Assembly (NCBI RefSeq): GCF_000934755.1
Contig: NZ_KN882179.1
Location: forward strand, 85,620 to 145,286
Reading direction: 5' to 3'
Origin: Desulfonatronovibrio magnus
Lineage (GTDB): Bacteria > Desulfobacterota > Desulfovibrionia > Desulfovibrionales > Desulfonatronovibrionaceae
Length of the DNA stretch: 59,667 bases
A program made the position numbers and the translations under genes. The notes beneath the pieces are model-generated. The model worked only from the letters and a program-made list of their open reading frames with translations, did not search any database and was not told the origin of the DNA. Of the stretch, positions 1-59,667 are shown one piece after another; positions within the stretch are counted from its first letter, which is position 1, and each line of letters opens with the position of its first letter.

Positions 1-80
<80 letters not shown>

Positions 81-174
81 TATATGTCAATAATCATTGG
101 TGTTTTATGAAAAGTTACTGGGGACGATCCTTGAACCAGGAAAATCCCCATGTAGGTTAAATGCTGGCAACTCA

Positions 175-678
175 TTATTGCATAAAGTACTGGTTAAGCT
201 GATCATTGCTGAACTCATCACATTGGGTAAAAGCTCCACCCACCTTTATGGTGTAATCATTTTTCTCCACATGCTTAAGATTACACTTGAACCTTGATAA
301 AACTTCTGTATCAGTAAGATACAAAATAACCTCGAAATCTGAATTGCTTCGTATAAATTCGATTTTCCCATCCCTGTCAATAGGAAAGGCCAGTCGTGTT
401 CCGCCAATGGAAATATCCAGCACAGTTGTTGAATAATACCTGCCCACGTTGGCTTCTTGTGATTTTTCGTAGACCATGGCTGGTATAACCACATTTTTTC
501 TTTTAAATTTTCTTTTTTCGTCAGTTATGGGACTGTTCACTTCATTATCCTCAATATATGTTCTAAGTATCTGATCCAGCAATGTACTTAACCGTAATTC
601 GCTTCTCTTAGCCACAGATTCTAATCGATCCAGTATTTTTTCATCAATATAAACTTCTTTTTTAAGGCTATTGGACAT
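175..678 (-). CDS. PilZ domain protein with N-terminal ribbon-helix-helix-like segment
   Basis: 167 residues. Residues 1-45 (KKEVYIDEKILDRLES..., then a helix ending RTYIED) look like a ribbon-helix-helix (CopG/MetJ-type) DNA-binding or dimerisation unit. Residues 54-165 form a PilZ domain with both c-di-GMP-binding motifs: RxxxR at R56-R60 and DxSxxG at D88-G93. PilZ domains with these residues bind cyclic di-GMP, so the protein is probably a c-di-GMP effector; the N-terminal part suggests it could act on DNA, which is inference. The ATG is preceded by a good AGGAG ribosome binding site at about 686-690. It stands alone, with the heptamer tract downstream and a long repeat-rich gap upstream. 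Two GGDEF proteins in the same window could supply the ligand. Confidence 0.85.
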   Translation of the reverse strand: MSNSLKKEVYIDEKILDRLESVAKRSELRLSTLLDQILRTYIEDNEVNSPITDEKRKFKRKNVVIPAMVYEKSQEANVGRYYSTTVLDISIGGTRLAFPIDRDGKIEFIRSNSDFEVILYLTDTEVLSRFKCNLKHVEKNDYTIKVGGAFTQCDEFSNDQLNQYFMQ

Positions 679-747
679 TTTAGTTGCTCCTGTTAAAATA
701 ATTATTATAAATTGAAGATTATTCAGAGTGTATCAATTAAAACACAT

Positions 748-1207
748 ATAAGCTCCTCACCCGGGGGGGACCGGGACCGAACTAGCGAGTAACTTGAAAT
801 AGCCTTAGCGCGTTTGAGATTGCCGCGCTCGAAGACTCGCTCGCAATGACACCTGAGCTGTCAGGGATGTGGTTGCTCAAAACCTGTCACCCACAAGTGA
901 GCCTAAGCGACCGAAGCAATCTGTAAGGTAAAACCATAATGCTCTGAATTTATTACCAATTTGGCTTTAGATACTTAGAAGTAACTACAGTTTTATGTCA
1001 ATTATTTAAGAAGGTTGATGTTACAAAGCTCTGTCATATTTGGAGCACAGCACGGTGTACTCCTCTCCTTAGTTAAGGAGGGGTTGGGGGTGGTTTGATC
1101 TAAATGTTTACTTCCTTATTGCTCTTATTCCCTGGCTGGAGCCTGGGAACGAAGGGTATAAGTTACTCACAGGTTCGGTCACGGTCCGCCTGGGTGAGGA
1201 GCTTAAA
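748..1207. repeat. Interspersed repeat with inverted ends, copy 1
   Basis: The left end (AAGCTCCTCACCC, 749-761, continuing to GAGTAACTT near 796) reappears inverted at 1157-1207 (GTTACTCACAGGTTCGGTC... GGGTGAGGAGCTT). The left 240 bp also matches 57381-57616 and, inverted, 7115-7345. The core carries the GATTGCCGCGCTCGAAGACTCGCTCGCAATGAC palindrome type (split here at 819-850), which resembles REP-like intergenic motifs seen in many bacteria. Confidence 0.7.
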
Positions 1208-1438
1208 AATAATATCACTTTTTAATTGTGCAGACTTTTGCATGTAGCACAGACAGTGAATCAGTCCTTGTGACAACCAATTATACCCAATAGTTTACGT
1301 ATAATGTGTATCGTTTACTGTATTTAACGAAAGCTCATTGTTTATCTATGTACAAAGATTATGCCACCATTTTGATGCTAATGCCTGTGTGTGGTAAGCA
1401 GTGAAAAGATCAAGCATTATTGAACAATAGTTGTCCAC

Positions 1439-1587
1439 TGGAGCATTACACGTTTCTGAAAAATCAATTGGAAACAGCCTTGAAATCAGGGACAGTCCCT
1501 GTCTCAAGCCGCAATAATCAGGTTTAAACCCCAAAATTTCTGTGACATACAACTCATTTTTATTGTTTAGAAACACGCAATGATCAC
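1439..1587. mobile_element. Family 1 miniature element, divergent copy
   Basis: Begins TGGAGCATTACACGTTTCTGA and ends TTTAGAAACACGCAATGATCAC, a decayed form of the inverted ends seen intact at 22338-22518. The interior (AATCAGGGACAGTCCCTG, AACCCCAAAATTTCTGTGACATAC) matches the other copies in inverted orientation. No target duplication is visible. Confidence 0.65.
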
Positions 1588-2471
1588 CGTCAGTCAATTT
1601 CCGTGATACAACATGCAAATGGTTTACGATTACTGTATTTTCAGAATAATCAGAATTTTCAGGATTTCCGAAATTTTCAGAGCATGCTATAGATGGAGGG
1701 CTTTTTTTAAAATGAAACTAATGAACTGTCACAATTTTAGTTTATTAACATATTTTAACAATACTGGCTTCCAATTTTAATATTTATCTCCATAGACCTT
1801 GTTCCTTAGATTCCAACCCTGGAACAAAGGACAGGATTCACTTTCCTGTTTAGTATTACGAGCCATACTGCTGGGGAACATATATGTAACTTAGGCGGGC
1901 TTTGCCCGCAACCCAATATAAAAAAGGATCGTTAAGTTGGGGCGATAGACATAATTTTCAGACTGAAGGCAGAAGGCTGAAGAATAGGGATCTTGAATGT
2001 TATTGCTCTCGTCAGGGTTAAAAATTTTTTTTGATTTTTTCTACAGGATTGAGGCAGTAAATAACTAATATGTGCTTGATTATGCGTCTCGTGTTCAAGC
2101 CTGCTACCGTTACCTTTTCAGAAGCATACAATGTCACACCATGCAAAATATCATTCTACTTATGGCTCAGGGCTTGCAGTATTAATCACAGGTATCAGCT
2201 GGAAACAGACATTTTAGAGCTTAATTAACCCTAAAGCGAAACTTATAATCGATTATATTTGTTCAAAAAAACAGATAGTTACAAGCTGTTTGATATAGCA
2301 ATTTTTGGGTTAAAAGCTGTATATTATGGTTTGGCACAGGGACTGTCCTGCTACAGGACTGCCCCCAGTAGACTGCTCAGGACCCCATAATGGTTCCAGC
2401 CTGCCCTGTAGAAACTTACAAACAGCCAATCAATTACTTTTTTAACAAACTTTATTGAACAGGATATACCT

Positions 2472-2729
2472 ATGGATAAGCGCTATCTTTTGATGAAATG
2501 CCGTGCTAATCAAAACCCTTTGCCAATTGATTGCTTTACGGCAAACAGTATGACTGAAGCACAGGAAGCGTTGAAATGGCTTCGAGAACATCATCCGGAC
2601 CGGCATGAATTACAACTCGAACCAGGGGAATTTTTTGAAATTTTAGTGGAGGAACATTGCCCCAGCAACCAATGGCAGGAAATCATGGCGGAGTTGGAAC
2701 ATGCCCGCAAGAAAAGGAAATCATCATAA
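2472..2729 (+). CDS. Small protein of unknown function
   Basis: 85 residues, begins MDKRYLLMKCRANQNPLPIDCF and has a basic tail (ARKKRKSS). It has no signal peptide or membrane segment and I recognise no family. The acidic centre (LEPGEFFEILVEE) and predicted helices suggest a small soluble protein. The start is the first ATG after an AT-rich leader, with a weak AGGATA ribosome binding site. It is convergent with the SAF-domain dehydrogenase gene; two hairpins lie between them. Coding status rests on length, a plausible start and balanced composition only. Confidence 0.5.
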   Translation: MDKRYLLMKCRANQNPLPIDCFTANSMTEAQEALKWLREHHPDRHELQLEPGEFFEILVEEHCPSNQWQEIMAELEHARKKRKSS

Positions 2730-2749
2730 TCATATGCGAGTTCAAGGCA

Positions 2750-2805
2750 TGCTCATAAATTGATATGAGCATCAAGTACCCGTCAGGCGGGACCACCTGA
2801 CGGGT
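2750..2805. terminator. Two hairpins between convergent genes
   Basis: Hairpin 1 pairs TGCTCATA (2750-2757) with TATGAGCA (2764-2771). Hairpin 2 pairs ACCCGTCAGG (2778-2787) with CCTGACGGGT (2796-2805), a ten-base-pair stem. They lie between convergent genes ending at 2729 and 2844, where a bidirectional terminator is expected, but there is no long T run. Confidence 0.45.
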
Positions 2806-2843
2806 TAACTGCTGAGAAAGGATATATTATAAATGCCAGTACT

Positions 2844-4193
2844 TTATACCTGAGCCTGATTTGATGCAAAACCATGGTCTGGAATCTTTTTACCAGGCAT
2901 GGCTCTATCGGACGCCAGTCCAAAATGCACAATCTGCTCCTGCCTGAGCCTGTCTCCAAGTCTTCCTTCAGGGACATGAACATCATGATAAGTTATGGCT
3001 TGATCTTTTTTTATGTCTCTCTTGAGCCAGCAACCTCTGGAAAGCCCCATGGGCAAGAGGTTTTCCCCCATGGCTACAGGCATATTTTCCAGGACTCCGT
3101 AAGTGTCAAACCCCCCAATTCCATCCAGAATATCACCAGCCTTGAGCTCTCTCTTGGCAATAGTTATAACCTCACAGACAGGACCTGCCAGCGGGGTAAT
3201 ACTGGCATCATTGAAAAGTACAGCCCTGGCTGCTGTCAACGGTGCCTCAATTGATGGCAGGTGATAAGGAATATAAAAGACATAAACAGGCCCTGTTCCC
3301 ATCTTATAATAATCCATATATTGCCTCATCACAGGACTGTCGTTATATCCCAGCACAAAAACTCCCGGGGGATCAGCACCCAGGATGTAGTCAACCAGAC
3401 CATGCTCCAGCATTTCATCTAAAGGAAACAGGTGTGCTGCCTGAGATACATGAAAACATTTGGGGCCGTGCATGCCTCTTTTGGCACATTTAAACCCAGT
3501 AGCATTGGCTACTACTGCCATTTCAAATGATATCTTTGTGCCATCAGCAAAGGATGTGACCATTCTTGGTTTCTGCCTGAATTTTTCAGCATAGGACTTT
3601 TGAGTGTCAGGATTTCGATATGGATCATGCAATCCCTTGATATTACCAGCCAGAACTGGTCTGCAACCAATGGTCTTCACATAACGCAAAAGATTCATAA
3701 TCACCCCGGGCTGATCTCCGTCGCAATTACTGATGATCACATCTGCCCTGTCAGCATAGACTTTGAGAATAGGACCTACCGTGGCATCGAGTTCAGCATT
3801 CATGAGTATGACATGTTTTCCATGATCCATGGCTTTCAAACAAATATCAGCGGCAAAATCAATCTCACCGGTAGCTTCCATTATTACGTCTATACCCTGA
3901 GCCATGCAAATTATTTCCGGATTGTCTGTAATACAGAAGTAGTTTGAAGCCAGGGCACTTTCTAACTGTTCCAGGTTATCCACAACTACCGGATCTTTAA
4001 TTCCAGCCAGCTCATAAGCATATGCTGCTGATGAAATATGCCTGTTAAAAACTGCGACAGCACGCATACCCCTGATGGACCTCTCTATTTGGAAAACCAG
4101 TCCTCTGCCCATATACCCTGCGCCAATTATACCTACCTTGACAGGGTTATTTTCTTTAAGACGATTATTTAAGGCTGTGTCCAGAATTATCAT
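2844..4193 (-). CDS. NAD(P)-dependent dehydrogenase with C-terminal SAF domain
   Basis: 449 residues. The N-terminal Rossmann fold has the GxGxxG motif GAGYMG at residues 24-29, followed by a homoserine-dehydrogenase-like core. The C-terminal part (about 345-430, IAKRELKAGDILDGIGGF... LSRGCWLKRDIKKDQAITYHDV) looks like a SAF domain of the type found in antifreeze-like and sialate-synthase proteins. Family members often lie in surface polysaccharide clusters and are annotated as SAF-domain oxidoreductases or homoserine-dehydrogenase-like proteins; the exact substrate is not known to me. It is the last gene of the minus-strand CDP-sugar group and is separated from the epimerase gene by 160 bp that includes an inverted repeat. 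A role in finishing a CDP-linked sugar, or its branched side chain, is inference. Confidence 0.75.
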   Translation of the reverse strand: MIILDTALNNRLKENNPVKVGIIGAGYMGRGLVFQIERSIRGMRAVAVFNRHISSAAYAYELAGIKDPVVVDNLEQLESALASNYFCITDNPEIICMAQGIDVIMEATGEIDFAADICLKAMDHGKHVILMNAELDATVGPILKVYADRADVIISNCDGDQPGVIMNLLRYVKTIGCRPVLAGNIKGLHDPYRNPDTQKSYAEKFRQKPRMVTSFADGTKISFEMAVVANATGFKCAKRGMHGPKCFHVSQAAHLFPLDEMLEHGLVDYILGADPPGVFVLGYNDSPVMRQYMDYYKMGTGPVYVFYIPYHLPSIEAPLTAARAVLFNDASITPLAGPVCEVITIAKRELKAGDILDGIGGFDTYGVLENMPVAMGENLLPMGLSRGCWLKRDIKKDQAITYHDVHVPEGRLGDRLRQEQIVHFGLASDRAMPGKKIPDHGFASNQAQV

Positions 4194-4239
4194 AATTACA
4201 CCACGCTATTGTTAATTGTAATTGTTTTGACTTTTACAT

Positions 4240-4335
4240 GCGTTACAAGGGCTGGCTCTCCCGGGATCCACATGCCTCATAAAAGACACGTTTAAAACAT
4301 CGGTTATTGCTCAAGTGGATCCCGGAGTGCCTGTT
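4240..4335. repeat. Inverted repeat around CCGGGATCCACWTG
   Basis: CCCGGGATCCACATG (about 4260-4274) pairs with CAAGTGGATCCCGG (about 4312-4326), leaving a loop of about 40 bases. The right arm with its flank (GGTTATTGCTCAAGTGG...) recurs inverted near 51195-51230 and more weakly near 57622-57652, so this is an interspersed repeat and not only a terminator. Confidence 0.5.
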
Positions 4336-4354
4336 CACTGCCTTCTTAAAATGG

Positions 4355-4897
4355 CTAAACTATTTCGTTGATTTTATAATCAGGATATGAACTGTCCTTC
4401 TTGCTGATCAATGATACAGGCTCGGGCCAGCTGATTTTAAAGAGCGGGTCATCCCAACGGACACCTGCTTCATGGTCAGGACTGTAAAATTCTGAAACTT
4501 GATAAAATACTTCAGAGTTATCCTTAAGGGTCAGATAGCCATGAGCAAAGCCTTTGGGAGCATAAATCATCTTACGGTTGTCATGGCTGAGAGTTGTTCC
4601 GAACCACTTGAGGTATGTTGCTGAGTCAGACCGAAGGTCAACAAGCACATCAAAAACTGCCCCGCTGGTACAGCGAATTATCTTGACCTCGCCATATGGA
4701 GATTTCTGAAAATGCAACCCTCTAAGAGTTCCTCTCTTAAGATTAAACGAAATATTGCATTGAACAACATCCGGGATAAGCCCGATCTTCTCCAATTCCC
4801 TGCGACAAAATACCCGGGCAAAAAAACCCCGTTCATCATTTATTCTTTCGGGAGTAATTATAAATGCGCCATTAAGGCTGGTTGTGATGATTTTCAT
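4355..4897 (-). CDS. dTDP-4-dehydrorhamnose 3,5-epimerase-like sugar epimerase (RmlC/RfbC family)
   Basis: 180 residues from the ATG at 4897 (MKIITTSLNGAFIITPE). A longer reading frame exists upstream, but it runs through the rfbG tail and lacks a domain. The cupin fold of the RmlC family is clear: N-terminal ERGFFARVFC, the LRGLHFQ motif with the catalytic-type His62, then KIIRCTSGAVFDVLVDLR, and the YAPKGFAHGYL stretch. Tyrosines at 132 and 138 are candidates for the catalytic acid. In this neighbourhood (rfbF and rfbG immediately upstream) the substrate is probably CDP-4-keto-6-deoxyglucose and not the dTDP form; this is inference from context. The start overlaps the end of rfbG by 26 bp, so the two are likely translated together. 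Confidence 0.85.
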   Translation of the reverse strand: MKIITTSLNGAFIITPERINDERGFFARVFCRRELEKIGLIPDVVQCNISFNLKRGTLRGLHFQKSPYGEVKIIRCTSGAVFDVLVDLRSDSATYLKWFGTTLSHDNRKMIYAPKGFAHGYLTLKDNSEVFYQVSEFYSPDHEAGVRWDDPLFKISWPEPVSLISKKDSSYPDYKINEIV

Positions 4898-6083
4898 AGA
4901 TTTTTGTCTCTGGCATAGCAATGTTAAAAGATGTTGAACTGGATTGAAGGAATTGATGTTTGCTTGAGGACACGGGCTTCTCCTTTTTCTGGTGTTTAGT
5001 GAGATCAATGATCACTTTAAGTTCCTCATATTGATCAATCTGTTTCAGACACATGGCATTCATGTCCGCGCCTCTTTGAAAGGCCCTGTACCAGGCTGCT
5101 GTCCAGGCCAGTGCAGACATAATCTTGAGTCTTGGGTGCCACTCCAGTTTCAGCCTGGCTTTGGAAGAATCCAGAAAAAGCAGCTCTGCTTCATGAGGCG
5201 AACAGGTTTTGTCGTGCCTCCAGTTTGCTCCACCACCCCAAAATCTGCACAGTTTGTCCACCACCCAGGCAACAGGCCTTGAATCTTCAAGATCAGGACC
5301 GAAGTTCCAGGCACCTGAATATGCCGGCCCATGTGTCCAGAGTTTCTCTGCCAGGATAAGGTAGCCTGTCAAAGGATCCAGAACATGTTGCCAGGGACGC
5401 ACAGCTTCTGGATTTCTGATGTACAGCTTTTTTCCGGAAATAAAGGCATTCATGGCATCCACTATCAGTCTGTCCTTGGACCAGTCACCGCCGCCGATTA
5501 CATTTCCAGCCCTGGCACTGGCCAGAGCCACCTGGTGTTCCGAGTATTCATTTTCCGGAAAAAATGATTGTCTGTAGGCTGCAACCACCAGTTCAGCGCA
5601 ACCCTTGCTGCTGGAATAAGGATCATATCCGCCCATGGGATCATTTTCTCTGAACGGTCTTCCTGACTCCCTGTTTTCATAACACTTGTCGCTGGTAACG
5701 ACTAATACAGACCTTGCGCAAGGATGAACTCTCAATGCTTCGAGAAGATTAACCGTGCCCATGACATTGATTTCATAAGTCTGGGCTGGCTGGTGGTATG
5801 ATGGTCTGACCAGGGACTGGGCAGCCATGTGAATTACAATATCGGGTTTATATTTTAAAATGGTCCTGGCAAGCAGAGTTTTATCACGGACATCACCCAT
5901 GATCATCTCTGTGTTATTACCTGCACCGGAAACCTGGAACAGGCTGGGTTCCGAAGGTGGTGCAAGTGAATAGCCCACAACCCTGCAGCCCAGAATCTTA
6001 AGCCATATAGTCAACCAACTCCCCTTAAAACCAGTATTTCCAGTAATCAAAACTGTTTTATCTTTCCAGAATCCATAATTCAT
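4872..6083 (-). CDS. rfbG: CDP-glucose 4,6-dehydratase
   Basis: 403 residues from ATG 6083; a GTG six bases upstream is possible, but the ATG gives the typical ATGA overlap with the rfbF stop. This is an extended short-chain dehydrogenase: NAD-binding GNTGFKG at residues 15-21, TSDK at 130-133 with the catalytic Thr and Asp, and YSSSK at 156-160 (Tyr156, Lys160). The family converts CDP-D-glucose to CDP-4-keto-6-deoxy-D-glucose. FGPDLEDSRPV and the C-terminal RLKLEWHPRLKI are typical of RfbG. The last 45 residues (QKKEKPVSSSKHQ...) look like an extra tail, and the epimerase gene starts inside it. Product of rfbF is the substrate, so the two enzymes form one step pair in making a 6-deoxy sugar for the polymer. 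Confidence 0.93.
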   Translation of the reverse strand: MNYGFWKDKTVLITGNTGFKGSWLTIWLKILGCRVVGYSLAPPSEPSLFQVSGAGNNTEMIMGDVRDKTLLARTILKYKPDIVIHMAAQSLVRPSYHQPAQTYEINVMGTVNLLEALRVHPCARSVLVVTSDKCYENRESGRPFRENDPMGGYDPYSSSKGCAELVVAAYRQSFFPENEYSEHQVALASARAGNVIGGGDWSKDRLIVDAMNAFISGKKLYIRNPEAVRPWQHVLDPLTGYLILAEKLWTHGPAYSGAWNFGPDLEDSRPVAWVVDKLCRFWGGGANWRHDKTCSPHEAELLFLDSSKARLKLEWHPRLKIMSALAWTAAWYRAFQRGADMNAMCLKQIDQYEELKVIIDLTKHQKKEKPVSSSKHQFLQSSSTSFNIAMPETKIYENHHNQP

Positions 6084-6856
6084 GGCCACACCTTCCAGGG
6101 AGGCTTTCCTGATGACCAGAGGTTTTCAAGATAATGTTTGTCCCTCAGTGTATCCATGGGCTGCCAGAATCCAGTATGTTTAAATGCTGCCAGCTTACTT
6201 TCCCTGGCCAGGTGCTCCATAGGCTCATTTTCCCAATCCATTTCATCGCCTGCAATATAATTCATGGCTTCAGGCTCCAAAACAAAAAAACCGCCATTGA
6301 CCCAGGCACCATCGCCATTGGGTTTTTCCTTGAACCCTTTGATTATGCACTGTTTTTTGGCCAGTCTAAATGCCCCGAATCTGCCTGGAGGCTGCACAGC
6401 AGTCAAAGTAACCAGAACCTGCTGTTTTTGATGAAAATTAAGAAGATCGGCAATATCCACATCGCTTAGACCATCACCATAGGTCATGAAAAAAGTCTCA
6501 TCTTCTATGTATTCGCGTACTCTCAGCATGCGTCCCCCCTTCATAGTCTTAAGACCTGTATCCACCAGTGTGACTTTCCATGGCTCTACATCGTTACGAT
6601 GAATATTCATCCTGTTGTTCTTAAGGTCACAGGTTAAGTCGGAGCGTTTGAGGACATAATCTACAAAAAATTGCTTTATGGCCTCGCCCTTGTATCCACA
6701 GCAGATTATGAATTCATTAACTCCATGTGCTGAGTATATTTTCATAATATGCCATAATATGGGCATGCCACCTATCTCCACCATGGGTTTAGGCCTGATT
6801 GTTGTCTCTTCAGAAAGCCTGGTGCCCAGGCCTCCAGCGAGAATTACAGCTTTCAT
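6080..6856 (-). CDS. rfbF: Glucose-1-phosphate cytidylyltransferase
   Basis: 258 residues, the usual length of RfbF. The nucleotidyltransferase signature LAGGLGTRLSEET is at residues 6-18, followed by PKPMVEIGGMPILWHIMKIY. The enzyme makes CDP-glucose from CTP and glucose 1-phosphate. The start at 6856 is supported by a GGAG ribosome binding site and by the paralogue; an in-frame extension to 6940 runs into a repeat end and is not used. It opens the minus-strand operon rfbF-rfbG-epimerase. A second, very similar copy is encoded on the plus strand at 19494-20270. A lone family 1 repeat end (GGGAGCATTACGC) lies 31 bp upstream. Confidence 0.94.
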   Translation of the reverse strand: MKAVILAGGLGTRLSEETTIRPKPMVEIGGMPILWHIMKIYSAHGVNEFIICCGYKGEAIKQFFVDYVLKRSDLTCDLKNNRMNIHRNDVEPWKVTLVDTGLKTMKGGRMLRVREYIEDETFFMTYGDGLSDVDIADLLNFHQKQQVLVTLTAVQPPGRFGAFRLAKKQCIIKGFKEKPNGDGAWVNGGFFVLEPEAMNYIAGDEMDWENEPMEHLARESKLAAFKHTGFWQPMDTLRDKHYLENLWSSGKPPWKVWP

Positions 6857-6886
6857 AAATTGAGCTCCTTTGTTTAAGAGTGACAT

Positions 6887-6900
6887 GGGAGCATTACGCT
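6887..6900. repeat. Solo end of family 1 miniature element
   Basis: GGGAGCATTACGC at 6887-6899 matches the terminal 13 bases of the family 1 elements, then diverges. No partner end in inverted orientation is found nearby; a similar same-orientation fragment (CGGAGCATTATGC) lies at 7508. Confidence 0.5.
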
Positions 6901-7114
6901 TTTTGACAATCCGTTTGGGTCCAGGACTGAAGCCTTGCACAACCCCACGTAATAAAAAGTGAATTTTTTAAATACTTTTCTCAGCTGACACTGCTAAGGT
7001 ACATCCTGTTTTAGCAGTCAAAAAACATAATACTTCCCTTTCCTGACGATGAAGTCCTATCATCAGTTATATGAAAGATTGGTGCCACAAAGTCAGTCAT
7101 TCTTTATCAGGATC

Positions 7115-7345
7115 ACTGAGCTTACAAGTAACTTGACCGTATAATCAATAAATTCAGAATATTATGGTCTTACCATACAGATCGCTTTGGTTGCTCAGGC
7201 TCCATCGTGGGCGAGGGGGTTTTGAGCAACTACATCCCTGACAGCTCAGGTGTCATTGCGAGCGAGTCTTCGAGCGCGGCAATCCCTAACGCGCTAAGGC
7301 TATTTCAAGTTACTCACAGGTTCGGTCCCGGCCCCCTGGGAAGGA
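7115..7345 (-). repeat. Interspersed repeat, inverted copy 2
   Basis: Reverse complement of the repeat at 749-988 and 57381-57616, with about 85 percent visible agreement over landmarks: GGTGTCATTGCGAGCGAGTC, GCGCGGCAATCCCTAACGCG, CAAGTTACTCACAGGTTCGGTC and the AAATTCAGAATATTATGGT stretch. Confidence 0.75.
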
Positions 7346-7704
7346 GGTTACAACTGGCAGCTGGTTTGCTGACACAGTCTGCCTTGAATTTCTTATCACA
7401 GTTCAGCCCATTTCTGAGGAAAGCAGAGGACAGGAACTCCGGACATTACATGAGCAAATCCGATGTTTTATACGTCTAATTTTTGAGTAAAACAGGCTCC
7501 CGAAGAGCGGAGCATTATGCATTTTTTGAAAGTCAATCAGGGCCAGCTCTCGTTCCAGGATCTCACTGAAATTATCTGATCAAACCATATATAATAATCC
7601 AGTTACTCCGAATTTATCAGTAAAAAATCCATAAATTTTGGATACAGGAGTATTAATTATTTGGAATTTCACTCCAAAGGCTACTGATAAAGGACCATTC
7701 AGCA

Positions 7705-7720
7705 GGGCATTTAATTTGCA
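7705..7720 (+). promoter_or_regulatory. Possible sigma-54-type promoter near exosortase start
   Basis: GGGCATT-TAAT-TTGCA matches the TGGCACG-N4-TTGCW consensus with a perfect -12 block and correct spacing, differing at three of seven positions in the -24 block. The predicted start point falls at about 7731, next to the ATG at 7732, so either the messenger is almost leaderless, translation begins further in, or the match is chance. Confidence 0.3.
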
Positions 7721-7731
7721 TTTTTATTGGA

Positions 7732-9354
7732 ATGAAACACAAACATAGTACAATAATAGAATTTTTGTCACACCCTGTGCTGGTATTCAGTTCTCTAATT
7801 TTGCTCAGCGCATGGCTGCTGGTTTATTATTCTTACTTTCCTGGCCTTATAAAGCAGTGGAATAATCAGGATAACAGCCATAGTTACCTTGTTCTGCCAG
7901 TTTTTGTATATTTAATGTGGCAAGCTAAAAAATATTATATTCAAAAAATAGAAAATTCATGGATTATTTCAATCCTTGTCCTTCTATCATCTATGCTTTT
8001 TTTACTCGTTGGCAGACTTGGTTCTTTAGAAACATTGATCTATATCTCCATGTGGATATCTTTATTGGGAATATTTATTTTATTTTTTGGATATCAGAAT
8101 TTAAGGTTTGCTGCCTTCCCATTTATTTTACTTATCTTTGCTTTGCCATTACCTCAATTTATAAATAATATCATAAGTTTAAAGCTTAAATTATGGTCAT
8201 CGTATCTGGCAGTGCATCTTCTGCAGGTAATTAACATACCCGTCTACAGAGAAGGAAATATTATTGATTTAGGCATTGCCAGGCTTCAGGTCGTGGATGC
8301 CTGCAGTGGCCTGCGTTATCTTTTTCCTACTATTTTTCTGGCTCTTCTGGCAGGCCATTTTTTCTTGAAAACCACCAGCGCCAGACTTGTTTTGCTGATC
8401 ATAAGTCCATTTATATGCCTTGTTTCAAACTCTCTTAGAATTGCAGTTACCGGTGTACTTGTAAGAATAATAGATCCCGCACTTGCAGAAGGTTTTTTCC
8501 ACGATTTTTCAGGATGGCTGGTTTACATGTTTATGTTGACCCTGCTGGCTGGTATGCTGGCAGTTCTGAGAAGAATTGAAAGTAAAGCAGAAGTAAAAAA
8601 TGACTGGCAAGTCCACCACTCAGTGGGCAAAGAGTCATTAGACAGGAAAAAGCGTGAAAGTGTTAATGACGATTCATGGATATCTCTGGTTCCTTACAAA
8701 GCAATTTTGACTTCAATATTTCTAATTTCCGGCTTTCTGATTCAATCCCAGCTTATCAATAACCAGATTATTCCTGCAAGGCAGAATTTCAGTACATTCC
8801 CGGAAAGCATTGGTGAATGGCATGGCAAAAGATCATATCTTTCCCCTCAAATACTAAATTCCCTCTGGGCTGATGATTATATATCGGGTACTTACATCAA
8901 TCCAGTCACAGGCAACTCCCTTTACCTGCTTGTCTCATATTATGAGACCCAGACAACTCGAAAAACTGCTCATGCACCTACTTCATGCCTGCTTGGTGGA
9001 GGATGGATTCTGCTCAGCAAAACCCTGTCTGAACCAGACCCTGATAATGGTCGGGATTTTAGTGTACGTTCCATGGTCATGAAGCAGATGGACAGCAAAA
9101 TCCTGTCAAACTTCTGGTTTGAGCAGCGTGGCAGGCATATCACCAGCGAATATCTCAATAAATTCTATCTGTTCTGGGATGCTTTAACACGAAACAGAAC
9201 AGACGGTGCGCTGGTTCGGGTGGAAATGTACCTCAAGCCTGGACAGACTATTGAAGAGGGCCAGACGATACTAAACAACTTCCTTGGTGAGCTTAAGGAA
9301 AAAATAGCTATTTATGTACCTGGTGATAATCATGAAAGCACCGTAATTTTTTGA
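7732..9354 (+). CDS. xrtD: Exosortase with fused EpsI-like domain (XrtD type)
   Basis: 540 residues. An eight-or-more-helix membrane domain (residues 1-285) carries the exosortase triad: Cys191 in VVDACSGLRYLFP, Arg236 in SNSLRIAVTG and His257 in FHDFSGW. The second part (about 325-540, including the FPESIGEWHGKRSYL stretch and SYYETQTTRKTAHAPTSC) is an EpsI-like domain. This fused architecture is that of XrtD, which pairs with VPLPA-CTERM sorting signals. Exosortases are membrane transpeptidases that cleave and process such C-terminal signals, usually in step with exopolysaccharide export. Two candidate substrates are in the window: 13489-14025 (VPLPA) and 44153-44737 (VPVPA). The gene leads a plus-strand group with the initiating sugar transferase and a TPR lipoprotein. 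The ribosome binding site is weak. Confidence 0.9.
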   Translation: MKHKHSTIIEFLSHPVLVFSSLILLSAWLLVYYSYFPGLIKQWNNQDNSHSYLVLPVFVYLMWQAKKYYIQKIENSWIISILVLLSSMLFLLVGRLGSLETLIYISMWISLLGIFILFFGYQNLRFAAFPFILLIFALPLPQFINNIISLKLKLWSSYLAVHLLQVINIPVYREGNIIDLGIARLQVVDACSGLRYLFPTIFLALLAGHFFLKTTSARLVLLIISPFICLVSNSLRIAVTGVLVRIIDPALAEGFFHDFSGWLVYMFMLTLLAGMLAVLRRIESKAEVKNDWQVHHSVGKESLDRKKRESVNDDSWISLVPYKAILTSIFLISGFLIQSQLINNQIIPARQNFSTFPESIGEWHGKRSYLSPQILNSLWADDYISGTYINPVTGNSLYLLVSYYETQTTRKTAHAPTSCLLGGGWILLSKTLSEPDPDNGRDFSVRSMVMKQMDSKILSNFWFEQRGRHITSEYLNKFYLFWDALTRNRTDGALVRVEMYLKPGQTIEEGQTILNNFLGELKEKIAIYVPGDNHESTVIF

Positions 9355-9559
9355 CAACAAGAACATTGTCCTTTCACGTGGAGCATCAGTTCAGGCACAA
9401 TCAAGGAATTCTGAAGCTTTTCGTCCGTGAGGTTCGAGACCAAACCTTCGAGCAACTAAAGCGGGTTTCCTTTACGAAAATTGGGACTCCAATGTGCCTG
9501 TCCCCTGACAACCTTAAAAATGGCTCAAGTAATAAGATTTTTGGTCAACTGGAGGAGAT

Positions 9560-10972
9560 ATGTACAGACAACAGGTAGCCCTGATAATTACACTGCTCAT
9601 GGTTCTGGATGGATTCATGATTGTCATCTCAGGGTACAGCGCCATGTATTTACGCTGGCTTACAAGCGGTGGAACAAGATATATTGATGATTATCTTCTT
9701 ACAGGGATTGTACTTTTTGTTATGTTTGCCTCCAATGTGGTCATGGGAGGCTTCGGGCTGTATTCAGACAGACGCTATACATCAATACTGCCGGTTATTA
9801 AACGTATTTCTGCCTCAGTGATAATTGTTTTTTCCATTGTGGGCGTCGCATTGTACGGCCTTAAAATGTACATTATTCCAAGAGGATTTCTGGGTATTTT
9901 TGCTGTGTTTGTACTACTTGGAACAGTACTCAACAGGGCTGTATTTGATATCCTGCTGGACAAATTTCAAAGTAATGGTTTCAGTGCAAGAAGAATCATG
10001 CTGGCAGGCGACGGTAAGCGGGCTGTAATGGTTTGTGAGGCCCTCATGACCCAGAAAAGCTGGGGCCATAAGATTATTGGATATTTAAGCTCAGATCACA
10101 ACAATGGACTGAGTCATGAGATTGCTTGTCTTGGAAAGCTTGAGGATTTCAATAAAGTTCTACAAGAGAACAGCATAGACGAAGTCATATTTGCATTAGA
10201 ACCTGAATTCAATAATGATATCAAGTCCTACCTTGATTTATGTGAAAAAATGGGAATTCCCTATAGAATTGTGCCAGCCTTGTTCAATCCTTATTCTCCC
10301 TTCAGGCTGAGTGTGGAACATATCCAGGATATACCTGCATTAAGTAAAGAAACTACAGGAATAAATGCATCAGGTTTAGTGTATAAAAGATTAATGGATT
10401 TTTTGTTTGGCATAATCGGCTTTTTAATATTTTGTCTTATGTACCCCATTATAGCCATAGCCATAAAGATAGATTCCCCAGGCCCGGTACTCTTCAGACA
10501 ACAGAGAGTGGGACGAAATAACAGAATATTCTGGATTTATAAATTCAGGACCATGTATATTGATGCGGAAGAAAGAAAAAAAGATCTGGAATCAAGAAAT
10601 GAGATGAATGGATTTATGTTCAAGATGGAAAATGATCCCAGAGTGACCAAAGTAGGCCGATTTCTGCGTAAAAGCTCTTTAGATGAGTTTCCTCAATTCA
10701 TTAATGTAGTCAAAGGTGAGATGAGCCTGGTAGGTACAAGGCCGCCCACCCTTGACGAGGTAAAGCAGTATGAAGTCTGGCAGAGAAGAAGAATATCCAT
10801 GAAGCCTGGAATTACAGGATTGTGGCAGGTTTCAGGAAGAAACAAGATCAGTGATTTCAATGAAGTTGTAAAACTTGATCTGCAATATATTGATCAGTGG
10901 AAATTCATAGCAGATATCAAGATTTTACTGCTCACGCTTTGGGTGGTGATGAGAAGAAAAGGAGCCGTATAA
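9560..10972 (+). CDS. Polyprenyl-phosphate sugar phosphotransferase (exopolysaccharide priming enzyme)
   Basis: 470 residues. N-terminal hydrophobic helices (about 1-130) and a CoA-binding-like middle domain (FSARRIMLAGDGKRAVMVCEAL) are followed by a C-terminal bacterial sugar transferase domain (about 275-470) with the hallmark KFRTMYIDAEERK, RKSSLDEFPQFINVVKGEMSLVGTRPP and PGITGLWQVSGR motifs. Enzymes of this WcaJ/EpsB-like family transfer a sugar 1-phosphate to undecaprenyl phosphate at the inner face of the membrane and so start each repeat unit. The ATG has a strong GGAGGAG ribosome binding site. A 205-bp spacer without a gene separates it from the exosortase gene. It is the only priming transferase in the window, so all glycosyltransferases here probably extend its product. 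Confidence 0.92.
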   Translation: MYRQQVALIITLLMVLDGFMIVISGYSAMYLRWLTSGGTRYIDDYLLTGIVLFVMFASNVVMGGFGLYSDRRYTSILPVIKRISASVIIVFSIVGVALYGLKMYIIPRGFLGIFAVFVLLGTVLNRAVFDILLDKFQSNGFSARRIMLAGDGKRAVMVCEALMTQKSWGHKIIGYLSSDHNNGLSHEIACLGKLEDFNKVLQENSIDEVIFALEPEFNNDIKSYLDLCEKMGIPYRIVPALFNPYSPFRLSVEHIQDIPALSKETTGINASGLVYKRLMDFLFGIIGFLIFCLMYPIIAIAIKIDSPGPVLFRQQRVGRNNRIFWIYKFRTMYIDAEERKKDLESRNEMNGFMFKMENDPRVTKVGRFLRKSSLDEFPQFINVVKGEMSLVGTRPPTLDEVKQYEVWQRRRISMKPGITGLWQVSGRNKISDFNEVVKLDLQYIDQWKFIADIKILLLTLWVVMRRKGAV

Positions 10973-11006
10973 ATTATACATAACTCACAAAAAAGGATAA
11001 TAAAAA

Positions 11007-13082
11007 ATGAAAAGAATATATTGCTTAACAACCTTAGTCCTTGCAGGAATTATTCTCTTTTTGGGATGCAGCGGACCTGAAGAACGCACGGCCGCCCATT
11101 ATGATCGGGGCATGGTCTACTATGAAGCCCAGCAGTACAGAGAGGCAGAACTGGAGTTTAGAAACGCAGTCCGGATTGATTCGTCATTCTACATGGGGCA
11201 TCTTATGCTGGGCAAGACATATTATCAGTTGAAGCAATGGCAAAGGGCTCATAACTCCTTTAGAAAAGCCGGCCAACTCAATCCGGAACTACTTGAGGCC
11301 CATATGTACCTGGGACGAATTCTGCACATGGCCGGAGAACTTGATCAGGCTGCAGAGCTTGCATTCAAAATCATGGATGCTGACCCTCAAAATTTTGAGG
11401 CCATGGTTATCCTTACCAACGTGTACCTTAAAAAGGAGCAATTTCACCAGGGTCTTAACCTGGCAGGCAAACTTGTAGAACTTTACCCTGAAAAAGCAGA
11501 GCCATATATTCTTATGGCCAGGATGTTATCCGGAAAAGGAGATTATGAACAGGCACTCAACATCCTGTCTGAAGGATTAGTTAGACATCCAGATAATACA
11601 CCAATCAGCCTGGTTAAGGCTGAAACATTTCAAGCCACAGGTCAAAGCGACATGGCAGCCCAGACATATAAGGAGATGTTGTTTAAGGACCCTGACAATG
11701 AACACTTGAAGTTAATACTCATAAGGCACTACAGAGATACTGGGCAATTTGAAGCTGCCGAACATGAGCTTTTAAGTATATTGTCCGGCAGCCCCCGAGA
11801 CAAAAAAGCTTACCTGACACTGGCAGAGTTATATGCAGGGACTGACAGAACAGAGCAGGCAGCTGAGACTCTCAGGCAAGGATTGAGTCTTGCTGGAGAA
11901 GATCATGACCTGATCTCTGCACTGGCCAGAGTTTACATGCTTCTTGGACACGAAACAGAAGCTGAAAAAACACTCAAGCAATCAATTGCCTTAGAACCGG
12001 AGAGCCTTAGAAGTCTTGAGTCAAGAAAGCTTCTGGCCAATATTTACTTTCTAAGGGCCGACTATGAACAGGCTGAAAAGGAATTGGCAACTGTTCTGAT
12101 ACAGAATCCCCTGGATGCGCAGTCTCTGATGCTCAAGGGCAGGATGCTGGCTGGCCAAAACAAATTTTCAGATGCTGTTCACAATTTCAGGGTGGTGCTG
12201 AGGGAAAATCCAGATAACACTGCAGCATACTATTATCTGGCTCTGTGCCACTTTAAACTTGGCGAACCCCTGTTGGCAGTGGCAAACTTGCGCAGTGCTA
12301 TGTCCATTGATCCTGAATATGTGCCGGCCAGACTGGAACTGGTCAGATATCACGCTTCAAGAATGGATTATGTTCGAGCTCATCAGGAACTTACTCAAAT
12401 CCTGGAAATCCAGCCTCAAAACTCAGAAGCTTTGCTTATTAAAGGTGAAATTTTTGTCTATCTTGGAGATGCAATTCAAGCTCTTGAATACTTTTCCAGA
12501 GCCTCTAAATTCAGACCGGATTGGTCACTGCCATACCTCAAGATAGCAGAAATCCACCAACGAATGCAAAACCCGGACAAGGCCGAAGCTATACTGCAGC
12601 ATGCACTGAAAAGTGCACACAATATTGATGCTGTCAGGTTTCAGCTGGCAGTATTTTATCAGCAAAATAATCATAAAAACCAGGCACAGCTTCTTTATGA
12701 ACAGATCCTGGAAAAGTATCCAGATTTCCTGCCTGCGGCCAACAACCTGGCTTTTCTCTATTCCCAAAACGATGAATTTGAAAACCTGGAGAAGGCCTTA
12801 GCCCTGGCCCAGCATGCTGCGAAAAACGGCAACCCCCTGGCACTGGATACCTTGGGATGGGTTCATTATCGTTTAGGCCACATGGAACTTGCTTTGAAAA
12901 CTCTGAATCAAGCCCTTCACGGCGATCCTGACAACAAAGAAATTGTCTACCATCTTGCTTTGGTTCTTGCGGAAACCGGACAAAGACAAAAGGCCAGAAA
13001 TATCCTTGAAGATTTTCAAAACAGGATGGGAATAGACGCTTTGGACGAAAACTCCATGCAACTATATTTCAGTCTGTTTTAG
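11007..13082 (+). CDS. TPR-repeat lipoprotein of exosortase loci (PrsT-like)
   Basis: 691 residues. The N-terminal signal MKRIYCLTTLVLAGIILFLGC ends in a lipobox (LFLGC), so Cys21 should be lipidated. The rest is about 17 tetratricopeptide repeats in tandem (for example HYDRGMVYYEAQQYREAELEFRNAV and AHNSFRKAGQLNPELLEAHMYLGRIL). Long TPR lipoproteins are regular members of PEP-CTERM/exosortase exopolysaccharide loci and are thought to scaffold polymer assembly or export in the periplasm, comparable to AlgK and PelB; the specific role is inference. It begins 34 bp after the sugar transferase gene, behind an AAAGGA ribosome binding site, and is probably co-transcribed with it. Confidence 0.88.
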   Translation: MKRIYCLTTLVLAGIILFLGCSGPEERTAAHYDRGMVYYEAQQYREAELEFRNAVRIDSSFYMGHLMLGKTYYQLKQWQRAHNSFRKAGQLNPELLEAHMYLGRILHMAGELDQAAELAFKIMDADPQNFEAMVILTNVYLKKEQFHQGLNLAGKLVELYPEKAEPYILMARMLSGKGDYEQALNILSEGLVRHPDNTPISLVKAETFQATGQSDMAAQTYKEMLFKDPDNEHLKLILIRHYRDTGQFEAAEHELLSILSGSPRDKKAYLTLAELYAGTDRTEQAAETLRQGLSLAGEDHDLISALARVYMLLGHETEAEKTLKQSIALEPESLRSLESRKLLANIYFLRADYEQAEKELATVLIQNPLDAQSLMLKGRMLAGQNKFSDAVHNFRVVLRENPDNTAAYYYLALCHFKLGEPLLAVANLRSAMSIDPEYVPARLELVRYHASRMDYVRAHQELTQILEIQPQNSEALLIKGEIFVYLGDAIQALEYFSRASKFRPDWSLPYLKIAEIHQRMQNPDKAEAILQHALKSAHNIDAVRFQLAVFYQQNNHKNQAQLLYEQILEKYPDFLPAANNLAFLYSQNDEFENLEKALALAQHAAKNGNPLALDTLGWVHYRLGHMELALKTLNQALHGDPDNKEIVYHLALVLAETGQRQKARNILEDFQNRMGIDALDENSMQLYFSLF

Positions 13083-13488
13083 ATTGGCTGACAACCTTTT
13101 TTGCTGTCCCCCAATTTTTCACTCTCACTATTCTGCAAGGGACGCATCTCAAAAGTCTGCCCCCCTGTCTAAAACTTGAGCAGCGCGCATTTTTGTCGGT
13201 CCCTGCCCGCCCGTTAAAGATGTTCAAAAAAGCCTTGCCTGAGCATATAATAAAACATATCTCGAAATTATCCTCAGACTGTAATCTGCTCTGAAAAAAA
13301 CTCATTTTATTCTTAAAAAACCTGCAAAACGTCTGATGTTAACAGACAAATTATCCCCATAATACTTCAGTTCATTTTAAAACATAAACTTTAAACATAA
13401 ATACCTGAAATTAAACAACAATTATTCAATGGCATGCTTTTTTCATTATAATATGCAGCACTATAATCAAATACTTCAGGAGGAAATT
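13083..13488. other. Intergenic region upstream of VPLPA-CTERM gene
   Basis: About 400 bp without a gene. The left half is unremarkable; the right half (from 13260) is strongly AT-rich and holds the sigma-54-like site at 13430-13445. Confidence 0.6.
13430..13445 (+). promoter_or_regulatory. Candidate sigma-54-like promoter
   Basis: TGGCATG-CTTT-TTTCA has the spacing of the sigma-54 consensus TGGCACG-N4-TTGCW, with one change in the -24 block and the conserved G of the -12 block replaced by T. The start point would be near 13456, 33 bases before the ATG. Genes with exosortase signals are often served by sigma-54 promoters, and a sigma-54 activator lies at 51704. A second site with the same form precedes the rfbF copy at 19494. 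Confidence 0.35.
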
Positions 13489-14025
13489 ATGAAGAATTTT
13501 TCAAGCATGCTTGTGAAGGCTGTTTTACTGGCAGGTACTTTTATACTGCTTGCCTGCCCGTCATGGGCGGCCTTGTACAGTGGGGCATGGACACCCACCA
13601 GTCAATCAGTAGAGTATTTCAACGTAACCTTTACTGATTTTTCACCTGATCCAAATTTCAGGTTTTTCATTTACAACAAAGACACAGGAGAGGAATTAAC
13701 GGTTTTTAATCATTCACAATTTTTTAATGCGGCTACCATCCATTATACTGAAAGTGGAGGCAACTATTTTGCCAACCTTGGTGGCAATATTCTCAACCTG
13801 GGAACCAGGCCCCACTTCTGGTTGGGTTTTGATCTCGGAGCCGGCAATGTTTACGAGTATTCCTACTCATTGCTGGCTGGCAACGATCAGTATTCACTTA
13901 GCCTTTTGGACAAAATTTTTATTTCTTCTGATGCTTCACCCGTTCCTTTGCCAGCTTCATTCTGGCTGCTGGGCTCTGCTCTGGCAGGACTTGTGGGATT
14001 CGGTAGAAGGTTCATGAATATCTGA
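13489..14025 (+). CDS. VPLPA-CTERM sorting-domain protein, probable exosortase substrate
   Basis: 178 residues from the ATG at 13489, which has an ideal AGGAGG ribosome binding site (13479-13484); an in-frame ATG 60 bp upstream lacks one. The signal peptide is MKNFSSMLVKAVLLAGTFILLACPSWA. The mature part (about 125 residues, rich in aromatic and Asn/Gly residues) is probably beta-structured and matches nothing I know. The C-terminus is a textbook sorting signal: VPLPA at residue 152, a hydrophobic helix SFWLLGSALAGLVGF, then the basic cluster GRR. It should be handled by the XrtD exosortase encoded 6 kb upstream. A strong bidirectional hairpin follows the gene. Confidence 0.88.
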   Translation: MKNFSSMLVKAVLLAGTFILLACPSWAALYSGAWTPTSQSVEYFNVTFTDFSPDPNFRFFIYNKDTGEELTVFNHSQFFNAATIHYTESGGNYFANLGGNILNLGTRPHFWLGFDLGAGNVYEYSYSLLAGNDQYSLSLLDKIFISSDASPVPLPASFWLLGSALAGLVGFGRRFMNI

Positions 14026-14050
14026 CATCCATAATTAGACTCGAACAAAA

Positions 14051-14079
14051 AAAGGCGGACCGAATTTCAGTCCGCCTTT
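14051..14079. terminator. Bidirectional rho-independent terminator
   Basis: AAAGGCGGAC (14051-14060) pairs with GTCCGCCTTT (14070-14079), a ten-base-pair GC-rich stem flanked by an A run on the left, which becomes a T run on the minus strand. It lies between the convergent genes ending at 14025 and 14106. Confidence 0.8.
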
Positions 14080-14105
14080 GCTGTGCAGCAGGCAAAACCT
14101 TAAAC

Positions 14106-15545
14106 TTATACAAAAGTGTATGTATTACCACCCTTTTTTTTGGCCATGTACATGGCATTGTCAGCTAAGCTCATAATCTCATCAGGATCTGTCTGCTCAT
14201 CTTTAGACATGAATATTCCAATGCTGATACCTACCTGAACACAGTGTTTATTTATGGCGATCTTTTCTTTCATACAGTCAATTATATTTTGGGCAAGCAT
14301 TGTCATATCATCCTTACTTCCGGGATTATTCATCAGCAGACAAAATTCATCGCCCCCGAGACGGGCCAGAGTATCTGACTCTCTGATCTTACTTAGAATC
14401 CTCTTGACAACTTCAATGAGCACCAGATCTCCGCATTTGTGTCCGTATTTATCATTTACAGACTTGAATCCATCCAGATCCATGAACAAAACTGCAAACC
14501 CTTCAGTATATCTTCTCGACATTTTCACAGCCTGCTCTAAGCGATCATTCCATAAAATTCTGTTGGGCACCCCGGTCAGGCTGTCATGGGTAGCTTTTCT
14601 GTACAAATCTGTTTCCATTATTTTTTGATGTGAAATATCAGAAAAAATTATTTCAAAAAGCAACTGATCTCTTTTGGTCTTAACGCTCAACCCTGATATT
14701 TCAGCCCAGAACAAGGCTCTGTTGAATGAACTGATTTGCATCTCTGTTCTGATGATCTTGTCTTCACTGACTAATTGTCTGGAAATGCGATTCCAGTCTT
14801 GTTCATCTAAAAATATCCTCATATTCTGTCTATTAACTGCTTCTTTCAAATCCTGAGCTGATTCATAACCCAGCATGACAGCCAGGGCTTTGTTTGCTTC
14901 CACAAGCACACCATCCGGAGTAAACCTGCCAAGCCCTTTCATTGTTTCCTGAAAAATGGACTCGAACCTCTGCAAGGCCTGCATAAGCTCCTGTTCATGC
15001 TCCAACTGCTTTCTAATTTCATTCCTGAGCATTTCATTGGTCCGCGAGAGATTAGAAGTTCTTTTGGCAATATCCATTTCCATCTGCAAAGTATAATCGC
15101 TCTGATATATCTTATTGTCTATTAAACTACTGATGTTCATAAACGCACAAATTGTTCCCATATGCTTTTTGCCTTTTGTGATGTGTCTGATAAAGCCCGA
15201 TACATGCACAATTCGACCTGTTTTTGTTTTAACTGGAACAGCTTCAATATATTGATCGTCAGGATCTTTTTTAAATGAGGCAAATATCTGTCCCAGGGGA
15301 TGCAGTTCATAAAGTGGAGATACACTCTGATATTCTCTTATATTTCTGGAAAATCCGAAAATATCATAAAAGGCCTGGTTAATAAATACAGTTTTCTCAC
15401 GATCATCCAAAAGAAGTACACCTATTCCCATTTTGTCCAGGATAAACTGGGTGGATTTAAGAATAGCCGGTTTATGGCTTACTGTTAATTCAGGCGGTAT
15501 TCTCTTCTTTGTGCTTTTTGACTTTAAGCCCGCTGATGTTTTCAT
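14106..15545 (-). CDS. Diguanylate cyclase with two PAS domains
   Basis: 479 residues from ATG 15545, chosen because AAAGGA lies 8-12 bases upstream; an ATG at 15563 is possible. PAS domain 1 spans about 25-130 (MGIGVLLLDDREKTVFINQAFYDIFGF), a coiled linker follows (NKIYQSDYTLQMEMDIAKRTSNLS), PAS 2 spans about 195-310 (RFTPDGVLVEANKALAVMLGY), and the GGDEF domain spans about 320-479. The active site is LGGDEF, and RESD five residues before it is a complete I-site (RxxD), so product inhibition by c-di-GMP is likely. No membrane segment is seen, so the enzyme is cytoplasmic. A family 1 miniature element begins 20 bases upstream of the start and probably replaced the native leader. Its product could feed the PilZ protein at the left edge and control polymer synthesis. 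Confidence 0.9.
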   Translation of the reverse strand: MKTSAGLKSKSTKKRIPPELTVSHKPAILKSTQFILDKMGIGVLLLDDREKTVFINQAFYDIFGFSRNIREYQSVSPLYELHPLGQIFASFKKDPDDQYIEAVPVKTKTGRIVHVSGFIRHITKGKKHMGTICAFMNISSLIDNKIYQSDYTLQMEMDIAKRTSNLSRTNEMLRNEIRKQLEHEQELMQALQRFESIFQETMKGLGRFTPDGVLVEANKALAVMLGYESAQDLKEAVNRQNMRIFLDEQDWNRISRQLVSEDKIIRTEMQISSFNRALFWAEISGLSVKTKRDQLLFEIIFSDISHQKIMETDLYRKATHDSLTGVPNRILWNDRLEQAVKMSRRYTEGFAVLFMDLDGFKSVNDKYGHKCGDLVLIEVVKRILSKIRESDTLARLGGDEFCLLMNNPGSKDDMTMLAQNIIDCMKEKIAINKHCVQVGISIGIFMSKDEQTDPDEIMSLADNAMYMAKKKGGNTYTFV

Positions 15546-15564
15546 AAAGAATATCCTTTTCATT

Positions 15565-15744
15565 GGGAGCATTACGCGTTTCTAAAAAATGTAAATTTTT
15601 ATTGTATATTCTGCTGATTTGGGGATAAAACCAGATTGTGGAGGATTGGCACGGCTTCCTGCCCGGAGGCTTACAGCCCGGAGGGGGACTGTCCCTGGCT
15701 CCGGGATGTCCCCAATTGACTTTTCAGAAACGAGTAATGCTGCC
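15565..15744. mobile_element. Family 1 miniature element
   Basis: 180 bp. The inverted ends are GGGAGCATTACGCGTTTCT (left) and TTTTCAGAAACGAGTAATGCTGCC (right). The interior carries the shared TTGGGGATAAAACCAG and CTTCCTGCCCGGAGGC/TTACAGCCCGGAGGGGGAC stretch. No open frame and no clear target duplication. It lies just 5' of the PAS-GGDEF gene and 3' of the GT4 gene at 15781. Confidence 0.85.
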
Positions 15745-15780
15745 ATTATTGATGATCATTTTACTCAGTTAATCCATGGT

Positions 15781-17034
15781 TCAGCCCTGATCAACCAGTG
15801 TATGATGTTTATATATACTATCAGACTTTTCTACCTGCAGGACAAGCTTATACACTTCGAGATACTTTACAGATTCAATTCCCCAATGCAATTCTTCACG
15901 CACCCTGTTTATTCCGAAATTACCCATACGTTTTCTAAGTTCAGGATTACTTAGAAGAGACGTGATTTTTGCAGCAAAATCAACAATATCATTAGGCCTG
16001 GCATAAAGGGATGCATCTAAAGCAGTGCGTCTGCCTTCTGTAAGGTCGTATTGCACAATGGGTTTACCTAAAGCCATGTACTCCATTATCTTATTCATGG
16101 TAGATTTATCATTCATTTCATTGGCTATATCAGGATTAACGCATACATCCGCAGTGCACAGGACCTCTGCAAGCACATGATCGGGAACTCTCCCGGTAAA
16201 AGTCACATAATCATTAAACCCCATATCGGCGCAAAGCATTTTCAACTTCTCCAGTTCAGTACCTCCGCCAACAAGGACAAACTGAATGTCTGTGCGCTTT
16301 TTTTGTTGAATCACAATTCCCACTGCTTCCAGGAGGTGGTCCAAACCCTCCTGGCAACCCATGACACCTACATATCCCACCATATACTCCCGGCCATTTT
16401 TCCATGCCGGATTGGGAGGTACTGGTTTAAACCTTTCCAGACTTGGACCACTTCTAACCACAAACACCCTGTCTCCATCCATACCGCCTCGTTCTATGGC
16501 TATTTTTTTGTAAGATTCATTAGTGGCAATGGAATAATCTGCTGCGGAAAAGGTCATTTTCTCCAAAAGAATCATCAACCTGTAAAGCAGATCTTTACGT
16601 CCAAATTTGGCCAGATAAAGTTCAGGGTTGATGTCATGATGGTCAAATATAAACTTTTTCCCCAGCAAATATTTATAAATGATGGCTATGAGAAAAATCA
16701 AATCAGGAGGGTTGCAGGCCTGAATTACTTCAAAGCCATGTTTCTTCCAGATTCTGGCCGCAAGTATAAATTCCCAGAACAAGGCAGATGAATATTCCAA
16801 CAGATACCCAGTAATACCTTTTCCTTCCAAAACAATGGGATGACGGTAAATATGAATCCCGCTCAGTTCTTCATAACTTTTCTCATATCCCCTGCCCTTG
16901 GGGCAGATAGCACAAACCTGATATCCGGCCTGCCTGAGGCTCAAACATTCCTGCCATACCCTGCGGTCAAAGGGCAGAGGCAGATTTTCTACAATAATGA
17001 GAACTGATTTTTTTTTATGATTTTTGGTACTCAT
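15781..17034 (-). CDS. Glycosyltransferase family 4 protein
   Basis: 417 residues with two Rossmann-like halves. The N-terminal acceptor half starts VLIIVENLPLPFDRRVWQECLSLRQAGYQV, the donor half contains VGYVGVMGCQEGLDHLLEAV, VLVGGGTELEKLK and the retaining-GT motif MNDKSTMNKIMEYMALGKPIV, in which the Glu after IM is the usual nucleotide-sugar-binding residue. GT4 enzymes at such loci add hexoses from GDP- or UDP-sugars to the lipid-linked repeat unit. It lies 114 bp downstream of the AlgD-like dehydrogenase on the same strand, so it may use the uronic acid donor made by that enzyme (inference). A degraded fragment of a close relative of this gene lies at about 31029-31132. Confidence 0.88.
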   Translation of the reverse strand: MSTKNHKKKSVLIIVENLPLPFDRRVWQECLSLRQAGYQVCAICPKGRGYEKSYEELSGIHIYRHPIVLEGKGITGYLLEYSSALFWEFILAARIWKKHGFEVIQACNPPDLIFLIAIIYKYLLGKKFIFDHHDINPELYLAKFGRKDLLYRLMILLEKMTFSAADYSIATNESYKKIAIERGGMDGDRVFVVRSGPSLERFKPVPPNPAWKNGREYMVGYVGVMGCQEGLDHLLEAVGIVIQQKKRTDIQFVLVGGGTELEKLKMLCADMGFNDYVTFTGRVPDHVLAEVLCTADVCVNPDIANEMNDKSTMNKIMEYMALGKPIVQYDLTEGRRTALDASLYARPNDIVDFAAKITSLLSNPELRKRMGNFGINRVREELHWGIESVKYLEVYKLVLQVEKSDSIYKHHTLVDQG

Positions 17035-17054
17035 ATCCGTTCACCTTCTGATCT

Positions 17055-17118
17055 AATGCTGGCTGTGCCCACAACCCTATTTAAACAGGGATCGTTAAGT
17101 TGAGGCAATAAACGTACT
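17055..17118. repeat. Short repeat (GGCTGTGCCCACAACCC ... GGATCGTTAAGTTG)
   Basis: CTAATGCTGGCTGTGCCCACAACCC at 17054-17077 (given here in two parts of the same stretch) resembles the inverted end of the long repeat at 18525-18987, and GGATCGTTAAGTTG at 17089 recurs at 1926 next to a similar GC-rich hairpin. It fills the gap between the GT4 and dehydrogenase genes. Confidence 0.45.
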
Positions 17119-17148
17119 ATTTGTTTGTTTGGAATTTTTGCTAAGCGT

Positions 17149-18504
17149 CTAAAGGCTTTGAAGCTGGACATCCTGGGCATGGCTTAGCATTGGCACGTGG
17201 TGCTTTACGTTCCCCCAGTCAGGACTGCCTGCCACAGCAGCCCCGCTCAGGTCTATGAGCACCTGGTCAATAGACAGCATCTCAGGAACCTGGCTGAAGT
17301 CAGGGTCATTGTTGCCCAGGACCACTACTTGCGCATGATCCAGCACTCCGCTTATAGTAGTCACCATCAATCTTGAAATATGCGGAATTTTGTTGAGTAT
17401 ATAGTCCCTGTTTGCACCCATCAGGCTGGCAATGTTTACGTTTTTATCATACAGTTTAATAGAGAAACCCTTTCCAATCAGCCTTTCAATAATTTCCACC
17501 ACAGGGCTTTCCCGCAAATCGTCCGTTCCAGTCTTAAAGCTGAATCCCAGGATACCGACCCTCTTTTGGCCCAGGGCAAGTATGTCATTAAGTTTCCTGT
17601 CCACAAGAGCTTTATTGCTGGCAATAATATTGCTGATCACTGGAAGATCAAGATCCAGCGATCTGGCTTTGTAACAAAGAGCCCTCACATCCTTGGGAAG
17701 ACATGAACCTCCAAATGCGAAGCCCGGCTTCAGGTACGCAGAAGATATGTTCAGCTTGGTATCCATACAGAATTTTTCCATGACTTCATGCGGGTCCAGA
17801 TTCAGGCTCTGACAAATCGAACCGACTTCATTGGCAAAAACTATTTTAAGTGCATGCCAGACATTGTCTGTATACTTGATCATTTCAGCTGTTTCCAGAT
17901 CAACACGCACCATGGGTGCTGCAATGTTTTCATAAAGAAGCATAAGCTGTTCACCTGATGTAGAATCCATTTCTCCTATCACTGTTTTGGGAGGGTTGAA
18001 ATAATCATGAACAGCACTTCCTTCGCGCAGAAACTCAGGGTTCACGCATACTGCAAAATCTGTCTCTGCCTTTTTGCCTGAAAATTCTTCCAGAACAGGA
18101 ATAACCACTTTTCTCATGGAACCTGGAAGCATTGTGCTGCGAACTGTAACTACATGGTATTCCTCCTTATTCTTCAAAGCCATGCCTATTTGTCTGCACA
18201 CGGATTCTATATAACTCAAATCCAGGCTACCGTTAGCCATACTGGGAGTTCCTACACAGATTAAGGACAAATCAGTCTGTTGCACTGCAAGCTCCGCATC
18301 CTGAGTAGCGACTATCAGGCGATTGTTTACCCCATCGCTTATTAGTCGTCCAATATCCTTTTCAATAACCGGAGTCTGTCCATTATTAATCATATCAACC
18401 TTGACTTTGACAGGATCAACTCCCATTACCTCATGTCCTTCTCTGGCAAGACAACCCGCAGACACTGTTCCTACATAACCTAAGCCAAAAATACTGACTT
18501 TCAT
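17149..18504 (-). CDS. Nucleotide-sugar 6-dehydrogenase, AlgD-like (GDP-mannose or UDP-glucose)
   Basis: 451 residues. The NAD-binding site FGLGYVGTVSAGCLAREGHEV begins at residue 6. The catalytic Cys268 lies in FAFGGSCLPKDVRAL, and the lysine of MIKYTDNVWHALK is conserved. The sequence follows GDP-mannose 6-dehydrogenase (AlgD) closely from end to end, for example NGSLDLSYIESVCRQIG, VRSTMLPGS, VNPEFLREGSAVHDY and YILNKIPHISRLMV, so GDP-mannuronic acid is the favoured product; UDP-glucose dehydrogenase activity cannot be excluded by eye. It would provide uronic acid for the exopolysaccharide, in keeping with two heparinase/alginate-lyase-like proteins downstream. ATG 18504 has a good AGGAGA ribosome binding site. 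A decayed fragment of a relative lies at about 30945-31042. Confidence 0.9.
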   Translation of the reverse strand: MKVSIFGLGYVGTVSAGCLAREGHEVMGVDPVKVKVDMINNGQTPVIEKDIGRLISDGVNNRLIVATQDAELAVQQTDLSLICVGTPSMANGSLDLSYIESVCRQIGMALKNKEEYHVVTVRSTMLPGSMRKVVIPVLEEFSGKKAETDFAVCVNPEFLREGSAVHDYFNPPKTVIGEMDSTSGEQLMLLYENIAAPMVRVDLETAEMIKYTDNVWHALKIVFANEVGSICQSLNLDPHEVMEKFCMDTKLNISSAYLKPGFAFGGSCLPKDVRALCYKARSLDLDLPVISNIIASNKALVDRKLNDILALGQKRVGILGFSFKTGTDDLRESPVVEIIERLIGKGFSIKLYDKNVNIASLMGANRDYILNKIPHISRLMVTTISGVLDHAQVVVLGNNDPDFSQVPEMLSIDQVLIDLSGAAVAGSPDWGNVKHHVPMLSHAQDVQLQSL

Positions 18505-18524
18505 ACTATATCTCCTGTTGTTTG

Positions 18525-18987
18525 AATTAGTAACTTACTCCTGAAACCCAGTCACAAATAAAAGAAAACTTGAATCGCAAAGGAGCGAAGGACTCAAAGT
18601 TCAAGACAATAAAGAAGATATTTTTGAATACCGGGCATCGGTTTTCAAAAAGGCTGCCTTTTCATTTGCCGCCTGCCTTGTTAAACAGACGTAGTCTCCG
18701 TCGCAGGCGGGTTTAACTGGGTTCCCAAACAATGAAAAAAAACTCTTTCTTCCTTTGTGCCCTTTGCTTGCCCTGTTAAACAACGCTGAAATTGCTCCTG
18801 TGCAGCAGGGTTTGTCTAAGCGTTTTGAGCTTGCCCGGCCTGCCCCGTAAAACCGGGGTCCCCCCTGGGGTGTTTTACTGGGGTTGAATAGAGCTTCGGT
18901 CTACGGCAAAGCCGTATTCAACTGGCTAAATCTTGGAACGGGCGGTTAAAATATCTTTTCTGGGTTGTGTGCACAGCCCGCATTAGC
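18525..18987. repeat. Long interspersed repeat, copy 1 (uninterrupted target)
   Basis: Matches 55651-56136 over several blocks: TTACTCCTGAAACCC, CTTGAATCGCAAAG, GACAATAAAGAAGATATT, CCGTAAAACCGGGGTCCCCC, CTTCGGTCTACGGCAAAGCC and GGGCGGTTAAAATATCTTTT. This copy has about 115 extra bases in the middle (18623-18760), while the other carries a family 2 miniature element. It therefore shows the empty insertion site (GAAAACTTGAATCG). Confidence 0.8.
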
Positions 18988-19408
18988 TGCCACTTGCAAA
19001 TAGTATGCAACGTAAGCTTTTTTTTAACCTTTCAGGAAAAATCATCTGCTGTATTTTAATAGCCTGCTTAATGCAGGCTCCACTTCGATCCAGAAAATCC
19101 CCCTGAAATGACTGCTATTTTCTGCAAAATCTGTAAATAATTTTACCCTTAATAACTTGTCGAATAATTAACTGGCACAGTTCGCCAGGAAATTACTCAT
19201 TCTGAGCTCCAGTTTTTATGGAATATTGACTGAAAAAAGCGGACTTCTAACAGCTCAAGGCTATTCTGAAAGCTATACAAGTTTACCTGGCTGCCTTGTT
19301 CTAAAGTACTACAGCCGGTCATATCCACGACTGTTCCATGAAGTTTATCTCTTGCATGCCGCATTTACTGGTAGTGCTGTTTGAAATCTGTAAGGCACAA
19401 TATAAACA

Positions 19409-19424
19409 TGGCATTAAAATTTCA
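19409..19424 (+). promoter_or_regulatory. Candidate sigma-54-like promoter
   Basis: TGGCATT-AAAA-TTTCA, with the spacing of sigma-54 promoters and the same departure from consensus (TTTCA for TTGCA) as the site at 13430. Its start point would be near 19435, 59 bases before the rfbF copy. Confidence 0.3.
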
Positions 19425-19493
19425 TAAGAACTTTTGGACAATGGTTCCAATTTGATAATCTTTCTATTTTTTTAATACCTTAAGGAGTTTTTT

Positions 19494-20270
19494 ATGAAAG
19501 CAGTCATTTTAGCCGGTGGACTGGGAACCAGGATTTCAGAAGAAACAGCCGTCAAACCCAAACCTATGATGGAGATAGGAGGCATGCCCATCCTATGGCA
19601 TATCATGAAAATATATTCTGCTCATGGAGTAAATGAATTCATTATTTGCTGCGGGTATAAGGGTGGAGCACTTAAAAATTTTTTTGAAGAATATTTTATA
19701 ATGCGCTCTGATGTAACCTTTAATCTCAAAAAAAACAGGATGCGCATTCATAGAAACAATATTGAGCCGTGGGTAGTCACCCTTGTGGATACAGGACTAA
19801 ACACTATGAAGGGAGGAAGAATGCTCAGGATCAAAGATCATCTTGAAGGTGAAACTTTTTTTATGACTTATGGCGATGGTTTAAGCAATGTTAATATCAC
19901 AGCACTTCTGAAATTTCACAAAGAACAAGATGTTCTTGCCACCCTCACTGCAGTCCAGCCCCCTGGACGTTTTGGCGCATTCAGGCTTGGTGATAAGCAG
20001 AATATTATTACTGAATTTAAAGAAAAACCAAATGGAGACGCAGCATGGGTTAATGGAGGTTTTTTTGTACTTGAACCGCAATGCCTGGATTACATTAGCG
20101 GAGATGAAACAGACTGGGAAAATGAACCTATGGAAAACCTGGCAAAAGACTCAAACTTAGCCGCATTCAGACATGAAGGCTTCTGGCAGCCCATGGATAC
20201 TCTTAGAGACAAATACTACCTTGAAAATCTTTGGTCCAAAGGCAATGCTCCCTGGAAGGTATGGTCATGA
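19494..20270 (+). CDS. rfbF: Glucose-1-phosphate cytidylyltransferase, second copy
   Basis: 258 residues, same length as the copy at 6080-6856 and identical to it over most positions, including the LAGGLGTR signature and the C-terminal GFWQPMDTLRDK. Function is CDP-glucose synthesis. ATG 19494 has an AAGGAG ribosome binding site. No rfbG follows: the stop overlaps an ATG in the ATGA arrangement used at the rfbF-rfbG junction of the other operon, but the frame closes after 12 codons (MNPDDVSSDVFF). It therefore looks like the surviving part of a duplicated rfbFG pair. The only dehydratase available to use its product is encoded at 4872-6083. Confidence 0.93.
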   Translation: MKAVILAGGLGTRISEETAVKPKPMMEIGGMPILWHIMKIYSAHGVNEFIICCGYKGGALKNFFEEYFIMRSDVTFNLKKNRMRIHRNNIEPWVVTLVDTGLNTMKGGRMLRIKDHLEGETFFMTYGDGLSNVNITALLKFHKEQDVLATLTAVQPPGRFGAFRLGDKQNIITEFKEKPNGDAAWVNGGFFVLEPQCLDYISGDETDWENEPMENLAKDSNLAAFRHEGFWQPMDTLRDKYYLENLWSKGNAPWKVWS

Positions 20271-20364
20271 ATCCTGATGATGTCAGTTCGGATGTTTTCT
20301 TCTGAACCTAACAGAATATTCTGCAAACTAAAAAGGTAATTAATAGTTACATCAATAAAATATT

Positions 20365-22281
20365 ATGAAAACAACACGCAAAATACTTTTCCTTCTCAAC
20401 CCCAGAGAACGTCGGCGAGGGACACTGGTGCTTGTCATGGTAATTACCATGTCGATTTTAGAAACAATTGGTGTAGCTTCGATCATGCCATTCCTAAGTG
20501 TGCTGGGCAATCCCGATATTGTTCACACCAACCAGTTACTATCCAATGTCTATTATGGCCTGAAGTTTGATTCCGTAGATACTTTCCTCATAATCTTGGG
20601 TGCCAGCGCCTTCATGGTAATTATTTTCTCATCCATATTTCGCATTTTAACTCACTACATCATGAATCGCTTCGCTCAAATGCGGCGACATAGCATAGGC
20701 AAACGTCTGCTTGAAACTTACTTACGCCAACCTTACTGGTTCTTTCTGGACAGACACAGCGGAGATTTGGCAAAAAATATCCTCTCAGAAGTAGACCAGG
20801 TCATCGGCAACATGTTTCAGCCGGGAATGCTGATGCTCGCTTACAGCGTGATTATTCTGGGCATAGTTGGAATGCTTATGTTCATAAGCCCGCTAATGAC
20901 CACCTTAGTTATCCTGTTCATAGGCGGGATATACCTGATTATCTATCTCTCTGTACGCGGCATATTGGCCAGAAGTGGATTGGACAGAGCCAAAGCCAAC
21001 CAGGAACGCTTCACAGCTGCCAGCGAAGCCTTGGGCGGGATCAAAGACATTAAGCTTCTGGGCCGTGAGCATGCCTATCTGTCCAGATTTAGCGGGCCAT
21101 CCATCCGCCAGGCTAAGCATCAAGCCACTAACCTGACAATCAGTAAAGTTCCCAAGTTTGCCATCGAGGCAGTGGCCTTTGGCGGCATAGTCGCCCTGGT
21201 TTTGGCGCTCTTAGCTGCTCAGGGCGGGGCGACTGGAGATGCCTTAGGAGAAATTCTCCCCATGCTGGGCCTTTTTGCCTTTGCTGCTTATAAAACCTTG
21301 CCTGCAGCCCAGCACATTTTCCAGGGCTTTGCTCAACTGCGTTTCGGCATGGCTGCTTTGGATTCAATATGTGATGATCTTTATCAGCGAACGGCCTTGG
21401 TCGAGATATATAAAAAGGCTCCCCAGCCCCTGATCCCCTTGGATAAAATTATTCTCAGGGAGCTTACTTACACCTATCCCAATGCAGCCAAGCCTGCACT
21501 GAAAGACATTAACTTAACTATCCCTGCTGGTACATCAGTGGGCCTGGTCGGTTCCACAGGAGCAGGCAAAACCACTTTGGTGGATGTTCTGCTGGGACTT
21601 CTCAAGCCCCAGCAGGGCGAGTTATACGTCGATAATAATCCAATATTTGGAAACGAACATGCAAAACTCAAGCGCCAGGTCTTCATGCCCTGTGACTGCT
21701 CCAAGAAGCAGCACAGAAGGGCCCTTTTGACAGACAGGGGTTTCACCGAGTCTGCACACTCTAAGCTTAGATCCTGGCAACAGGCCCTTGGGTACGTTCC
21801 CCAGAATATCTTTCTGACTGACACTTCAATAGCTGAAAATATCGCCTTGGGCATAGCACAGGAAAACTTAGACATGGATCAGGTAAAAAAATGCGCACGC
21901 TTGGCCCAGGTGCACGATTTCATAATTAATGAACTATCTTGCGGATATGATACTCTGGTGGGTGAACGCGGAATACGTCTTTCTGGCGGACAACGCCAGC
22001 GCATAGGCATCGCACGCGCCCTGTACCACGACCCTCAGGTGCTGGTATTCGACGAAGCGACTTCCGCCCTGGATACTGTTACTGAGCGAGCAGTAATGCA
22101 GGCCATCGAACATATGCAGGGGACGCGGACCATCATTATTATAGCCCACCGCATGAGCACAGTTAAAAACTGCGATCAAATCTGTGTCCTGGAACATGGT
22201 AGCCTGGCTGCCCAGGGAACATATTGGCATCTGCTCAATAATAGTAATGACTTTCAAAAAATGGTAGCAGTAAACCAATAG
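20365..22281 (+). CDS. ABC transporter with fused membrane and ATPase domains (PglK/MsbA-like flippase)
   Basis: 638 residues. The membrane domain (about 1-330, six helices) begins with the PglK-like signature MSILETIGVASIMPFLSVLGNP. The ATPase has Walker A GSTGAGKTT (from residue 396), signature LSGGQRQR (from about 539), Walker B VLVFDEATSALD (Asp563, Glu564) and the H-loop IIAHRMST. PglK-type exporters flip lipid-linked oligosaccharides, so this may do the job of Wzx, which is absent from the window. Between Walker A and the Q-loop (YVPQ) there are about 35 extra residues (432-466, AKLKRQVFMPCDCSKKQHRR...), encoded by a stretch with a strong hairpin at 21690-21716; relatives pass directly from NEH to LRSWQ. 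If tolerated, this insert extends a surface loop. No ribosome binding site is obvious before ATG 20365. Confidence 0.9.
   Translation: MKTTRKILFLLNPRERRRGTLVLVMVITMSILETIGVASIMPFLSVLGNPDIVHTNQLLSNVYYGLKFDSVDTFLIILGASAFMVIIFSSIFRILTHYIMNRFAQMRRHSIGKRLLETYLRQPYWFFLDRHSGDLAKNILSEVDQVIGNMFQPGMLMLAYSVIILGIVGMLMFISPLMTTLVILFIGGIYLIIYLSVRGILARSGLDRAKANQERFTAASEALGGIKDIKLLGREHAYLSRFSGPSIRQAKHQATNLTISKVPKFAIEAVAFGGIVALVLALLAAQGGATGDALGEILPMLGLFAFAAYKTLPAAQHIFQGFAQLRFGMAALDSICDDLYQRTALVEIYKKAPQPLIPLDKIILRELTYTYPNAAKPALKDINLTIPAGTSVGLVGSTGAGKTTLVDVLLGLLKPQQGELYVDNNPIFGNEHAKLKRQVFMPCDCSKKQHRRALLTDRGFTESAHSKLRSWQQALGYVPQNIFLTDTSIAENIALGIAQENLDMDQVKKCARLAQVHDFIINELSCGYDTLVGERGIRLSGGQRQRIGIARALYHDPQVLVFDEATSALDTVTERAVMQAIEHMQGTRTIIIIAHRMSTVKNCDQICVLEHGSLAAQGTYWHLLNNSNDFQKMVAVNQ
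21690..21716. repeat. Hairpin inside the ABC transporter insert
   Basis: CTGTGACTGCT (21690-21700) pairs with AGCAGCACAG (21707-21716), ten base pairs with one bulged A and a six-base loop. It lies in the in-frame extra segment between Walker A and the Q-loop, as expected for a small palindromic element captured by a coding sequence. Confidence 0.55.
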
Positions 22282-22337
22282 GTGTTTCAACAAATGATAT
22301 ATAAGCCCTATATTAAGCAAATAAACGATAAAGAACA

Positions 22338-22518
22338 GGGAGCATTAAGCGTTTCTGAAAGCTTTAAAGTTGAGCTGTATGTCATAGCTATTTTGGGGTT
22401 AAAACCAGAATGTGACAGCTTGGCACCGCTCCCTGCCCGGAGGCATAAAACCCCGAGGGGGACTGTCACTTGCTTCCGAACAGTCCACAATTGACTTTTA
22501 GAAATGCGCAATGCTCCC
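22338..22518. mobile_element. Family 1 miniature element with perfect 8-bp target duplication
   Basis: 181 bp. Inverted ends: GGGAGCATTAAGCGTTTCTG and GAAATGCGCAATGCTCCC. The direct repeat AAAGAACA abuts both sides (22330-22337 and 22519-22526). Interior shares TTTTGGGGTTAAAACCAG and CTCCCTGCCCGGAGGC with other copies. No coding capacity for a transposase. It lies between the ABC transporter and acetyltransferase genes. Confidence 0.92.
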
Positions 22519-22758
22519 AAAGAACAACCTGGAACTTAAACAATGGAATCACAATAACAGGCTGTACAGGGTTGGGAGCTGAAGTTACTGTTTAAGTAAT
22601 AAAAATATAATCATAACATAATGACCATTTATAAATCAAGAAAGGATGACCATAACCATTGAAAAATTGTGGTAGTGGAAGTCGCGCTTTGGGCATTATT
22701 TAGGCTTAGGCACCTGATGGATAAACTTTGAACAGATGCACACTTCAAAGGAAAAGTA

Positions 22759-23409
22759 ATGAATACAACTAATGCATACCTGAAAAAAATGAAAATAGCA
22801 AAATATTTACAAAAAATTTTTCTATTATTAAAAACAGGAAGCACAATTAAATTTGCTAACAAACCAATAAATCTAACTATAAAAAAACCAATAAATCTGG
22901 CCAATTCCGAAAGAATCTTTATCGGAGATAATGTAAATTTTGGACGAGGATGCACACTTTACGCAATAACAAATTATCCAACTCAAAAAATGAGTTCATC
23001 TAAATATAAACAAAAAATACAGATATTTAATCCCCTGCTAAAAATTGGCAACAACGTTACAGCGACAAGCAATGTGATGATTTCAGCAGTGAAAGAGATA
23101 ATTATTGAGGATGATGTTATGCTCGCATCTAATATTTTTATTGGTGACCATCAGCATGGATATGATAATCCATATATACCATATAAATACCAACCAATAT
23201 TCAGGATTGAACCAATAAAAATAAAAAAAGGGTGCTGGATCGGAAATAATTGTATTATTATGCCTGGCGTTACGATTGGAAAATACTCAATAATTGGTGC
23301 TAACAGTGTTGTAACTTATAGTATACCTGATCAATCTATAGCCTATGGCAGTCCTGCAAAAGTGATAAAGCGATGGGACGAGATGAAAAAAAAATGGATG
23401 GTGAAATAA
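22759..23409 (+). CDS. Hexapeptide-repeat acyltransferase (sugar O-acetyltransferase-like)
   Basis: 216 residues. Left-handed beta-helix hexapeptide repeats run from about residue 50 to 205 (IFIGDNVNFGRGCTL, LKIGNNVTATSNVMI, IIIEDDVMLASNIFIGDH, GCWIGNNCIIMPGVTIGKYSIIGANSVV, ending GSPAKVI). HQHGYDNPYIPY is the loop that carries the catalytic-type His in this family (WbbJ/maltose acetyltransferase-like). It probably O-acetylates a sugar of the repeat unit using acetyl-CoA in the cytoplasm. The ATG has an AAAGGA ribosome binding site. It opens a tightly packed, strongly AT-rich run of genes (22759-26773) whose base composition differs from that of the genes around it, suggesting a separate origin. 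Confidence 0.87.
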   Translation: MNTTNAYLKKMKIAKYLQKIFLLLKTGSTIKFANKPINLTIKKPINLANSERIFIGDNVNFGRGCTLYAITNYPTQKMSSSKYKQKIQIFNPLLKIGNNVTATSNVMISAVKEIIIEDDVMLASNIFIGDHQHGYDNPYIPYKYQPIFRIEPIKIKKGCWIGNNCIIMPGVTIGKYSIIGANSVVTYSIPDQSIAYGSPAKVIKRWDEMKKKWMVK

Positions 23410-23410
23410 G

Positions 23411-24421
23411 ATGCTCAGTGATAAACCATTAGTCAGTATATTTACACCAGCATATAATTCAGAAAAATATATCTCTGAATGCATAGAAAGCGTTCTGATG
23501 CAAACATATGAAAACTGGGAATATACAATTGTCGATAATTGCAGCACTGATAATACTAAAAAAATAATCACAGAATATGTAAAAAAGGATAACAGGATTA
23601 AATTATATTCAAATAAATATTTTTTACCACAAATAAAAAACTGGAATAATGGATTAAAAAAAATAAATTTAGATAGCAAGTACTGTAAGGTTTTACATGC
23701 AGATGACTGGCTTTTCCCTGAATGTATAGAAATGATGGTAAAGGTTGGCGAAGGCAATACCAATGTTGGAATCATTAGTGCATATCGACTTGAAGAAGAC
23801 AGAGTCACACTTAAAGGGTTAAGATACGACACAAATGTATTCAAAGGGCATGAAATATGCAGAAAACATTTACTCTCTGAAATTTTTGTTTTTGGTTCAC
23901 CAACTGCGTTACTGATAAGAACAGATATAATAAAAAAATACAATTGCTTATACGATGAGGATGAAGTTCATGCTGATACATTTGCATGCTTAAAGATTCT
24001 TAAGGAATGGGACTTTGGTTTTGTACATCAGGTACTTACTTACACCAGAAGACATAACGAATCTGTTAGCAGTCATGTAAATCTATTTGATACAAAAGTC
24101 CTTGAAAGAATCAGAGCACTTGAAAAATTTGGTCAGTATTACCTAAGACCAAATGTACTGCAATATCATAAAACTAAAAGGTTACGAGGCTACCATAGGC
24201 TTCTGGCTAGAAGATTTTTTGAGTTAAGACCTCTTGATTATTGGAAATACCACCACAATGAACTTAACAGTATAGGATTAAGAGTTAACTGGGCTTTTGT
24301 GGGTATGTTAATCGCATTGCAGATATTTAGACCTATAGACACTTTTCCGCACATACGCAAAGGATGTGATAAAATATATCTCAAGCTCAAAAAAACAATA
24401 AAACCAAGAGTGTGGCATTAA
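23411..24421 (+). CDS. Glycosyltransferase family 2 protein
   Basis: 336 residues. GT-A fold at the N-terminus: VSIFTPAYNSEKYISECIESVLMQTYENWEYTIVDNCSTDNT, then the metal-binding-type HADDWL motif near residue 98. The remaining 200 residues are helical and end in a basic tail. It begins one base after the acetyltransferase stop, so the two are surely co-transcribed. It is expected to add a sugar to the lipid-linked repeat unit at the cytoplasmic face; donor and linkage cannot be read from the sequence. AT-rich like its neighbours. Confidence 0.88.
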   Translation: MLSDKPLVSIFTPAYNSEKYISECIESVLMQTYENWEYTIVDNCSTDNTKKIITEYVKKDNRIKLYSNKYFLPQIKNWNNGLKKINLDSKYCKVLHADDWLFPECIEMMVKVGEGNTNVGIISAYRLEEDRVTLKGLRYDTNVFKGHEICRKHLLSEIFVFGSPTALLIRTDIIKKYNCLYDEDEVHADTFACLKILKEWDFGFVHQVLTYTRRHNESVSSHVNLFDTKVLERIRALEKFGQYYLRPNVLQYHKTKRLRGYHRLLARRFFELRPLDYWKYHHNELNSIGLRVNWAFVGMLIALQIFRPIDTFPHIRKGCDKIYLKLKKTIKPRVWH

Positions 24422-24454
24422 TACAATAATAAAAAATGGTAAAAATATAATACT

Positions 24455-25378
24455 ATGTCAAACAACAATTTAGTTTCATGTATTATCACTACATATAATA
24501 GGTCAAACATTGTAATGGATGCTATAGAAAGCATCCTATGGCAAACCTATAAAAACTGGGAACTACTTATTGTAGATGACCAATCAACTGACAATACATG
24601 GGAAGTTATCAGGAAATATGAAAATAAAGACAGTCGCGTGCGATGTCTTAAAAATCCTAACAAAGGTGCCAACTTTGCTCGCAATTTAGGCATTGCCAAT
24701 GCTGCGGGAAAGTACATTGCCTTTCTTGATGATGACGATATAAGCATGCAACATAGATTTGAGAGTCAGTATAATGCTATGCGCAATAGTGGTGCAAGAT
24801 TCATTGTATCTTGGTATGAAATCAGGGACAGATCAAACGGAAAATTAATAAAAGTTGATAAGAAGGTACATAAAAGCTCAGAAGTAGGTTTTCCAAGCCG
24901 CTGGATGATTGAAAAGAGTTTACTTGAAGAAGTTGGGGGATTTAACCCAATAATGGTAGCAATGCAGGAAATCGAGTTGAGTTTTCGTTTGGCTCAAAAA
25001 TATACTTTTGCCCATCATCATGAAGTTGTCTCTGTTATATATAACACTCCGGATTCTACTAGCAGCAACGATAAAGCAATTTTTGGAAAACTGCAATTAC
25101 TGGATGAAGTAGGTAGTTTTATGCTGCCCGTTGAACGTGCTAACTGGAACTTACTGATTGCGTTGGACTTCTATAAAAAAGGCAACATAAAAAATGCAAA
25201 AAAGCACTTTAAGCATGCTGCCCATTTAAATTCAAACATTGTTACGAATGTTATATATTATTATTTTTTAATTATAAATCATAGCAAATCGATTTTATTT
25301 AAAAAATTAAATTGCAAAATTATAAAATATTTGAACCAAATATTTACACCATACTCAGTAAACCATAATATAGTTTAG
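24455..25378 (+). CDS. Glycosyltransferase family 2 protein
   Basis: 307 residues. GT-A fold with VSCIITTYNRSNIVMDAIESILWQTYKNWELLIVDDQSTDNTW and the acidic metal site LDDDDIS near residue 95; FNPIMVAMQEIELSFRLAQKY provides the acidic residue expected for an inverting enzyme. The C-terminal third is Lys/Asn-rich and helical. It lies 33 bp after the preceding glycosyltransferase, in the same AT-rich cluster. Role is sugar transfer to the growing repeat unit; specificity unknown. Confidence 0.88.
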   Translation: MSNNNLVSCIITTYNRSNIVMDAIESILWQTYKNWELLIVDDQSTDNTWEVIRKYENKDSRVRCLKNPNKGANFARNLGIANAAGKYIAFLDDDDISMQHRFESQYNAMRNSGARFIVSWYEIRDRSNGKLIKVDKKVHKSSEVGFPSRWMIEKSLLEEVGGFNPIMVAMQEIELSFRLAQKYTFAHHHEVVSVIYNTPDSTSSNDKAIFGKLQLLDEVGSFMLPVERANWNLLIALDFYKKGNIKNAKKHFKHAAHLNSNIVTNVIYYYFLIINHSKSILFKKLNCKIIKYLNQIFTPYSVNHNIV

Positions 25379-25408
25379 TAATATTTCGATACTAATAAAT
25401 ACAAAATA

Positions 25409-26773
25409 ATGATAAATACATATAATACTTCAAATACACTTAGTATTTATAATACAAAAAACATTAACAAGCTGATAGAGTATTATATGTTTTTTTTGAT
25501 AATACTTATACCATTTACGCTTTCATTTGTTATACCACTGAACAACTTCTTATTGCTTGATTTTATCACACCTGTTTTGTTTTTATTTACCTTTGCTAAA
25601 GTTTTAAAACATGGCAATATGCTAATTCCACGACACTCTTTTCTGTTTTTTTCTGCCATACTTATATTAATACATGTCGCAATTATTCACTATATACTTA
25701 ATCCTGTTTTCGGTAGTACATTTTTCGGTGGTGAATCAGGCATAAGACAATATTATTCAATTTTTACTGGAGTTTGTATATTTTTCCATAGTTTATGGGT
25801 CAGCAGATATTTCATTCCTATTGGCGATAATTTTTGGATGAAGTTTCTTCAGTGGCTGATTATTGCATGTGTAGCTTTTGGCATACTTAGAATCGTCTCT
25901 CATTTTTCTGGTTTTGACTTACCTTTTTGGGAAGGTCGCTTTGCCTATACTGCCATAAGCATAGATCCCGGGATGGGCGGTAGAATTGGCGGCCTGGCAG
26001 AACTTGGAACAGTCGGTCTGGCTGCATTACTGGCAGTTTACTATGATAATCGCTTTGATTTAAAATTTATCATAATCATTTCAATTTTTACTTTTTTTAT
26101 TGTCATGAGTGGAGGCAGAGCAGCTTCTGTTGGTGCTTTTATTTGTGTTCTTATTTTCTTTTTTTTAATTCAAAAAAGTTTAGCAAGGTTTGCTTTTATC
26201 ATAGCTATATTTTTTACCCTGATATTAAGTGCAACCATATTTGCACCTTTAGATGCCCAATTTAGCCGTATTTCTAATCTGGAAGGCGGCATGGAGGAGC
26301 TATCCCCACATCGCCATGCTTTCCAGCTTGCTTTACTTGATCATTTTTTAGAAAAGCCCTGGTTAGGTCAGGGAATTGGCACCAAGATACAGTTGATCGG
26401 TCCTGATGGTAATTATATTAGTTCTAATATAACATGGGGACATGGTACATATACAAGCATTTTAGCTATCTTTGGAATTTTGGGAGGGATATATTTATTT
26501 ATTTTTTTGTTTGGATCAACAATTAAAATGTATTTTTTTAAAAGAAAATATATTAATCTTACCAATAATATCAATGACGGAATAATTATATTAATTTTTT
26601 GTATATTAAACTTAATAATATTATCAATCAGGTTTATTGCAGAAGGCAATGGATTTAATTTTCCAATACTTTTTTGCTTTGTAGGTTTGGGTATCGGCAC
26701 AATATCAAAAATGGATCATTTGCTTAAGCACCCTAATAGTAATTACACAACAATTCAAATTATAAAAAAATAA
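25409..26773 (+). CDS. O-antigen polymerase/ligase-like membrane protein (Wzy-like)
   Basis: 454 residues with about 11-12 hydrophobic segments. A large periplasmic loop in the second half carries the HRHAFQLALLDHFLEKPWLGQGIGTK stretch, the H-x-n-W-LGxG pattern of the Wzy_C/WaaL family, and MSGGRAASVGAF is the conserved turn before it. Such proteins polymerise undecaprenyl-linked repeat units or ligate them to an acceptor. As the only such protein here it is the probable polymerase of this exopolysaccharide. It lies 30 bp downstream of the GT2 gene and 9 bp before the GT4 gene, in the AT-rich cluster. No strong ribosome binding site precedes ATG 25409. Confidence 0.85.
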   Translation: MINTYNTSNTLSIYNTKNINKLIEYYMFFLIILIPFTLSFVIPLNNFLLLDFITPVLFLFTFAKVLKHGNMLIPRHSFLFFSAILILIHVAIIHYILNPVFGSTFFGGESGIRQYYSIFTGVCIFFHSLWVSRYFIPIGDNFWMKFLQWLIIACVAFGILRIVSHFSGFDLPFWEGRFAYTAISIDPGMGGRIGGLAELGTVGLAALLAVYYDNRFDLKFIIIISIFTFFIVMSGGRAASVGAFICVLIFFFLIQKSLARFAFIIAIFFTLILSATIFAPLDAQFSRISNLEGGMEELSPHRHAFQLALLDHFLEKPWLGQGIGTKIQLIGPDGNYISSNITWGHGTYTSILAIFGILGGIYLFIFLFGSTIKMYFFKRKYINLTNNINDGIIILIFCILNLIILSIRFIAEGNGFNFPILFCFVGLGIGTISKMDHLLKHPNSNYTTIQIIKK

Positions 26774-26782
26774 ATTATCTTT

Positions 26783-27898
26783 ATGTCACCACAATATAAA
26801 ATAATTATCACGTTTTCATCTTTTCAAGGACTTGGTGGTGTTGCCAATTACTATAAGATTCTTCTGCCTTACTTGGTTGATAAGCAGTTTTCTATAAAAT
26901 ATTTTGAATCTGGCTCAGTCAAAGGTAAAGGTAGATTTGCTCATTTCATAAGCGATCAGTTCAGATATAGACGATTACTAAAGACTAATGACATTCATTT
27001 AATACACATTAACCCTTCTCTAAATTTTAAAAGCTTCGTTCGTGACAGTTTGTTTATTTTACAGGCCAAAAAGAATGGTCTGCCTGTACTTGTTTTTTTT
27101 CGTGGCTGGGATGAATTATTTGCTAAATACATTGCTTCGTATTTTTTAAGTATTTTTGGCTATACGTTTGGAAAGGCTGATGCTTTTATCGTTTTGGCTT
27201 CCGAATTCAAGAAAAAGCTCAGGAAATGGGGAGTTACGGGTCCAATTTATTTGCAGACCACCACTGTAGATCCAGATCTTTTAAATGGATTTAACATTGA
27301 ACAAAAAATGTTAAATCTTAAAGCCAATAAACTGTTAAGAGTACTTTACTTGGCTCGCATTGAAAAAGCCAAAGGAATTTTTGAAACTGTGGACGCAGTA
27401 AAATGCCTGGTTGACAAGGGGTTACAAATTAAACTTTCAATTGCTGGAGATGGCCCTGCACTTGAAAAGCTTCAGTCTTATGTTCAAGATCTGGAGCTGC
27501 CTCCTGGAACAATCAAATTTCTGGGATATGTCAGAGGTAATGACAAGGCTGTGGCTTTTAGTGAGCACGACCTTTACTGTTTTCCAACCTACTATGGTGA
27601 AGGCATGCCAAACTCAGTGCTGGAGGCCCTTGCTTTTGGCATGCCTGTCATTACTTGTCCTGTTGGAGGGCTGGTAGATATATTTCAGGACGGAGTTATG
27701 GGAGCGTTTGTGGCTCCAGGTGATGCTAATGCAATAGCTGATAAATTCCTGGCCTTTACTTCTGATCGAGAAGCTCTGGCTAAGATTTCGAAATTTAATC
27801 ATAAATTCGCCCAAGAACACTTAATGGCCCCTAAAGTTGTTAAGAACTTACTGGAGATATACCGCAATACCCTGGAGGCAAGTACTGATGGACGATAA
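26783..27898 (+). CDS. Glycosyltransferase family 4 protein
   Basis: 371 residues. GT-B fold: N-terminal IIITFSSFQGLGGVANYYKILLPYL (glycine-rich acceptor loop), donor-domain RVLYLARIEKAKGIFETVDAV, LSIAGDGPALEKLQSYV, and the retaining-GT signature FPTYYGEGMPNSVLEALAFGMPVI, which carries the ExxxxxxxE pair. It shares nine bases of spacer with the polymerase gene and overlaps the sulfotransferase start by 11 bp, so it belongs to the same transcript. It probably adds one of the later sugars of the repeat unit. Confidence 0.9.
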   Translation: MSPQYKIIITFSSFQGLGGVANYYKILLPYLVDKQFSIKYFESGSVKGKGRFAHFISDQFRYRRLLKTNDIHLIHINPSLNFKSFVRDSLFILQAKKNGLPVLVFFRGWDELFAKYIASYFLSIFGYTFGKADAFIVLASEFKKKLRKWGVTGPIYLQTTTVDPDLLNGFNIEQKMLNLKANKLLRVLYLARIEKAKGIFETVDAVKCLVDKGLQIKLSIAGDGPALEKLQSYVQDLELPPGTIKFLGYVRGNDKAVAFSEHDLYCFPTYYGEGMPNSVLEALAFGMPVITCPVGGLVDIFQDGVMGAFVAPGDANAIADKFLAFTSDREALAKISKFNHKFAQEHLMAPKVVKNLLEIYRNTLEASTDGR

Positions 27899-28907
27899 CT
27901 CAGACGCTGGCAAACCTATTTTCATAGTCGGGACTCCCCGTTCCGGTACGACCCTCACCGCAAAAATATTAGGCAGACATTCTCGCCTTTTCATGCCTGG
28001 AGAGACTCATTTTTTCGAAGATATCTGGGCCAGGAGAAAGGATCTTGGCAGTAAGTTTGACCAGTCCTGCCGTCTTAAGATCCTGGAGAGGCTAAAGACA
28101 TTGTATGCCCGTTATAACGAGCCTGATGATCAGGCCCTGGTTGAGGCTTTACTGGGTAATACCCAACTATGCAATAATATTATCAAAAGATGGAATTCTT
28201 ATAAAGATGTTTTTTCTACCTTCATGGAAATGCAAATGCTTCATGAAGGCCAGAAACGCTGGGGGAATAATACACCTAAAGACATTTTTTATGTTCAAAC
28301 AATAATAGAATTTTTTCCTCAAGCCAAAATTCTTGTCTGTGTACGAGATGTGCGTGATTTTTTGTTGTCGTACCAGGGAAAATGGCGTGCTACAGCCCCG
28401 GAAGAGGTTGAACGGCTGAAAAAACTCTACCATCCCCTGATAACTTCTCTACTCTGGAAATCCAGTGTAAATCTGCTGCCAGGCATTAAAAATATAGTTG
28501 CTCAGGAAAACTTACACATTATTCGCTATGAAGACCTGGTAACTGAGCCTGAGAATACAATGAGAGAGGTATGTGTCAAGATTGGAGAGGAATTTGAACA
28601 GGAAATGCTCGATGTTGGAACCTATGGCAGTGCTTACGGGGATAAGGGAAAGGGAATTTTTGCTACCTCTGTAGGACGATGGAAAACTCAGTTGAGCAAG
28701 GAAGAGACCTGGATTGCTCAAAAAATATGCAGGACAGAGATGGACTATCTTGGGTATGAAATGGCTCAAACAAAAAAAAACTATTTGAGAGTACTCGGGC
28801 TTTATACCAGCGCTCCAATAGCACTTTTCAGGGGGCTTTACGCCAACCGTCACAAGCGCGGTCCGTTTATTCCCTATCTTGCCCGGCGTCTTATGTTATT
28901 TCGATAG
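27888..28907 (+). CDS. Sulfotransferase family protein
   Basis: 339 residues from ATG 27888, which overlaps the preceding GT4 gene by 11 bp. PAPS-binding 5'-phosphosulfate loop GTPRSGTTL at residues 15-23, preceded by the strand IFIVG; the 3'-phosphate part is plausibly VRDVRDFLLSYQGKW. The pattern matches the Sulfotransfer_3 type, which moves sulfate from PAPS to a carbohydrate or other hydroxyl. Inside an exopolysaccharide operon, O-sulfation of the repeat unit is the most likely role (inference). It points to a sulfated, uronic-acid-containing polymer. PAPS synthesis genes are not in the window. Confidence 0.85.
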   Translation: MDDNSDAGKPIFIVGTPRSGTTLTAKILGRHSRLFMPGETHFFEDIWARRKDLGSKFDQSCRLKILERLKTLYARYNEPDDQALVEALLGNTQLCNNIIKRWNSYKDVFSTFMEMQMLHEGQKRWGNNTPKDIFYVQTIIEFFPQAKILVCVRDVRDFLLSYQGKWRATAPEEVERLKKLYHPLITSLLWKSSVNLLPGIKNIVAQENLHIIRYEDLVTEPENTMREVCVKIGEEFEQEMLDVGTYGSAYGDKGKGIFATSVGRWKTQLSKEETWIAQKICRTEMDYLGYEMAQTKKNYLRVLGLYTSAPIALFRGLYANRHKRGPFIPYLARRLMLFR

Positions 28908-28968
28908 CATTAGCTTTTACCAGCAGTTTAGCACTGAACATGATACCTTCACTTATACTGGTTGTAAA

Positions 28969-30921
28969 ATGAACATCCCCTGGCTCTTGCACCGTCTTTC
29001 CAAAATGCCCTTGTCTGAGATACCGTGGCGGCTTCTGGAAAAATCCAAAAAGATTATTGACCGACGAAAGGTATTTGCCTGTCCAGACAGCAACGCCAGT
29101 TTTGACAGCAAAATTTTTCAGCTTTGCGCAAACGCCGAGGTCGGTAGGTTACAGGAACTTTTTCCTGAAAGCCTTAATGTTAACTTCTCAGTGGCCCGCG
29201 CTTCTATGGAGAACCGGTACCAGGCTTTTGGGGTTGCGATTGCCTTCCAGGACGAGATTCAGTGGCATCTTGATCCCATAACCAAAAAGGCCTGGCCGAA
29301 CAAATTCTGGGGGGATATTAACTATCGGGACAAAAATTTTGGTGGGGTTAAGTTCGTCTGGGAGTTCAATCGGTTGTACTGTCTGTTTGCCCTGGGTTTA
29401 TCCTACCGCATTACCAGGGAAATGCAATACGCGCACAAAATTCTGGAAATAGTTGCATCATGGTTAAAAGGTAATCCCTACCCCATGGGCGTTAACTGGT
29501 CCAGTGGTATTGAAAGTGGTGTGAGACTGGCCAACCTGGTTTGGGCCCTCAGTTTTCTGCATGATTACCCATTTTCCAAGGCACAACTGGAATCCATCAA
29601 CAGTTTTGTCTGGCTGCATGCCATTCGTCTGCACAGATATCCTTCCAGGCATTCCTCGGCAAACAATCATCTGTTGGCTGAAGGTTTCGGGCTGTTCGCG
29701 GCTGGCCTGTATTTCCCCAATATGCCCGAGGCAAATTCATGGCTAAAACAGGGAAGGCAGATACTGGACGCGGAGGCAGGCCGTCAGATCCTGCCGGATG
29801 GTGGTAGTTTTGAATACTCCACCACTTATCTTTCCTTTGTCTTTGATTTTTTTCTGCTCTACCGGCATATGTGTCTGCTCTGCGGGCTAAGTTACAGCCC
29901 GGTGGTGGATGAGCGTCTTGAAAAGGCCTGTTTGTTCATCCATTCCATAATGGACAAGGACGACAACCTGCCCAATATCGGGGATCAGGACAGCGCCGTC
30001 CTGGTCAATTTTGGCCTTAGCAATACCCGGAATTTTAGTTCTATTCTTAATACCTGCGCAGTCTTGTTCAAGGCGCCTGAACTGGCCACTGATCAGCCAG
30101 ATTTAAAGACATGGCTTCTTACCGGGCAGATACCGCAACCAGCCCCAAACCGCCAATTACTGAACAGGCCTGAATACTGGCTGCATGAACATAGCGGACT
30201 GGCGGTAATAAAGGATGAAGTCCAGGCCAAAGAAGTGCTTTTTGTGGGCAATGCCACGCCACTGGGGCTGGCTCCTCTGTACGCCCATGGCCACCTGGAT
30301 GCCCTTTCCTTCACCCTTTCTGTGAATGGCATGGAATTATTGGTTGACCCAGGGACCTATCTTTATCACGGCGGAGGCAACTGGAGGGAATATTTCAGAT
30401 CCACTGCCGCGCATAACACCATCCGCCTTAATCAGCAGGAACTTTCCAGACAAACAGGGGATTTTATGTTTGGCAGGCCCTACCGCATTACTGAAAACAG
30501 CCTGCAGGAACAAGGCGGCCGCATAATATGGTCGGCCAGCCATGACGCGTTTCTCAAAAATAATCCCCAGGCCCAGGTAGTGCGAAAGGTTGTCTGGGAC
30601 AGAAGCAGCGCATCATTTACCATTGCCGACCAGATAGAGGCCAGAGGTAATTGTTTTGTTGAGCTTTTTTTTCATTGCCATCCTGAGTGTCTTGTAGTTG
30701 CCATTGACAATGGGCTTGCCATTGCCAGAGGGGTGGTCAGGCTCGACCTTCTGATCGATCCTGTTATGGAGGTCCAGATTTTGCGTGGATCACAATTTCC
30801 CATGGCTGGATGGTATTCTCCTGGTTTCAATGAAATTAAGGAATGCGTGACCATGCGTTTTTATGGAACATTGCCAGGAAAATCTGAGATTCTGACCTGT
30901 ATGAAAGTCGCCTTTGGCTGA
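28969..30921 (+). CDS. Heparinase II/III-like polysaccharide lyase
   Basis: 650 residues from ATG 28969 (MNIPWLLHRLSKMPLSEIPWRLLEKSKK), the start conserved in exosortase-associated heparinase-like proteins. An alpha/alpha-toroid occupies about 60-370 (WEFNRLYCLFALGLSYRIT, NHLLAEGFGLFAAGLYF, ILPDGGSFEYSTTYLSFVFDF) and a beta-sandwich with YAHGHLDALSFTLSVNGMELLVDPGTYLYHGGG about 440-650; the His and Tyr residues there are the usual metal and catalytic positions. Such proteins cleave uronic-acid-containing chains by beta-elimination. No clear signal peptide is seen. Its DNA is clearly more GC-rich than the polymerase region and than the second heparinase-like gene at 32515. Likely role: trimming or release of the polymer. 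Confidence 0.87.
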   Translation: MNIPWLLHRLSKMPLSEIPWRLLEKSKKIIDRRKVFACPDSNASFDSKIFQLCANAEVGRLQELFPESLNVNFSVARASMENRYQAFGVAIAFQDEIQWHLDPITKKAWPNKFWGDINYRDKNFGGVKFVWEFNRLYCLFALGLSYRITREMQYAHKILEIVASWLKGNPYPMGVNWSSGIESGVRLANLVWALSFLHDYPFSKAQLESINSFVWLHAIRLHRYPSRHSSANNHLLAEGFGLFAAGLYFPNMPEANSWLKQGRQILDAEAGRQILPDGGSFEYSTTYLSFVFDFFLLYRHMCLLCGLSYSPVVDERLEKACLFIHSIMDKDDNLPNIGDQDSAVLVNFGLSNTRNFSSILNTCAVLFKAPELATDQPDLKTWLLTGQIPQPAPNRQLLNRPEYWLHEHSGLAVIKDEVQAKEVLFVGNATPLGLAPLYAHGHLDALSFTLSVNGMELLVDPGTYLYHGGGNWREYFRSTAAHNTIRLNQQELSRQTGDFMFGRPYRITENSLQEQGGRIIWSASHDAFLKNNPQAQVVRKVVWDRSSASFTIADQIEARGNCFVELFFHCHPECLVVAIDNGLAIARGVVRLDLLIDPVMEVQILRGSQFPMAGWYSPGFNEIKECVTMRFYGTLPGKSEILTCMKVAFG

Positions 30922-30944
30922 TCATGCAAGTTCAAGGCTGTACA

Positions 30945-31135
30945 GGCACTGAATTACAAGGCCAGAAGTTTGGACCTGAACCTGCCTGTCATGAGCGGTA
31001 TTCTTCCCAGCAACAATCTTCAGTTGAAGCGGATGTTTGCGTAAACCCGGATGTGATCAATGAGATGAACGATGAGTCGACCATGAACTAAATCATGGAA
31101 TACATGGCCCTGGGCTGACCCATTGTCCAGTTATT
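30945..31135 (+). pseudogene. Chimeric relic: dehydrogenase fragment joined to GT4 fragment
   Basis: 30949-31041 reads ALNYKARSLDLNLPVMSGI and LPSNNLQLKRMF, clearly matching residues 276-305 of the AlgD-like enzyme (ALCYKARSLDLDLPVISNI...). From 31029, in another frame, ADVCVNPDVINEMNDESTMN, stop, IMEYMALG, stop, PIVQ matches the GT4 protein encoded at 15781-17034 (ADVCVNPDIANEMNDKSTMNKIMEYMALGKPIVQ). The order dehydrogenase then GT4 is that of the intact pair at 18504-15781. Two in-frame stops, a frame change and an internal deletion show a dead copy. Confidence 0.85.
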
Positions 31136-31237
31136 GTCTGACCTGAGTTTAACTGTTAAACTTAAGTCTATGGAGCCATCTTACATACAATAATGCTGTG
31201 CAAAAAAATGCATCCAATTGATCTATCCGTGATACGT

Positions 31238-32332
31238 CTATAATATTTTGCTGGGAGATCTGACCGACAACAAGCTTAAATATTTTTCAGCGATATGTTC
31301 AATAGAAAAATCTTTTGCACGTAAGCGCAGGGAGCTAGAATCAACTGGATTAACAAGAGTAGAAAGAATCGCATCAGCTAAAGCATTTGGGTCTCCGACA
31401 GGAACTAATTTCCCATAATTGCCATTATCCAATATCTCCTTTGGCCCGCCTGGGCAGCGGGTAGATACAACTGGTATGCCAAGAGCTAAGGCTTCAATGA
31501 GTACGTTTCCAAACCCCTCAAAAACTGATGAAAGAACAAACAGCTCAGCCCCTTGATAAACTGAAAATGGATTGTCGAGATAACCAGGTAGATGCACTCG
31601 TCCGCTTAAATTAAGCTCAAGTACAAGACTTTCTATTTCTTTTCTTTTAGGCCCATCGCCTAAAATAACAAGGTCTAAATCACAATACCCAGCAATTTGA
31701 GCAAAAGCTTTGAGCAATGTTGGGTAATCCTTCTGGTAAATCAAACGGCCAACTGACAGTATATATTGCTTACCTTCCAACCAGGAAGGCTTAGTTTCTA
31801 TAGCTTGCTGATGTATCCATTGCAGATCCACTGGATTATGCAAAACATGAATGCGCTTTCTGCTTGCCTTAAAACGATTTACTAGTTCGGATTTAACATC
31901 TTCTGATACAGCAATTGTAGCCCCAGTGATCCTGGTTAGAAAAAAAGAAAGCACATAAGTAAGCCTGCCACCAGTTTTAGCTGATGGTTCGTATAAATTC
32001 TCATAAGAAATAATTAAATTTTTCCATGAAATGCAGAAAATTGTTGAAAATAAAACTTTAATATTTGAAAGTCCAACTCGTGCAAAAATAATATCAGGCT
32101 TTATATTTTTAATATGTTTGCGTAATGAAAAAATATGATCAAAGTGTTTACTTCCATTAAGGCTTATAATTTTTACATCATCAAGTAATGATTTTTTATT
32201 AGGGCCTGATGGATTATCTACAACAATTGATACTTTATGACCAAGACGTGTGAATTCATTTGCAACTAAAACGCTGTTGCGCTCAGCTCCACCACCTGCA
32301 AAGGAAGGCATATAAAATACAATCTTTAGCAT
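31238..32332 (-). CDS. Glycosyltransferase family 4 protein
   Basis: 364 residues from ATG 32332 (MLKIVFYMPSFAGGGAERNSVLVANEF). The reading frame runs 63 bp further upstream, but that part is the end of a family 2 miniature element. The GT-B motifs are complete: GGGAER acceptor loop, YILSVGRLIYQKDYPTLLKAF, LVILGDGPKRKEIESLV and FVLSSVFEGFGNVLIEALALGIPVVSTRCPGGPKEIL with the two glutamates. GT4 retaining transferase acting on a lipid-linked glycan; donor unknown. It lies at the downstream end of the minus-strand group, facing the pseudogene relic. No ribosome binding site is visible, and the element end stops 22 bases before the start codon. Confidence 0.87.
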   Translation of the reverse strand: MLKIVFYMPSFAGGGAERNSVLVANEFTRLGHKVSIVVDNPSGPNKKSLLDDVKIISLNGSKHFDHIFSLRKHIKNIKPDIIFARVGLSNIKVLFSTIFCISWKNLIISYENLYEPSAKTGGRLTYVLSFFLTRITGATIAVSEDVKSELVNRFKASRKRIHVLHNPVDLQWIHQQAIETKPSWLEGKQYILSVGRLIYQKDYPTLLKAFAQIAGYCDLDLVILGDGPKRKEIESLVLELNLSGRVHLPGYLDNPFSVYQGAELFVLSSVFEGFGNVLIEALALGIPVVSTRCPGGPKEILDNGNYGKLVPVGDPNALADAILSTLVNPVDSSSLRLRAKDFSIEHIAEKYLSLLSVRSPSKIL

Positions 32333-32354
32333 ATTATTATTTGTTTTGTTGATA

Positions 32355-32490
32355 GTAATAGTTTCGCATTTTTTAGGATAGCAGAGGACAGGCACCCCAG
32401 CACTTATTTTTTGCCGTAATAATCATTATTTAAAAAATAAGGACTGAGAGAACCAGTTCCCGTGTCACATGCAAAGGGCTAAACTATTAC
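32355..32490. mobile_element. Family 2 miniature element
   Basis: 136 bp, ends GTAATAGTTTCGC and GGGCTAAACTATTAC. Flanks TGTTGATA (32347-32354) and TGTAGATA (32491-32498) agree at seven of eight bases, an 8-bp target duplication. The interior shows the shared GGACAGGCACCCCAGC and AAATAAGGACTGAGAG arms. It separates the GT4 gene (start 22 bp away) from the heparinase-like gene. Confidence 0.85.
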
Positions 32491-32514
32491 TGTAGATAAA
32501 AAATAAGTATCATA

Positions 32515-34446
32515 CTAATCCAATAAACTTATTTGCCAGTGACGTGTATATTGAGATTTTGAAGTAGAATAATCAACTGCTACAAGCCTACAAGAATCTT
32601 CTAATTTACCATATTCAGGTGAATAAAGGCTCTTCTCAATTTTAAATTCTGGCAATCCATTTATACTGAAAGCAATATCGCCATTCAAGACACAACTATT
32701 ATTTACATTAAAGTCAGGATGTATATTCAAAAACCACTTGATACGATAAGAATTATTATTATGTATAGAATCAATTATATTTATAGTTTTTGTAGTAATA
32801 TCTATTGACATCGTGCGTTGAACATTGACAATCTTATTATTATCAATCAATTTCATTGTTCCTGTAACAGATACATTATTATAATCAATCAATTTAGCTT
32901 CTGCATGATTTTTAGTATTGAACATACCAACAATTTGCATCTGAACAATATCATTTAATTTAAAAGTGTTATGCGATCTGTCATCACGCAATATGTTTCG
33001 CTCATGAATATAGTGATAAGAGTAAGATCCTGAATCAACAAATACAGGACTTTCATTAATAAATATAGAAAATGATAGTAAATCACAATGAACATGAGGG
33101 GCATAGCCTGGTAAATGTGGAAAATCCATTTTTCCAGCACGAAAATAGACTATAACAGGCATTGCACCGAAAAATCCATGCCAGCACCAATGTCCACTAT
33201 CTGGAAGCACTCTTGGTTCAAACAGTTTAATTGGTGAAAAAGAAGAATTTAAAGTTTTATACATATCAAGTGCTTCAGTCATATCATCTGGCCTAGCAAA
33301 CGGTTTAGTAGTAAAACAATGACCATTATCTTCATCTCCTACTAAAAGAAAAGTATTATCATTGATCTTTAAAGCATCCAAAGCACTCAGATGCTTATCG
33401 GCTATTTTAATCAATGAACTACGAAAATCATGATCTCTGCTTGTTAAAGCAGTGATTAGCAAACCTTCGAGAGTAAAGCGTTGGTAGTTAGTTGACTGCT
33501 CAACATTCATGCCGTCATTATAAGTCTGAAATAATATTTCCTCTAACAATAATGATTTTAAAGAGTCTAAAGACCTCTCGGTATCTACATCGGATACATG
33601 CTTAACAAAAGATGAAGAGATTAGCAGTCCACATATTTCTATAATTGTATGATTATTACGTAACTTGATATTTCCTGAATTTTGTGGAATATTAATTGAT
33701 AAATTATCTTCTAAATACTTATGATGCTGAATTATACCCTTCATCACATAAATTATATTTTTGGTACCAGCAGAAGAACTATTTTGTATTAATGAAACTG
33801 CAAATATCCAATTGATAAGACGTATTGAAACCTCCATTGAGCTAGCCCAATTGAGTGTATAATAGACAGGATTTTGATCAATCCAGCTTGTTATATGATC
33901 AAGTATTGTTTTAGCATAAAGTTCATTTTCTGTAATTTTCCAGGCTAACCCTAAAAGAATTAAATGGTGATGCCTATTGAGTTCCCAAATATGTCGGTAA
34001 TCTCCTCGCAGAGGAGAATTATCTGGAAAGCGATACCAGCGGACAAACTTACGTGGCCAAACACCTGAGCCAGTCAGGTCAGTGCTCCAGTCTATTGAAC
34101 GGCCTAATTCATAATTTTTTGTATAAATATAAAACTTTCCATTACAAGCATCGTCAGCTGCCTGCAATAATGCATTTTTAGAGCTACTGTTTTTCTTTAA
34201 ATCTTGTATCCTACTTGTTATGTATCTCATAACATTCCTATCATTACAAAGTAACCAGTTATCAATATTATTTTTTAATAAATTTTCATTATTAATACAT
34301 AGATTATTTATATTATAATAATCTAACTTTTTTATTTTTCTTTTTTTTCTAAACATTCTGAAGATTTTACAGGTTAAAAGAAATGCACCAGTTAAAATTT
34401 GAAAAACATTACGTTCGCGTAATTTTATTAAATAGTAATTATTCAT
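32515..34446 (-). CDS. Heparinase II/III-like polysaccharide lyase, second paralogue
   Basis: 643 residues. Same layout as the protein encoded at 28969, though strongly diverged: helical toroid about 110-370 (WELNRHHHLILLGLAWKITENELYAKTILDHI, IRLINWIFAVSLIQNSS, NHTIIEICGLLI, NDGMNVEQSTNYQRFTLEGLLI) and a beta-sandwich from about 420 with GYAPHVHCDLLSFSIFINESPVFVDSGSYSYH, which keeps the His-Asp pair. The N-terminus is basic without a clean signal peptide. The gene is AT-rich, unlike its paralogue, so the two probably came separately and not by local duplication. It is co-oriented with GT genes on both sides (20 bp from the upstream one). Cleavage of the uronate-containing polymer is the likely role. 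Confidence 0.83.
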   Translation of the reverse strand: MNNYYLIKLRERNVFQILTGAFLLTCKIFRMFRKKRKIKKLDYYNINNLCINNENLLKNNIDNWLLCNDRNVMRYITSRIQDLKKNSSSKNALLQAADDACNGKFYIYTKNYELGRSIDWSTDLTGSGVWPRKFVRWYRFPDNSPLRGDYRHIWELNRHHHLILLGLAWKITENELYAKTILDHITSWIDQNPVYYTLNWASSMEVSIRLINWIFAVSLIQNSSSAGTKNIIYVMKGIIQHHKYLEDNLSINIPQNSGNIKLRNNHTIIEICGLLISSSFVKHVSDVDTERSLDSLKSLLLEEILFQTYNDGMNVEQSTNYQRFTLEGLLITALTSRDHDFRSSLIKIADKHLSALDALKINDNTFLLVGDEDNGHCFTTKPFARPDDMTEALDMYKTLNSSFSPIKLFEPRVLPDSGHWCWHGFFGAMPVIVYFRAGKMDFPHLPGYAPHVHCDLLSFSIFINESPVFVDSGSYSYHYIHERNILRDDRSHNTFKLNDIVQMQIVGMFNTKNHAEAKLIDYNNVSVTGTMKLIDNNKIVNVQRTMSIDITTKTINIIDSIHNNNSYRIKWFLNIHPDFNVNNSCVLNGDIAFSINGLPEFKIEKSLYSPEYGKLEDSCRLVAVDYSTSKSQYTRHWQISLLD

Positions 34447-34466
34447 GATTTAATATACTTTTAATA

Positions 34467-35750
34467 TCATGCTTTATCTAAAACATTTTCCAGCATATTT
34501 GCAAGATTTTTACGATCAAATAAGATTAAATCATCTACTGCAACTTGCTTGTGTATGCCATTTTGATAGTTCAACCAAGACTGATATATAGATTTGTAAA
34601 TTCCTTCTTCATCATTATGATTAACTATATCACCAAGGTCGTATCCTTTAACGATTTCAGCTGCTGCACTATCATTTGAATCAAGAAGCAACATACGATT
34701 CCTGCTTCCCCAATATTCATAAACCTTGCCTGGAATTAGTGTTTTTATATTATAATTGATTGCTACTGGCACATGAGATCGCATCAAAACCTCTAAATAT
34801 TCTTTACGAGGTAAGTATTCTTTTATATGTACGTACTCTGATATTCCACACCTCTGAATGGCAAGCCACTGATCAGTCGGGACGCGACCAATAATCATAA
34901 ATTTAAAGTTTTGAGCAAAATTTGTGTTGTTATTTACCAATTTACGAATAGCTTTAAACAAACTTGACAAGTCACGCCTTGATGAAAAGACACCTGCATG
35001 CACAAGAGTAAATTTTTGAAATTTTTCAATAGTTTCTTCCCAGAATGGTAAATATTCATCTACATCACAGCCATTTGGAATATAATTAATGCGGTCTGCA
35101 ACTTGAGGATATTTCTCCTGGTATGAATCCTGACTTTTTTTTGTCACAGTAATCACCTGGTCAGCTGCTTGTATACATTTGGCTTCCATACGCCTTTCTA
35201 AAGGCAACCGAAATCGCTTTATGCCACTATAACGCTCAGGAACTATCCAGTCATCTTTGATGTCCAGGACAAGGGGGAGACCGGTTTCTACTTTAAGCCT
35301 TACTGCTGAAAGCAAAGTCGAGAAGGGAGGCGCAGTGGCATAAATGACATCGTATTTTTTTTGGGCTAAAAGTTTGCGGGCTGCAACAAGTAAATGTCGA
35401 CTCCACAATAGGTTGTCATCGGGAACAAGAATATACTTGTCTGCTGGCTTGGCCAGCACCAGCATTGTCTTACGAAGGATATTGCGTAGCAAACCTTTGA
35501 ACAATGATGGCATTCTGAATTCCCTTGTGTTTGTCCTAACAATATCTGTATTCTCAGGGACTTCTTCAAGGCTGAAAGCAGAATTGCGACCAACAAGCAG
35601 TAAGTCAAGATCATCGCGCAAAGTCAAAACCGTTGGCGTCCACCTAGATTGATTCTGAGATAGATACTTTAAAAACTTAACTAACCGTATTGATCCACCA
35701 ACAGTGCCATATGGGGGAAAAACATGTGTAATCATTAGTACTCGTTTCAT
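34467..35750 (-). CDS. Glycosyltransferase (GT4-like, WbuB type)
   Basis: 427 residues. N-terminal MITHVFPPYGTVGGSIRLVKFLKYLSQN with the glycine-rich acceptor loop; DVIYATAPPFSTLLSAVRLK and LVLDIKDDWIVPERY are typical of the WbuB/WcaI-like branch; donor half FTLVHAGVFSSRRDLSSLFKAI, MIIGRVPTDQW and LIPGKVYEYWGSRNRMLLLD, where the GKVYEYW replaces the usual E-A-L motif but keeps the Glu. It is expected to add a sugar to the repeat unit. ATG 35750 follows a weak leader, and a family 2 miniature element ends 38 bp upstream, between this gene and the beta-helix gene. Confidence 0.82.
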   Translation of the reverse strand: MKRVLMITHVFPPYGTVGGSIRLVKFLKYLSQNQSRWTPTVLTLRDDLDLLLVGRNSAFSLEEVPENTDIVRTNTREFRMPSLFKGLLRNILRKTMLVLAKPADKYILVPDDNLLWSRHLLVAARKLLAQKKYDVIYATAPPFSTLLSAVRLKVETGLPLVLDIKDDWIVPERYSGIKRFRLPLERRMEAKCIQAADQVITVTKKSQDSYQEKYPQVADRINYIPNGCDVDEYLPFWEETIEKFQKFTLVHAGVFSSRRDLSSLFKAIRKLVNNNTNFAQNFKFMIIGRVPTDQWLAIQRCGISEYVHIKEYLPRKEYLEVLMRSHVPVAINYNIKTLIPGKVYEYWGSRNRMLLLDSNDSAAAEIVKGYDLGDIVNHNDEEGIYKSIYQSWLNYQNGIHKQVAVDDLILFDRKNLANMLENVLDKA

Positions 35751-35787
35751 GTTTTCTTTATAAAACCTTAAATTGATTAGTCATTTG

Positions 35788-35928
35788 GTATTAGTTTAGC
35801 CCTTTTCTAAGGTAAACAGGGGACAGGCACCCCAGCCCTTGTTTTTTGTTGATCTAAAACACAGACTTAATAAAACAAGGACTGGGAGAGCCAATCCCCG
35901 TGCCACATGCAAATGGCTAAACTGTTAC
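35788..35928. mobile_element. Family 2 miniature element
   Basis: 141 bp, ends GTATTAGTTTAGCC and GGCTAAACTGTTAC. Flanks GTCATTTG (35780-35787) and GTCATTTT (35929-35936) agree at seven of eight bases. Interior palindrome arms CAGCCCTTGTTTT and AAAACAAGGACTGG. It fits neatly between the beta-helix stop (35940) and the glycosyltransferase start (35750). Confidence 0.88.
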
Positions 35929-35939
35929 GTCATTTTTTG

Positions 35940-38900
35940 TTATTTATATTGAATTACCCCGATATCTGGCGCCGCATCATAGTATAACAAGCTCACACCT
36001 TGATTTTCATAAAAATAAATTGGAATATTTACATACAGGATATTAGACTCATAATCTATTCCAACTACCTGCAACTTCTCACTATAACCCTCAAGCTTAA
36101 TATGGTCACCTTCGATTAAGCCCCAGCCATCTGTAAAAAAATGAGCATCATCAACTGGTATGGTTGTAGTGTTATTGCCACTCGAAATTGTTCTGGCTAT
36201 AAAAGCACCTGCGTTTATACATGGACTTCCAGCTTCAAGGTTGAAATCAGGGTATCCTTTATTTAAAGGATTTAATAACAAATGATCTGCATCAACGAAC
36301 ATTGGATCACCTGCTTCATGATTATTTTCTATTACTGAATTTACAGGGTAATCTTGTTCTACTATACTTTTATCATTTTTGTTTAAATAAAAGATGTTAT
36401 TTTTTACTACTGTTCCTTCTATAGAGCCGGCAATCAAAAGTCCAGCTTCTCTGCCAGTAGGACCAGAAATATTTGAATATCCATTATAGAAAAAATTATT
36501 ATGAAATATATAATTATTGCCAAGAAATTCTGCAGAGTGCCTGGGAGTAGTATGCAGGTGAATACCAGGGCCTTTGCTATCATAAAAGTGATTGCTACGA
36601 ATAATATTATTATTCGAGGTCAGTTGTATTCCTGCCGAGAAGTCAGTATCGTTAGGAACTCCTGTGGCAGCAAAACGATTCCCCTCTACTAAATTCCAGG
36701 CACCACCACCATCAGCTCTAATTTCCATTATTCTATTACCATATAACGTCCCTTGATCTTCATACCATTCTTCATTATGGAAGTAGTTATTACGTACAAT
36801 ATTGTATTTGCTGTTTAGAACAATAACTGCATGTCCACCATGGTAAAAATAGCTATTTTCTATTAAATTATGTGAGTTGTTTCCTGCAGGAATTGCTCCT
36901 ATCACAATCATATCTCCACGATCAACTGGCCTGTCAGTATGAGATGCAACAAAATCACCATATTTACCCATCGTACAACCGCTAATTGTATTATAACTTG
37001 AGTTCTCACCAATCCAAAACCCTCTCCATCTTTCAAATGTACGCATATTTTTAAATATACAATTTTTGATTAAATTATGGTTACCATTAATAATCCTACC
37101 AAAAACATCAATATTATAGAATAGTATGCCTTGTATAGATATATACGATCTGTTATTTAAATCAACAGCTAAATAGGTTTCGGTTATTATAACTATTTCT
37201 TCATTATAATTTTTGTATGTAATTCTGCTGTTCTCGCTGCCGCTATTTTCTGGCGCTATCTGCTGGTCGACATATATACCCTCTCGTATATAAACTAAAT
37301 CACCGGCTTTTAATACTGCATTGGCCTTAGTGATCGTTTGCCAGGGCTGATCCTTTGTGCCAGGGCTGGAATCATCCCCATTAGAAGATACATAGTACAC
37401 ATTACCATATTGCCATTTTTCATTTTCAGGTTCAGCAGGACTTAACCCCAAGCTTCCCACAGACCACCAGGCCAGGTCAATGCTGTCTCCAGGCTTACGC
37501 AAGTACACCTGCAATCCTGCACCACCTATTAATCGGCCTTGAATTGGGTCCTGCCATTCAAGCATCCAGCTTTCCGGCTCCTGATGACCATGTAGCCATG
37601 TTTTGGCCTTAACCATATATGAACCGGCATCCATACGCCCGCGTACCCATATCCAGTCGTTAACTGTGTCTGTTGTCAGATTATGATTTATGTTTCCGGC
37701 ATTGGATATCTCATTGCCTAAGACTTGCCTTCCGCGTATTTCATTTTGATTATTGCGAAGACCTGCTGCATAAGTTTCAAATTCGCCTTCACCGCTCATG
37801 CGTAAACAACCCAGAAGTTCTGTATCTCTTGCGTGGCTGCGCCTGAACAGGTAGAGAAATTCTATCTCCTCAAGATCAGTTGGAGCTTCAGTCCACAATA
37901 ACCAGCGGTCAGCACCGCTGTTATATTCACTTGTTACATCCGTGGTAAAGCGTAACACCTTCGAACCAACAGGTGTACTCATTCCAATAATGCCTGTGTC
38001 CACACCAAGCTCATTAGATCCGGAACGACGCTGGACCAGACTGTTTCCAACTGGATTATGTCCTGACTCAAAGGCATTAGGATCAAACACAAAAATCTGG
38101 GGTTCAGGCTCTGCCTCCACATATTCAAAAGTGGCTGTAACCAGCTTATGTTGATCCATAACCAGGGTTATCGTTGGATCGGTACTTGCAAAATCACCAC
38201 TCCACCCGGAAAATACCCATTGATCGTCTGGTTCTGCCAGGAGTTGTACTGACTCATCCTGCTCATAAAATGACAAGTCCGGAGTTACGATCACTGCACC
38301 TTCACCAACTACCACAACTTCAAGTCCAAAAAGTTCAACTGGCTCTGGCTCCGGCTCAGGCTCAGGAGCTGTTACTGGAAGCTCTTCAGGCTCCAGCGCC
38401 CCAAATCCTCCGACTCCCACCGACCACCACGCCAGATCTACAACATCCCCTGGAGTGCGCAGGTAAACCTGCAGCCCTGCTCCGCCACTGCTTATACTCT
38501 GGTCCGGGTCGCTCCATTCAAGCATCCATTCTGACGGCTCAGCATTTCCATGCTGCCAGGTTCTGGCCTTGACGATGTATGAGCCAGCTTCCATGTGCCC
38601 TCGCACCCATATCCAGTCGTTTACTGTGTCTGTTGCCAGGCCATGATTCACATTTCCTGCATTGGATATATTGCCATCCACCACCCGGCGCCCCCTGATC
38701 TCCTGTGCGTTATTGCGCAGGCCCGCACAATAGGTGTTTAAACCTTCCTGAGCACTCAAACGCATACAGCCGAGAAGTTCACTATCCCTGGCGTTGTTTC
38801 TTCGGAACAGATACAAATACTCCAATTCTACCTGATCAGGCACTTCGTTCCACCACAGCCAGCGGTCAGCGCCATTGCCATAATTAGATGTTTCACCAGT

Positions 38901-41042
38901 TGTAAAACGCATCACCTGATTGCCCACCGGACTGGCTGACTCAACTATGCCTGTACCGGTACCAAAATCCAGGGAGCCTTCATTGCGGTGCAGAAAAACA
39001 TCTCCCACCGGATTATAACCAGCTTGATAGGAGCCTGGATCAAAAACAAAAAATTCTTCTACCGGTTCGGGAACAGGTTCCATATATTCAAAACCGGCTG
39101 TGATAATGTAATCTGAATACATCTCGATCTGAACCGGAGAGTCAGTTCCAGAAAGATCTCCTCCCCAGCCTGTAAATATCCAGTTTTCATCAGCCAGAGC
39201 CGATATTGAAACCCTGTCTCCCCAGTCATACTGTTCCTTGTCCGGAGCAAGTTCCACCCTGCCCTGACCTGATATCTGAATGGTCAGTTCCCAGACAGGG
39301 GGTTCAGGTTCTGCAGGAGGCTCAGGCAGCACCGGTTCAATGAGTTTGAGTTCATGAGGATAACTGGCAGTCTCCATGGTGCTGGTAAACTCTACTGCAC
39401 CAAGGTCAGGTCCAGTCCCCCAGGGTCTGGACTGGCTGTAAAAATCATCAGCTACAACAACGTTTGTAAACTGTCCTATATTTAGAAATGGTGCATTTTG
39501 TGGGGGAAAAAACATGTATTCATCTTTTTGCCAGATTGAAGTGCCTCTAATTGAGTCCATTTCAAGCCCGCTTTGGGTCTGAAAGTCATTCAAGCTCGTG
39601 GTAAGTCTTGGAAAACCCAGTTCATCAAACCAAAAATTAAAAATTTCGTCCTGACTCAGATAGGCATTGCCTTGAGAAGTATTGTTCCGTGTTATAAAAT
39701 GTGGATCGTAAAGCCCCAGATCAATCATCAGGCTGTCACTGAAAATATTGCTGGAAATGGTATTGTTGTTGTTTCCCGGGCTTCCAGCACTGCTGTCCAT
39801 GAACTGAATCCCATAATAACTGGAGTGAATGGTATTAAAAAATACATGAGAATTGCTTATATAATCAGCACCTACAGCATAAATATTTCGACTGAAAATA
39901 CTGTTCCCCAAATACAGTTCCCTGCTTCCTCTGGCGAAAACCCCCAAAACATTGTCAGCTACATAGGATTTTTTTATGGAGATCATCTCACATTCTGAGT
40001 CCAATACTATCCCGAACATATGATTGCGCCAGGCCAGATGACGTTCAATATCCACCCTGCTGCAATCCCCGGACAGGCTGATACCGCCTGGATTAAGACT
40101 GAAATGAAAACCTCTGGTATTGTTAATGCTGGTTTCATTGCCCATGAGACTGACATTTCTTACATACTGATCCGTTTTCATGCCACCTGGCATATATATT
40201 CCGGCCATTCCATTGAGCAGAAACGTATTATCCATTATCTGATGGTTCGTTCCTGATATGGAAAGGCCTGACATATCAGCCAAAAAAAAGTAGTTGTCCT
40301 TGAGTTGCCAGTTATCTCCACCAACATTAACCATGGATACGCTGTCTCCTGTTGTTCCTGTGCTGGAATGAGCAAATATTAGCCCCTGAAAAATTATATG
40401 GTCCAGGGTATTGGGTGCCACCAGAAATGGACGCACAGAAGCCTCCATAACCTGCTCATTGGGAGAAGAGCCATCAGGAAGCCACGCGTAAAGAGCTCCC
40501 ATTTGCGTATCATACCAGAATGAACCAGGAAACATGTCAGAAAGATCAGACCCGATTATAGGCAAAGCCTGACCTGCTTCCAGTTCAAGACTGTGATATA
40601 GGCTGTTAGGGCCTATTTGCTGCAGTTGAATGCCCCCAGCAAACAATTGCTGGCTGTTGTGTTCCCAGCCGTGCCTGACCCATGTCTGATCAAAGGCATT
40701 CTCCCAGCCTGTAACAATGTCTGATCCCATGACAAAAACTGATCCAGGCGTCTCTGCCTTTAGAGTAATGTACTGGTCAGGCAAACCTCCCCTGACCAGT
40801 TCCATGACTTCACGGTATACTCCAGGTCCAATAATTACTGAATCTCCAGGCATGGCCCTTCTAAGTCCCTCGCTGATAGTCTTGAGCGGCTGCTCAGATG
40901 TTCCGGGATTATTGTCATCTGCCCAGAAATCATATCCGCTGACATGATATTGCGAGGCCATTACCGCAGAATACAATCCGGACAAAAGAACCATAAACAG
41001 CCAGATAGTAGCGCTACCGATAATTTTACTTAAGGTATTCAT
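35940..41042 (-). CDS. Giant secreted double beta-helix protein with InlB-like and duplicated lectin-like modules
   Basis: 1700 residues. Signal peptide about 1-30 (IGSATIWLFMVLLSGLYSAVMA). A right-handed parallel beta-helix of the pectate-lyase/DUF1565 type (about 33-560) opens YHVSGYDFWADDNNPGTSEQPLKTI. Then come an InlB-like B-repeat (about 585-655, WIFTGWGGDLSGTDSPVQIEM), a module of about 220 residues (660-885, VFDPGSYQAGYNPVGD to DLAWWSVG), a Pro-Glu linker, a second InlB-like repeat (about 895-975), a second copy of the same module (980-1200), and a second beta-helix (about 1204-1700, YYVSSNGDDSSPGTKDQPWQTITKAN). The two modules are clear duplicates and I do not recognise their fold; a carbohydrate-binding role is inference. 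Beta-helix domains in such loci include lyases and C5-epimerases. No sorting signal at the C-terminus. It probably acts on or binds the polymer outside the cell. Confidence 0.85.
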   Translation of the reverse strand: MNTLSKIIGSATIWLFMVLLSGLYSAVMASQYHVSGYDFWADDNNPGTSEQPLKTISEGLRRAMPGDSVIIGPGVYREVMELVRGGLPDQYITLKAETPGSVFVMGSDIVTGWENAFDQTWVRHGWEHNSQQLFAGGIQLQQIGPNSLYHSLELEAGQALPIIGSDLSDMFPGSFWYDTQMGALYAWLPDGSSPNEQVMEASVRPFLVAPNTLDHIIFQGLIFAHSSTGTTGDSVSMVNVGGDNWQLKDNYFFLADMSGLSISGTNHQIMDNTFLLNGMAGIYMPGGMKTDQYVRNVSLMGNETSINNTRGFHFSLNPGGISLSGDCSRVDIERHLAWRNHMFGIVLDSECEMISIKKSYVADNVLGVFARGSRELYLGNSIFSRNIYAVGADYISNSHVFFNTIHSSYYGIQFMDSSAGSPGNNNNTISSNIFSDSLMIDLGLYDPHFITRNNTSQGNAYLSQDEIFNFWFDELGFPRLTTSLNDFQTQSGLEMDSIRGTSIWQKDEYMFFPPQNAPFLNIGQFTNVVVADDFYSQSRPWGTGPDLGAVEFTSTMETASYPHELKLIEPVLPEPPAEPEPPVWELTIQISGQGRVELAPDKEQYDWGDRVSISALADENWIFTGWGGDLSGTDSPVQIEMYSDYIITAGFEYMEPVPEPVEEFFVFDPGSYQAGYNPVGDVFLHRNEGSLDFGTGTGIVESASPVGNQVMRFTTGETSNYGNGADRWLWWNEVPDQVELEYLYLFRRNNARDSELLGCMRLSAQEGLNTYCAGLRNNAQEIRGRRVVDGNISNAGNVNHGLATDTVNDWIWVRGHMEAGSYIVKARTWQHGNAEPSEWMLEWSDPDQSISSGGAGLQVYLRTPGDVVDLAWWSVGVGGFGALEPEELPVTAPEPEPEPEPVELFGLEVVVVGEGAVIVTPDLSFYEQDESVQLLAEPDDQWVFSGWSGDFASTDPTITLVMDQHKLVTATFEYVEAEPEPQIFVFDPNAFESGHNPVGNSLVQRRSGSNELGVDTGIIGMSTPVGSKVLRFTTDVTSEYNSGADRWLLWTEAPTDLEEIEFLYLFRRSHARDTELLGCLRMSGEGEFETYAAGLRNNQNEIRGRQVLGNEISNAGNINHNLTTDTVNDWIWVRGRMDAGSYMVKAKTWLHGHQEPESWMLEWQDPIQGRLIGGAGLQVYLRKPGDSIDLAWWSVGSLGLSPAEPENEKWQYGNVYYVSSNGDDSSPGTKDQPWQTITKANAVLKAGDLVYIREGIYVDQQIAPENSGSENSRITYKNYNEEIVIITETYLAVDLNNRSYISIQGILFYNIDVFGRIINGNHNLIKNCIFKNMRTFERWRGFWIGENSSYNTISGCTMGKYGDFVASHTDRPVDRGDMIVIGAIPAGNNSHNLIENSYFYHGGHAVIVLNSKYNIVRNNYFHNEEWYEDQGTLYGNRIMEIRADGGGAWNLVEGNRFAATGVPNDTDFSAGIQLTSNNNIIRSNHFYDSKGPGIHLHTTPRHSAEFLGNNYIFHNNFFYNGYSNISGPTGREAGLLIAGSIEGTVVKNNIFYLNKNDKSIVEQDYPVNSVIENNHEAGDPMFVDADHLLLNPLNKGYPDFNLEAGSPCINAGAFIARTISSGNNTTTIPVDDAHFFTDGWGLIEGDHIKLEGYSEKLQVVGIDYESNILYVNIPIYFYENQGVSLLYYDAAPDIGVIQYK

Positions 41043-41373
41043 TGTATTATCCTGCCTGGAATTCAGTTTGTAATATTTTTGGGAGCATTGCGCGTTTCTA
41101 AAACTTTAATTTTGAGTTCTATGTCATAGCTATTTAGATGTTAAACCCGATTATAACGGCCTGGCTCGGCTTCCTGCCCGGAGGCTTACAGCCCGGAGGG
41201 GGACTGTCCCTGGCTTTGAGACCGTCCCCAAGTGACTTTTCAAAAACGCGTAATGCTCCCGATGAGAATTTTTTAACCACCTCACAGGAGCTCCTTTTAC
41301 TTATTCCTCTAAGAGCATTCTCCGTCTGAAGGACTGTAGAGGAGACCTGTGAGCAATTGAATAAGATAGCTAC
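41043..41373. other. Leader region of the beta-helix gene
   Basis: 331 bp, more than half taken up by the family 1 element at 41081-41260. The rest has no gene; no clear promoter is seen. Confidence 0.6.
41081..41260. mobile_element. Family 1 miniature element
   Basis: 180 bp with ends GGGAGCATTGCGCGTTTCT and AAAACGCGTAATGCTCCC. The interior shares CTTCCTGCCCGGAGGC and TTACAGCCCGGAGGGGGAC with the copy at 15565. No target duplication is evident (ATATTTTT against GATGAGAA). It begins 38 bp upstream of the 1700-residue beta-helix gene start. Confidence 0.88.
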
Positions 41374-42147
41374 TTAATTGAATTTAAGCTTGTTAAGATT
41401 GGGCACTGTTCCAAGAACCCTGGTCTGGAGATATCTTGAAGCCTGCCTCGGTGTATACAGCCTGGGATTCAGATATTGGTGCCCCCACATCAAAGACAGA
41501 ATCAGGAAGGCTGAAATTCCCAGAATCCATAATGCAGGCAGATTTCTTTCTGGAGCGTACCATACTCTCGAGGCAGTGATATTAACTGGGCCTGCCATGA
41601 TCACTCCAGACTCAATACCACTTGCTCCCATTTCCATCGCTGCCATGATTAGCGTTCTCTCTGCAGCCCTGCTGGACCCTGTAATAAGACGATGGGAGTA
41701 AAAGCTGACCATAGCCATACCCAGATCCTTATCCGGCCCTTTATATTCTAATGCAAAATGATTGTTGCTGCCGGAAGTCAGGCTAAAGCTTCCCTGCACA
41801 GCGCGCTGAACAAATACCGCAAAGCTTGATGGCAGCCAGGAAGCCCACTCCGGCCTGTGAAGGTCTCCACTTACCAGCAGATGATTTCTTAAGTCCATTA
41901 GAGCAAGATTGTCCGTAAAAAGAATATCCGGCCTGTGCACTACATTTTCCACTGTGTTCATTTCCATTGGGTTAGGGCCCAGGGCCAGCAAAGTGCTTCC
42001 CTCTGCGTTCATATCCTGAACTATATGATACTCGTAGGGAATATACGCTGAAACCAGCAAATATAGAATTGAAGGTATGACTATCAGTCCCAGATACTTC
42101 TTTTTTTCTTTAAGTGCGCATAAAAATATCCTAAAATGAAACAACAT
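41374..42147 (-). CDS. Minimal Wzz-like chain-length/copolymerase protein
   Basis: 257 residues from ATG 42147, which has an AGGAGA ribosome binding site; the longer frame upstream only translates the heptamer tract. One transmembrane helix near the N-terminus (YLGLIVIPSILYLLVSAYIPYEY), a periplasmic part of about 150 residues, and a second helix (LWILGISAFLILSLMWG), followed by a cytoplasmic tail with the VLGTVP motif found after the last helix of Wzz/Wzc proteins. It lacks the long coiled coil of the full-size protein at 47257. It may form a membrane partner for the two P-loop proteins encoded just upstream, as in split Wzc systems (inference). Confidence 0.65.
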   Translation of the reverse strand: MLFHFRIFLCALKEKKKYLGLIVIPSILYLLVSAYIPYEYHIVQDMNAEGSTLLALGPNPMEMNTVENVVHRPDILFTDNLALMDLRNHLLVSGDLHRPEWASWLPSSFAVFVQRAVQGSFSLTSGSNNHFALEYKGPDKDLGMAMVSFYSHRLITGSSRAAERTLIMAAMEMGASGIESGVIMAGPVNITASRVWYAPERNLPALWILGISAFLILSLMWGHQYLNPRLYTPRQASRYLQTRVLGTVPNLNKLKFN

Positions 42148-42191
42148 GGCTATTCTCCTGTATTTTTCTGCTAAGTATTGACATGGCTCAC

Positions 42192-42296
42192 CTTGCCATC
42201 CGCCCCCTGACCCCTGACACCTGCCACCTGCCCCCTGACCTCTGCCCCCTGACCCCTGACTTCTGATCTCTGACTTCTGCCCCCAGACCATCCCCA
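42192..42296. repeat. Heptanucleotide tract (CCCCTGA type)
   Basis: Runs of CCCCTGA, CACCTGC and TTCTGAC units, seven bases each, fill the gap between the P-loop gene (ending 42304) and the small Wzz-like gene (start 42147). The same kind of tract begins the window at 1-80. Confidence 0.85.
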
Positions 42297-42303
42297 AACA
42301 TCC

Positions 42304-42939
42304 TCAAGCCCTGCCATGCATGGGATTTCTAAAGTCATTCATAAGAATCCCAGTCAGACTCAGCTCATACTCTTTGAAAATACTGACTGCTTTTTTGGCC
42401 ATATCCCTGGGTGTTACTCCTGCCATAAAAACCAGCATTGTTCCTGCGGCATCACGGGCCAGACGGACTGGATCAAGCATAAATCTGTTGGCCGGAAACA
42501 TGGAACAAGTATCTACAATAACTCTGTCGTAAGTTTTTTGCGCATTGGTCAATATTGATCTGCAAATATCCAATGAATCAGAAAACTGATCGCAATCCTT
42601 ACTTTTGGGTGCAGTTAAAAGCTCAAGACCAGTATAGTTGGTCCTCTGAACATACTCCAATGGATCATCGCTGGATTTGAGATCTTGAAAACTGAAGTTC
42701 TGTTTTCTGTTAAAGAGCTCATGCAGTCGAGGGGTTCTCCAGTTAAAGTCAGCCAGCAGAACCTTGCCAGAAAGATTAACAGCTCTATGCATAGCCAGCC
42801 CTGTAGCCATAAGGCTCTTACCTTCCCCCACAAATGGACTGGTGACCACAAAAAAACCAGGACCAGATCCCATGGATTTTTCTTCCATTACAGAAGCAAT
42901 CCTTTTAATTTCAGTCAATTGCGCCAATTTATCCATCAT
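42304..42939 (-). CDS. P-loop ATPase of BY-kinase/CpsD fold, degenerate
   Basis: 211 residues, a MinD/ParA-type P-loop fold as in bacterial tyrosine kinases. Walker A is SPFVGEGKS (Lys41). The Walker A' motif, normally hydrophobic then DxDxR, reads LLADFNWRTP (61-70): the second Asp is Asn-Trp. Walker B is RVIVDTCSMFP. There is no C-terminal tyrosine cluster. This suggests a scaffold or regulatory P-loop protein, with kinase activity doubtful. ATG 42939 has AGGAGC upstream. It is a tandem paralogue of the gene at 43140 and precedes the small Wzz-like gene, a plausible membrane activator. Confidence 0.8.
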   Translation of the reverse strand: MMDKLAQLTEIKRIASVMEEKSMGSGPGFFVVTSPFVGEGKSLMATGLAMHRAVNLSGKVLLADFNWRTPRLHELFNRKQNFSFQDLKSSDDPLEYVQRTNYTGLELLTAPKSKDCDQFSDSLDICRSILTNAQKTYDRVIVDTCSMFPANRFMLDPVRLARDAAGTMLVFMAGVTPRDMAKKAVSIFKEYELSLTGILMNDFRNPMHGRA

Positions 42940-43139
42940 AACATGCTCCTTTCCTGCAAACCTGGTAAAATTGTTTGAAACAACTCAAAAAAAAAGTACA
43001 AAAGGACAATTTATTCCAAGGTGGAAGTGGGGGGATTGTCCCGATTTCGAGAAAGGTGAAAGTCTCGTATAGTTACTCTTAGGTAAGGCCCCGGGCCCAC
43101 CTGGTAATTCGCTTACGAGTCTCGAAGCTATGATATTTA

Positions 43140-43784
43140 TCATAATGGATTCTTCCACTGGTTCATAATCACTCCCACAAGTTCTGATTCACCTTTATCA
43201 AACATATGAACTGCCTTACGGATAATATCTCTTGGTGTTTTGCCTCCCATTATCACCAGCAGTGTTTCACCTGCCCATTCAGAAAAGTACACCGGATCCA
43301 TCATTTGCCTGTTAACTGGAAAGATTGCACTTGAGTCCAGGATTACCCGATCATACATATCAGCCAGGCTGTTCAACTTTCCAGTTATGGCATGCACTGG
43401 ATCCCCAGCAAGCTCTGGATTTTGAAACTCTGGGGCTGTCATTATGTCCAGTCCGGAAAAATCAGTCTTTTTGACAAACCTGTGAGGATCTTCCTCTGCA
43501 GTCAGTTCGTTATAATCAAAAGTCCTCTTTTTTCGGAAACAAAGATGAAGAGCTGGGTTATTCCAGTTCAAATCCACGACCAGAACTCTCTGATCAGTCT
43601 GGCTTGCAATCCTTGTGGCCAGCCCAGCGGTGATTATTGTTTTGCCTTCACCTGGGAGAGGACTGGTAACCAAAAGCCCGCGTCTGTTTCTATGTTTGGT
43701 GTTACATAGAGCCTGGGCAGCTCTTTTTATTTCAGTGAGCTGAATTATCCTGTTGACCACATCGGCCATTTCAAGGTCTTTCAT
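43140..43784 (-). CDS. P-loop ATPase of BY-kinase/CpsD fold, degenerate tandem paralogue
   Basis: 214 residues from ATG 43784 (MKDLEMADVVNRIIQLTEIKRAAQAL), preceded by GAGG; the longer frame reaches a repeat end. Walker A SPLPGEGKT (Lys48), Walker A' VLVVDLNWNNP (67-77) with only the first Asp kept, Walker B RVILDSSAIFP. No tyrosine cluster. It aligns with the protein encoded at 42304 along its whole length (EIKR, DPH/DPL, SGLDIMTAP/TGLELLTAP, GKTPRDI/GVTPRDM, GVIMNQWKNP/GILMNDFRNP). A local duplication is likely. A solo end of the family 1 element lies 35 bp upstream. Confidence 0.8.
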   Translation of the reverse strand: MKDLEMADVVNRIIQLTEIKRAAQALCNTKHRNRRGLLVTSPLPGEGKTIITAGLATRIASQTDQRVLVVDLNWNNPALHLCFRKKRTFDYNELTAEEDPHRFVKKTDFSGLDIMTAPEFQNPELAGDPVHAITGKLNSLADMYDRVILDSSAIFPVNRQMMDPVYFSEWAGETLLVIMGGKTPRDIIRKAVHMFDKGESELVGVIMNQWKNPL

Positions 43785-44152
43785 CGTAACCTCATAAGGT
43801 TCATACACAGTTACCAATGGGAGCATTCAACTCCATCATATAGCTGTGCAATTAATATGCTATTTTATCCAATACGAGTTCGCATGCCTGATAAAAATAT
43901 GGATGCAGGCTGTTCCCAAAGCATGGTGTATAGGCAGGGAGCATGGTCAGACACTCCGGGAGAGCCAGTCCCGATGTCGTATGCACAGGGCTACTCTGCT
44001 ACCCGGCAACAAAGAAGCCGGACATTAAACTATGCCCGGCTTCTACTAAATGACTACAATGCAGTATTGATGTCCCCATGAAAAATGCGGGTACATCAAG
44101 GAAGCATTTAATCAATCACATGATACTTTTTTATAATGTATGAAAAAATATA
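43785..44152. other. Hairpin-rich gap after the second CTERM gene
   Basis: Contains a solo family 1 end (GGGAGCATTCAAC, 43819), a stretch at 43945-44001 resembling the right part of a family 2 element (GCCAGTCCCGATGTCGTATGC), and two strong hairpins (44014-44043 and 44067-44099). No gene. Confidence 0.6.
44014..44099 (-). terminator. Two hairpins downstream of the second CTERM gene
   Basis: GAAGCCGG (44014-44021) pairs with CCGGCTTC (44036-44043). TTGATGTCCCCAT (44067-44079) pairs, with two mismatches, with ATGCGGGTACATCAA (44085-44099). Both lie downstream of the minus-strand gene ending at 44153. There is no long T run, so they may act as terminator or as messenger-end stabiliser. Confidence 0.45.
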
Positions 44153-44737
44153 CTATTCCTCTCTTTTTAAACGCTTGCGCATCCAGATCATGCCAGTCAA
44201 ACCGCTCATAAGCAGGACAATAGATGCTGGAACAGGCACAGCTGAGGAAACAAACTTAGCGCTTTCACCGCCAATATAATCCTGTACAAATATGCCTACC
44301 ATTATATGGTCATCCATGAACAGTTTTAGCAGTTCATCGTTGTCGAAATCATTGTTGAATTCAAATGTTATGGATTCTCCATATCCGATTCTGTACTCAG
44401 GTCTGCTGAATCCAAAAGAAGTGTCCGCTTTTTTAGGAGGAGCATACAATTCAGGCAGAAAAGACGGAGTGGCAGGGGATTTAAAACCAGCCCCTGAATA
44501 ATTTACATTTACATCTTTATTCTCAAAATAAAAATAAAATCCAGCCAGAAGTGAATCCTCTTTCTGGTTATAGATGGTCAGTTTGTTGTTTTCCAATGTA
44601 CCGTAATAGTTTCCTGCCCCTCCACCACCAATAAGCTTAAAGTTAATAAGTGCTGCCAGTCCACATTGCGGCAGAAACAAAGCCAAAAAAAACAGATAAA
44701 GTCCAACTTTAATAGAAAAATTAATTGCTTTCTTCAT
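44153..44737 (-). CDS. PEP-CTERM-type (VPVPA) sorting-domain protein
   Basis: 194 residues. Signal peptide MKKAINFSIKVGLYLFFLALFLPQCGLA. The mature part starts LINFKLIGGGGAGNYYGTLENNKLTIYNQ and has no family that I recognise; it looks beta-rich. The C-terminus VPVPASIVLLMSGLTGMIWMRKRLKREE has the motif at residue 167, a hydrophobic helix and a basic cluster, the tripartite exosortase signal of VPxPA type. It lies inside the export operon between the ExeA-like ATPase gene and the P-loop genes, so it may be exported along with the polymer. The likely processing enzyme is XrtD (7732-9354). A GGGGAGAAAG ribosome binding site precedes the ATG. Confidence 0.85.
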   Translation of the reverse strand: MKKAINFSIKVGLYLFFLALFLPQCGLAALINFKLIGGGGAGNYYGTLENNKLTIYNQKEDSLLAGFYFYFENKDVNVNYSGAGFKSPATPSFLPELYAPPKKADTSFGFSRPEYRIGYGESITFEFNNDFDNDELLKLFMDDHIMVGIFVQDYIGGESAKFVSSAVPVPASIVLLMSGLTGMIWMRKRLKREE

Positions 44738-44867
44738 GATCTTTCTCCCCGTTATTAACGTATTTTTTCTTCCACATCACTGCGTAGCAATGGGAATACT
44801 TAACCAAACACGCAAAAAAAAACTCGAATCTCACGAGAATAACTCAGGTCATGTAATTATAAAGCAA

Positions 44868-46079
44868 TTAACGTGCCCCAAAAAGCCTTCTTAGTATTCC
44901 TGGTTTTGAGCTTGAGATTACCTGATCCATTTCTTTTGAATCGACTTTATGCATTTCATAACTTTCTTGCGTATCAGCCAGTTCATTGCTCAAATCCTGT
45001 ATCCTCAGCCTGTATTGTGAACATTGAATAAGTAATCTGTCGCATTTTTTTCTCTCCTGATCCAATAACTGGGAGAACTTGCTGACAATAGCCTCATGCC
45101 CCATTTCATTTTCTTCTTTGTAATTTGTTATCTGCCATTCCAGGCGTGCTGCAAGATCTGCAACCCTGGATTCCAGAAATGCCAGACGACCTTCAGAGAT
45201 ATCCATTTTTCCAGAGCCATTACCATTTCCAGAGTTAGAGGTGCTTTCAACCCAAACCACGCCTTCCGGGACTACACCGTTTTCCTCCCTGTCCCGGACG
45301 GTCTGCTCCATTATTTCCGTGCTCACGCTTTTTTGCTCATCTGCGTAAGCGTAAACCAGGGCAGCATCACATAATATATTAATGGAACGTGGAATACCCT
45401 TGCTTTTTTCAAAGATCATATCCATGGCCTCATCACTGAAAACTTCTTCTCTAAGACTGCCGGCACTTTTCAGGCGATGGATTATGTATTCTTTTGACTC
45501 TTCCCTGTTCATGGGGGAAAGGTGATAACTGACAGCAATCCTCTGTGCCAGCTGAGCCAGCCTTGGATCTCTGATCCTGACTCTCAATTCAGGCTGGCCC
45601 ACTAACATAATTTGCAGCAGGCTCTCTTTGTCCGTCTGCAGGTTTGACAACATGCGCACTTCTTCCAAGACTTCCATGCCAAGGTTCTGGGCCTCATCAA
45701 TGACCAGCAACGGCCTTTTTCCCCTTGAAAACAAACTGATGAGATAGTTGTTCAGTCTATCCAAGTTGTCGCTCTTGTCATCTGCTGATTCTACCTCAAA
45801 TTCCCGCAACACTTGCTTGATAAGCTCTTCAGGAGAAATATTGGTATTAAAAAGGACAGCCACTTCCATAGCTGAACCTATCCTGGACAGCAGGTGACGC
45901 ACAAGAGTGGTCTTGCCGGTTCCAATCTCACCGGTCAGCAGAATAAAACCGATATTTTCGCTTAAACCATATTCCAGGTAGGTCAAAGCCATGGAATGCC
46001 TGGAACTGGGATATAGAAATCCCGGATTTGGAGCTATATTGAATGGCTTTTCACGAAATCCAAAAAATATGTTGTACAT
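44868..46079 (-). CDS. ExeA-like AAA ATPase of exosortase loci
   Basis: 403 residues. AAA domain (about 1-270): Walker A GEIGTGKTT (residues 50-58), Walker B PLLVIDEAQNL (Asp128, Glu129), sensor region MLVGQPELRVRI, all typical of GspA/ExeA-type ATPases and of the putative secretion ATPase found in PEP-CTERM loci. A coiled coil follows (about 290-380, RLAFLESRVADLAARLEWQI... LLDQERKKCDRL), longer than in ExeA. It begins 11 bp after the BY-kinase-like gene and clearly belongs to its operon. Role in polymer or protein export is known only by association. Confidence 0.87.
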   Translation of the reverse strand: MYNIFFGFREKPFNIAPNPGFLYPSSRHSMALTYLEYGLSENIGFILLTGEIGTGKTTLVRHLLSRIGSAMEVAVLFNTNISPEELIKQVLREFEVESADDKSDNLDRLNNYLISLFSRGKRPLLVIDEAQNLGMEVLEEVRMLSNLQTDKESLLQIMLVGQPELRVRIRDPRLAQLAQRIAVSYHLSPMNREESKEYIIHRLKSAGSLREEVFSDEAMDMIFEKSKGIPRSINILCDAALVYAYADEQKSVSTEIMEQTVRDREENGVVPEGVVWVESTSNSGNGNGSGKMDISEGRLAFLESRVADLAARLEWQITNYKEENEMGHEAIVSKFSQLLDQERKKCDRLLIQCSQYRLRIQDLSNELADTQESYEMHKVDSKEMDQVISSSKPGILRRLFGAR

Positions 46080-46090
46080 GGCAAACCATA

Positions 46091-46984
46091 TTACCCTATT
46101 CCATCAGCTTTATTCAAAACCATTCCCAGGATATCAACCCCTCGATCTTTTAAAACCTGTACAGACCTGACCACGTCTTCTCTCTGGGTCCTGCCTGCCT
46201 GAACCACCAGCAGAACTGCGTCAACATAAGATGAAAAAACCAGCGTGTCCGGCATATCCAGGACATGAGGGGCATCAAAGATTACATATCTGTCCGGATA
46301 TCTGGTTTTAAGCTCATCAACGAGAAACTTCATCCTGGGTGAACCAAGAATGTTGGAGGTGGCGCTTACCTTCTTTCCTGTGGGTAACACCACCATTTTA
46401 TCCATTCCTGGAGAAAACAGCAGATCACCGACCTCAACTCCATTCATTAGATAATCAGTCAACCCCTTCATCTCTTCATTTATGCCCATATATTCACAAA
46501 TTTTGGAATTTCTGATGTTTGCCCCCACAAGCAGAGCAGTCCTGCCCACTTCTCTCGCAATGGTCATGGCCAGATTAATTGAGGTCAGAGTTTTCCCCTC
46601 ACCCGCTCTGGCACTGCTGATCATTATGCTGTTCCATTTATTTTTCCTGCATCGCTGCAAAATCTGAGTACACAAATAATCATAGCTGTCCCTGACTTCC
46701 GCTTTATCAATTATATTGACTAATCTCTGACTCATGGGAAAGTCACGACCTGGATCCAGTACAGAGGTACAGGTATAATCAGGTTTTGCATCCATCTCTG
46801 TCATGGGCTCAGCTACAAATCCAGGCATGGAGCGTTCACCAGCGCACTTGTATCCTGTATTGCTTTGATAAACATTCTTCTGTTTTTGTGGATCTATTTC
46901 ATGTACTACTGTTCCATGACCAAGAGAGAAGCCGCCTCTCTCCTGCCGAGCCCTGTCTAAAGCTTTGCCCAGCTTGCTCATCAT
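46091..46984 (-). CDS. Exosortase-locus tyrosine-kinase-like P-loop protein
   Basis: 297 residues. An N-terminal segment (1-95) with RLVNIIDKAEVRDSYDYLCTQIL precedes a P-loop domain: Walker A SSARAGEGKT (123-132). Walker A' reads LLVGANIRNSK in place of the usual LLIDADLRNP, so both aspartates are missing; Walker B is YVIFDAPHV. No tyrosine-rich tail is present. It resembles the tyrosine autokinase of XrtA loci but has probably lost the kinase chemistry. It lies in the operon downstream of the Wzc-like protein (with a miniature element in between) and immediately upstream of the ExeA-like ATPase. Confidence 0.83.
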   Translation of the reverse strand: MMSKLGKALDRARQERGGFSLGHGTVVHEIDPQKQKNVYQSNTGYKCAGERSMPGFVAEPMTEMDAKPDYTCTSVLDPGRDFPMSQRLVNIIDKAEVRDSYDYLCTQILQRCRKNKWNSIMISSARAGEGKTLTSINLAMTIAREVGRTALLVGANIRNSKICEYMGINEEMKGLTDYLMNGVEVGDLLFSPGMDKMVVLPTGKKVSATSNILGSPRMKFLVDELKTRYPDRYVIFDAPHVLDMPDTLVFSSYVDAVLLVVQAGRTQREDVVRSVQVLKDRGVDILGMVLNKADGIG

Positions 46985-47045
46985 TGTTCTCCTGATTTAA
47001 AATATAATTTAAAATAGACAATAAATAACACTGCAACGATTCTAC

Positions 47046-47227
47046 GGGAGCATTACGCGTTTCTGAAAAGCCATCTGGGGACAGTCCTGAAGCCAGGGAC
47101 AGTCCCCCTCCGGGCTGTAAGCCTCCGGGCAGGGAGCCGTTCCAAGCCATGATAAACCGCTTTTAACCCAAAAAAGCTGTGACAAACACATCATTTTTTT
47201 CATTTGTCAGAAACGCGTAATGCTCCC
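47046..47227. mobile_element. Family 1 miniature element inside the export operon
   Basis: 182 bp with ends GGGAGCATTACGCGTTTCTG and CAGAAACGCGTAATGCTCCC, perfectly inverted over 20 bases. Flanks GATTCTAC (47038-47045) and AATTCTAC (47228-47235) agree at seven of eight bases. It is inserted between the Wzc-like gene (ends 47257) and the tyrosine-kinase-like gene (starts 46984), in inverted orientation relative to the copy at 15565. Confidence 0.93.
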
Positions 47228-47256
47228 AATTCTACCGTTGTTTCAACCATCAGCCT

Positions 47257-49044
47257 TCATGGAGTGATACCTTCAATCCATGGAGGCTGAGCTGTTATCT
47301 GCAATATAAGCCCCAACAGCTTAGCCCATATATTATCCAGCGGCTGATAAAAGTAATGCACCATCCCAAGAGCAAGACCGCACATGGATAAGACCAGGAC
47401 AAGCCAGGCAAGTCTTGACAACCAGTTAATAATTATATCCCGTTTGCTCAAGAGGGGGGGGATTGATCCAAGTACAGGCTGTCCAGTTACTCTGGCCAAA
47501 TTACCTGTATCACGTATAGTTGAGTCAAAATACTCAGCCATGGCCGTAGATCCCACGCCTAAACCTGAAGCCAGAACAAATCCCAGCATAATAATGGCCT
47601 TTCTGTTTGGCTTAACAGGGACTTTGGAAGCCTGTGGGGGGTCAATAACTGTCAGTTTTTCCGCCAATTGACCTTCTTCCAGTTCCAAGGCCTCCAAGGC
47701 GGCTTGCATCCTGGACATTGTTTCCTGGTATGCCTGCTGAACACTCTGGTAATCACGCTGCAGCAACTTAAATTGCTGCTCAATTGCAGGTGAATTTTCT
47801 ATTCTTTGCTGATAGTCGGCAAAATGTCTTTCCAATTCCCTTATTTTGCCCTGGTTACTGTCAATTTCCAGCCTGGTTGATGCAATCTGAGTTCGAAGAT
47901 TAATATAAACTGGATTTTCCTGTTCCAGGTTATCAATGTCCCTCAATATTGACCAGCTTGTATTCTTATCTGCCAGTAATGAATTGAGATTACCTATCTC
48001 TCGTGATAATCTGATTACATCAGGATGATTCTCTGAATATCTCTGCTGCAGAAGAGTCAGTTCATTTTGTTTTTCCTCCAGACTGACAACCAGATCTCTT
48101 ATGTGATGACGCTGTAATGCCTCTTGATCCAGGCTGTTTATCTGATTCTTGAGCCTAATAACATCAGGATGGTTTTCAGTCTTGACTGCCTTAAGGCTCA
48201 GGTACTGGTTGTTAAGAAATCTGAGTTCATCTTCGAGAGAAGCTGAACGACCATTGGGTCCTGATCTGAACCTGACCGGTTCTATGGATGCCATTTGTCC
48301 CTGAAGATAAATCAGCCTGTTCATGCTACTCTGAACATCTTTTTGTCTGGCATCAATTTCATTTTTGGTCCTCTCTAACATCTGCATATTAAACTGCAAA
48401 AGTTCAGGCAGGGACAGAATATGCATCTCTTTGAATCTGGCGATGTCTTCTTCCCTGGCATCTATTTCCTTGCGTTGTTCACTTAGCTGCTGCCTGAAAA
48501 AATTCACTGCTCCGGCAGCCTTTTCTTCTCTGGCCCTGAGATTTTGTTCCAGATAAAGGGAGGTTAAAGCTCCGGCCACTCTGGAAGCCTGTTGAGGATC
48601 TTTGTCCTGATATGCTATGTTAAACGCAATGGTGGCTGTAATGGTCCTGCCCATCCTTGGGTTGGCTACCTGAGCCTGAATGGGAGTCACTTTAATGTTG
48701 TTGCGCATTCTGACTACCAGTTGCTCCATGGATTCTTTTTCCCTGAGTTCCGGATAAAGGTTAAGTCTTGTGATTATATCTTCAAGATTCACCCTGCTTA
48801 GAACTATCTGACTCAAGCTTTGCAATCGCTCTTCTACATATCCGGTAACAGTAGACCTGACCATCTCTTCAGGTATATTCTGCGTCTCAATGAGAATGGT
48901 CGCTCTGGAGCTGTAGATTGACGGAAGCATGACAGCTGCTCCTGCTGCAATAAAAATGATGATGACAAATGGAACAAGAAAATGCAGCTTTCTTCTTTTG
49001 AGCACGCCTTGTAAATAGATCAGGTCATTGGTATTGGTATCCAT
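47257..49044 (-). CDS. Wzc/GumC-like polysaccharide copolymerase (chain-length protein)
   Basis: 595 residues from ATG 49044, which has CAGGAAA at the right distance; an ATG at 49059 is possible. Wzz domain with a first transmembrane helix (FLVPFVIIIFIAAGAAVMLPSIY), a long periplasmic coiled coil (about 170-430) with an internal repeat (ENHPDVIRLKNQINSL, ENHPDVIRLSREIGNL), then the helix KAIIMLGFVLASGLGVGSTAMAEYF and the LGSIPPL motif. Unlike most relatives it has a third hydrophobic helix (WLVLVLSMCGLALGMVHYFY) and no fused kinase domain; that function lies in a separate protein (46091). It sets polymer length and links the inner membrane to the export channel. Confidence 0.9.
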   Translation of the reverse strand: MDTNTNDLIYLQGVLKRRKLHFLVPFVIIIFIAAGAAVMLPSIYSSRATILIETQNIPEEMVRSTVTGYVEERLQSLSQIVLSRVNLEDIITRLNLYPELREKESMEQLVVRMRNNIKVTPIQAQVANPRMGRTITATIAFNIAYQDKDPQQASRVAGALTSLYLEQNLRAREEKAAGAVNFFRQQLSEQRKEIDAREEDIARFKEMHILSLPELLQFNMQMLERTKNEIDARQKDVQSSMNRLIYLQGQMASIEPVRFRSGPNGRSASLEDELRFLNNQYLSLKAVKTENHPDVIRLKNQINSLDQEALQRHHIRDLVVSLEEKQNELTLLQQRYSENHPDVIRLSREIGNLNSLLADKNTSWSILRDIDNLEQENPVYINLRTQIASTRLEIDSNQGKIRELERHFADYQQRIENSPAIEQQFKLLQRDYQSVQQAYQETMSRMQAALEALELEEGQLAEKLTVIDPPQASKVPVKPNRKAIIMLGFVLASGLGVGSTAMAEYFDSTIRDTGNLARVTGQPVLGSIPPLLSKRDIIINWLSRLAWLVLVLSMCGLALGMVHYFYQPLDNIWAKLLGLILQITAQPPWIEGITP

Positions 49045-49100
49045 ATTTTTTTCCTGCATAAACTTTAAATTTCTCTGGTTTAAGGTGTGTCATTGCAGTT

Positions 49101-50273
49101 TTATATAGTTTTTGGAAATCGGAAAGTCAGTTGCACATAAACTCTGTTTCCGTCTTCTCTGGTTTTAAGAATTCTGTCTCGGTTTTCCCGGTATCTGTAC
49201 CCCATTGTAAACAGTACATTTTCTCTGATATTGTAACTTGCCGACAAACCTGCCTGCCAGCTATGCACCTTTTCTCTGCGCACCAGGCCCTGAGTTCTGG
49301 TATGGATATACGTACCATCCAGGCTCATGCTCAATCTCTCGGTCAGGCGGTGAGACAACCCGGCATGAAAACGATCACGTATATTATTTTCAGCATAAAT
49401 ACTCTGGTACTGTCCATGATTGTAACCCACAACCAAAGCAGTCTTTTCCATAATTTTCCAGTTAAGCCCGGAATCCAGCATAAAACCTGGCTCATCCTTA
49501 CTTTTTCTCTCACCTTGTCTCTCAAATCTGGATACAGTCCAGGATGGCCCAGCCTTAATACTCATGCTTATCCTCTGGTTCAAATCCCAGTTAAATCCCG
49601 TACTCAAGCTGTACACAGTATGCTGACCCTGGCTAGCTTTATAATCAAAGTCCACGTGCTCAACCCCTATTCCCGCCAAAATACTGGTCCTTTCATCCCT
49701 GAGCATTCTGGACCAGAAAACATTACCTCCGGTTGTCCAGAAATCGGCCTTATCCTCGGCTTTGTTATCCCGTTGGGTATACCACAAATCCATATTGATC
49801 CGGTTTTTTTCATCAATCAGACAGGTTACGCCCGGCAGAACATGAAACTGGGTCCTTCTGCTTTTGTCAGCCACAATGCCTGACTCTTCAAGTTCGGTAT
49901 CAAAAGCATAATCCACCCTGAACCTGCCACCCATTTTCAGGGTAAGCCTTTCAGTCAGATCGTATTCACCGCCTATGAAATAATTCTGATTATCCCTGTT
50001 AAACTCATCATATTCATAAAGCCTGATCACATCAGCCCTGGCCCCAATGTCCAGCCTTGAACGCTCTGACTTCATTTGAGCTCTAAGCGCAGGGGTTATG
50101 CGATGCTCAAAGTCTGAAATATCTTTGAACATGAGATTGTCATCATAAGTTTCAGTCAGGGAAATCTCAGGAGTTATGGTCCAGTCCCCAGCCAGAGAAA
50201 AACTGGGCATGGCCAGAGTAATAAACGTTGCCGTAACCAGGGCCCGGGCTGTCATGATGATCTTGCTGCTCAT
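49101..50273 (-). CDS. Outer-membrane beta-barrel protein of exosortase loci
   Basis: 390 residues. Signal peptide about 1-28 (TARALVTATFITLAMPSFSLAG). The mature part is a series of amphipathic strands (SLTETYDDNLMFKDISDFEHRITPALRAQ, LTLKMGGRFRVDYAF, SIKAGPSWTVSRF, LSMSLDGTYIHTRT) and ends in YVQLTFRFPKTI, an outer-membrane barrel terminus with aromatic residues. It matches the putative outer-membrane protein commonly found next to Wza- and Wzc-like genes in PEP-CTERM loci, and is similar in design to GumB/EpsL-type barrels. Likely role is part of the outer-membrane exit path. It lies 56 bp upstream of the Wzc-like gene and 58 bp downstream of the Wza-like gene. Confidence 0.85.
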   Translation of the reverse strand: MSSKIIMTARALVTATFITLAMPSFSLAGDWTITPEISLTETYDDNLMFKDISDFEHRITPALRAQMKSERSRLDIGARADVIRLYEYDEFNRDNQNYFIGGEYDLTERLTLKMGGRFRVDYAFDTELEESGIVADKSRRTQFHVLPGVTCLIDEKNRINMDLWYTQRDNKAEDKADFWTTGGNVFWSRMLRDERTSILAGIGVEHVDFDYKASQGQHTVYSLSTGFNWDLNQRISMSIKAGPSWTVSRFERQGERKSKDEPGFMLDSGLNWKIMEKTALVVGYNHGQYQSIYAENNIRDRFHAGLSHRLTERLSMSLDGTYIHTRTQGLVRREKVHSWQAGLSASYNIRENVLFTMGYRYRENRDRILKTREDGNRVYVQLTFRFPKTI

Positions 50274-50331
50274 TTTCTTATGCTCCAGTGCTGATCATTA
50301 CTGCTTGATACAGGAAGCCAAACATCACATC

Positions 50332-50889
50332 TCATGGAACTACAATAGTATCACCATCTTTTAGTGCGATATTACGTTCCAGAGATCTGCCATTTTCCAC
50401 ATCCGTATATCTAAAGTTAAACATCTGCTGTTCTTTACTGTTTTGTCTTATGATCAGAATATTGTTTCTGGAAGCAAATGGATTCAAACCTCCAGCCATG
50501 GCCAGCGCCTGAATCACAGTAGTATCCTTCTCCATGAGATAGAGACCGGGATTTACCACCTTGCCCACAATATACACTACAGGATAACTGATATAGTTCA
50601 AGATCACTGTCACCGGTGTGCCTGGTACATATTTGTCAATACTTTCCTCCATTTCTATACGAACATTTTCTACGGTTTTTCCTGCTGCCACCATGTCTCC
50701 GATTAATGGAAAGGAAATCCTGCCGTCGGGACGGATCATTACTTCACGGTACAAAGATTCATCATTCCAGACTGATATTTCAAGCATATCTCCTGGAGAC
50801 AACAAGTATTGCTGGTTTTCATTATCGGCCCAGGCAAGTGAGCAAAATAACATTCCAAATAAATACATAACAAATAGTATCCTTTTCAT
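50332..50889 (-). CDS. Wza-like polysaccharide export protein
   Basis: 185 residues from ATG 50889, with a GGAGG ribosome binding site; the frame extends upstream without a signal peptide. Signal peptide MKRILFVMYLFGMLFCSLAWA; no lipobox. Poly_export domain begins YLLSPGDMLEISVWNDESLYREVMIRPDGRISFPLIGDMVAAG, then an SLBB-type part, YISYPVVYIVGKVVNPGLYLMEKDTTVIQALAMAGG, ending DGDTIVVP. It lacks the C-terminal helix barrel of full Wza, as usual in exosortase and GumB-like systems, where a separate barrel (here 49101) probably serves. First gene of the export operon running to 41374. Confidence 0.9.
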   Translation of the reverse strand: MKRILFVMYLFGMLFCSLAWADNENQQYLLSPGDMLEISVWNDESLYREVMIRPDGRISFPLIGDMVAAGKTVENVRIEMEESIDKYVPGTPVTVILNYISYPVVYIVGKVVNPGLYLMEKDTTVIQALAMAGGLNPFASRNNILIIRQNSKEQQMFNFRYTDVENGRSLERNIALKDGDTIVVP

Positions 50890-51160
50890 CCTTCGTTCCT
50901 CCCTGATTCGTAAATGTTCAATCTTTGGCATACGCTTCCAAAGCAAACCGCCACTCAAGTCAATTATTGAATAACTGCCCTGAAAATTTTTACTGTAAAA
51001 ATCTGGCTGACTGCCCTGGATAGTTAGTCTTTCTTTTATGGATATTTTTGTGAATGCCTGAAGTTTATCCTGAAAATTTGTTTACAATTTTCGGACCTTG
51101 TAAAATTTTCTCATAAATTTCAGCAAGTTAAAGCATATTTTTCTTAAGGATAGTTGTTTT

Positions 51161-51310
51161 GTAATAGTTTAGACCTTTTTTATGGAAACAGGAAACAGGA
51201 GCTCCGGGCCCCACTTAAGCAATAACCCATGTGTTAATCGTGCCTATTCTGAGGCACGTAGGTTCGGGAGGAACCATTCCCTGTGTTACATCACATGGAT
51301 TATACATTGC
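51161..51310. mobile_element. Family 2 miniature element, old copy
   Basis: About 150 bp. The left end GTAATAGTTTAGACC matches the family; the right end (ACATGGATTATACATTGC) is decayed. Flanks GTTGTTTT and GATTTTTT agree at six of eight bases. The interior includes GCTCCGGGCCCCACTTAAGCAATAACCC (split 51200-51227), which matches the inverted repeat near 4300-4335. Confidence 0.5.
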
Positions 51311-51341
51311 GATTTTTTCCATTTTTTTCAGAAATTCCTGT

Positions 51342-51632
51342 AGACATGGAAATTAAAAGAAGTTATCGAAAAAATATTAATCGCTTTAAAAGGAATAAAA
51401 TTTATTGAAGACGCGAAAGGTTTAAGGGGCAAGTCAATAGGCAGGATAGAAGATCTTGTTAGTAAGATGGCACGATTATTCCATAAAATATGGACGCGGT
51501 TAGATCAACCTTACTTTCACACATTGAAACCGACCCTCCAAGCAGGTCACAATCAAGTCCTGTACATCTGGCGCAAGGACAATAAGGTGTTCAAATCGGC
51601 AATAACTCACGTCAGATTTTTTTGGCGAAGTT
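51342..51632 (+). pseudogene. Open frame without start codon, possible gene remnant
   Basis: From just after a TAG at 51339-51341, 96 codons are open to a TGA, reading TWKLKEVIEKILIALKGIK... LVSKMARLFHKIWTRLDQ... VLYIWRKDNKVFKSAITHV. There is no ATG, GTG or TTG near the beginning (first Met is halfway). The basic, tryptophan-rich composition suggests the end of a lost gene. I do not recognise the family. Confidence 0.35.
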
Positions 51633-51703
51633 GAATGCCGGAGTGTCTTTTGCTTGACTTAAAGGGCTTCATTGGTACCCAGACAGGTCTGCAGGTAAAT
51701 GTC

Positions 51704-53161
51704 ATGGCGTATATTCTTGTTATTGATGATGATCTTATTTTCAATGAATTGATGCAGGAACAGCTGAACTCCCTCGGGCATGACTGTGAAACCGTTGACA
51801 GGCTGCAAAAGGGCATAAATCAGGCACGGACCAATCTTTATGATGTAATTTTTCTTGATGTGACCTTGCCGGATGGTAATGGACTCAGGGAAATACAGAC
51901 CTTGAAAAACTCTCCCTCAGCTCCAGAAATTATCATTATAACCAGTTTTGGGGATCCCGAAGGCGCTGAAGTAGCACTCAAAAACGGTGCATGGGACTAT
52001 ATCGAGAAACCAGCTTCAGTAAACACAATCAAACTGACTATCTCCAGAGTACTTCGCTACAGACTCAGCAAACACCATTCAGAAAATACCAGAAAGCTTA
52101 ATAGAGATTCCATAGTCGGCAAAAGTCCGAAAATTCTGGACTGCCTTGCACTGGTTGCCCAGGCTGCTGCAGGAAATATTAACGTTCTTATAACTGGAGA
52201 AACTGGAACCGGTAAAGAAGTTTTTGCCAAGACCATCCACAACAACAGCAAAAGATCAGGCAAGCCATTTATTGTAGCTGACTGCACAAGCATCCCCGAG
52301 ACTCTGGCAGAAAGCTTGTTGTTCGGGCATCAGAAAGGTTCCTTCACTGGAGCTACAACTACAAATAGCGGACTTTTTCTGCAGGCAGATGAGGGTACGC
52401 TTTTTCTTGATGAAATCGGTGATTTGTCGCTGCCGGTTCAGAAATCTTTTTTAAGAGTATTGCAGGAAAAGAAGTTTCGCCCTCTGGGATCAAAAGATGA
52501 AAAGGAAAGTAAATTTCGACTCATATCAGCTACAAACCGAAATCTGGAAAAAATGATCACTGATGGAGTATTCCGCAAGGACCTGTATTACAGGCTGCGA
52601 ACCATGAACATACATCTTCCACCTTTGCGGGAACGTAAAGAAGACATTCCTCTGCTCCTGGAGCACTACATCCCGAAAATATGTGAGGAAATGGACATTG
52701 CTCCCAAAAAAATATCCGACGAATTTCTTGAGGCATGTTACAGGTATGACTGGCCCGGTAATGTCAGAGAATTTGTCAATACCATAAATATTGTCTGCTC
52801 CACTGCTCTGGACGACGATACCATTTTTCAATACCACTTACCTTTGGAAATAAGAGTGTATCTGGCAAAAACCAAGATGCACACCAGGCATGATTGTAAA
52901 CATGCCCCTGAGCCAGAAGCAGTCAAACCCTATCAGGAAGCAGTCACATCAGGCTCGGAAAGGACAAAACCTATTGATAAATATCCTACTTACAAGCAGT
53001 CCAGAAAGAATGTTGTGGACAGAATGGAACCCAGATATTTGAAAGACTTGCTGCTCCTGACTTCCAAGGATTTTAATACGGCCTGCAAAGTGTCCGGACT
53101 TTCCAGGGCCAGACTATATGAGCTCTTGAAAAAACACTCCATATCAATCAAACATCTGTAA
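51704..53161 (+). CDS. Sigma-54-dependent response regulator (NtrC family)
   Basis: 485 residues from ATG 51704 (MAYILVIDDDLIF). Receiver domain 1-120 with phospho-acceptor Asp52 (IFLDVTLPDG). AAA domain about 135-365: Walker A GETGTGKE (165-172), GSFTGA loop (212-217, Ser in place of the usual Ala), Walker B FLDEIGD. C-terminal Fis-type helix-turn-helix (TACKVSGLSRARLYELLKKH). It would drive sigma-54 promoters on receiving phosphate. It is divergent from the export operon and its stop overlaps the hybrid kinase gene tail to tail. It corresponds to the PrsR-like regulator that often accompanies exosortase loci, with candidate targets at 13430, 19409 and 7705. Confidence 0.9.
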   Translation: MAYILVIDDDLIFNELMQEQLNSLGHDCETVDRLQKGINQARTNLYDVIFLDVTLPDGNGLREIQTLKNSPSAPEIIIITSFGDPEGAEVALKNGAWDYIEKPASVNTIKLTISRVLRYRLSKHHSENTRKLNRDSIVGKSPKILDCLALVAQAAAGNINVLITGETGTGKEVFAKTIHNNSKRSGKPFIVADCTSIPETLAESLLFGHQKGSFTGATTTNSGLFLQADEGTLFLDEIGDLSLPVQKSFLRVLQEKKFRPLGSKDEKESKFRLISATNRNLEKMITDGVFRKDLYYRLRTMNIHLPPLRERKEDIPLLLEHYIPKICEEMDIAPKKISDEFLEACYRYDWPGNVREFVNTINIVCSTALDDDTIFQYHLPLEIRVYLAKTKMHTRHDCKHAPEPEAVKPYQEAVTSGSERTKPIDKYPTYKQSRKNVVDRMEPRYLKDLLLLTSKDFNTACKVSGLSRARLYELLKKHSISIKHL

Positions 53162-55598
53162 AAATATCTGTTATGGTCCTCATCAAGACCTGAGGACCTA
53201 CAGGCTTGATAAGATAACCGTTCATACCAGCTTTTATCGCCTTTTGTTCATGGACTTCATCAGTGTAAGCGGTCAGTGCAATAATTGGCACTTGCGAAAT
53301 GGCCGGGTCAGAATGCTGTCTGATTTTTCTGGCAGCTTCAAAGCCATTCAGGACAGGCATGTGCAAGTCCATAAAAATCAGATCATATCCTCGTGTAATC
53401 ATGTCTAAGGCAATTTTTCCATTTTCCGCTATGTCAACAGTGCAACCTTTTTGGATTAGAATTTCATGCATAATTTCCTGATTAATTTCAAAGTCATCTA
53501 CAAGAAGCACTTTGAGATTCAAGGGCTTTTGAATATCACCTGATATATCATCTTCAATCTCTTTAAAACTGCCCCTTTCAAAAGGCACAGCAAAGATAAA
53601 TCTGCTGCCTTGCCCAGGGACGCTTTCCACCCAAATCCGCCCATCCATAATGGATACAAGCTCTTTACAGATGGCCAGTCCAAGTCCTGTCCCCGGGAAA
53701 ATTCCTGCATAACCTTCATCAGCTCGAGTAAATTGTTCAAAAACTATTTCTTTCATATCCTCGGAAATGCCAATACCTGTATCTGCAACTGTGAAGCGCA
53801 GGAATACTTTGTTTTGCTCATATTGTTCAATATTGACTGCCACGTTCACGCGACCTTTGGAAGTAAACTTTACTGCATTGCCTGCCAGGTTGAAAAGAAT
53901 ACGTGTCAGGGAGTAGTCATCTCCCCGCAGCAAAACAGGAACATCACGCTCCCTGCACCAGGAAAAATGCAGGTTCTTTTCCTCAGCCTTATGCAAAAGC
54001 GCGTCATGGAGTTTATGCAGAACTTCATCAAGATTGAAATCTCTGATCCGCAGCTTGTAACGTCCTGCTTCAATACTGGCAAGATCAAGGATCTCATTGA
54101 TAATTCGAAGCAGATGTTCAGAGAGGTTAAGTATCTTCTTCAGAGTCTGCTGCTGCTTCTCATATACTGGATTGTCATTTGCAGATGCCTGTCTGGCAAG
54201 CCCGATTATTCCACTCAAAGGAGTACGAATTTCATGACTCATATTGGCCAGAAATCGACTTTTGGCTTCACTGGCCTGCCTGACCTCATCCAGGGCTGAT
54301 TCAAGCTTTTTCTCATTAGCTCTGGATTCTGTAATATCGATCCCTGCCTCCCAGGAAGTCCATCCGGCAATGGGGTATTTGTCAGAAAGCTTAATCCACC
54401 TAATAAGCTTTTTCTTGCCAGACTTGGTCACTGCCTCAACCTCGCAGGCATTTACCCCTTGAACTTTCGTGTCATTGCACATACTGGCTCTTTGCCTGTT
54501 TACCCTATCTGGATAAAGACGAAGAAAAATATCAGAATTTTTCTGCACCTCACGGGAGGTATATCCCAGAATCCTTTCACTTTCTTTGTTCCAGAAAGTA
54601 TAATTACCTTGTTCATCGTGGCCGTGAATTATAACAGGAAGGTTATCCACCAGAAGTCTGAGACGCTGTTCGCTCTTTTGAATAGCTTTTTGGGCCTTTA
54701 TGATTTCAGAAATATTATTTAAGACAACAACTACATGATGTGCTTTCCCAGTTGAGGCAGGAACAGGGGATATCTGAATGCTGTATAATGCCCTTCCAAT
54801 CTTTTTTTCAAAACTAATTGCTTTTTGTGAGCATATGACCTCCCATACCTTATTTATAAAAAATTCAAATCGCCTCCAGGGCAATAAGCATTTGACATTT
54901 TTTCCAACAAGTTTTTCTGGTACTTCATGGTACGATGCAGCACCACTTTTATTCACAGCCAAAATATCACCATCACAATCAATTAAAAACACAAGATGGG
55001 CTGTAGCATCCAGAACAGAACGAAGCGTTTGTCTGCTCTGAGAAAGCTGTATTTCCAGCTTTCTACGTTCTAATACTTCCTGTTCCATCAAATGATTTAT
55101 ATTGATCAGAGCTTTGGTCTTTTGCGCTTCAGACATCCTTCCCGGACTGTATTGATTATTATTTTTGCGGATATGACCAAGCCTTGAGCAACAGATCCCC
55201 AAAATTTCAATTAAAGGAATGAAATTTTCCAGAAAGTTCACATCGAGCCTGTGTTGCAGACACATTACCATTTGCCCATAACTGCCAAGTCTGAACCCAT
55301 ATCGTTCCAATTCACCACAGGATGATGAGTAATAATAACCGCAATCTTTACCTTCCTTTAGATCTTCATCAAAAGAAGCGTCGCATGATTTTTGCGTCAG
55401 GCTACACCTTCCTGCTATCTCGGGAAAAGTCATTACCCTGATGAAGCTGCCATTTTTTTTCTCAAATACACTTATGACTTGACAGTCTGCAATATCTCTC
55501 AACAGAGGCAAAGCATTATGCAAAACTGTTACAGTGTCCTGTCTACCCGCAATAGCCTCGGCAAATAATAAAACATAATCCACATCCAGTCTTGACAT
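53148..55598 (-). CDS. Hybrid sensor histidine kinase with two PAS domains and receiver
   Basis: 816 residues from ATG 55598. Order: an N-terminal cysteine-bearing sensor region (about 1-150, [15 protein letters not shown]... [16 protein letters not shown]), PAS 1 (about 195-300), PAS 2 (about 310-430, [22 protein letters not shown]), HisKA with His455 in [12 protein letters not shown], HATPase with N box [15 protein letters not shown] and GTGLGL, and a receiver with Asp744 ([13 protein letters not shown]). No membrane helix, so it senses inside the cell. Kinases with a receiver need an HPt partner, and one is encoded nearby (56751). The gene overlaps the sigma-54 regulator by 14 bp at the 3' ends, suggesting that the two are a phosphorelay pair. 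Confidence 0.9.
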
Positions 55599-55650
55599 AA
55601 CACGCCTCCCCCTGTAACAGATGCAAATTAGCAGTATTCTCAGCACATGG

Positions 55651-56136
55651 TTTAGTAGTTTACTCCTGAAACCCTGTCGTAAAAACAAGAAAATTTGTAA
55701 TAGTTTAGCCCTTTTCTAAGGAAAGCAGGGGACAGGCACCCCAGCCCTTGTTTTTTGTTGATGTAAAACACAGACTTAATAAAACAAGGGCTGGAAGAGC
55801 CAGTCCCCGTGCCACATGCAAATGGATAAACTATTACGAAAATTTGAATCGCAAAGACGCGAAGAACTCAAAGTTAAAGACAATAAAGAAGATATTTCTT
55901 ACTTTGCGCCCTTTCCTGCCCGGTTAAACAACGCTGAAAGCGTTCCTGCGCAGCAGGGTTTAACTGGGCGTCTTGAGCTCGCCCGGCTTGCCCCGTAAAA
56001 CCGGGGTCCCCCCTGGTGTTTTTTACTGGGGTTGAATAGACCTTCGGTCTACGGCAAAGCCATATTCAGGGTAAATCTTCCAACGGGCGGTTAAAATATC
56101 TTTTTTGTTGGGTTGTGGTCACAGCCCTCATTAGGA
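55651..56136. repeat. Long interspersed repeat, copy 2 (interrupted)
   Basis: Matches 18525-18987 from TTTACTCCTGAAACCC to CACAGCCCTCATTAG. Split by a family 2 element at 55697-55837. It lacks about 115 bases present in the middle of copy 1. Shares GCAGCAGGGTTTAACTGGGC-like text, CCGTAAAACCGGGGTCCCCC and CTTCGGTCTACGGCAAAGCC. Confidence 0.85.
55697..55837. mobile_element. Family 2 miniature element nested in the long repeat, perfect target duplication
   Basis: 141 bp with ends GTAATAGTTTAGCC and GGATAAACTATTAC. The 8-bp direct repeat GAAAATTT flanks it on both sides (55689-55696 and 55838-55845). The uninterrupted sister repeat at 18525-18987 has GAAAACTT once at that place, so the empty site is known. 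Interior arms CAGCCCTTGTTTT and AAAACAAGGGCTGG form a long hairpin. Confidence 0.95.
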
Positions 56137-56202
56137 AGCATACACTTTTTTTGAAAAATAGCTGAAACAATCCTTGTATCAAGCGTTTAGGGTTATCCTT
56201 TC

Positions 56203-56334
56203 GTGACCATTACGAATTTCTGAAAACTGTAAATTTGAGTTGTATGTCATGGCTTTTTTGGGGTTAAATCCCAATTTGTGACAGCACGACACCGGAACTC
56301 CCCAATTGACTTTTCAGAAACGAGTAATGTTCCC
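56203..56334. mobile_element. Family 1 miniature element, internally deleted
   Basis: 132 bp. Left end GTGACCATTACGAATTTCTG, right end CAGAAACGAGTAATGTTCCC. The interior keeps AGTTGTATGTCATGGC and TTTTTGGGGTTAAAT but lacks the GC-rich CTGCCCGGAGGC part. No target duplication is seen. Confidence 0.75.
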
Positions 56335-56750
56335 CCTATGGTAACTCATTAATCATGATGTATGGCATGGATATTGAAAAAACTTTTAAAATTCTGTTAA
56401 TATTTTTTATGGATAAAGATCAAGTAATTTTGTAAAGATTTTTGCAATTTTTATTCAACTTCAGCGTTCGGTGATGTCCCTGGTTATCTGTTCCTGGTTG
56501 AATGAAGTGCAAATAATATATTTGGATAGATACCTCGTCTGACCCGAAAGACTTATCTATCTGCCAAAAAAAATAATAAAAATTGGTATCTACATCATTT
56601 TTTGATTGTCCGGTTACCAAGATGCCCCAAAAAATCCCTAAAGTTTTCTCAATAAAAATCATTAGTGAATTGTCTCGTGCAATCTGCCTTGAATAATACA
56701 AAATATTTTTTAAAACAGTCTATCTGTTACTGTACAGGATAAAAGCTGCC

Positions 56751-57107
56751 ATGAACAAAAAAAATGACTATTTTGAAAATTTGGACAAAATTTTTAATGG
56801 AGATCCAGCCTTGATTCACAAGGCGTGTCAAAGTTTTCTCAAGCACAGCACTGCCTATATGCAAGCTTTGGCTGATGCTTGTAAAATTAGAAACGGATCT
56901 GAATTTAAAAGAGTGGCGCACTCTTTCAAATCCTCATTTAACATGTTTGGAGATGTTGAGGCATGCAAAACAGCAGGCTTGCTGGAAAAAATTGGAGAAA
57001 ATGATACCTGGGAAGGGTCTGTTGAACTTCTGAACGTATTTTGCACTCAAATCATAAATGCGAGACAAATCTCTCAGGATATTATCAATAATGGTATGGT
57101 TAGATAG
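56751..57107 (+). CDS. Histidine phosphotransfer (HPt) domain protein
   Basis: 118 residues, a single all-helical HPt domain: FKRVAHSFKSSFNMFGDVEA with the phospho-acceptor His57 in the H-S-F-K-S context of HPt proteins, and an N-terminal helix pair (PALIHKACQSFLKHSTAYMQALADA). It could take phosphate from the receiver of the hybrid kinase (53148) and pass it to the sigma-54 regulator (51704). It lies about 1.1 kb from the kinase gene across a repeat-filled gap, which suggests that the relay was split by insertions. The ATG follows a weak leader. Confidence 0.82.
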   Translation: MNKKNDYFENLDKIFNGDPALIHKACQSFLKHSTAYMQALADACKIRNGSEFKRVAHSFKSSFNMFGDVEACKTAGLLEKIGENDTWEGSVELLNVFCTQIINARQISQDIINNGMVR

Positions 57108-57163
57108 AAGCGCCACACCCGGGCAGGCCGGGAAGCGAGCCTGTGAGCAACTTACACCGCTCG

Positions 57164-57304
57164 TTCCCAGGCTCCAGCCTGGGAACGTCTTACTCTTGCG
57201 GCTCCAGCCGCTTCTTCAAAATGTGGCTGGAGCCACAAAAAAAGGTGTTCCCGGGCTGGAGCCTGGGAACAAGAAAAAATCTGGATTCCGGCTTTCGCCG
57301 GAAT
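57164..57304. repeat. REP-like palindromes
   Basis: TTCCCAGGCTCCAGCCTGGG (57164-57183) is a self-complementary hairpin; a related arm GGGCTGGAGCCTGGGAAC lies at 57253. A form of it also occurs at 1131-1150. CCGGCTTTCGCCGG follows at 57289-57302. Such palindromes are common intergenic repeats in bacteria and may end transcription of the HPt gene. Confidence 0.6.
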
Positions 57305-57380
57305 GACGATAAAGAGTAATAGTTTGCTTTAACCGTCACCCCGGACTTGATCCGGGGTCCAGTTTTTTTGTAGTTACTTA

Positions 57381-57616
57381 GGAGCTCCTCACCCGGGCGA
57401 CCTTGGACCGAACCTGTGGGTAACTAAAGATTAGCCTCAACACGTTTGAGATTGCCGCGCTCGAAGACTTGCTCGCAATGACACCTGAGCTGGCAGGGAT
57501 GTAGTTGCTGAAAACCTGTCACCCACGAGGGAGCCTAAGCGACCGAAGTAATCTGTATGGCAAAACCATAATACTTTGAATTTATTTGTAATTTGGTTTT
57601 AGCTACTTGTAAGGGA
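57381..57616 (+). repeat. Interspersed repeat, copy 3
   Basis: Same text as 749-988 with scattered changes: GGAGCTCCTCACCC, GACCGAACCTGTGGGTAACT, TTTGAGATTGCCGCGCTCGA, CTCGCAATGACACCTGAGCT, GCCTAAGCGACCGAAGTAAT and AAAACCATAATACTTTGAAT. Confidence 0.8.
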
Positions 57617-57719
57617 ACAGGCTCTCTTAACCCCACCTGAGCATCAACCAGAGATATAAACGTCTCCTCTTTAAAGCAAGCAGGTCCCGGAATAGACAGT
57701 CTGCTAACAACCATTTACC

Positions 57720-59162
57720 TTACCCGTCACTTTCCAGAAGTGTAAGGTTCTTACCCTGTTTTTTGGCCTGGTACATAAGCTTGTCAGCCCTCTCCACCAA
57801 GTGTTCAAGGTCTTCACCTTCTCTATGTTCTACAACTCCGGCACTGAAGGACAGCTTAAGAGAGTGGCTGCCTGACTGTACATATAGCTTTGAAGTTGAC
57901 TGCCTGATTTTTTCTATTACAGCCTCGGCCTGAACTGCTGAACATCCACCCAGGAGAAGAACAAACTCTTCCCCTCCCCACCTGCACCATGCATCAACCT
58001 CTCTGATCAAATTCAAAACTGTCTCTGAAAATGCTTTAAGAGCCTCATCCCCAGTCTGATGACCATAATAATCATTAATGCTCTTAAAGTCATCAATGTC
58101 AATAAGCACAAGAGAAAGACTGCTGAGCCCCCTTTTCTTTTCCTTAACCTTGTGCGAAAAAATGAGAGAAAATGCGCTTCTGTTCAGGGCACCCGTTAAA
58201 ACATCATAACGGACAAGCCTCTCCAGATTGCGATAATACTTCTTAAGAACCAAACTTACTACAGTAGCTACAATCAAGGTGATCAGCAGCCCGATGATGA
58301 AATTGAACTTGAGCCTGTCAAGCAGCCTTTCATAAACCTCATCATTATCCTTGAGTATGATCAGAAACAAGTCGAATTCCGGAATATACCTGGTGCTTAC
58401 AAAATTGACCCTGCCTTCAATGTCATACCTGAATGAGGTTTCAGTGCTTGTTAGAATTTCATAAGTATGGCTTGAAAAATTTTCCCACCTGGTAATATCC
58501 CCAGGGAGATTAAAATCATCTGCATGCAGAATAACAATGCCTGAATTGTTAACAAACAATACCCTGCTATTATATTTTTCCTGATATGTATTGAGGATAT
58601 GTCTGACCTGGTTAAGCTCTAACCCGGCCCCTGTGACCCCAAGGAGTTGATCATCATAACCATAGACCTTGTAGTTTATGAATATGGTCAGGCGAGTCTG
58701 ATCTGCGGTGTCCGTATCAATATTGATTTCAAAAGGACTGACCATGTTTCGAGATCTGAAATACCATTCATCCTGAGGATCATCCTGCGAAACCTGCTTA
58801 AGTATACCGTCAGGATGATAATAATTGAGTGTTTGGTCAGACACAAAAAAAGAGGTCACTGTGTCATATTTCTCACGGATCTGGCTTAGGTATGAAATCA
58901 TTCTTTCAGGTTCATTTTCCCCATCAAGAATCCAGTCCCATACAAACGTATCGTGGGCCATGAGAGATGAAATGTGAATGGACAACATCAGATCTTTCTG
59001 AATTTCAGAGTAAATATTGTCTCCGGTCAATGGGAGTGTGTTGTTTCTGATTTCTTCTCCCAGGGCTCGGTAGGCAACAAAATAGCTGGTCAGCATGGTT
59101 GTGGCAAATGCACCGAGCAAAAGAGACACGATGACAAAGATGATCCAATATTTTTTTATCAT
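57720..59162 (-). CDS. Membrane diguanylate cyclase with extracytoplasmic Cache-like sensor
   Basis: 480 residues. Two transmembrane helices (about 5-30, IIFVIVSLLLGAFATTMLTSYFVA; about 285-308, FIIGLLITLIVATVVSLVLK) bracket an extracytoplasmic domain with the dCache pattern (VTSFFVSDQTLNYYHPDG, YKVYGYDDQLLGVTGAGLELNQV). The GGDEF domain (about 320-475) has active site GGEEF and a complete I-site (REVD, five residues upstream). It makes c-di-GMP in response to a small external ligand, perhaps an amino acid or carboxylate, and is feedback-inhibited. Its product could reach the PilZ protein at 175-678 or other receptors. A stand-alone gene between repeats. Confidence 0.9.
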   Translation of the reverse strand: MIKKYWIIFVIVSLLLGAFATTMLTSYFVAYRALGEEIRNNTLPLTGDNIYSEIQKDLMLSIHISSLMAHDTFVWDWILDGENEPERMISYLSQIREKYDTVTSFFVSDQTLNYYHPDGILKQVSQDDPQDEWYFRSRNMVSPFEINIDTDTADQTRLTIFINYKVYGYDDQLLGVTGAGLELNQVRHILNTYQEKYNSRVLFVNNSGIVILHADDFNLPGDITRWENFSSHTYEILTSTETSFRYDIEGRVNFVSTRYIPEFDLFLIILKDNDEVYERLLDRLKFNFIIGLLITLIVATVVSLVLKKYYRNLERLVRYDVLTGALNRSAFSLIFSHKVKEKKRGLSSLSLVLIDIDDFKSINDYYGHQTGDEALKAFSETVLNLIREVDAWCRWGGEEFVLLLGGCSAVQAEAVIEKIRQSTSKLYVQSGSHSLKLSFSAGVVEHREGEDLEHLVERADKLMYQAKKQGKNLTLLESDG

Positions 59163-59241
59163 TTTTGAACCTGGTTTTGTGGTATGAGCCCCGGCGTTAA
59201 TGTTTAAATCTCAGGGGAAAATAATTTTACGTCATCTTTTT

Positions 59242-59276
59242 AAAAAAAACAACCGGAAGCTTAGTGCTCCCGGTTG
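59242..59276 (-). terminator. Rho-independent terminator (minus strand)
   Basis: On the minus strand AACCGGGAGC (from 59275) pairs with GCTTCCGGTT (to 59251) with one mismatch and a five-base loop, followed by TTG and eight T. It lies at the end of the decayed minus-strand gene at 59359-59536, probably its former terminator. Confidence 0.75.
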
Positions 59277-59358
59277 CATCTGTAAATTGCTGTTGAATAT
59301 TTTTCATCCAGAAGGAAAGCCTTGCAGGATGGAATTTTCTCCTACCATTCGTCAAAGC

Positions 59359-59536
59359 TTATATTTCTCTTCCAGCACGACCCCAGTTCTTTGCAAAAGC
59401 AGTCATATAGGCCAGGCCCATGCCTGGAGTGCCTCTGGGTCCCCTGAGAGCTATGGCCTTGAGGTTTTTTGAGTCCATAACAGCCCCTGGTCCGCTGCGT
59501 CCCGCCTGTCGGTTGGTTTCCGACTTAGAGATTTAA
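59359..59536 (-). pseudogene. Remnant of tungsten aldehyde:ferredoxin oxidoreductase
   Basis: The minus strand reads [19 protein letters not shown], then [20 protein letters not shown], up to a stop at 59359. The AGRxGPGAVMxSKNLKAIxxRG motif is characteristic of the AOR family (usually GRGGLGAVMGSKNLKAI). The frame is closed by a TAA just upstream, only about 55 codons remain, and normal AOR proteins have about 600 residues. After ALRG the text no longer follows the family, so an internal deletion is likely. Confidence 0.65.
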
Positions 59537-59667
59537 AATGTCTGGATAATTATAAAAACCTTAAATTCACTTGCGGTAGATGTCAAGAAAGATGTCGCAT
59601 CTAAGCCGCTTTTTTTTCTGTGTTAGATGTTCTTTTTTTATTCAAGGTAACTTCAGTCGGTGCGCTC

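What the first reader, a model, noticed from the sequence alone, without database searches (positions are those of the whole stretch)
55689..55845. Family 2: 141-bp GTAA-ended element with an empty-site control inside the same window
Copies at 32355, 35788, 51161 and 55697 have ends GTAATAGTTTAGCC/GGCTAAACTATTAC. The 55697 copy is flanked by GAAAATTT on both sides and interrupts a long repeat whose uninterrupted sister at 18525 has the site once (GAAAACTT). The 35788 and 32355 copies have 8-bp duplications with one mismatch each. Ends starting GTAA and an 8-bp duplication are properties of the IS66 family (established knowledge), so this is probably an IS66-driven miniature element.
Basis: partly seen in the sequence, partly recalled or inferred. 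Interest (0 to 1): 0.75.

Follow-up and report, generated by a model that had tools for sequence, protein, structure and literature searches.

The report
Miniature elements moved by IS66 transposases
The repeat is a real, abundant miniature jumping element that carries no gene of its own and whose ends match those of larger IS66-type transposons, seen in pieces in related bacteria, that also carry a gene related to an anti-phage defence protein.

Summary
Confirmed; ordinary in kind, with an informative partner. The 141-bp element at 55697-55837 is a MITE. The own genome holds 199 exact 14-base ends against 0 for the reversed pattern, hence at least 100 elements. Of 108 complete copies measured in own and related genomes, 69 have exact and 19 one-mismatch 8-bp duplications; swapped flanks give 8 exact in 4002. 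A sister type with ends GTATCTGTTTAGCG shares core and duplication length.

IS66 is supported. In relatives, ends matching 17 of 18 bases bound long elements: DruA-like start at one side (12 ends), IS66 transposase C-terminus at the other; one contig reads end, druA, start of tnpC. No contig holds a whole partner, and none with these ends was found in the own genome, whose DruA-IS66 element ends GTAAGCCCTCACAGGG. A published ISBst12-group IS66 element has similar ends (GTAACTGCTCAGCA) and an 8-bp repeat (PMC12898284, passages). The less ordinary part is the recurrent DruA gene inside IS66 elements.

The parts
55697..55837 (+). 141-bp miniature element (type A), terminal repeats GTAATAGTTTAGCC / GTAATAGTTTATCC
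   Evidence: folds as one long hairpin, z -8.1
55689..55696 (.). left target-site duplication GAAAATTT
   Evidence: L001
55838..55845 (.). right target-site duplication GAAAATTT
   Evidence: L001
18527..18623 (+). unoccupied sister of the target repeat; the site GAAAACTT occurs once at 18564-18571
   Evidence: BLAST; (joined flanks of L001 span it at 87.6%)
35788..35928 (+). second 141-bp copy (93.6% identical); flanks GTCATTTG / GTCATTTT
   Evidence: L012
32355..32490 (+). diverged copy (77% identical, 136 bp); flanks TGTTGATA / TGTAGATA
51161..51310 (+). degenerate copy, 150 bp; right end eroded; flanks GTTGTTTT / GATTTTTT (2 mismatches)
4218..4366 (-). degenerate 151-type copy (149 bp, 79% to the 151-bp query)
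   Evidence: (L060)
7400..7440 (+). single left arm or remnant (85% over 41 bp)
   Evidence: E 2e-8
9494..9534 (-). possible single arm or remnant (79% over 42 bp)
   Evidence: E 0.002

Best explanation
It is a gene-less miniature transposable element (MITE) mobilised in trans by an IS66-family transposase of the kind without tnpA and tnpB (ISBst12-like). The partner transposon is built as terminal repeat, a DruA-like gene (PF14236, DUF4338), tnpC (IS66 DDE transposase), terminal repeat. The transposase binds the roughly 18-bp ends GTAAYAGTTTAGCSNTTT, moves the short hairpin-like DNA and leaves 8-bp direct repeats of an AT-rich target. Shown: copy number, ends, duplications, empty sites, and the match of the ends to those of the long elements. 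Inferred: that this transposase acts on the MITE, that DruA takes part, that the pieces seen in several genomes make one element, and that the partner was lost from, or is missing in, this assembly.
For: Duplications: 69 of 108 copies exact and 19 with one mismatch; swapped-flank control 8 exact, 56 with at most one mismatch, of 4002. In the pre-filter set of 113, exact repeats of length 6, 9 or 10 occur 0 times and of length 7 once. Empty sites: 17 of 88 joined flanks have an uninterrupted homologue in the fetched DNA, 16 without one self-overlap (L075); in these 16 the site differs by 0 bases in 3, 1 in 4, 2 in 5, and is gapped in 4. Partner: among 348 genomes of the order the end pattern occurs in 12 (reversed control: 4 hits in all). 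In G018 5 of 5 matches, G014 1 of 1, G037 3 of 5 and G029 1 of 3 lie 84-96 bp before a DruA-like start; two more such ends, in G063 and G060, were reached through DruA: 12 ends that I classed as DruA-side, 83-96 bp. The other two ends in G037 and one in G029 carry a transposase C-terminus: PF03050 E 1.7e-20 for G029, G037 by eye. L278 (G063) reads end, druA (PF14236 E 4e-29), zf-IS66 domain (E 6e-8) in one contig. The first 18 bases of the window's copy match the G018, G029 and G037 ends in 17 of 18 and G014 in 16; the G018 18-mer itself stands at MITE ends in G009 and G006. A 230-bp mini-element in G059 has GTAATAGTTTAGCGCTTT at both ends and exact flanks CAATACAT. A 66-bp mini-element in G029 matches the tnpC end of the long element over 52 bp at 92%. 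Published ISBst12-group ISDge4: ends GTGACTACTCAGCA / GTAACTGCTCAGCA, repeat CCTCGATG after an observed transposition (PMC12898284, passages).
Against: No complete partner in any single contig; partner copies break at contig ends, as collapsed repeats do, and a search with one end found no inner contig. In the own genome (97.5% complete) the one PF03050 match and three DruA matches belong to an element whose visible ends are GTAAGCCCTCACAGGG. Beyond the outer 18-19 bases the MITE types A, 151-bp and C match none of the partner ends, apart from 10-base chance-level hits. Only 3 of the 18 stretches upstream of DruA relatives printed (those at 61-100% identity to the query) show these ends; 5 are cut short by contig ends, one has the own-genome end, and the rest lack them. 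Of the 12 DruA-side ends, five show only 3-11 residues before the contig ends, and the 95-residue DruA N-terminus has no Pfam match on its own. Type C starts GTAT. The 66-bp G029 mini-element has no matching flanks. Another IS66 element is reported with ends GTCTGTGATTAGCGGTCG (PMC10017437, passages), so the end motif is not uniform in IS66. No transposition was observed.
Confidence: 0.86

Rival explanations
1. A MITE of another DDE family that also makes 8-bp duplications (ISL3, IS1595, IS256, ISAs1 and the like; target lengths recalled), the resemblance to IS66 being superficial.
For: Type C ends start GTAT; no intact partner seen whole; G009 also holds DruA joined to what I take by recall to be an ISAs1-type transposase (L234).
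Against: The long elements found behind these ends carry DruA or IS66 TnpC (12 DruA-side ends, 3 TnpC-side ends); end motif and repeat length resemble ISDge4. The TIR-like match beside the G009 DruA element L234 stands before an element that starts CAGGGCC in three copies, so only GTATCTGTT precedes it there. No other transposase family was searched for genome-wide.
Confidence: 0.06
2. A REP/BIME-type palindrome spread by a RAYT (Y1) transposase, because the core contains GGGGACAGGCAC / GGGGACTGGCTC repeats.
For: Hairpin-like, many copies; strong fold (z -8.1, -7.1 and -6.6 for three strands tested).
Against: RAYT transposition is not expected to duplicate the target (recalled), whereas 88 of 108 copies have 8-bp repeats with at most one mismatch; the ends are those of an IS66-type element. 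I did not search for RAYT genes.
Confidence: 0.03
3. The MITE is moved by the DruA-IS66 element that is actually present in this genome (C48, C40, C33), despite its different ends.
For: It is the only IS66-like source found in the own genome.
Against: Its visible ends, GTAAGCCCTCACAGGG, share only the first four bases with the MITE and gave no match, while elements with 17 of 18 matching end bases exist in relatives.
Confidence: 0.05

Closest known systems
IS66 family, ISBst12 group (ISDge4 of Deinococcus geothermalis, PMC12898284, passages seen)
   Same: IS66 transposase without tnpA/tnpB, ends GTAAC(T/A)G(C/T)T(C/T)AGC, 8-bp duplication
   Different: The MITE has no gene; the partner carries an extra DruA-like gene; ISDge4 as described has a single transposase gene
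MITECca01 of Cardinium (IS982-driven; PMC9769881, passages seen)
   Same: Gene-less, IS-derived, many copies, shares the ends of an IS
   Different: Different transposase family; there intact copies of the parental IS are in the same genome, here none was found
Druantia protein DruA (PF14236 / DUF4338; described as a GNAT domain in PMC10853773, one passage seen)
   Same: The partner's first gene scores PF14236 at E 4e-29
   Different: It sits inside a transposon; PADLOC models do not match the G063 or Acidobacteria protein and match the own-genome one weakly (E 2.7e-5)

Membership tests
MITE | Short, multi-copy, too short to encode a transposase | tested here: met
   140-183 bp in the own genome; 199 exact ends
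MITE | Terminal inverted repeats plus target-site duplication of fixed length | tested here: met
   69 of 108 exact 8-bp, 19 one mismatch; lengths 6, 7, 9, 10: one case in 113
MITE | Ends shared with an autonomous element | tested here: met
   17 of 18 bases shared with G018, G029 and G037 ends, 16 with G014; partner known only in pieces, none found in the own genome
IS66 family (for the mobilising element) | DDE transposase TnpC (PF03050) between the ends | tested here: met
   PF03050 E 1.7e-20 at the G029 end; zf-IS66 E 6e-8 in G063; never whole in one contig
IS66 family (for the mobilising element) | Ends beginning GTAA | tested here: met
   Type A MITE, 3 of 3 TnpC-side and 11 of 12 DruA-side partner ends start GTAA; the exception, G060, is a broken copy with GTAT; type C MITE starts GTAT
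IS66 family (for the mobilising element) | 8-bp target duplication | tested here: inconclusive
   Clear for the MITEs and one G059 mini-element with the partner's ends; not measurable on the long partner, whose copies are cut by contig ends
IS66 family (for the mobilising element) | Accessory genes tnpA and tnpB (canonical group; absent in the ISBst12 group) | tested here: not met
   In L278 druA starts 84 bp inside the end and tnpC follows directly; fits an ISBst12-like group plus DruA
REP/BIME (RAYT) | No target duplication | tested here: not met
   8-bp duplications present
REP/BIME (RAYT) | RAYT gene in the genome | not tested
   RAYT genes were not searched for
Druantia defence system | DruA with the other Dru genes in a defence operon | not tested
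   Only DruA and its transposon neighbours were examined

The most novel reading that the evidence does not exclude
DruA-like proteins are a working part of many IS66-type transposons (and perhaps of ISAs1), so that the Druantia gene was drawn from, or shared with, transposon machinery. These DruA-IS66 transposons seeded large MITE families that keep one hairpin core while swapping ends (GTAAYAGTTTAGCC versus GTATCTGTTTAGCG) and a 31-bp module, which implies frequent exchange between copies or selection on the core.
Probability: 0.3. Interest if true: 0.62.

Novelty: new member of a known kind. Interest (0 to 1): 0.45.

Why it matters
It gives a well-measured IS66-type MITE family: at least 100 elements in one genome, duplications, empty sites, and partner ends in relatives. 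It also places DruA, known as an anti-phage protein, repeatedly inside IS66 transposons, which makes its role in transposition directly testable. The shared core under two kinds of ends is a natural experiment on how bacterial MITEs exchange parts.

Tried and rejected
The own-genome IS66 (C48, L031/L062) was tested first as the partner and rejected: its ends do not match. The nine-copy canonical IS66 of G009 has ends GTAAGCGTCC and was rejected. An IS66-DruA element in G006 (L243) lying between MITE ends looked like the partner, but on reading its ends it is another IS66-DruA element (ends GTAACTTCTCAATAG, repeat CAAAAACA) inserted into a 141-type MITE. Orphan MITE-like ends in L077, L061 and L114 proved to be MITEs interrupted by other sequence. 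The DruA element of G009 beside a TIR-like match (L234) starts with other bases in its other copies. A search with the G037 end found no contig with the partner's middle. The genome-contig scan with the DruA N-terminus found one distant relative (L202, Acidobacteria, 36%), and a scan of that contig for GTAA-type inverted ends gave nothing. Viral contigs gave no DruA relative and one end match inside what reads as a coding stretch. Plasmids gave two records with distant DruA relatives, one of them beside an integrase and an IS91 transposase, not IS66. Rfam had no match in the window. Flanks across contig ends in G037 (L173 ATATTTTA against L172, reverse-complemented, GTATTTTA, read) suggest an 8-bp repeat of the partner, but this is one pair of six with one mismatch and is not counted.

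Limits: own-genome searches scored only 40 of 275 and 40 of 282 first-look candidates. The copies measured came from loci fetched because they match the MITE or its ends; 5 of 113 with more than 3 end mismatches in total were dropped. Wrong end pairings were not hand-removed. Lists of end places are truncated by the tool (one search lists 11 of 177 for the own genome), so not every orphan end was read. The G174 match was fetched but not followed. Loci L165 and L168 repeat the first 94-95 bases of L166. Papers: apart from the passages named, only listings were seen; passages of PMC3281130 gave nothing used.

Full report
Observation. The 141-bp element, its GAAAATTT repeats and the empty sister site are as described.

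Copy number. The window is part of a 4.81-Mb genome in 134 contigs. Searches with the 141-bp copy and a 151-bp copy each scored 40 candidates out of 275 and 282. The exact 14-base ends GTAWYWGTTTAGCS occur 97+102 times in the own genome against 0 for the reversed pattern, so at least 100 elements if each has two ends. Related genomes G006, G009, G003 and G012 have 348, 81, 43 and 7, with one reversed-control hit among them, in G003.

Subtypes. In type A the lengths are about 141 and 172 bp with one middle and about 151 and 182 bp with another. The longer forms carry a module of about 31 bp at the same place of the arm; it was found 50 times, each in a MITE arm, and not elsewhere in the fetched DNA. 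A sister type C has ends GTATCTGTTTAGCG and the same GGGGACAGGCAC/GGGGACTGGCTC core. Median identity within five own-genome subfamilies is 94-97%.

Duplications. Type A in the own genome: 35 of 52 exact, 10 with one mismatch. Type C own: 11 of 13 exact, 2 with one mismatch. Relatives: A 3 of 9 exact and 1 with one mismatch; C 20 of 34 exact and 6 with one mismatch. Swapped flanks: 8 exact and 56 with at most one mismatch among 4002. The 69 exact 8-mers are AT-rich. Joined flanks of 88 copies found 17 uninterrupted homologues in the fetched DNA, one a self-overlap; in the other 16 the site is identical in 3, one base off in 4, two off in 5 and gapped in 4. This rules out chance and fits DDE-type transposition.

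Partner. PF03050 finds one IS66 transposase in the own genome, beside a DruA gene, with other ends. A pattern search over 348 genomes of the order found the MITE ends in 12, with 4 reversed-control hits in all. In G018, G014, G037 and G029 they stand before a DruA-like start; DruA hits in G063 and G060 added two more such ends. In the 12 ends classed as DruA-side the start lies 83-96 bp inside; five of them show only 3-11 residues before the contig ends. The G018 protein is 42% identical to the own-genome DruA over 77 positions, though its 95 residues alone match no Pfam family. Two ends in G037 and one in G029 have the same 18 bases with a transposase C-terminus inside: PF03050 for G029, G037 by eye. 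L278 (G063) links end, druA and the start of tnpC. More distant DruA relatives lack these ends: only 3 of 18 upstream stretches printed have them, 5 being cut short. The pieces come from several genomes and no whole copy was seen, so the full anatomy is an inference from overlapping parts.

How far the match goes. The first 18 bases of the window's copy match G018, G029 and G037 in 17 and G014 in 16; inside that, MITE types A, 151-bp and C match no partner end beyond 10-base hits. The large MITEs are therefore not shown to be simple deletion products of the partners found. By contrast the 66-bp G029 mini-element matches the tnpC end over 52 bp at 92%, though without matching flanks, and the 230-bp G059 element has the partner's ends and exact flanks CAATACAT.

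Published comparison. ISDge4, placed by its authors in the ISBst12 group of IS66, has ends GTGACTACTCAGCA/GTAACTGCTCAGCA and an 8-bp repeat after observed transposition (PMC12898284, passages). Another Deinococcus IS66 element is reported with ends GTCTGTGATTAGCGGTCG and 8-nt repeats (PMC10017437, passages), so ends vary within IS66. IS66 with 'miniature inverted-repeat' and 'MITE' gave 8 papers; I read passages of two and they do not describe an IS66-driven MITE; the other six I saw as listings. DruA with IS66 gave 0 papers; DUF4338 with transposase gave 2, one read in passages. The library holds open-licence papers only.

DruA in IS66 elements. Besides the partner, DruA sits with an IS66 transposase in the own genome, in G006, in a multi-copy G009 element and in an Acidobacteria contig as TnpB-DruA-TnpC. 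In one Thiodictyon plasmid a DruA match lies under a gene annotated as an ISAs1 transposase; in another it stands without IS66. I infer a recurrent accessory; its function here is not known.

Verdict. As a kind this is a known sort of element; the DruA link and the exchange of ends and modules over one core are the parts worth pursuing.

Noticed in passing
L014 1501-1672, L041 1441-1622, L068 599 and others: A module of about 31 bp (around CTTCCTGCCCGGAGGCATACAGCCCGGAG) sits at the same point of the arm in type A, the 151-bp subtype and type C MITEs; 50 times in a MITE arm, 0 elsewhere in the fetched DNA.
   Followed up: partly
L234 1462-1637, 5070-5246; L109 3576-3754, 5445-5506, 6803-6977; L124 828-1005; L114 7056-7158: A third MITE-like family in relatives G009 and G006 with ends GTAACCATTCAGG; 7 of the 20 pairs printed (22 found) have exact 8-bp repeats. 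No match in the window.
   Followed up: partly
L202 1315-4205: Acidobacteria contig with IS66 TnpB, DruA and TnpC in a row, followed by an ORF that by recall looks like a serine recombinase.
   Followed up: partly
L243 about 540-3164: An IS66-DruA element with ends GTAACTTCTCAATAG is inserted in a 141-type MITE, with repeat CAAAAACA.
   Followed up: yes
L077 about 845-1075, L061 about 1625-1935: Two MITEs of different type are interrupted after CTTARAAG by sequences that begin alike (CTCCTCAC, GTGAGTAACT) and end in AGTTACTT.
   Followed up: partly
L234 1727-3642; L285 2420-3754: DruA joined to a transposase that the Thiodictyon record calls ISAs1 (the G009 one named so by recall only); near-identical copies in G009.
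   Followed up: partly
L126, L129-L136: G009 holds nine near-identical canonical IS66 copies with ends GTAAGCGTCC.
   Followed up: no
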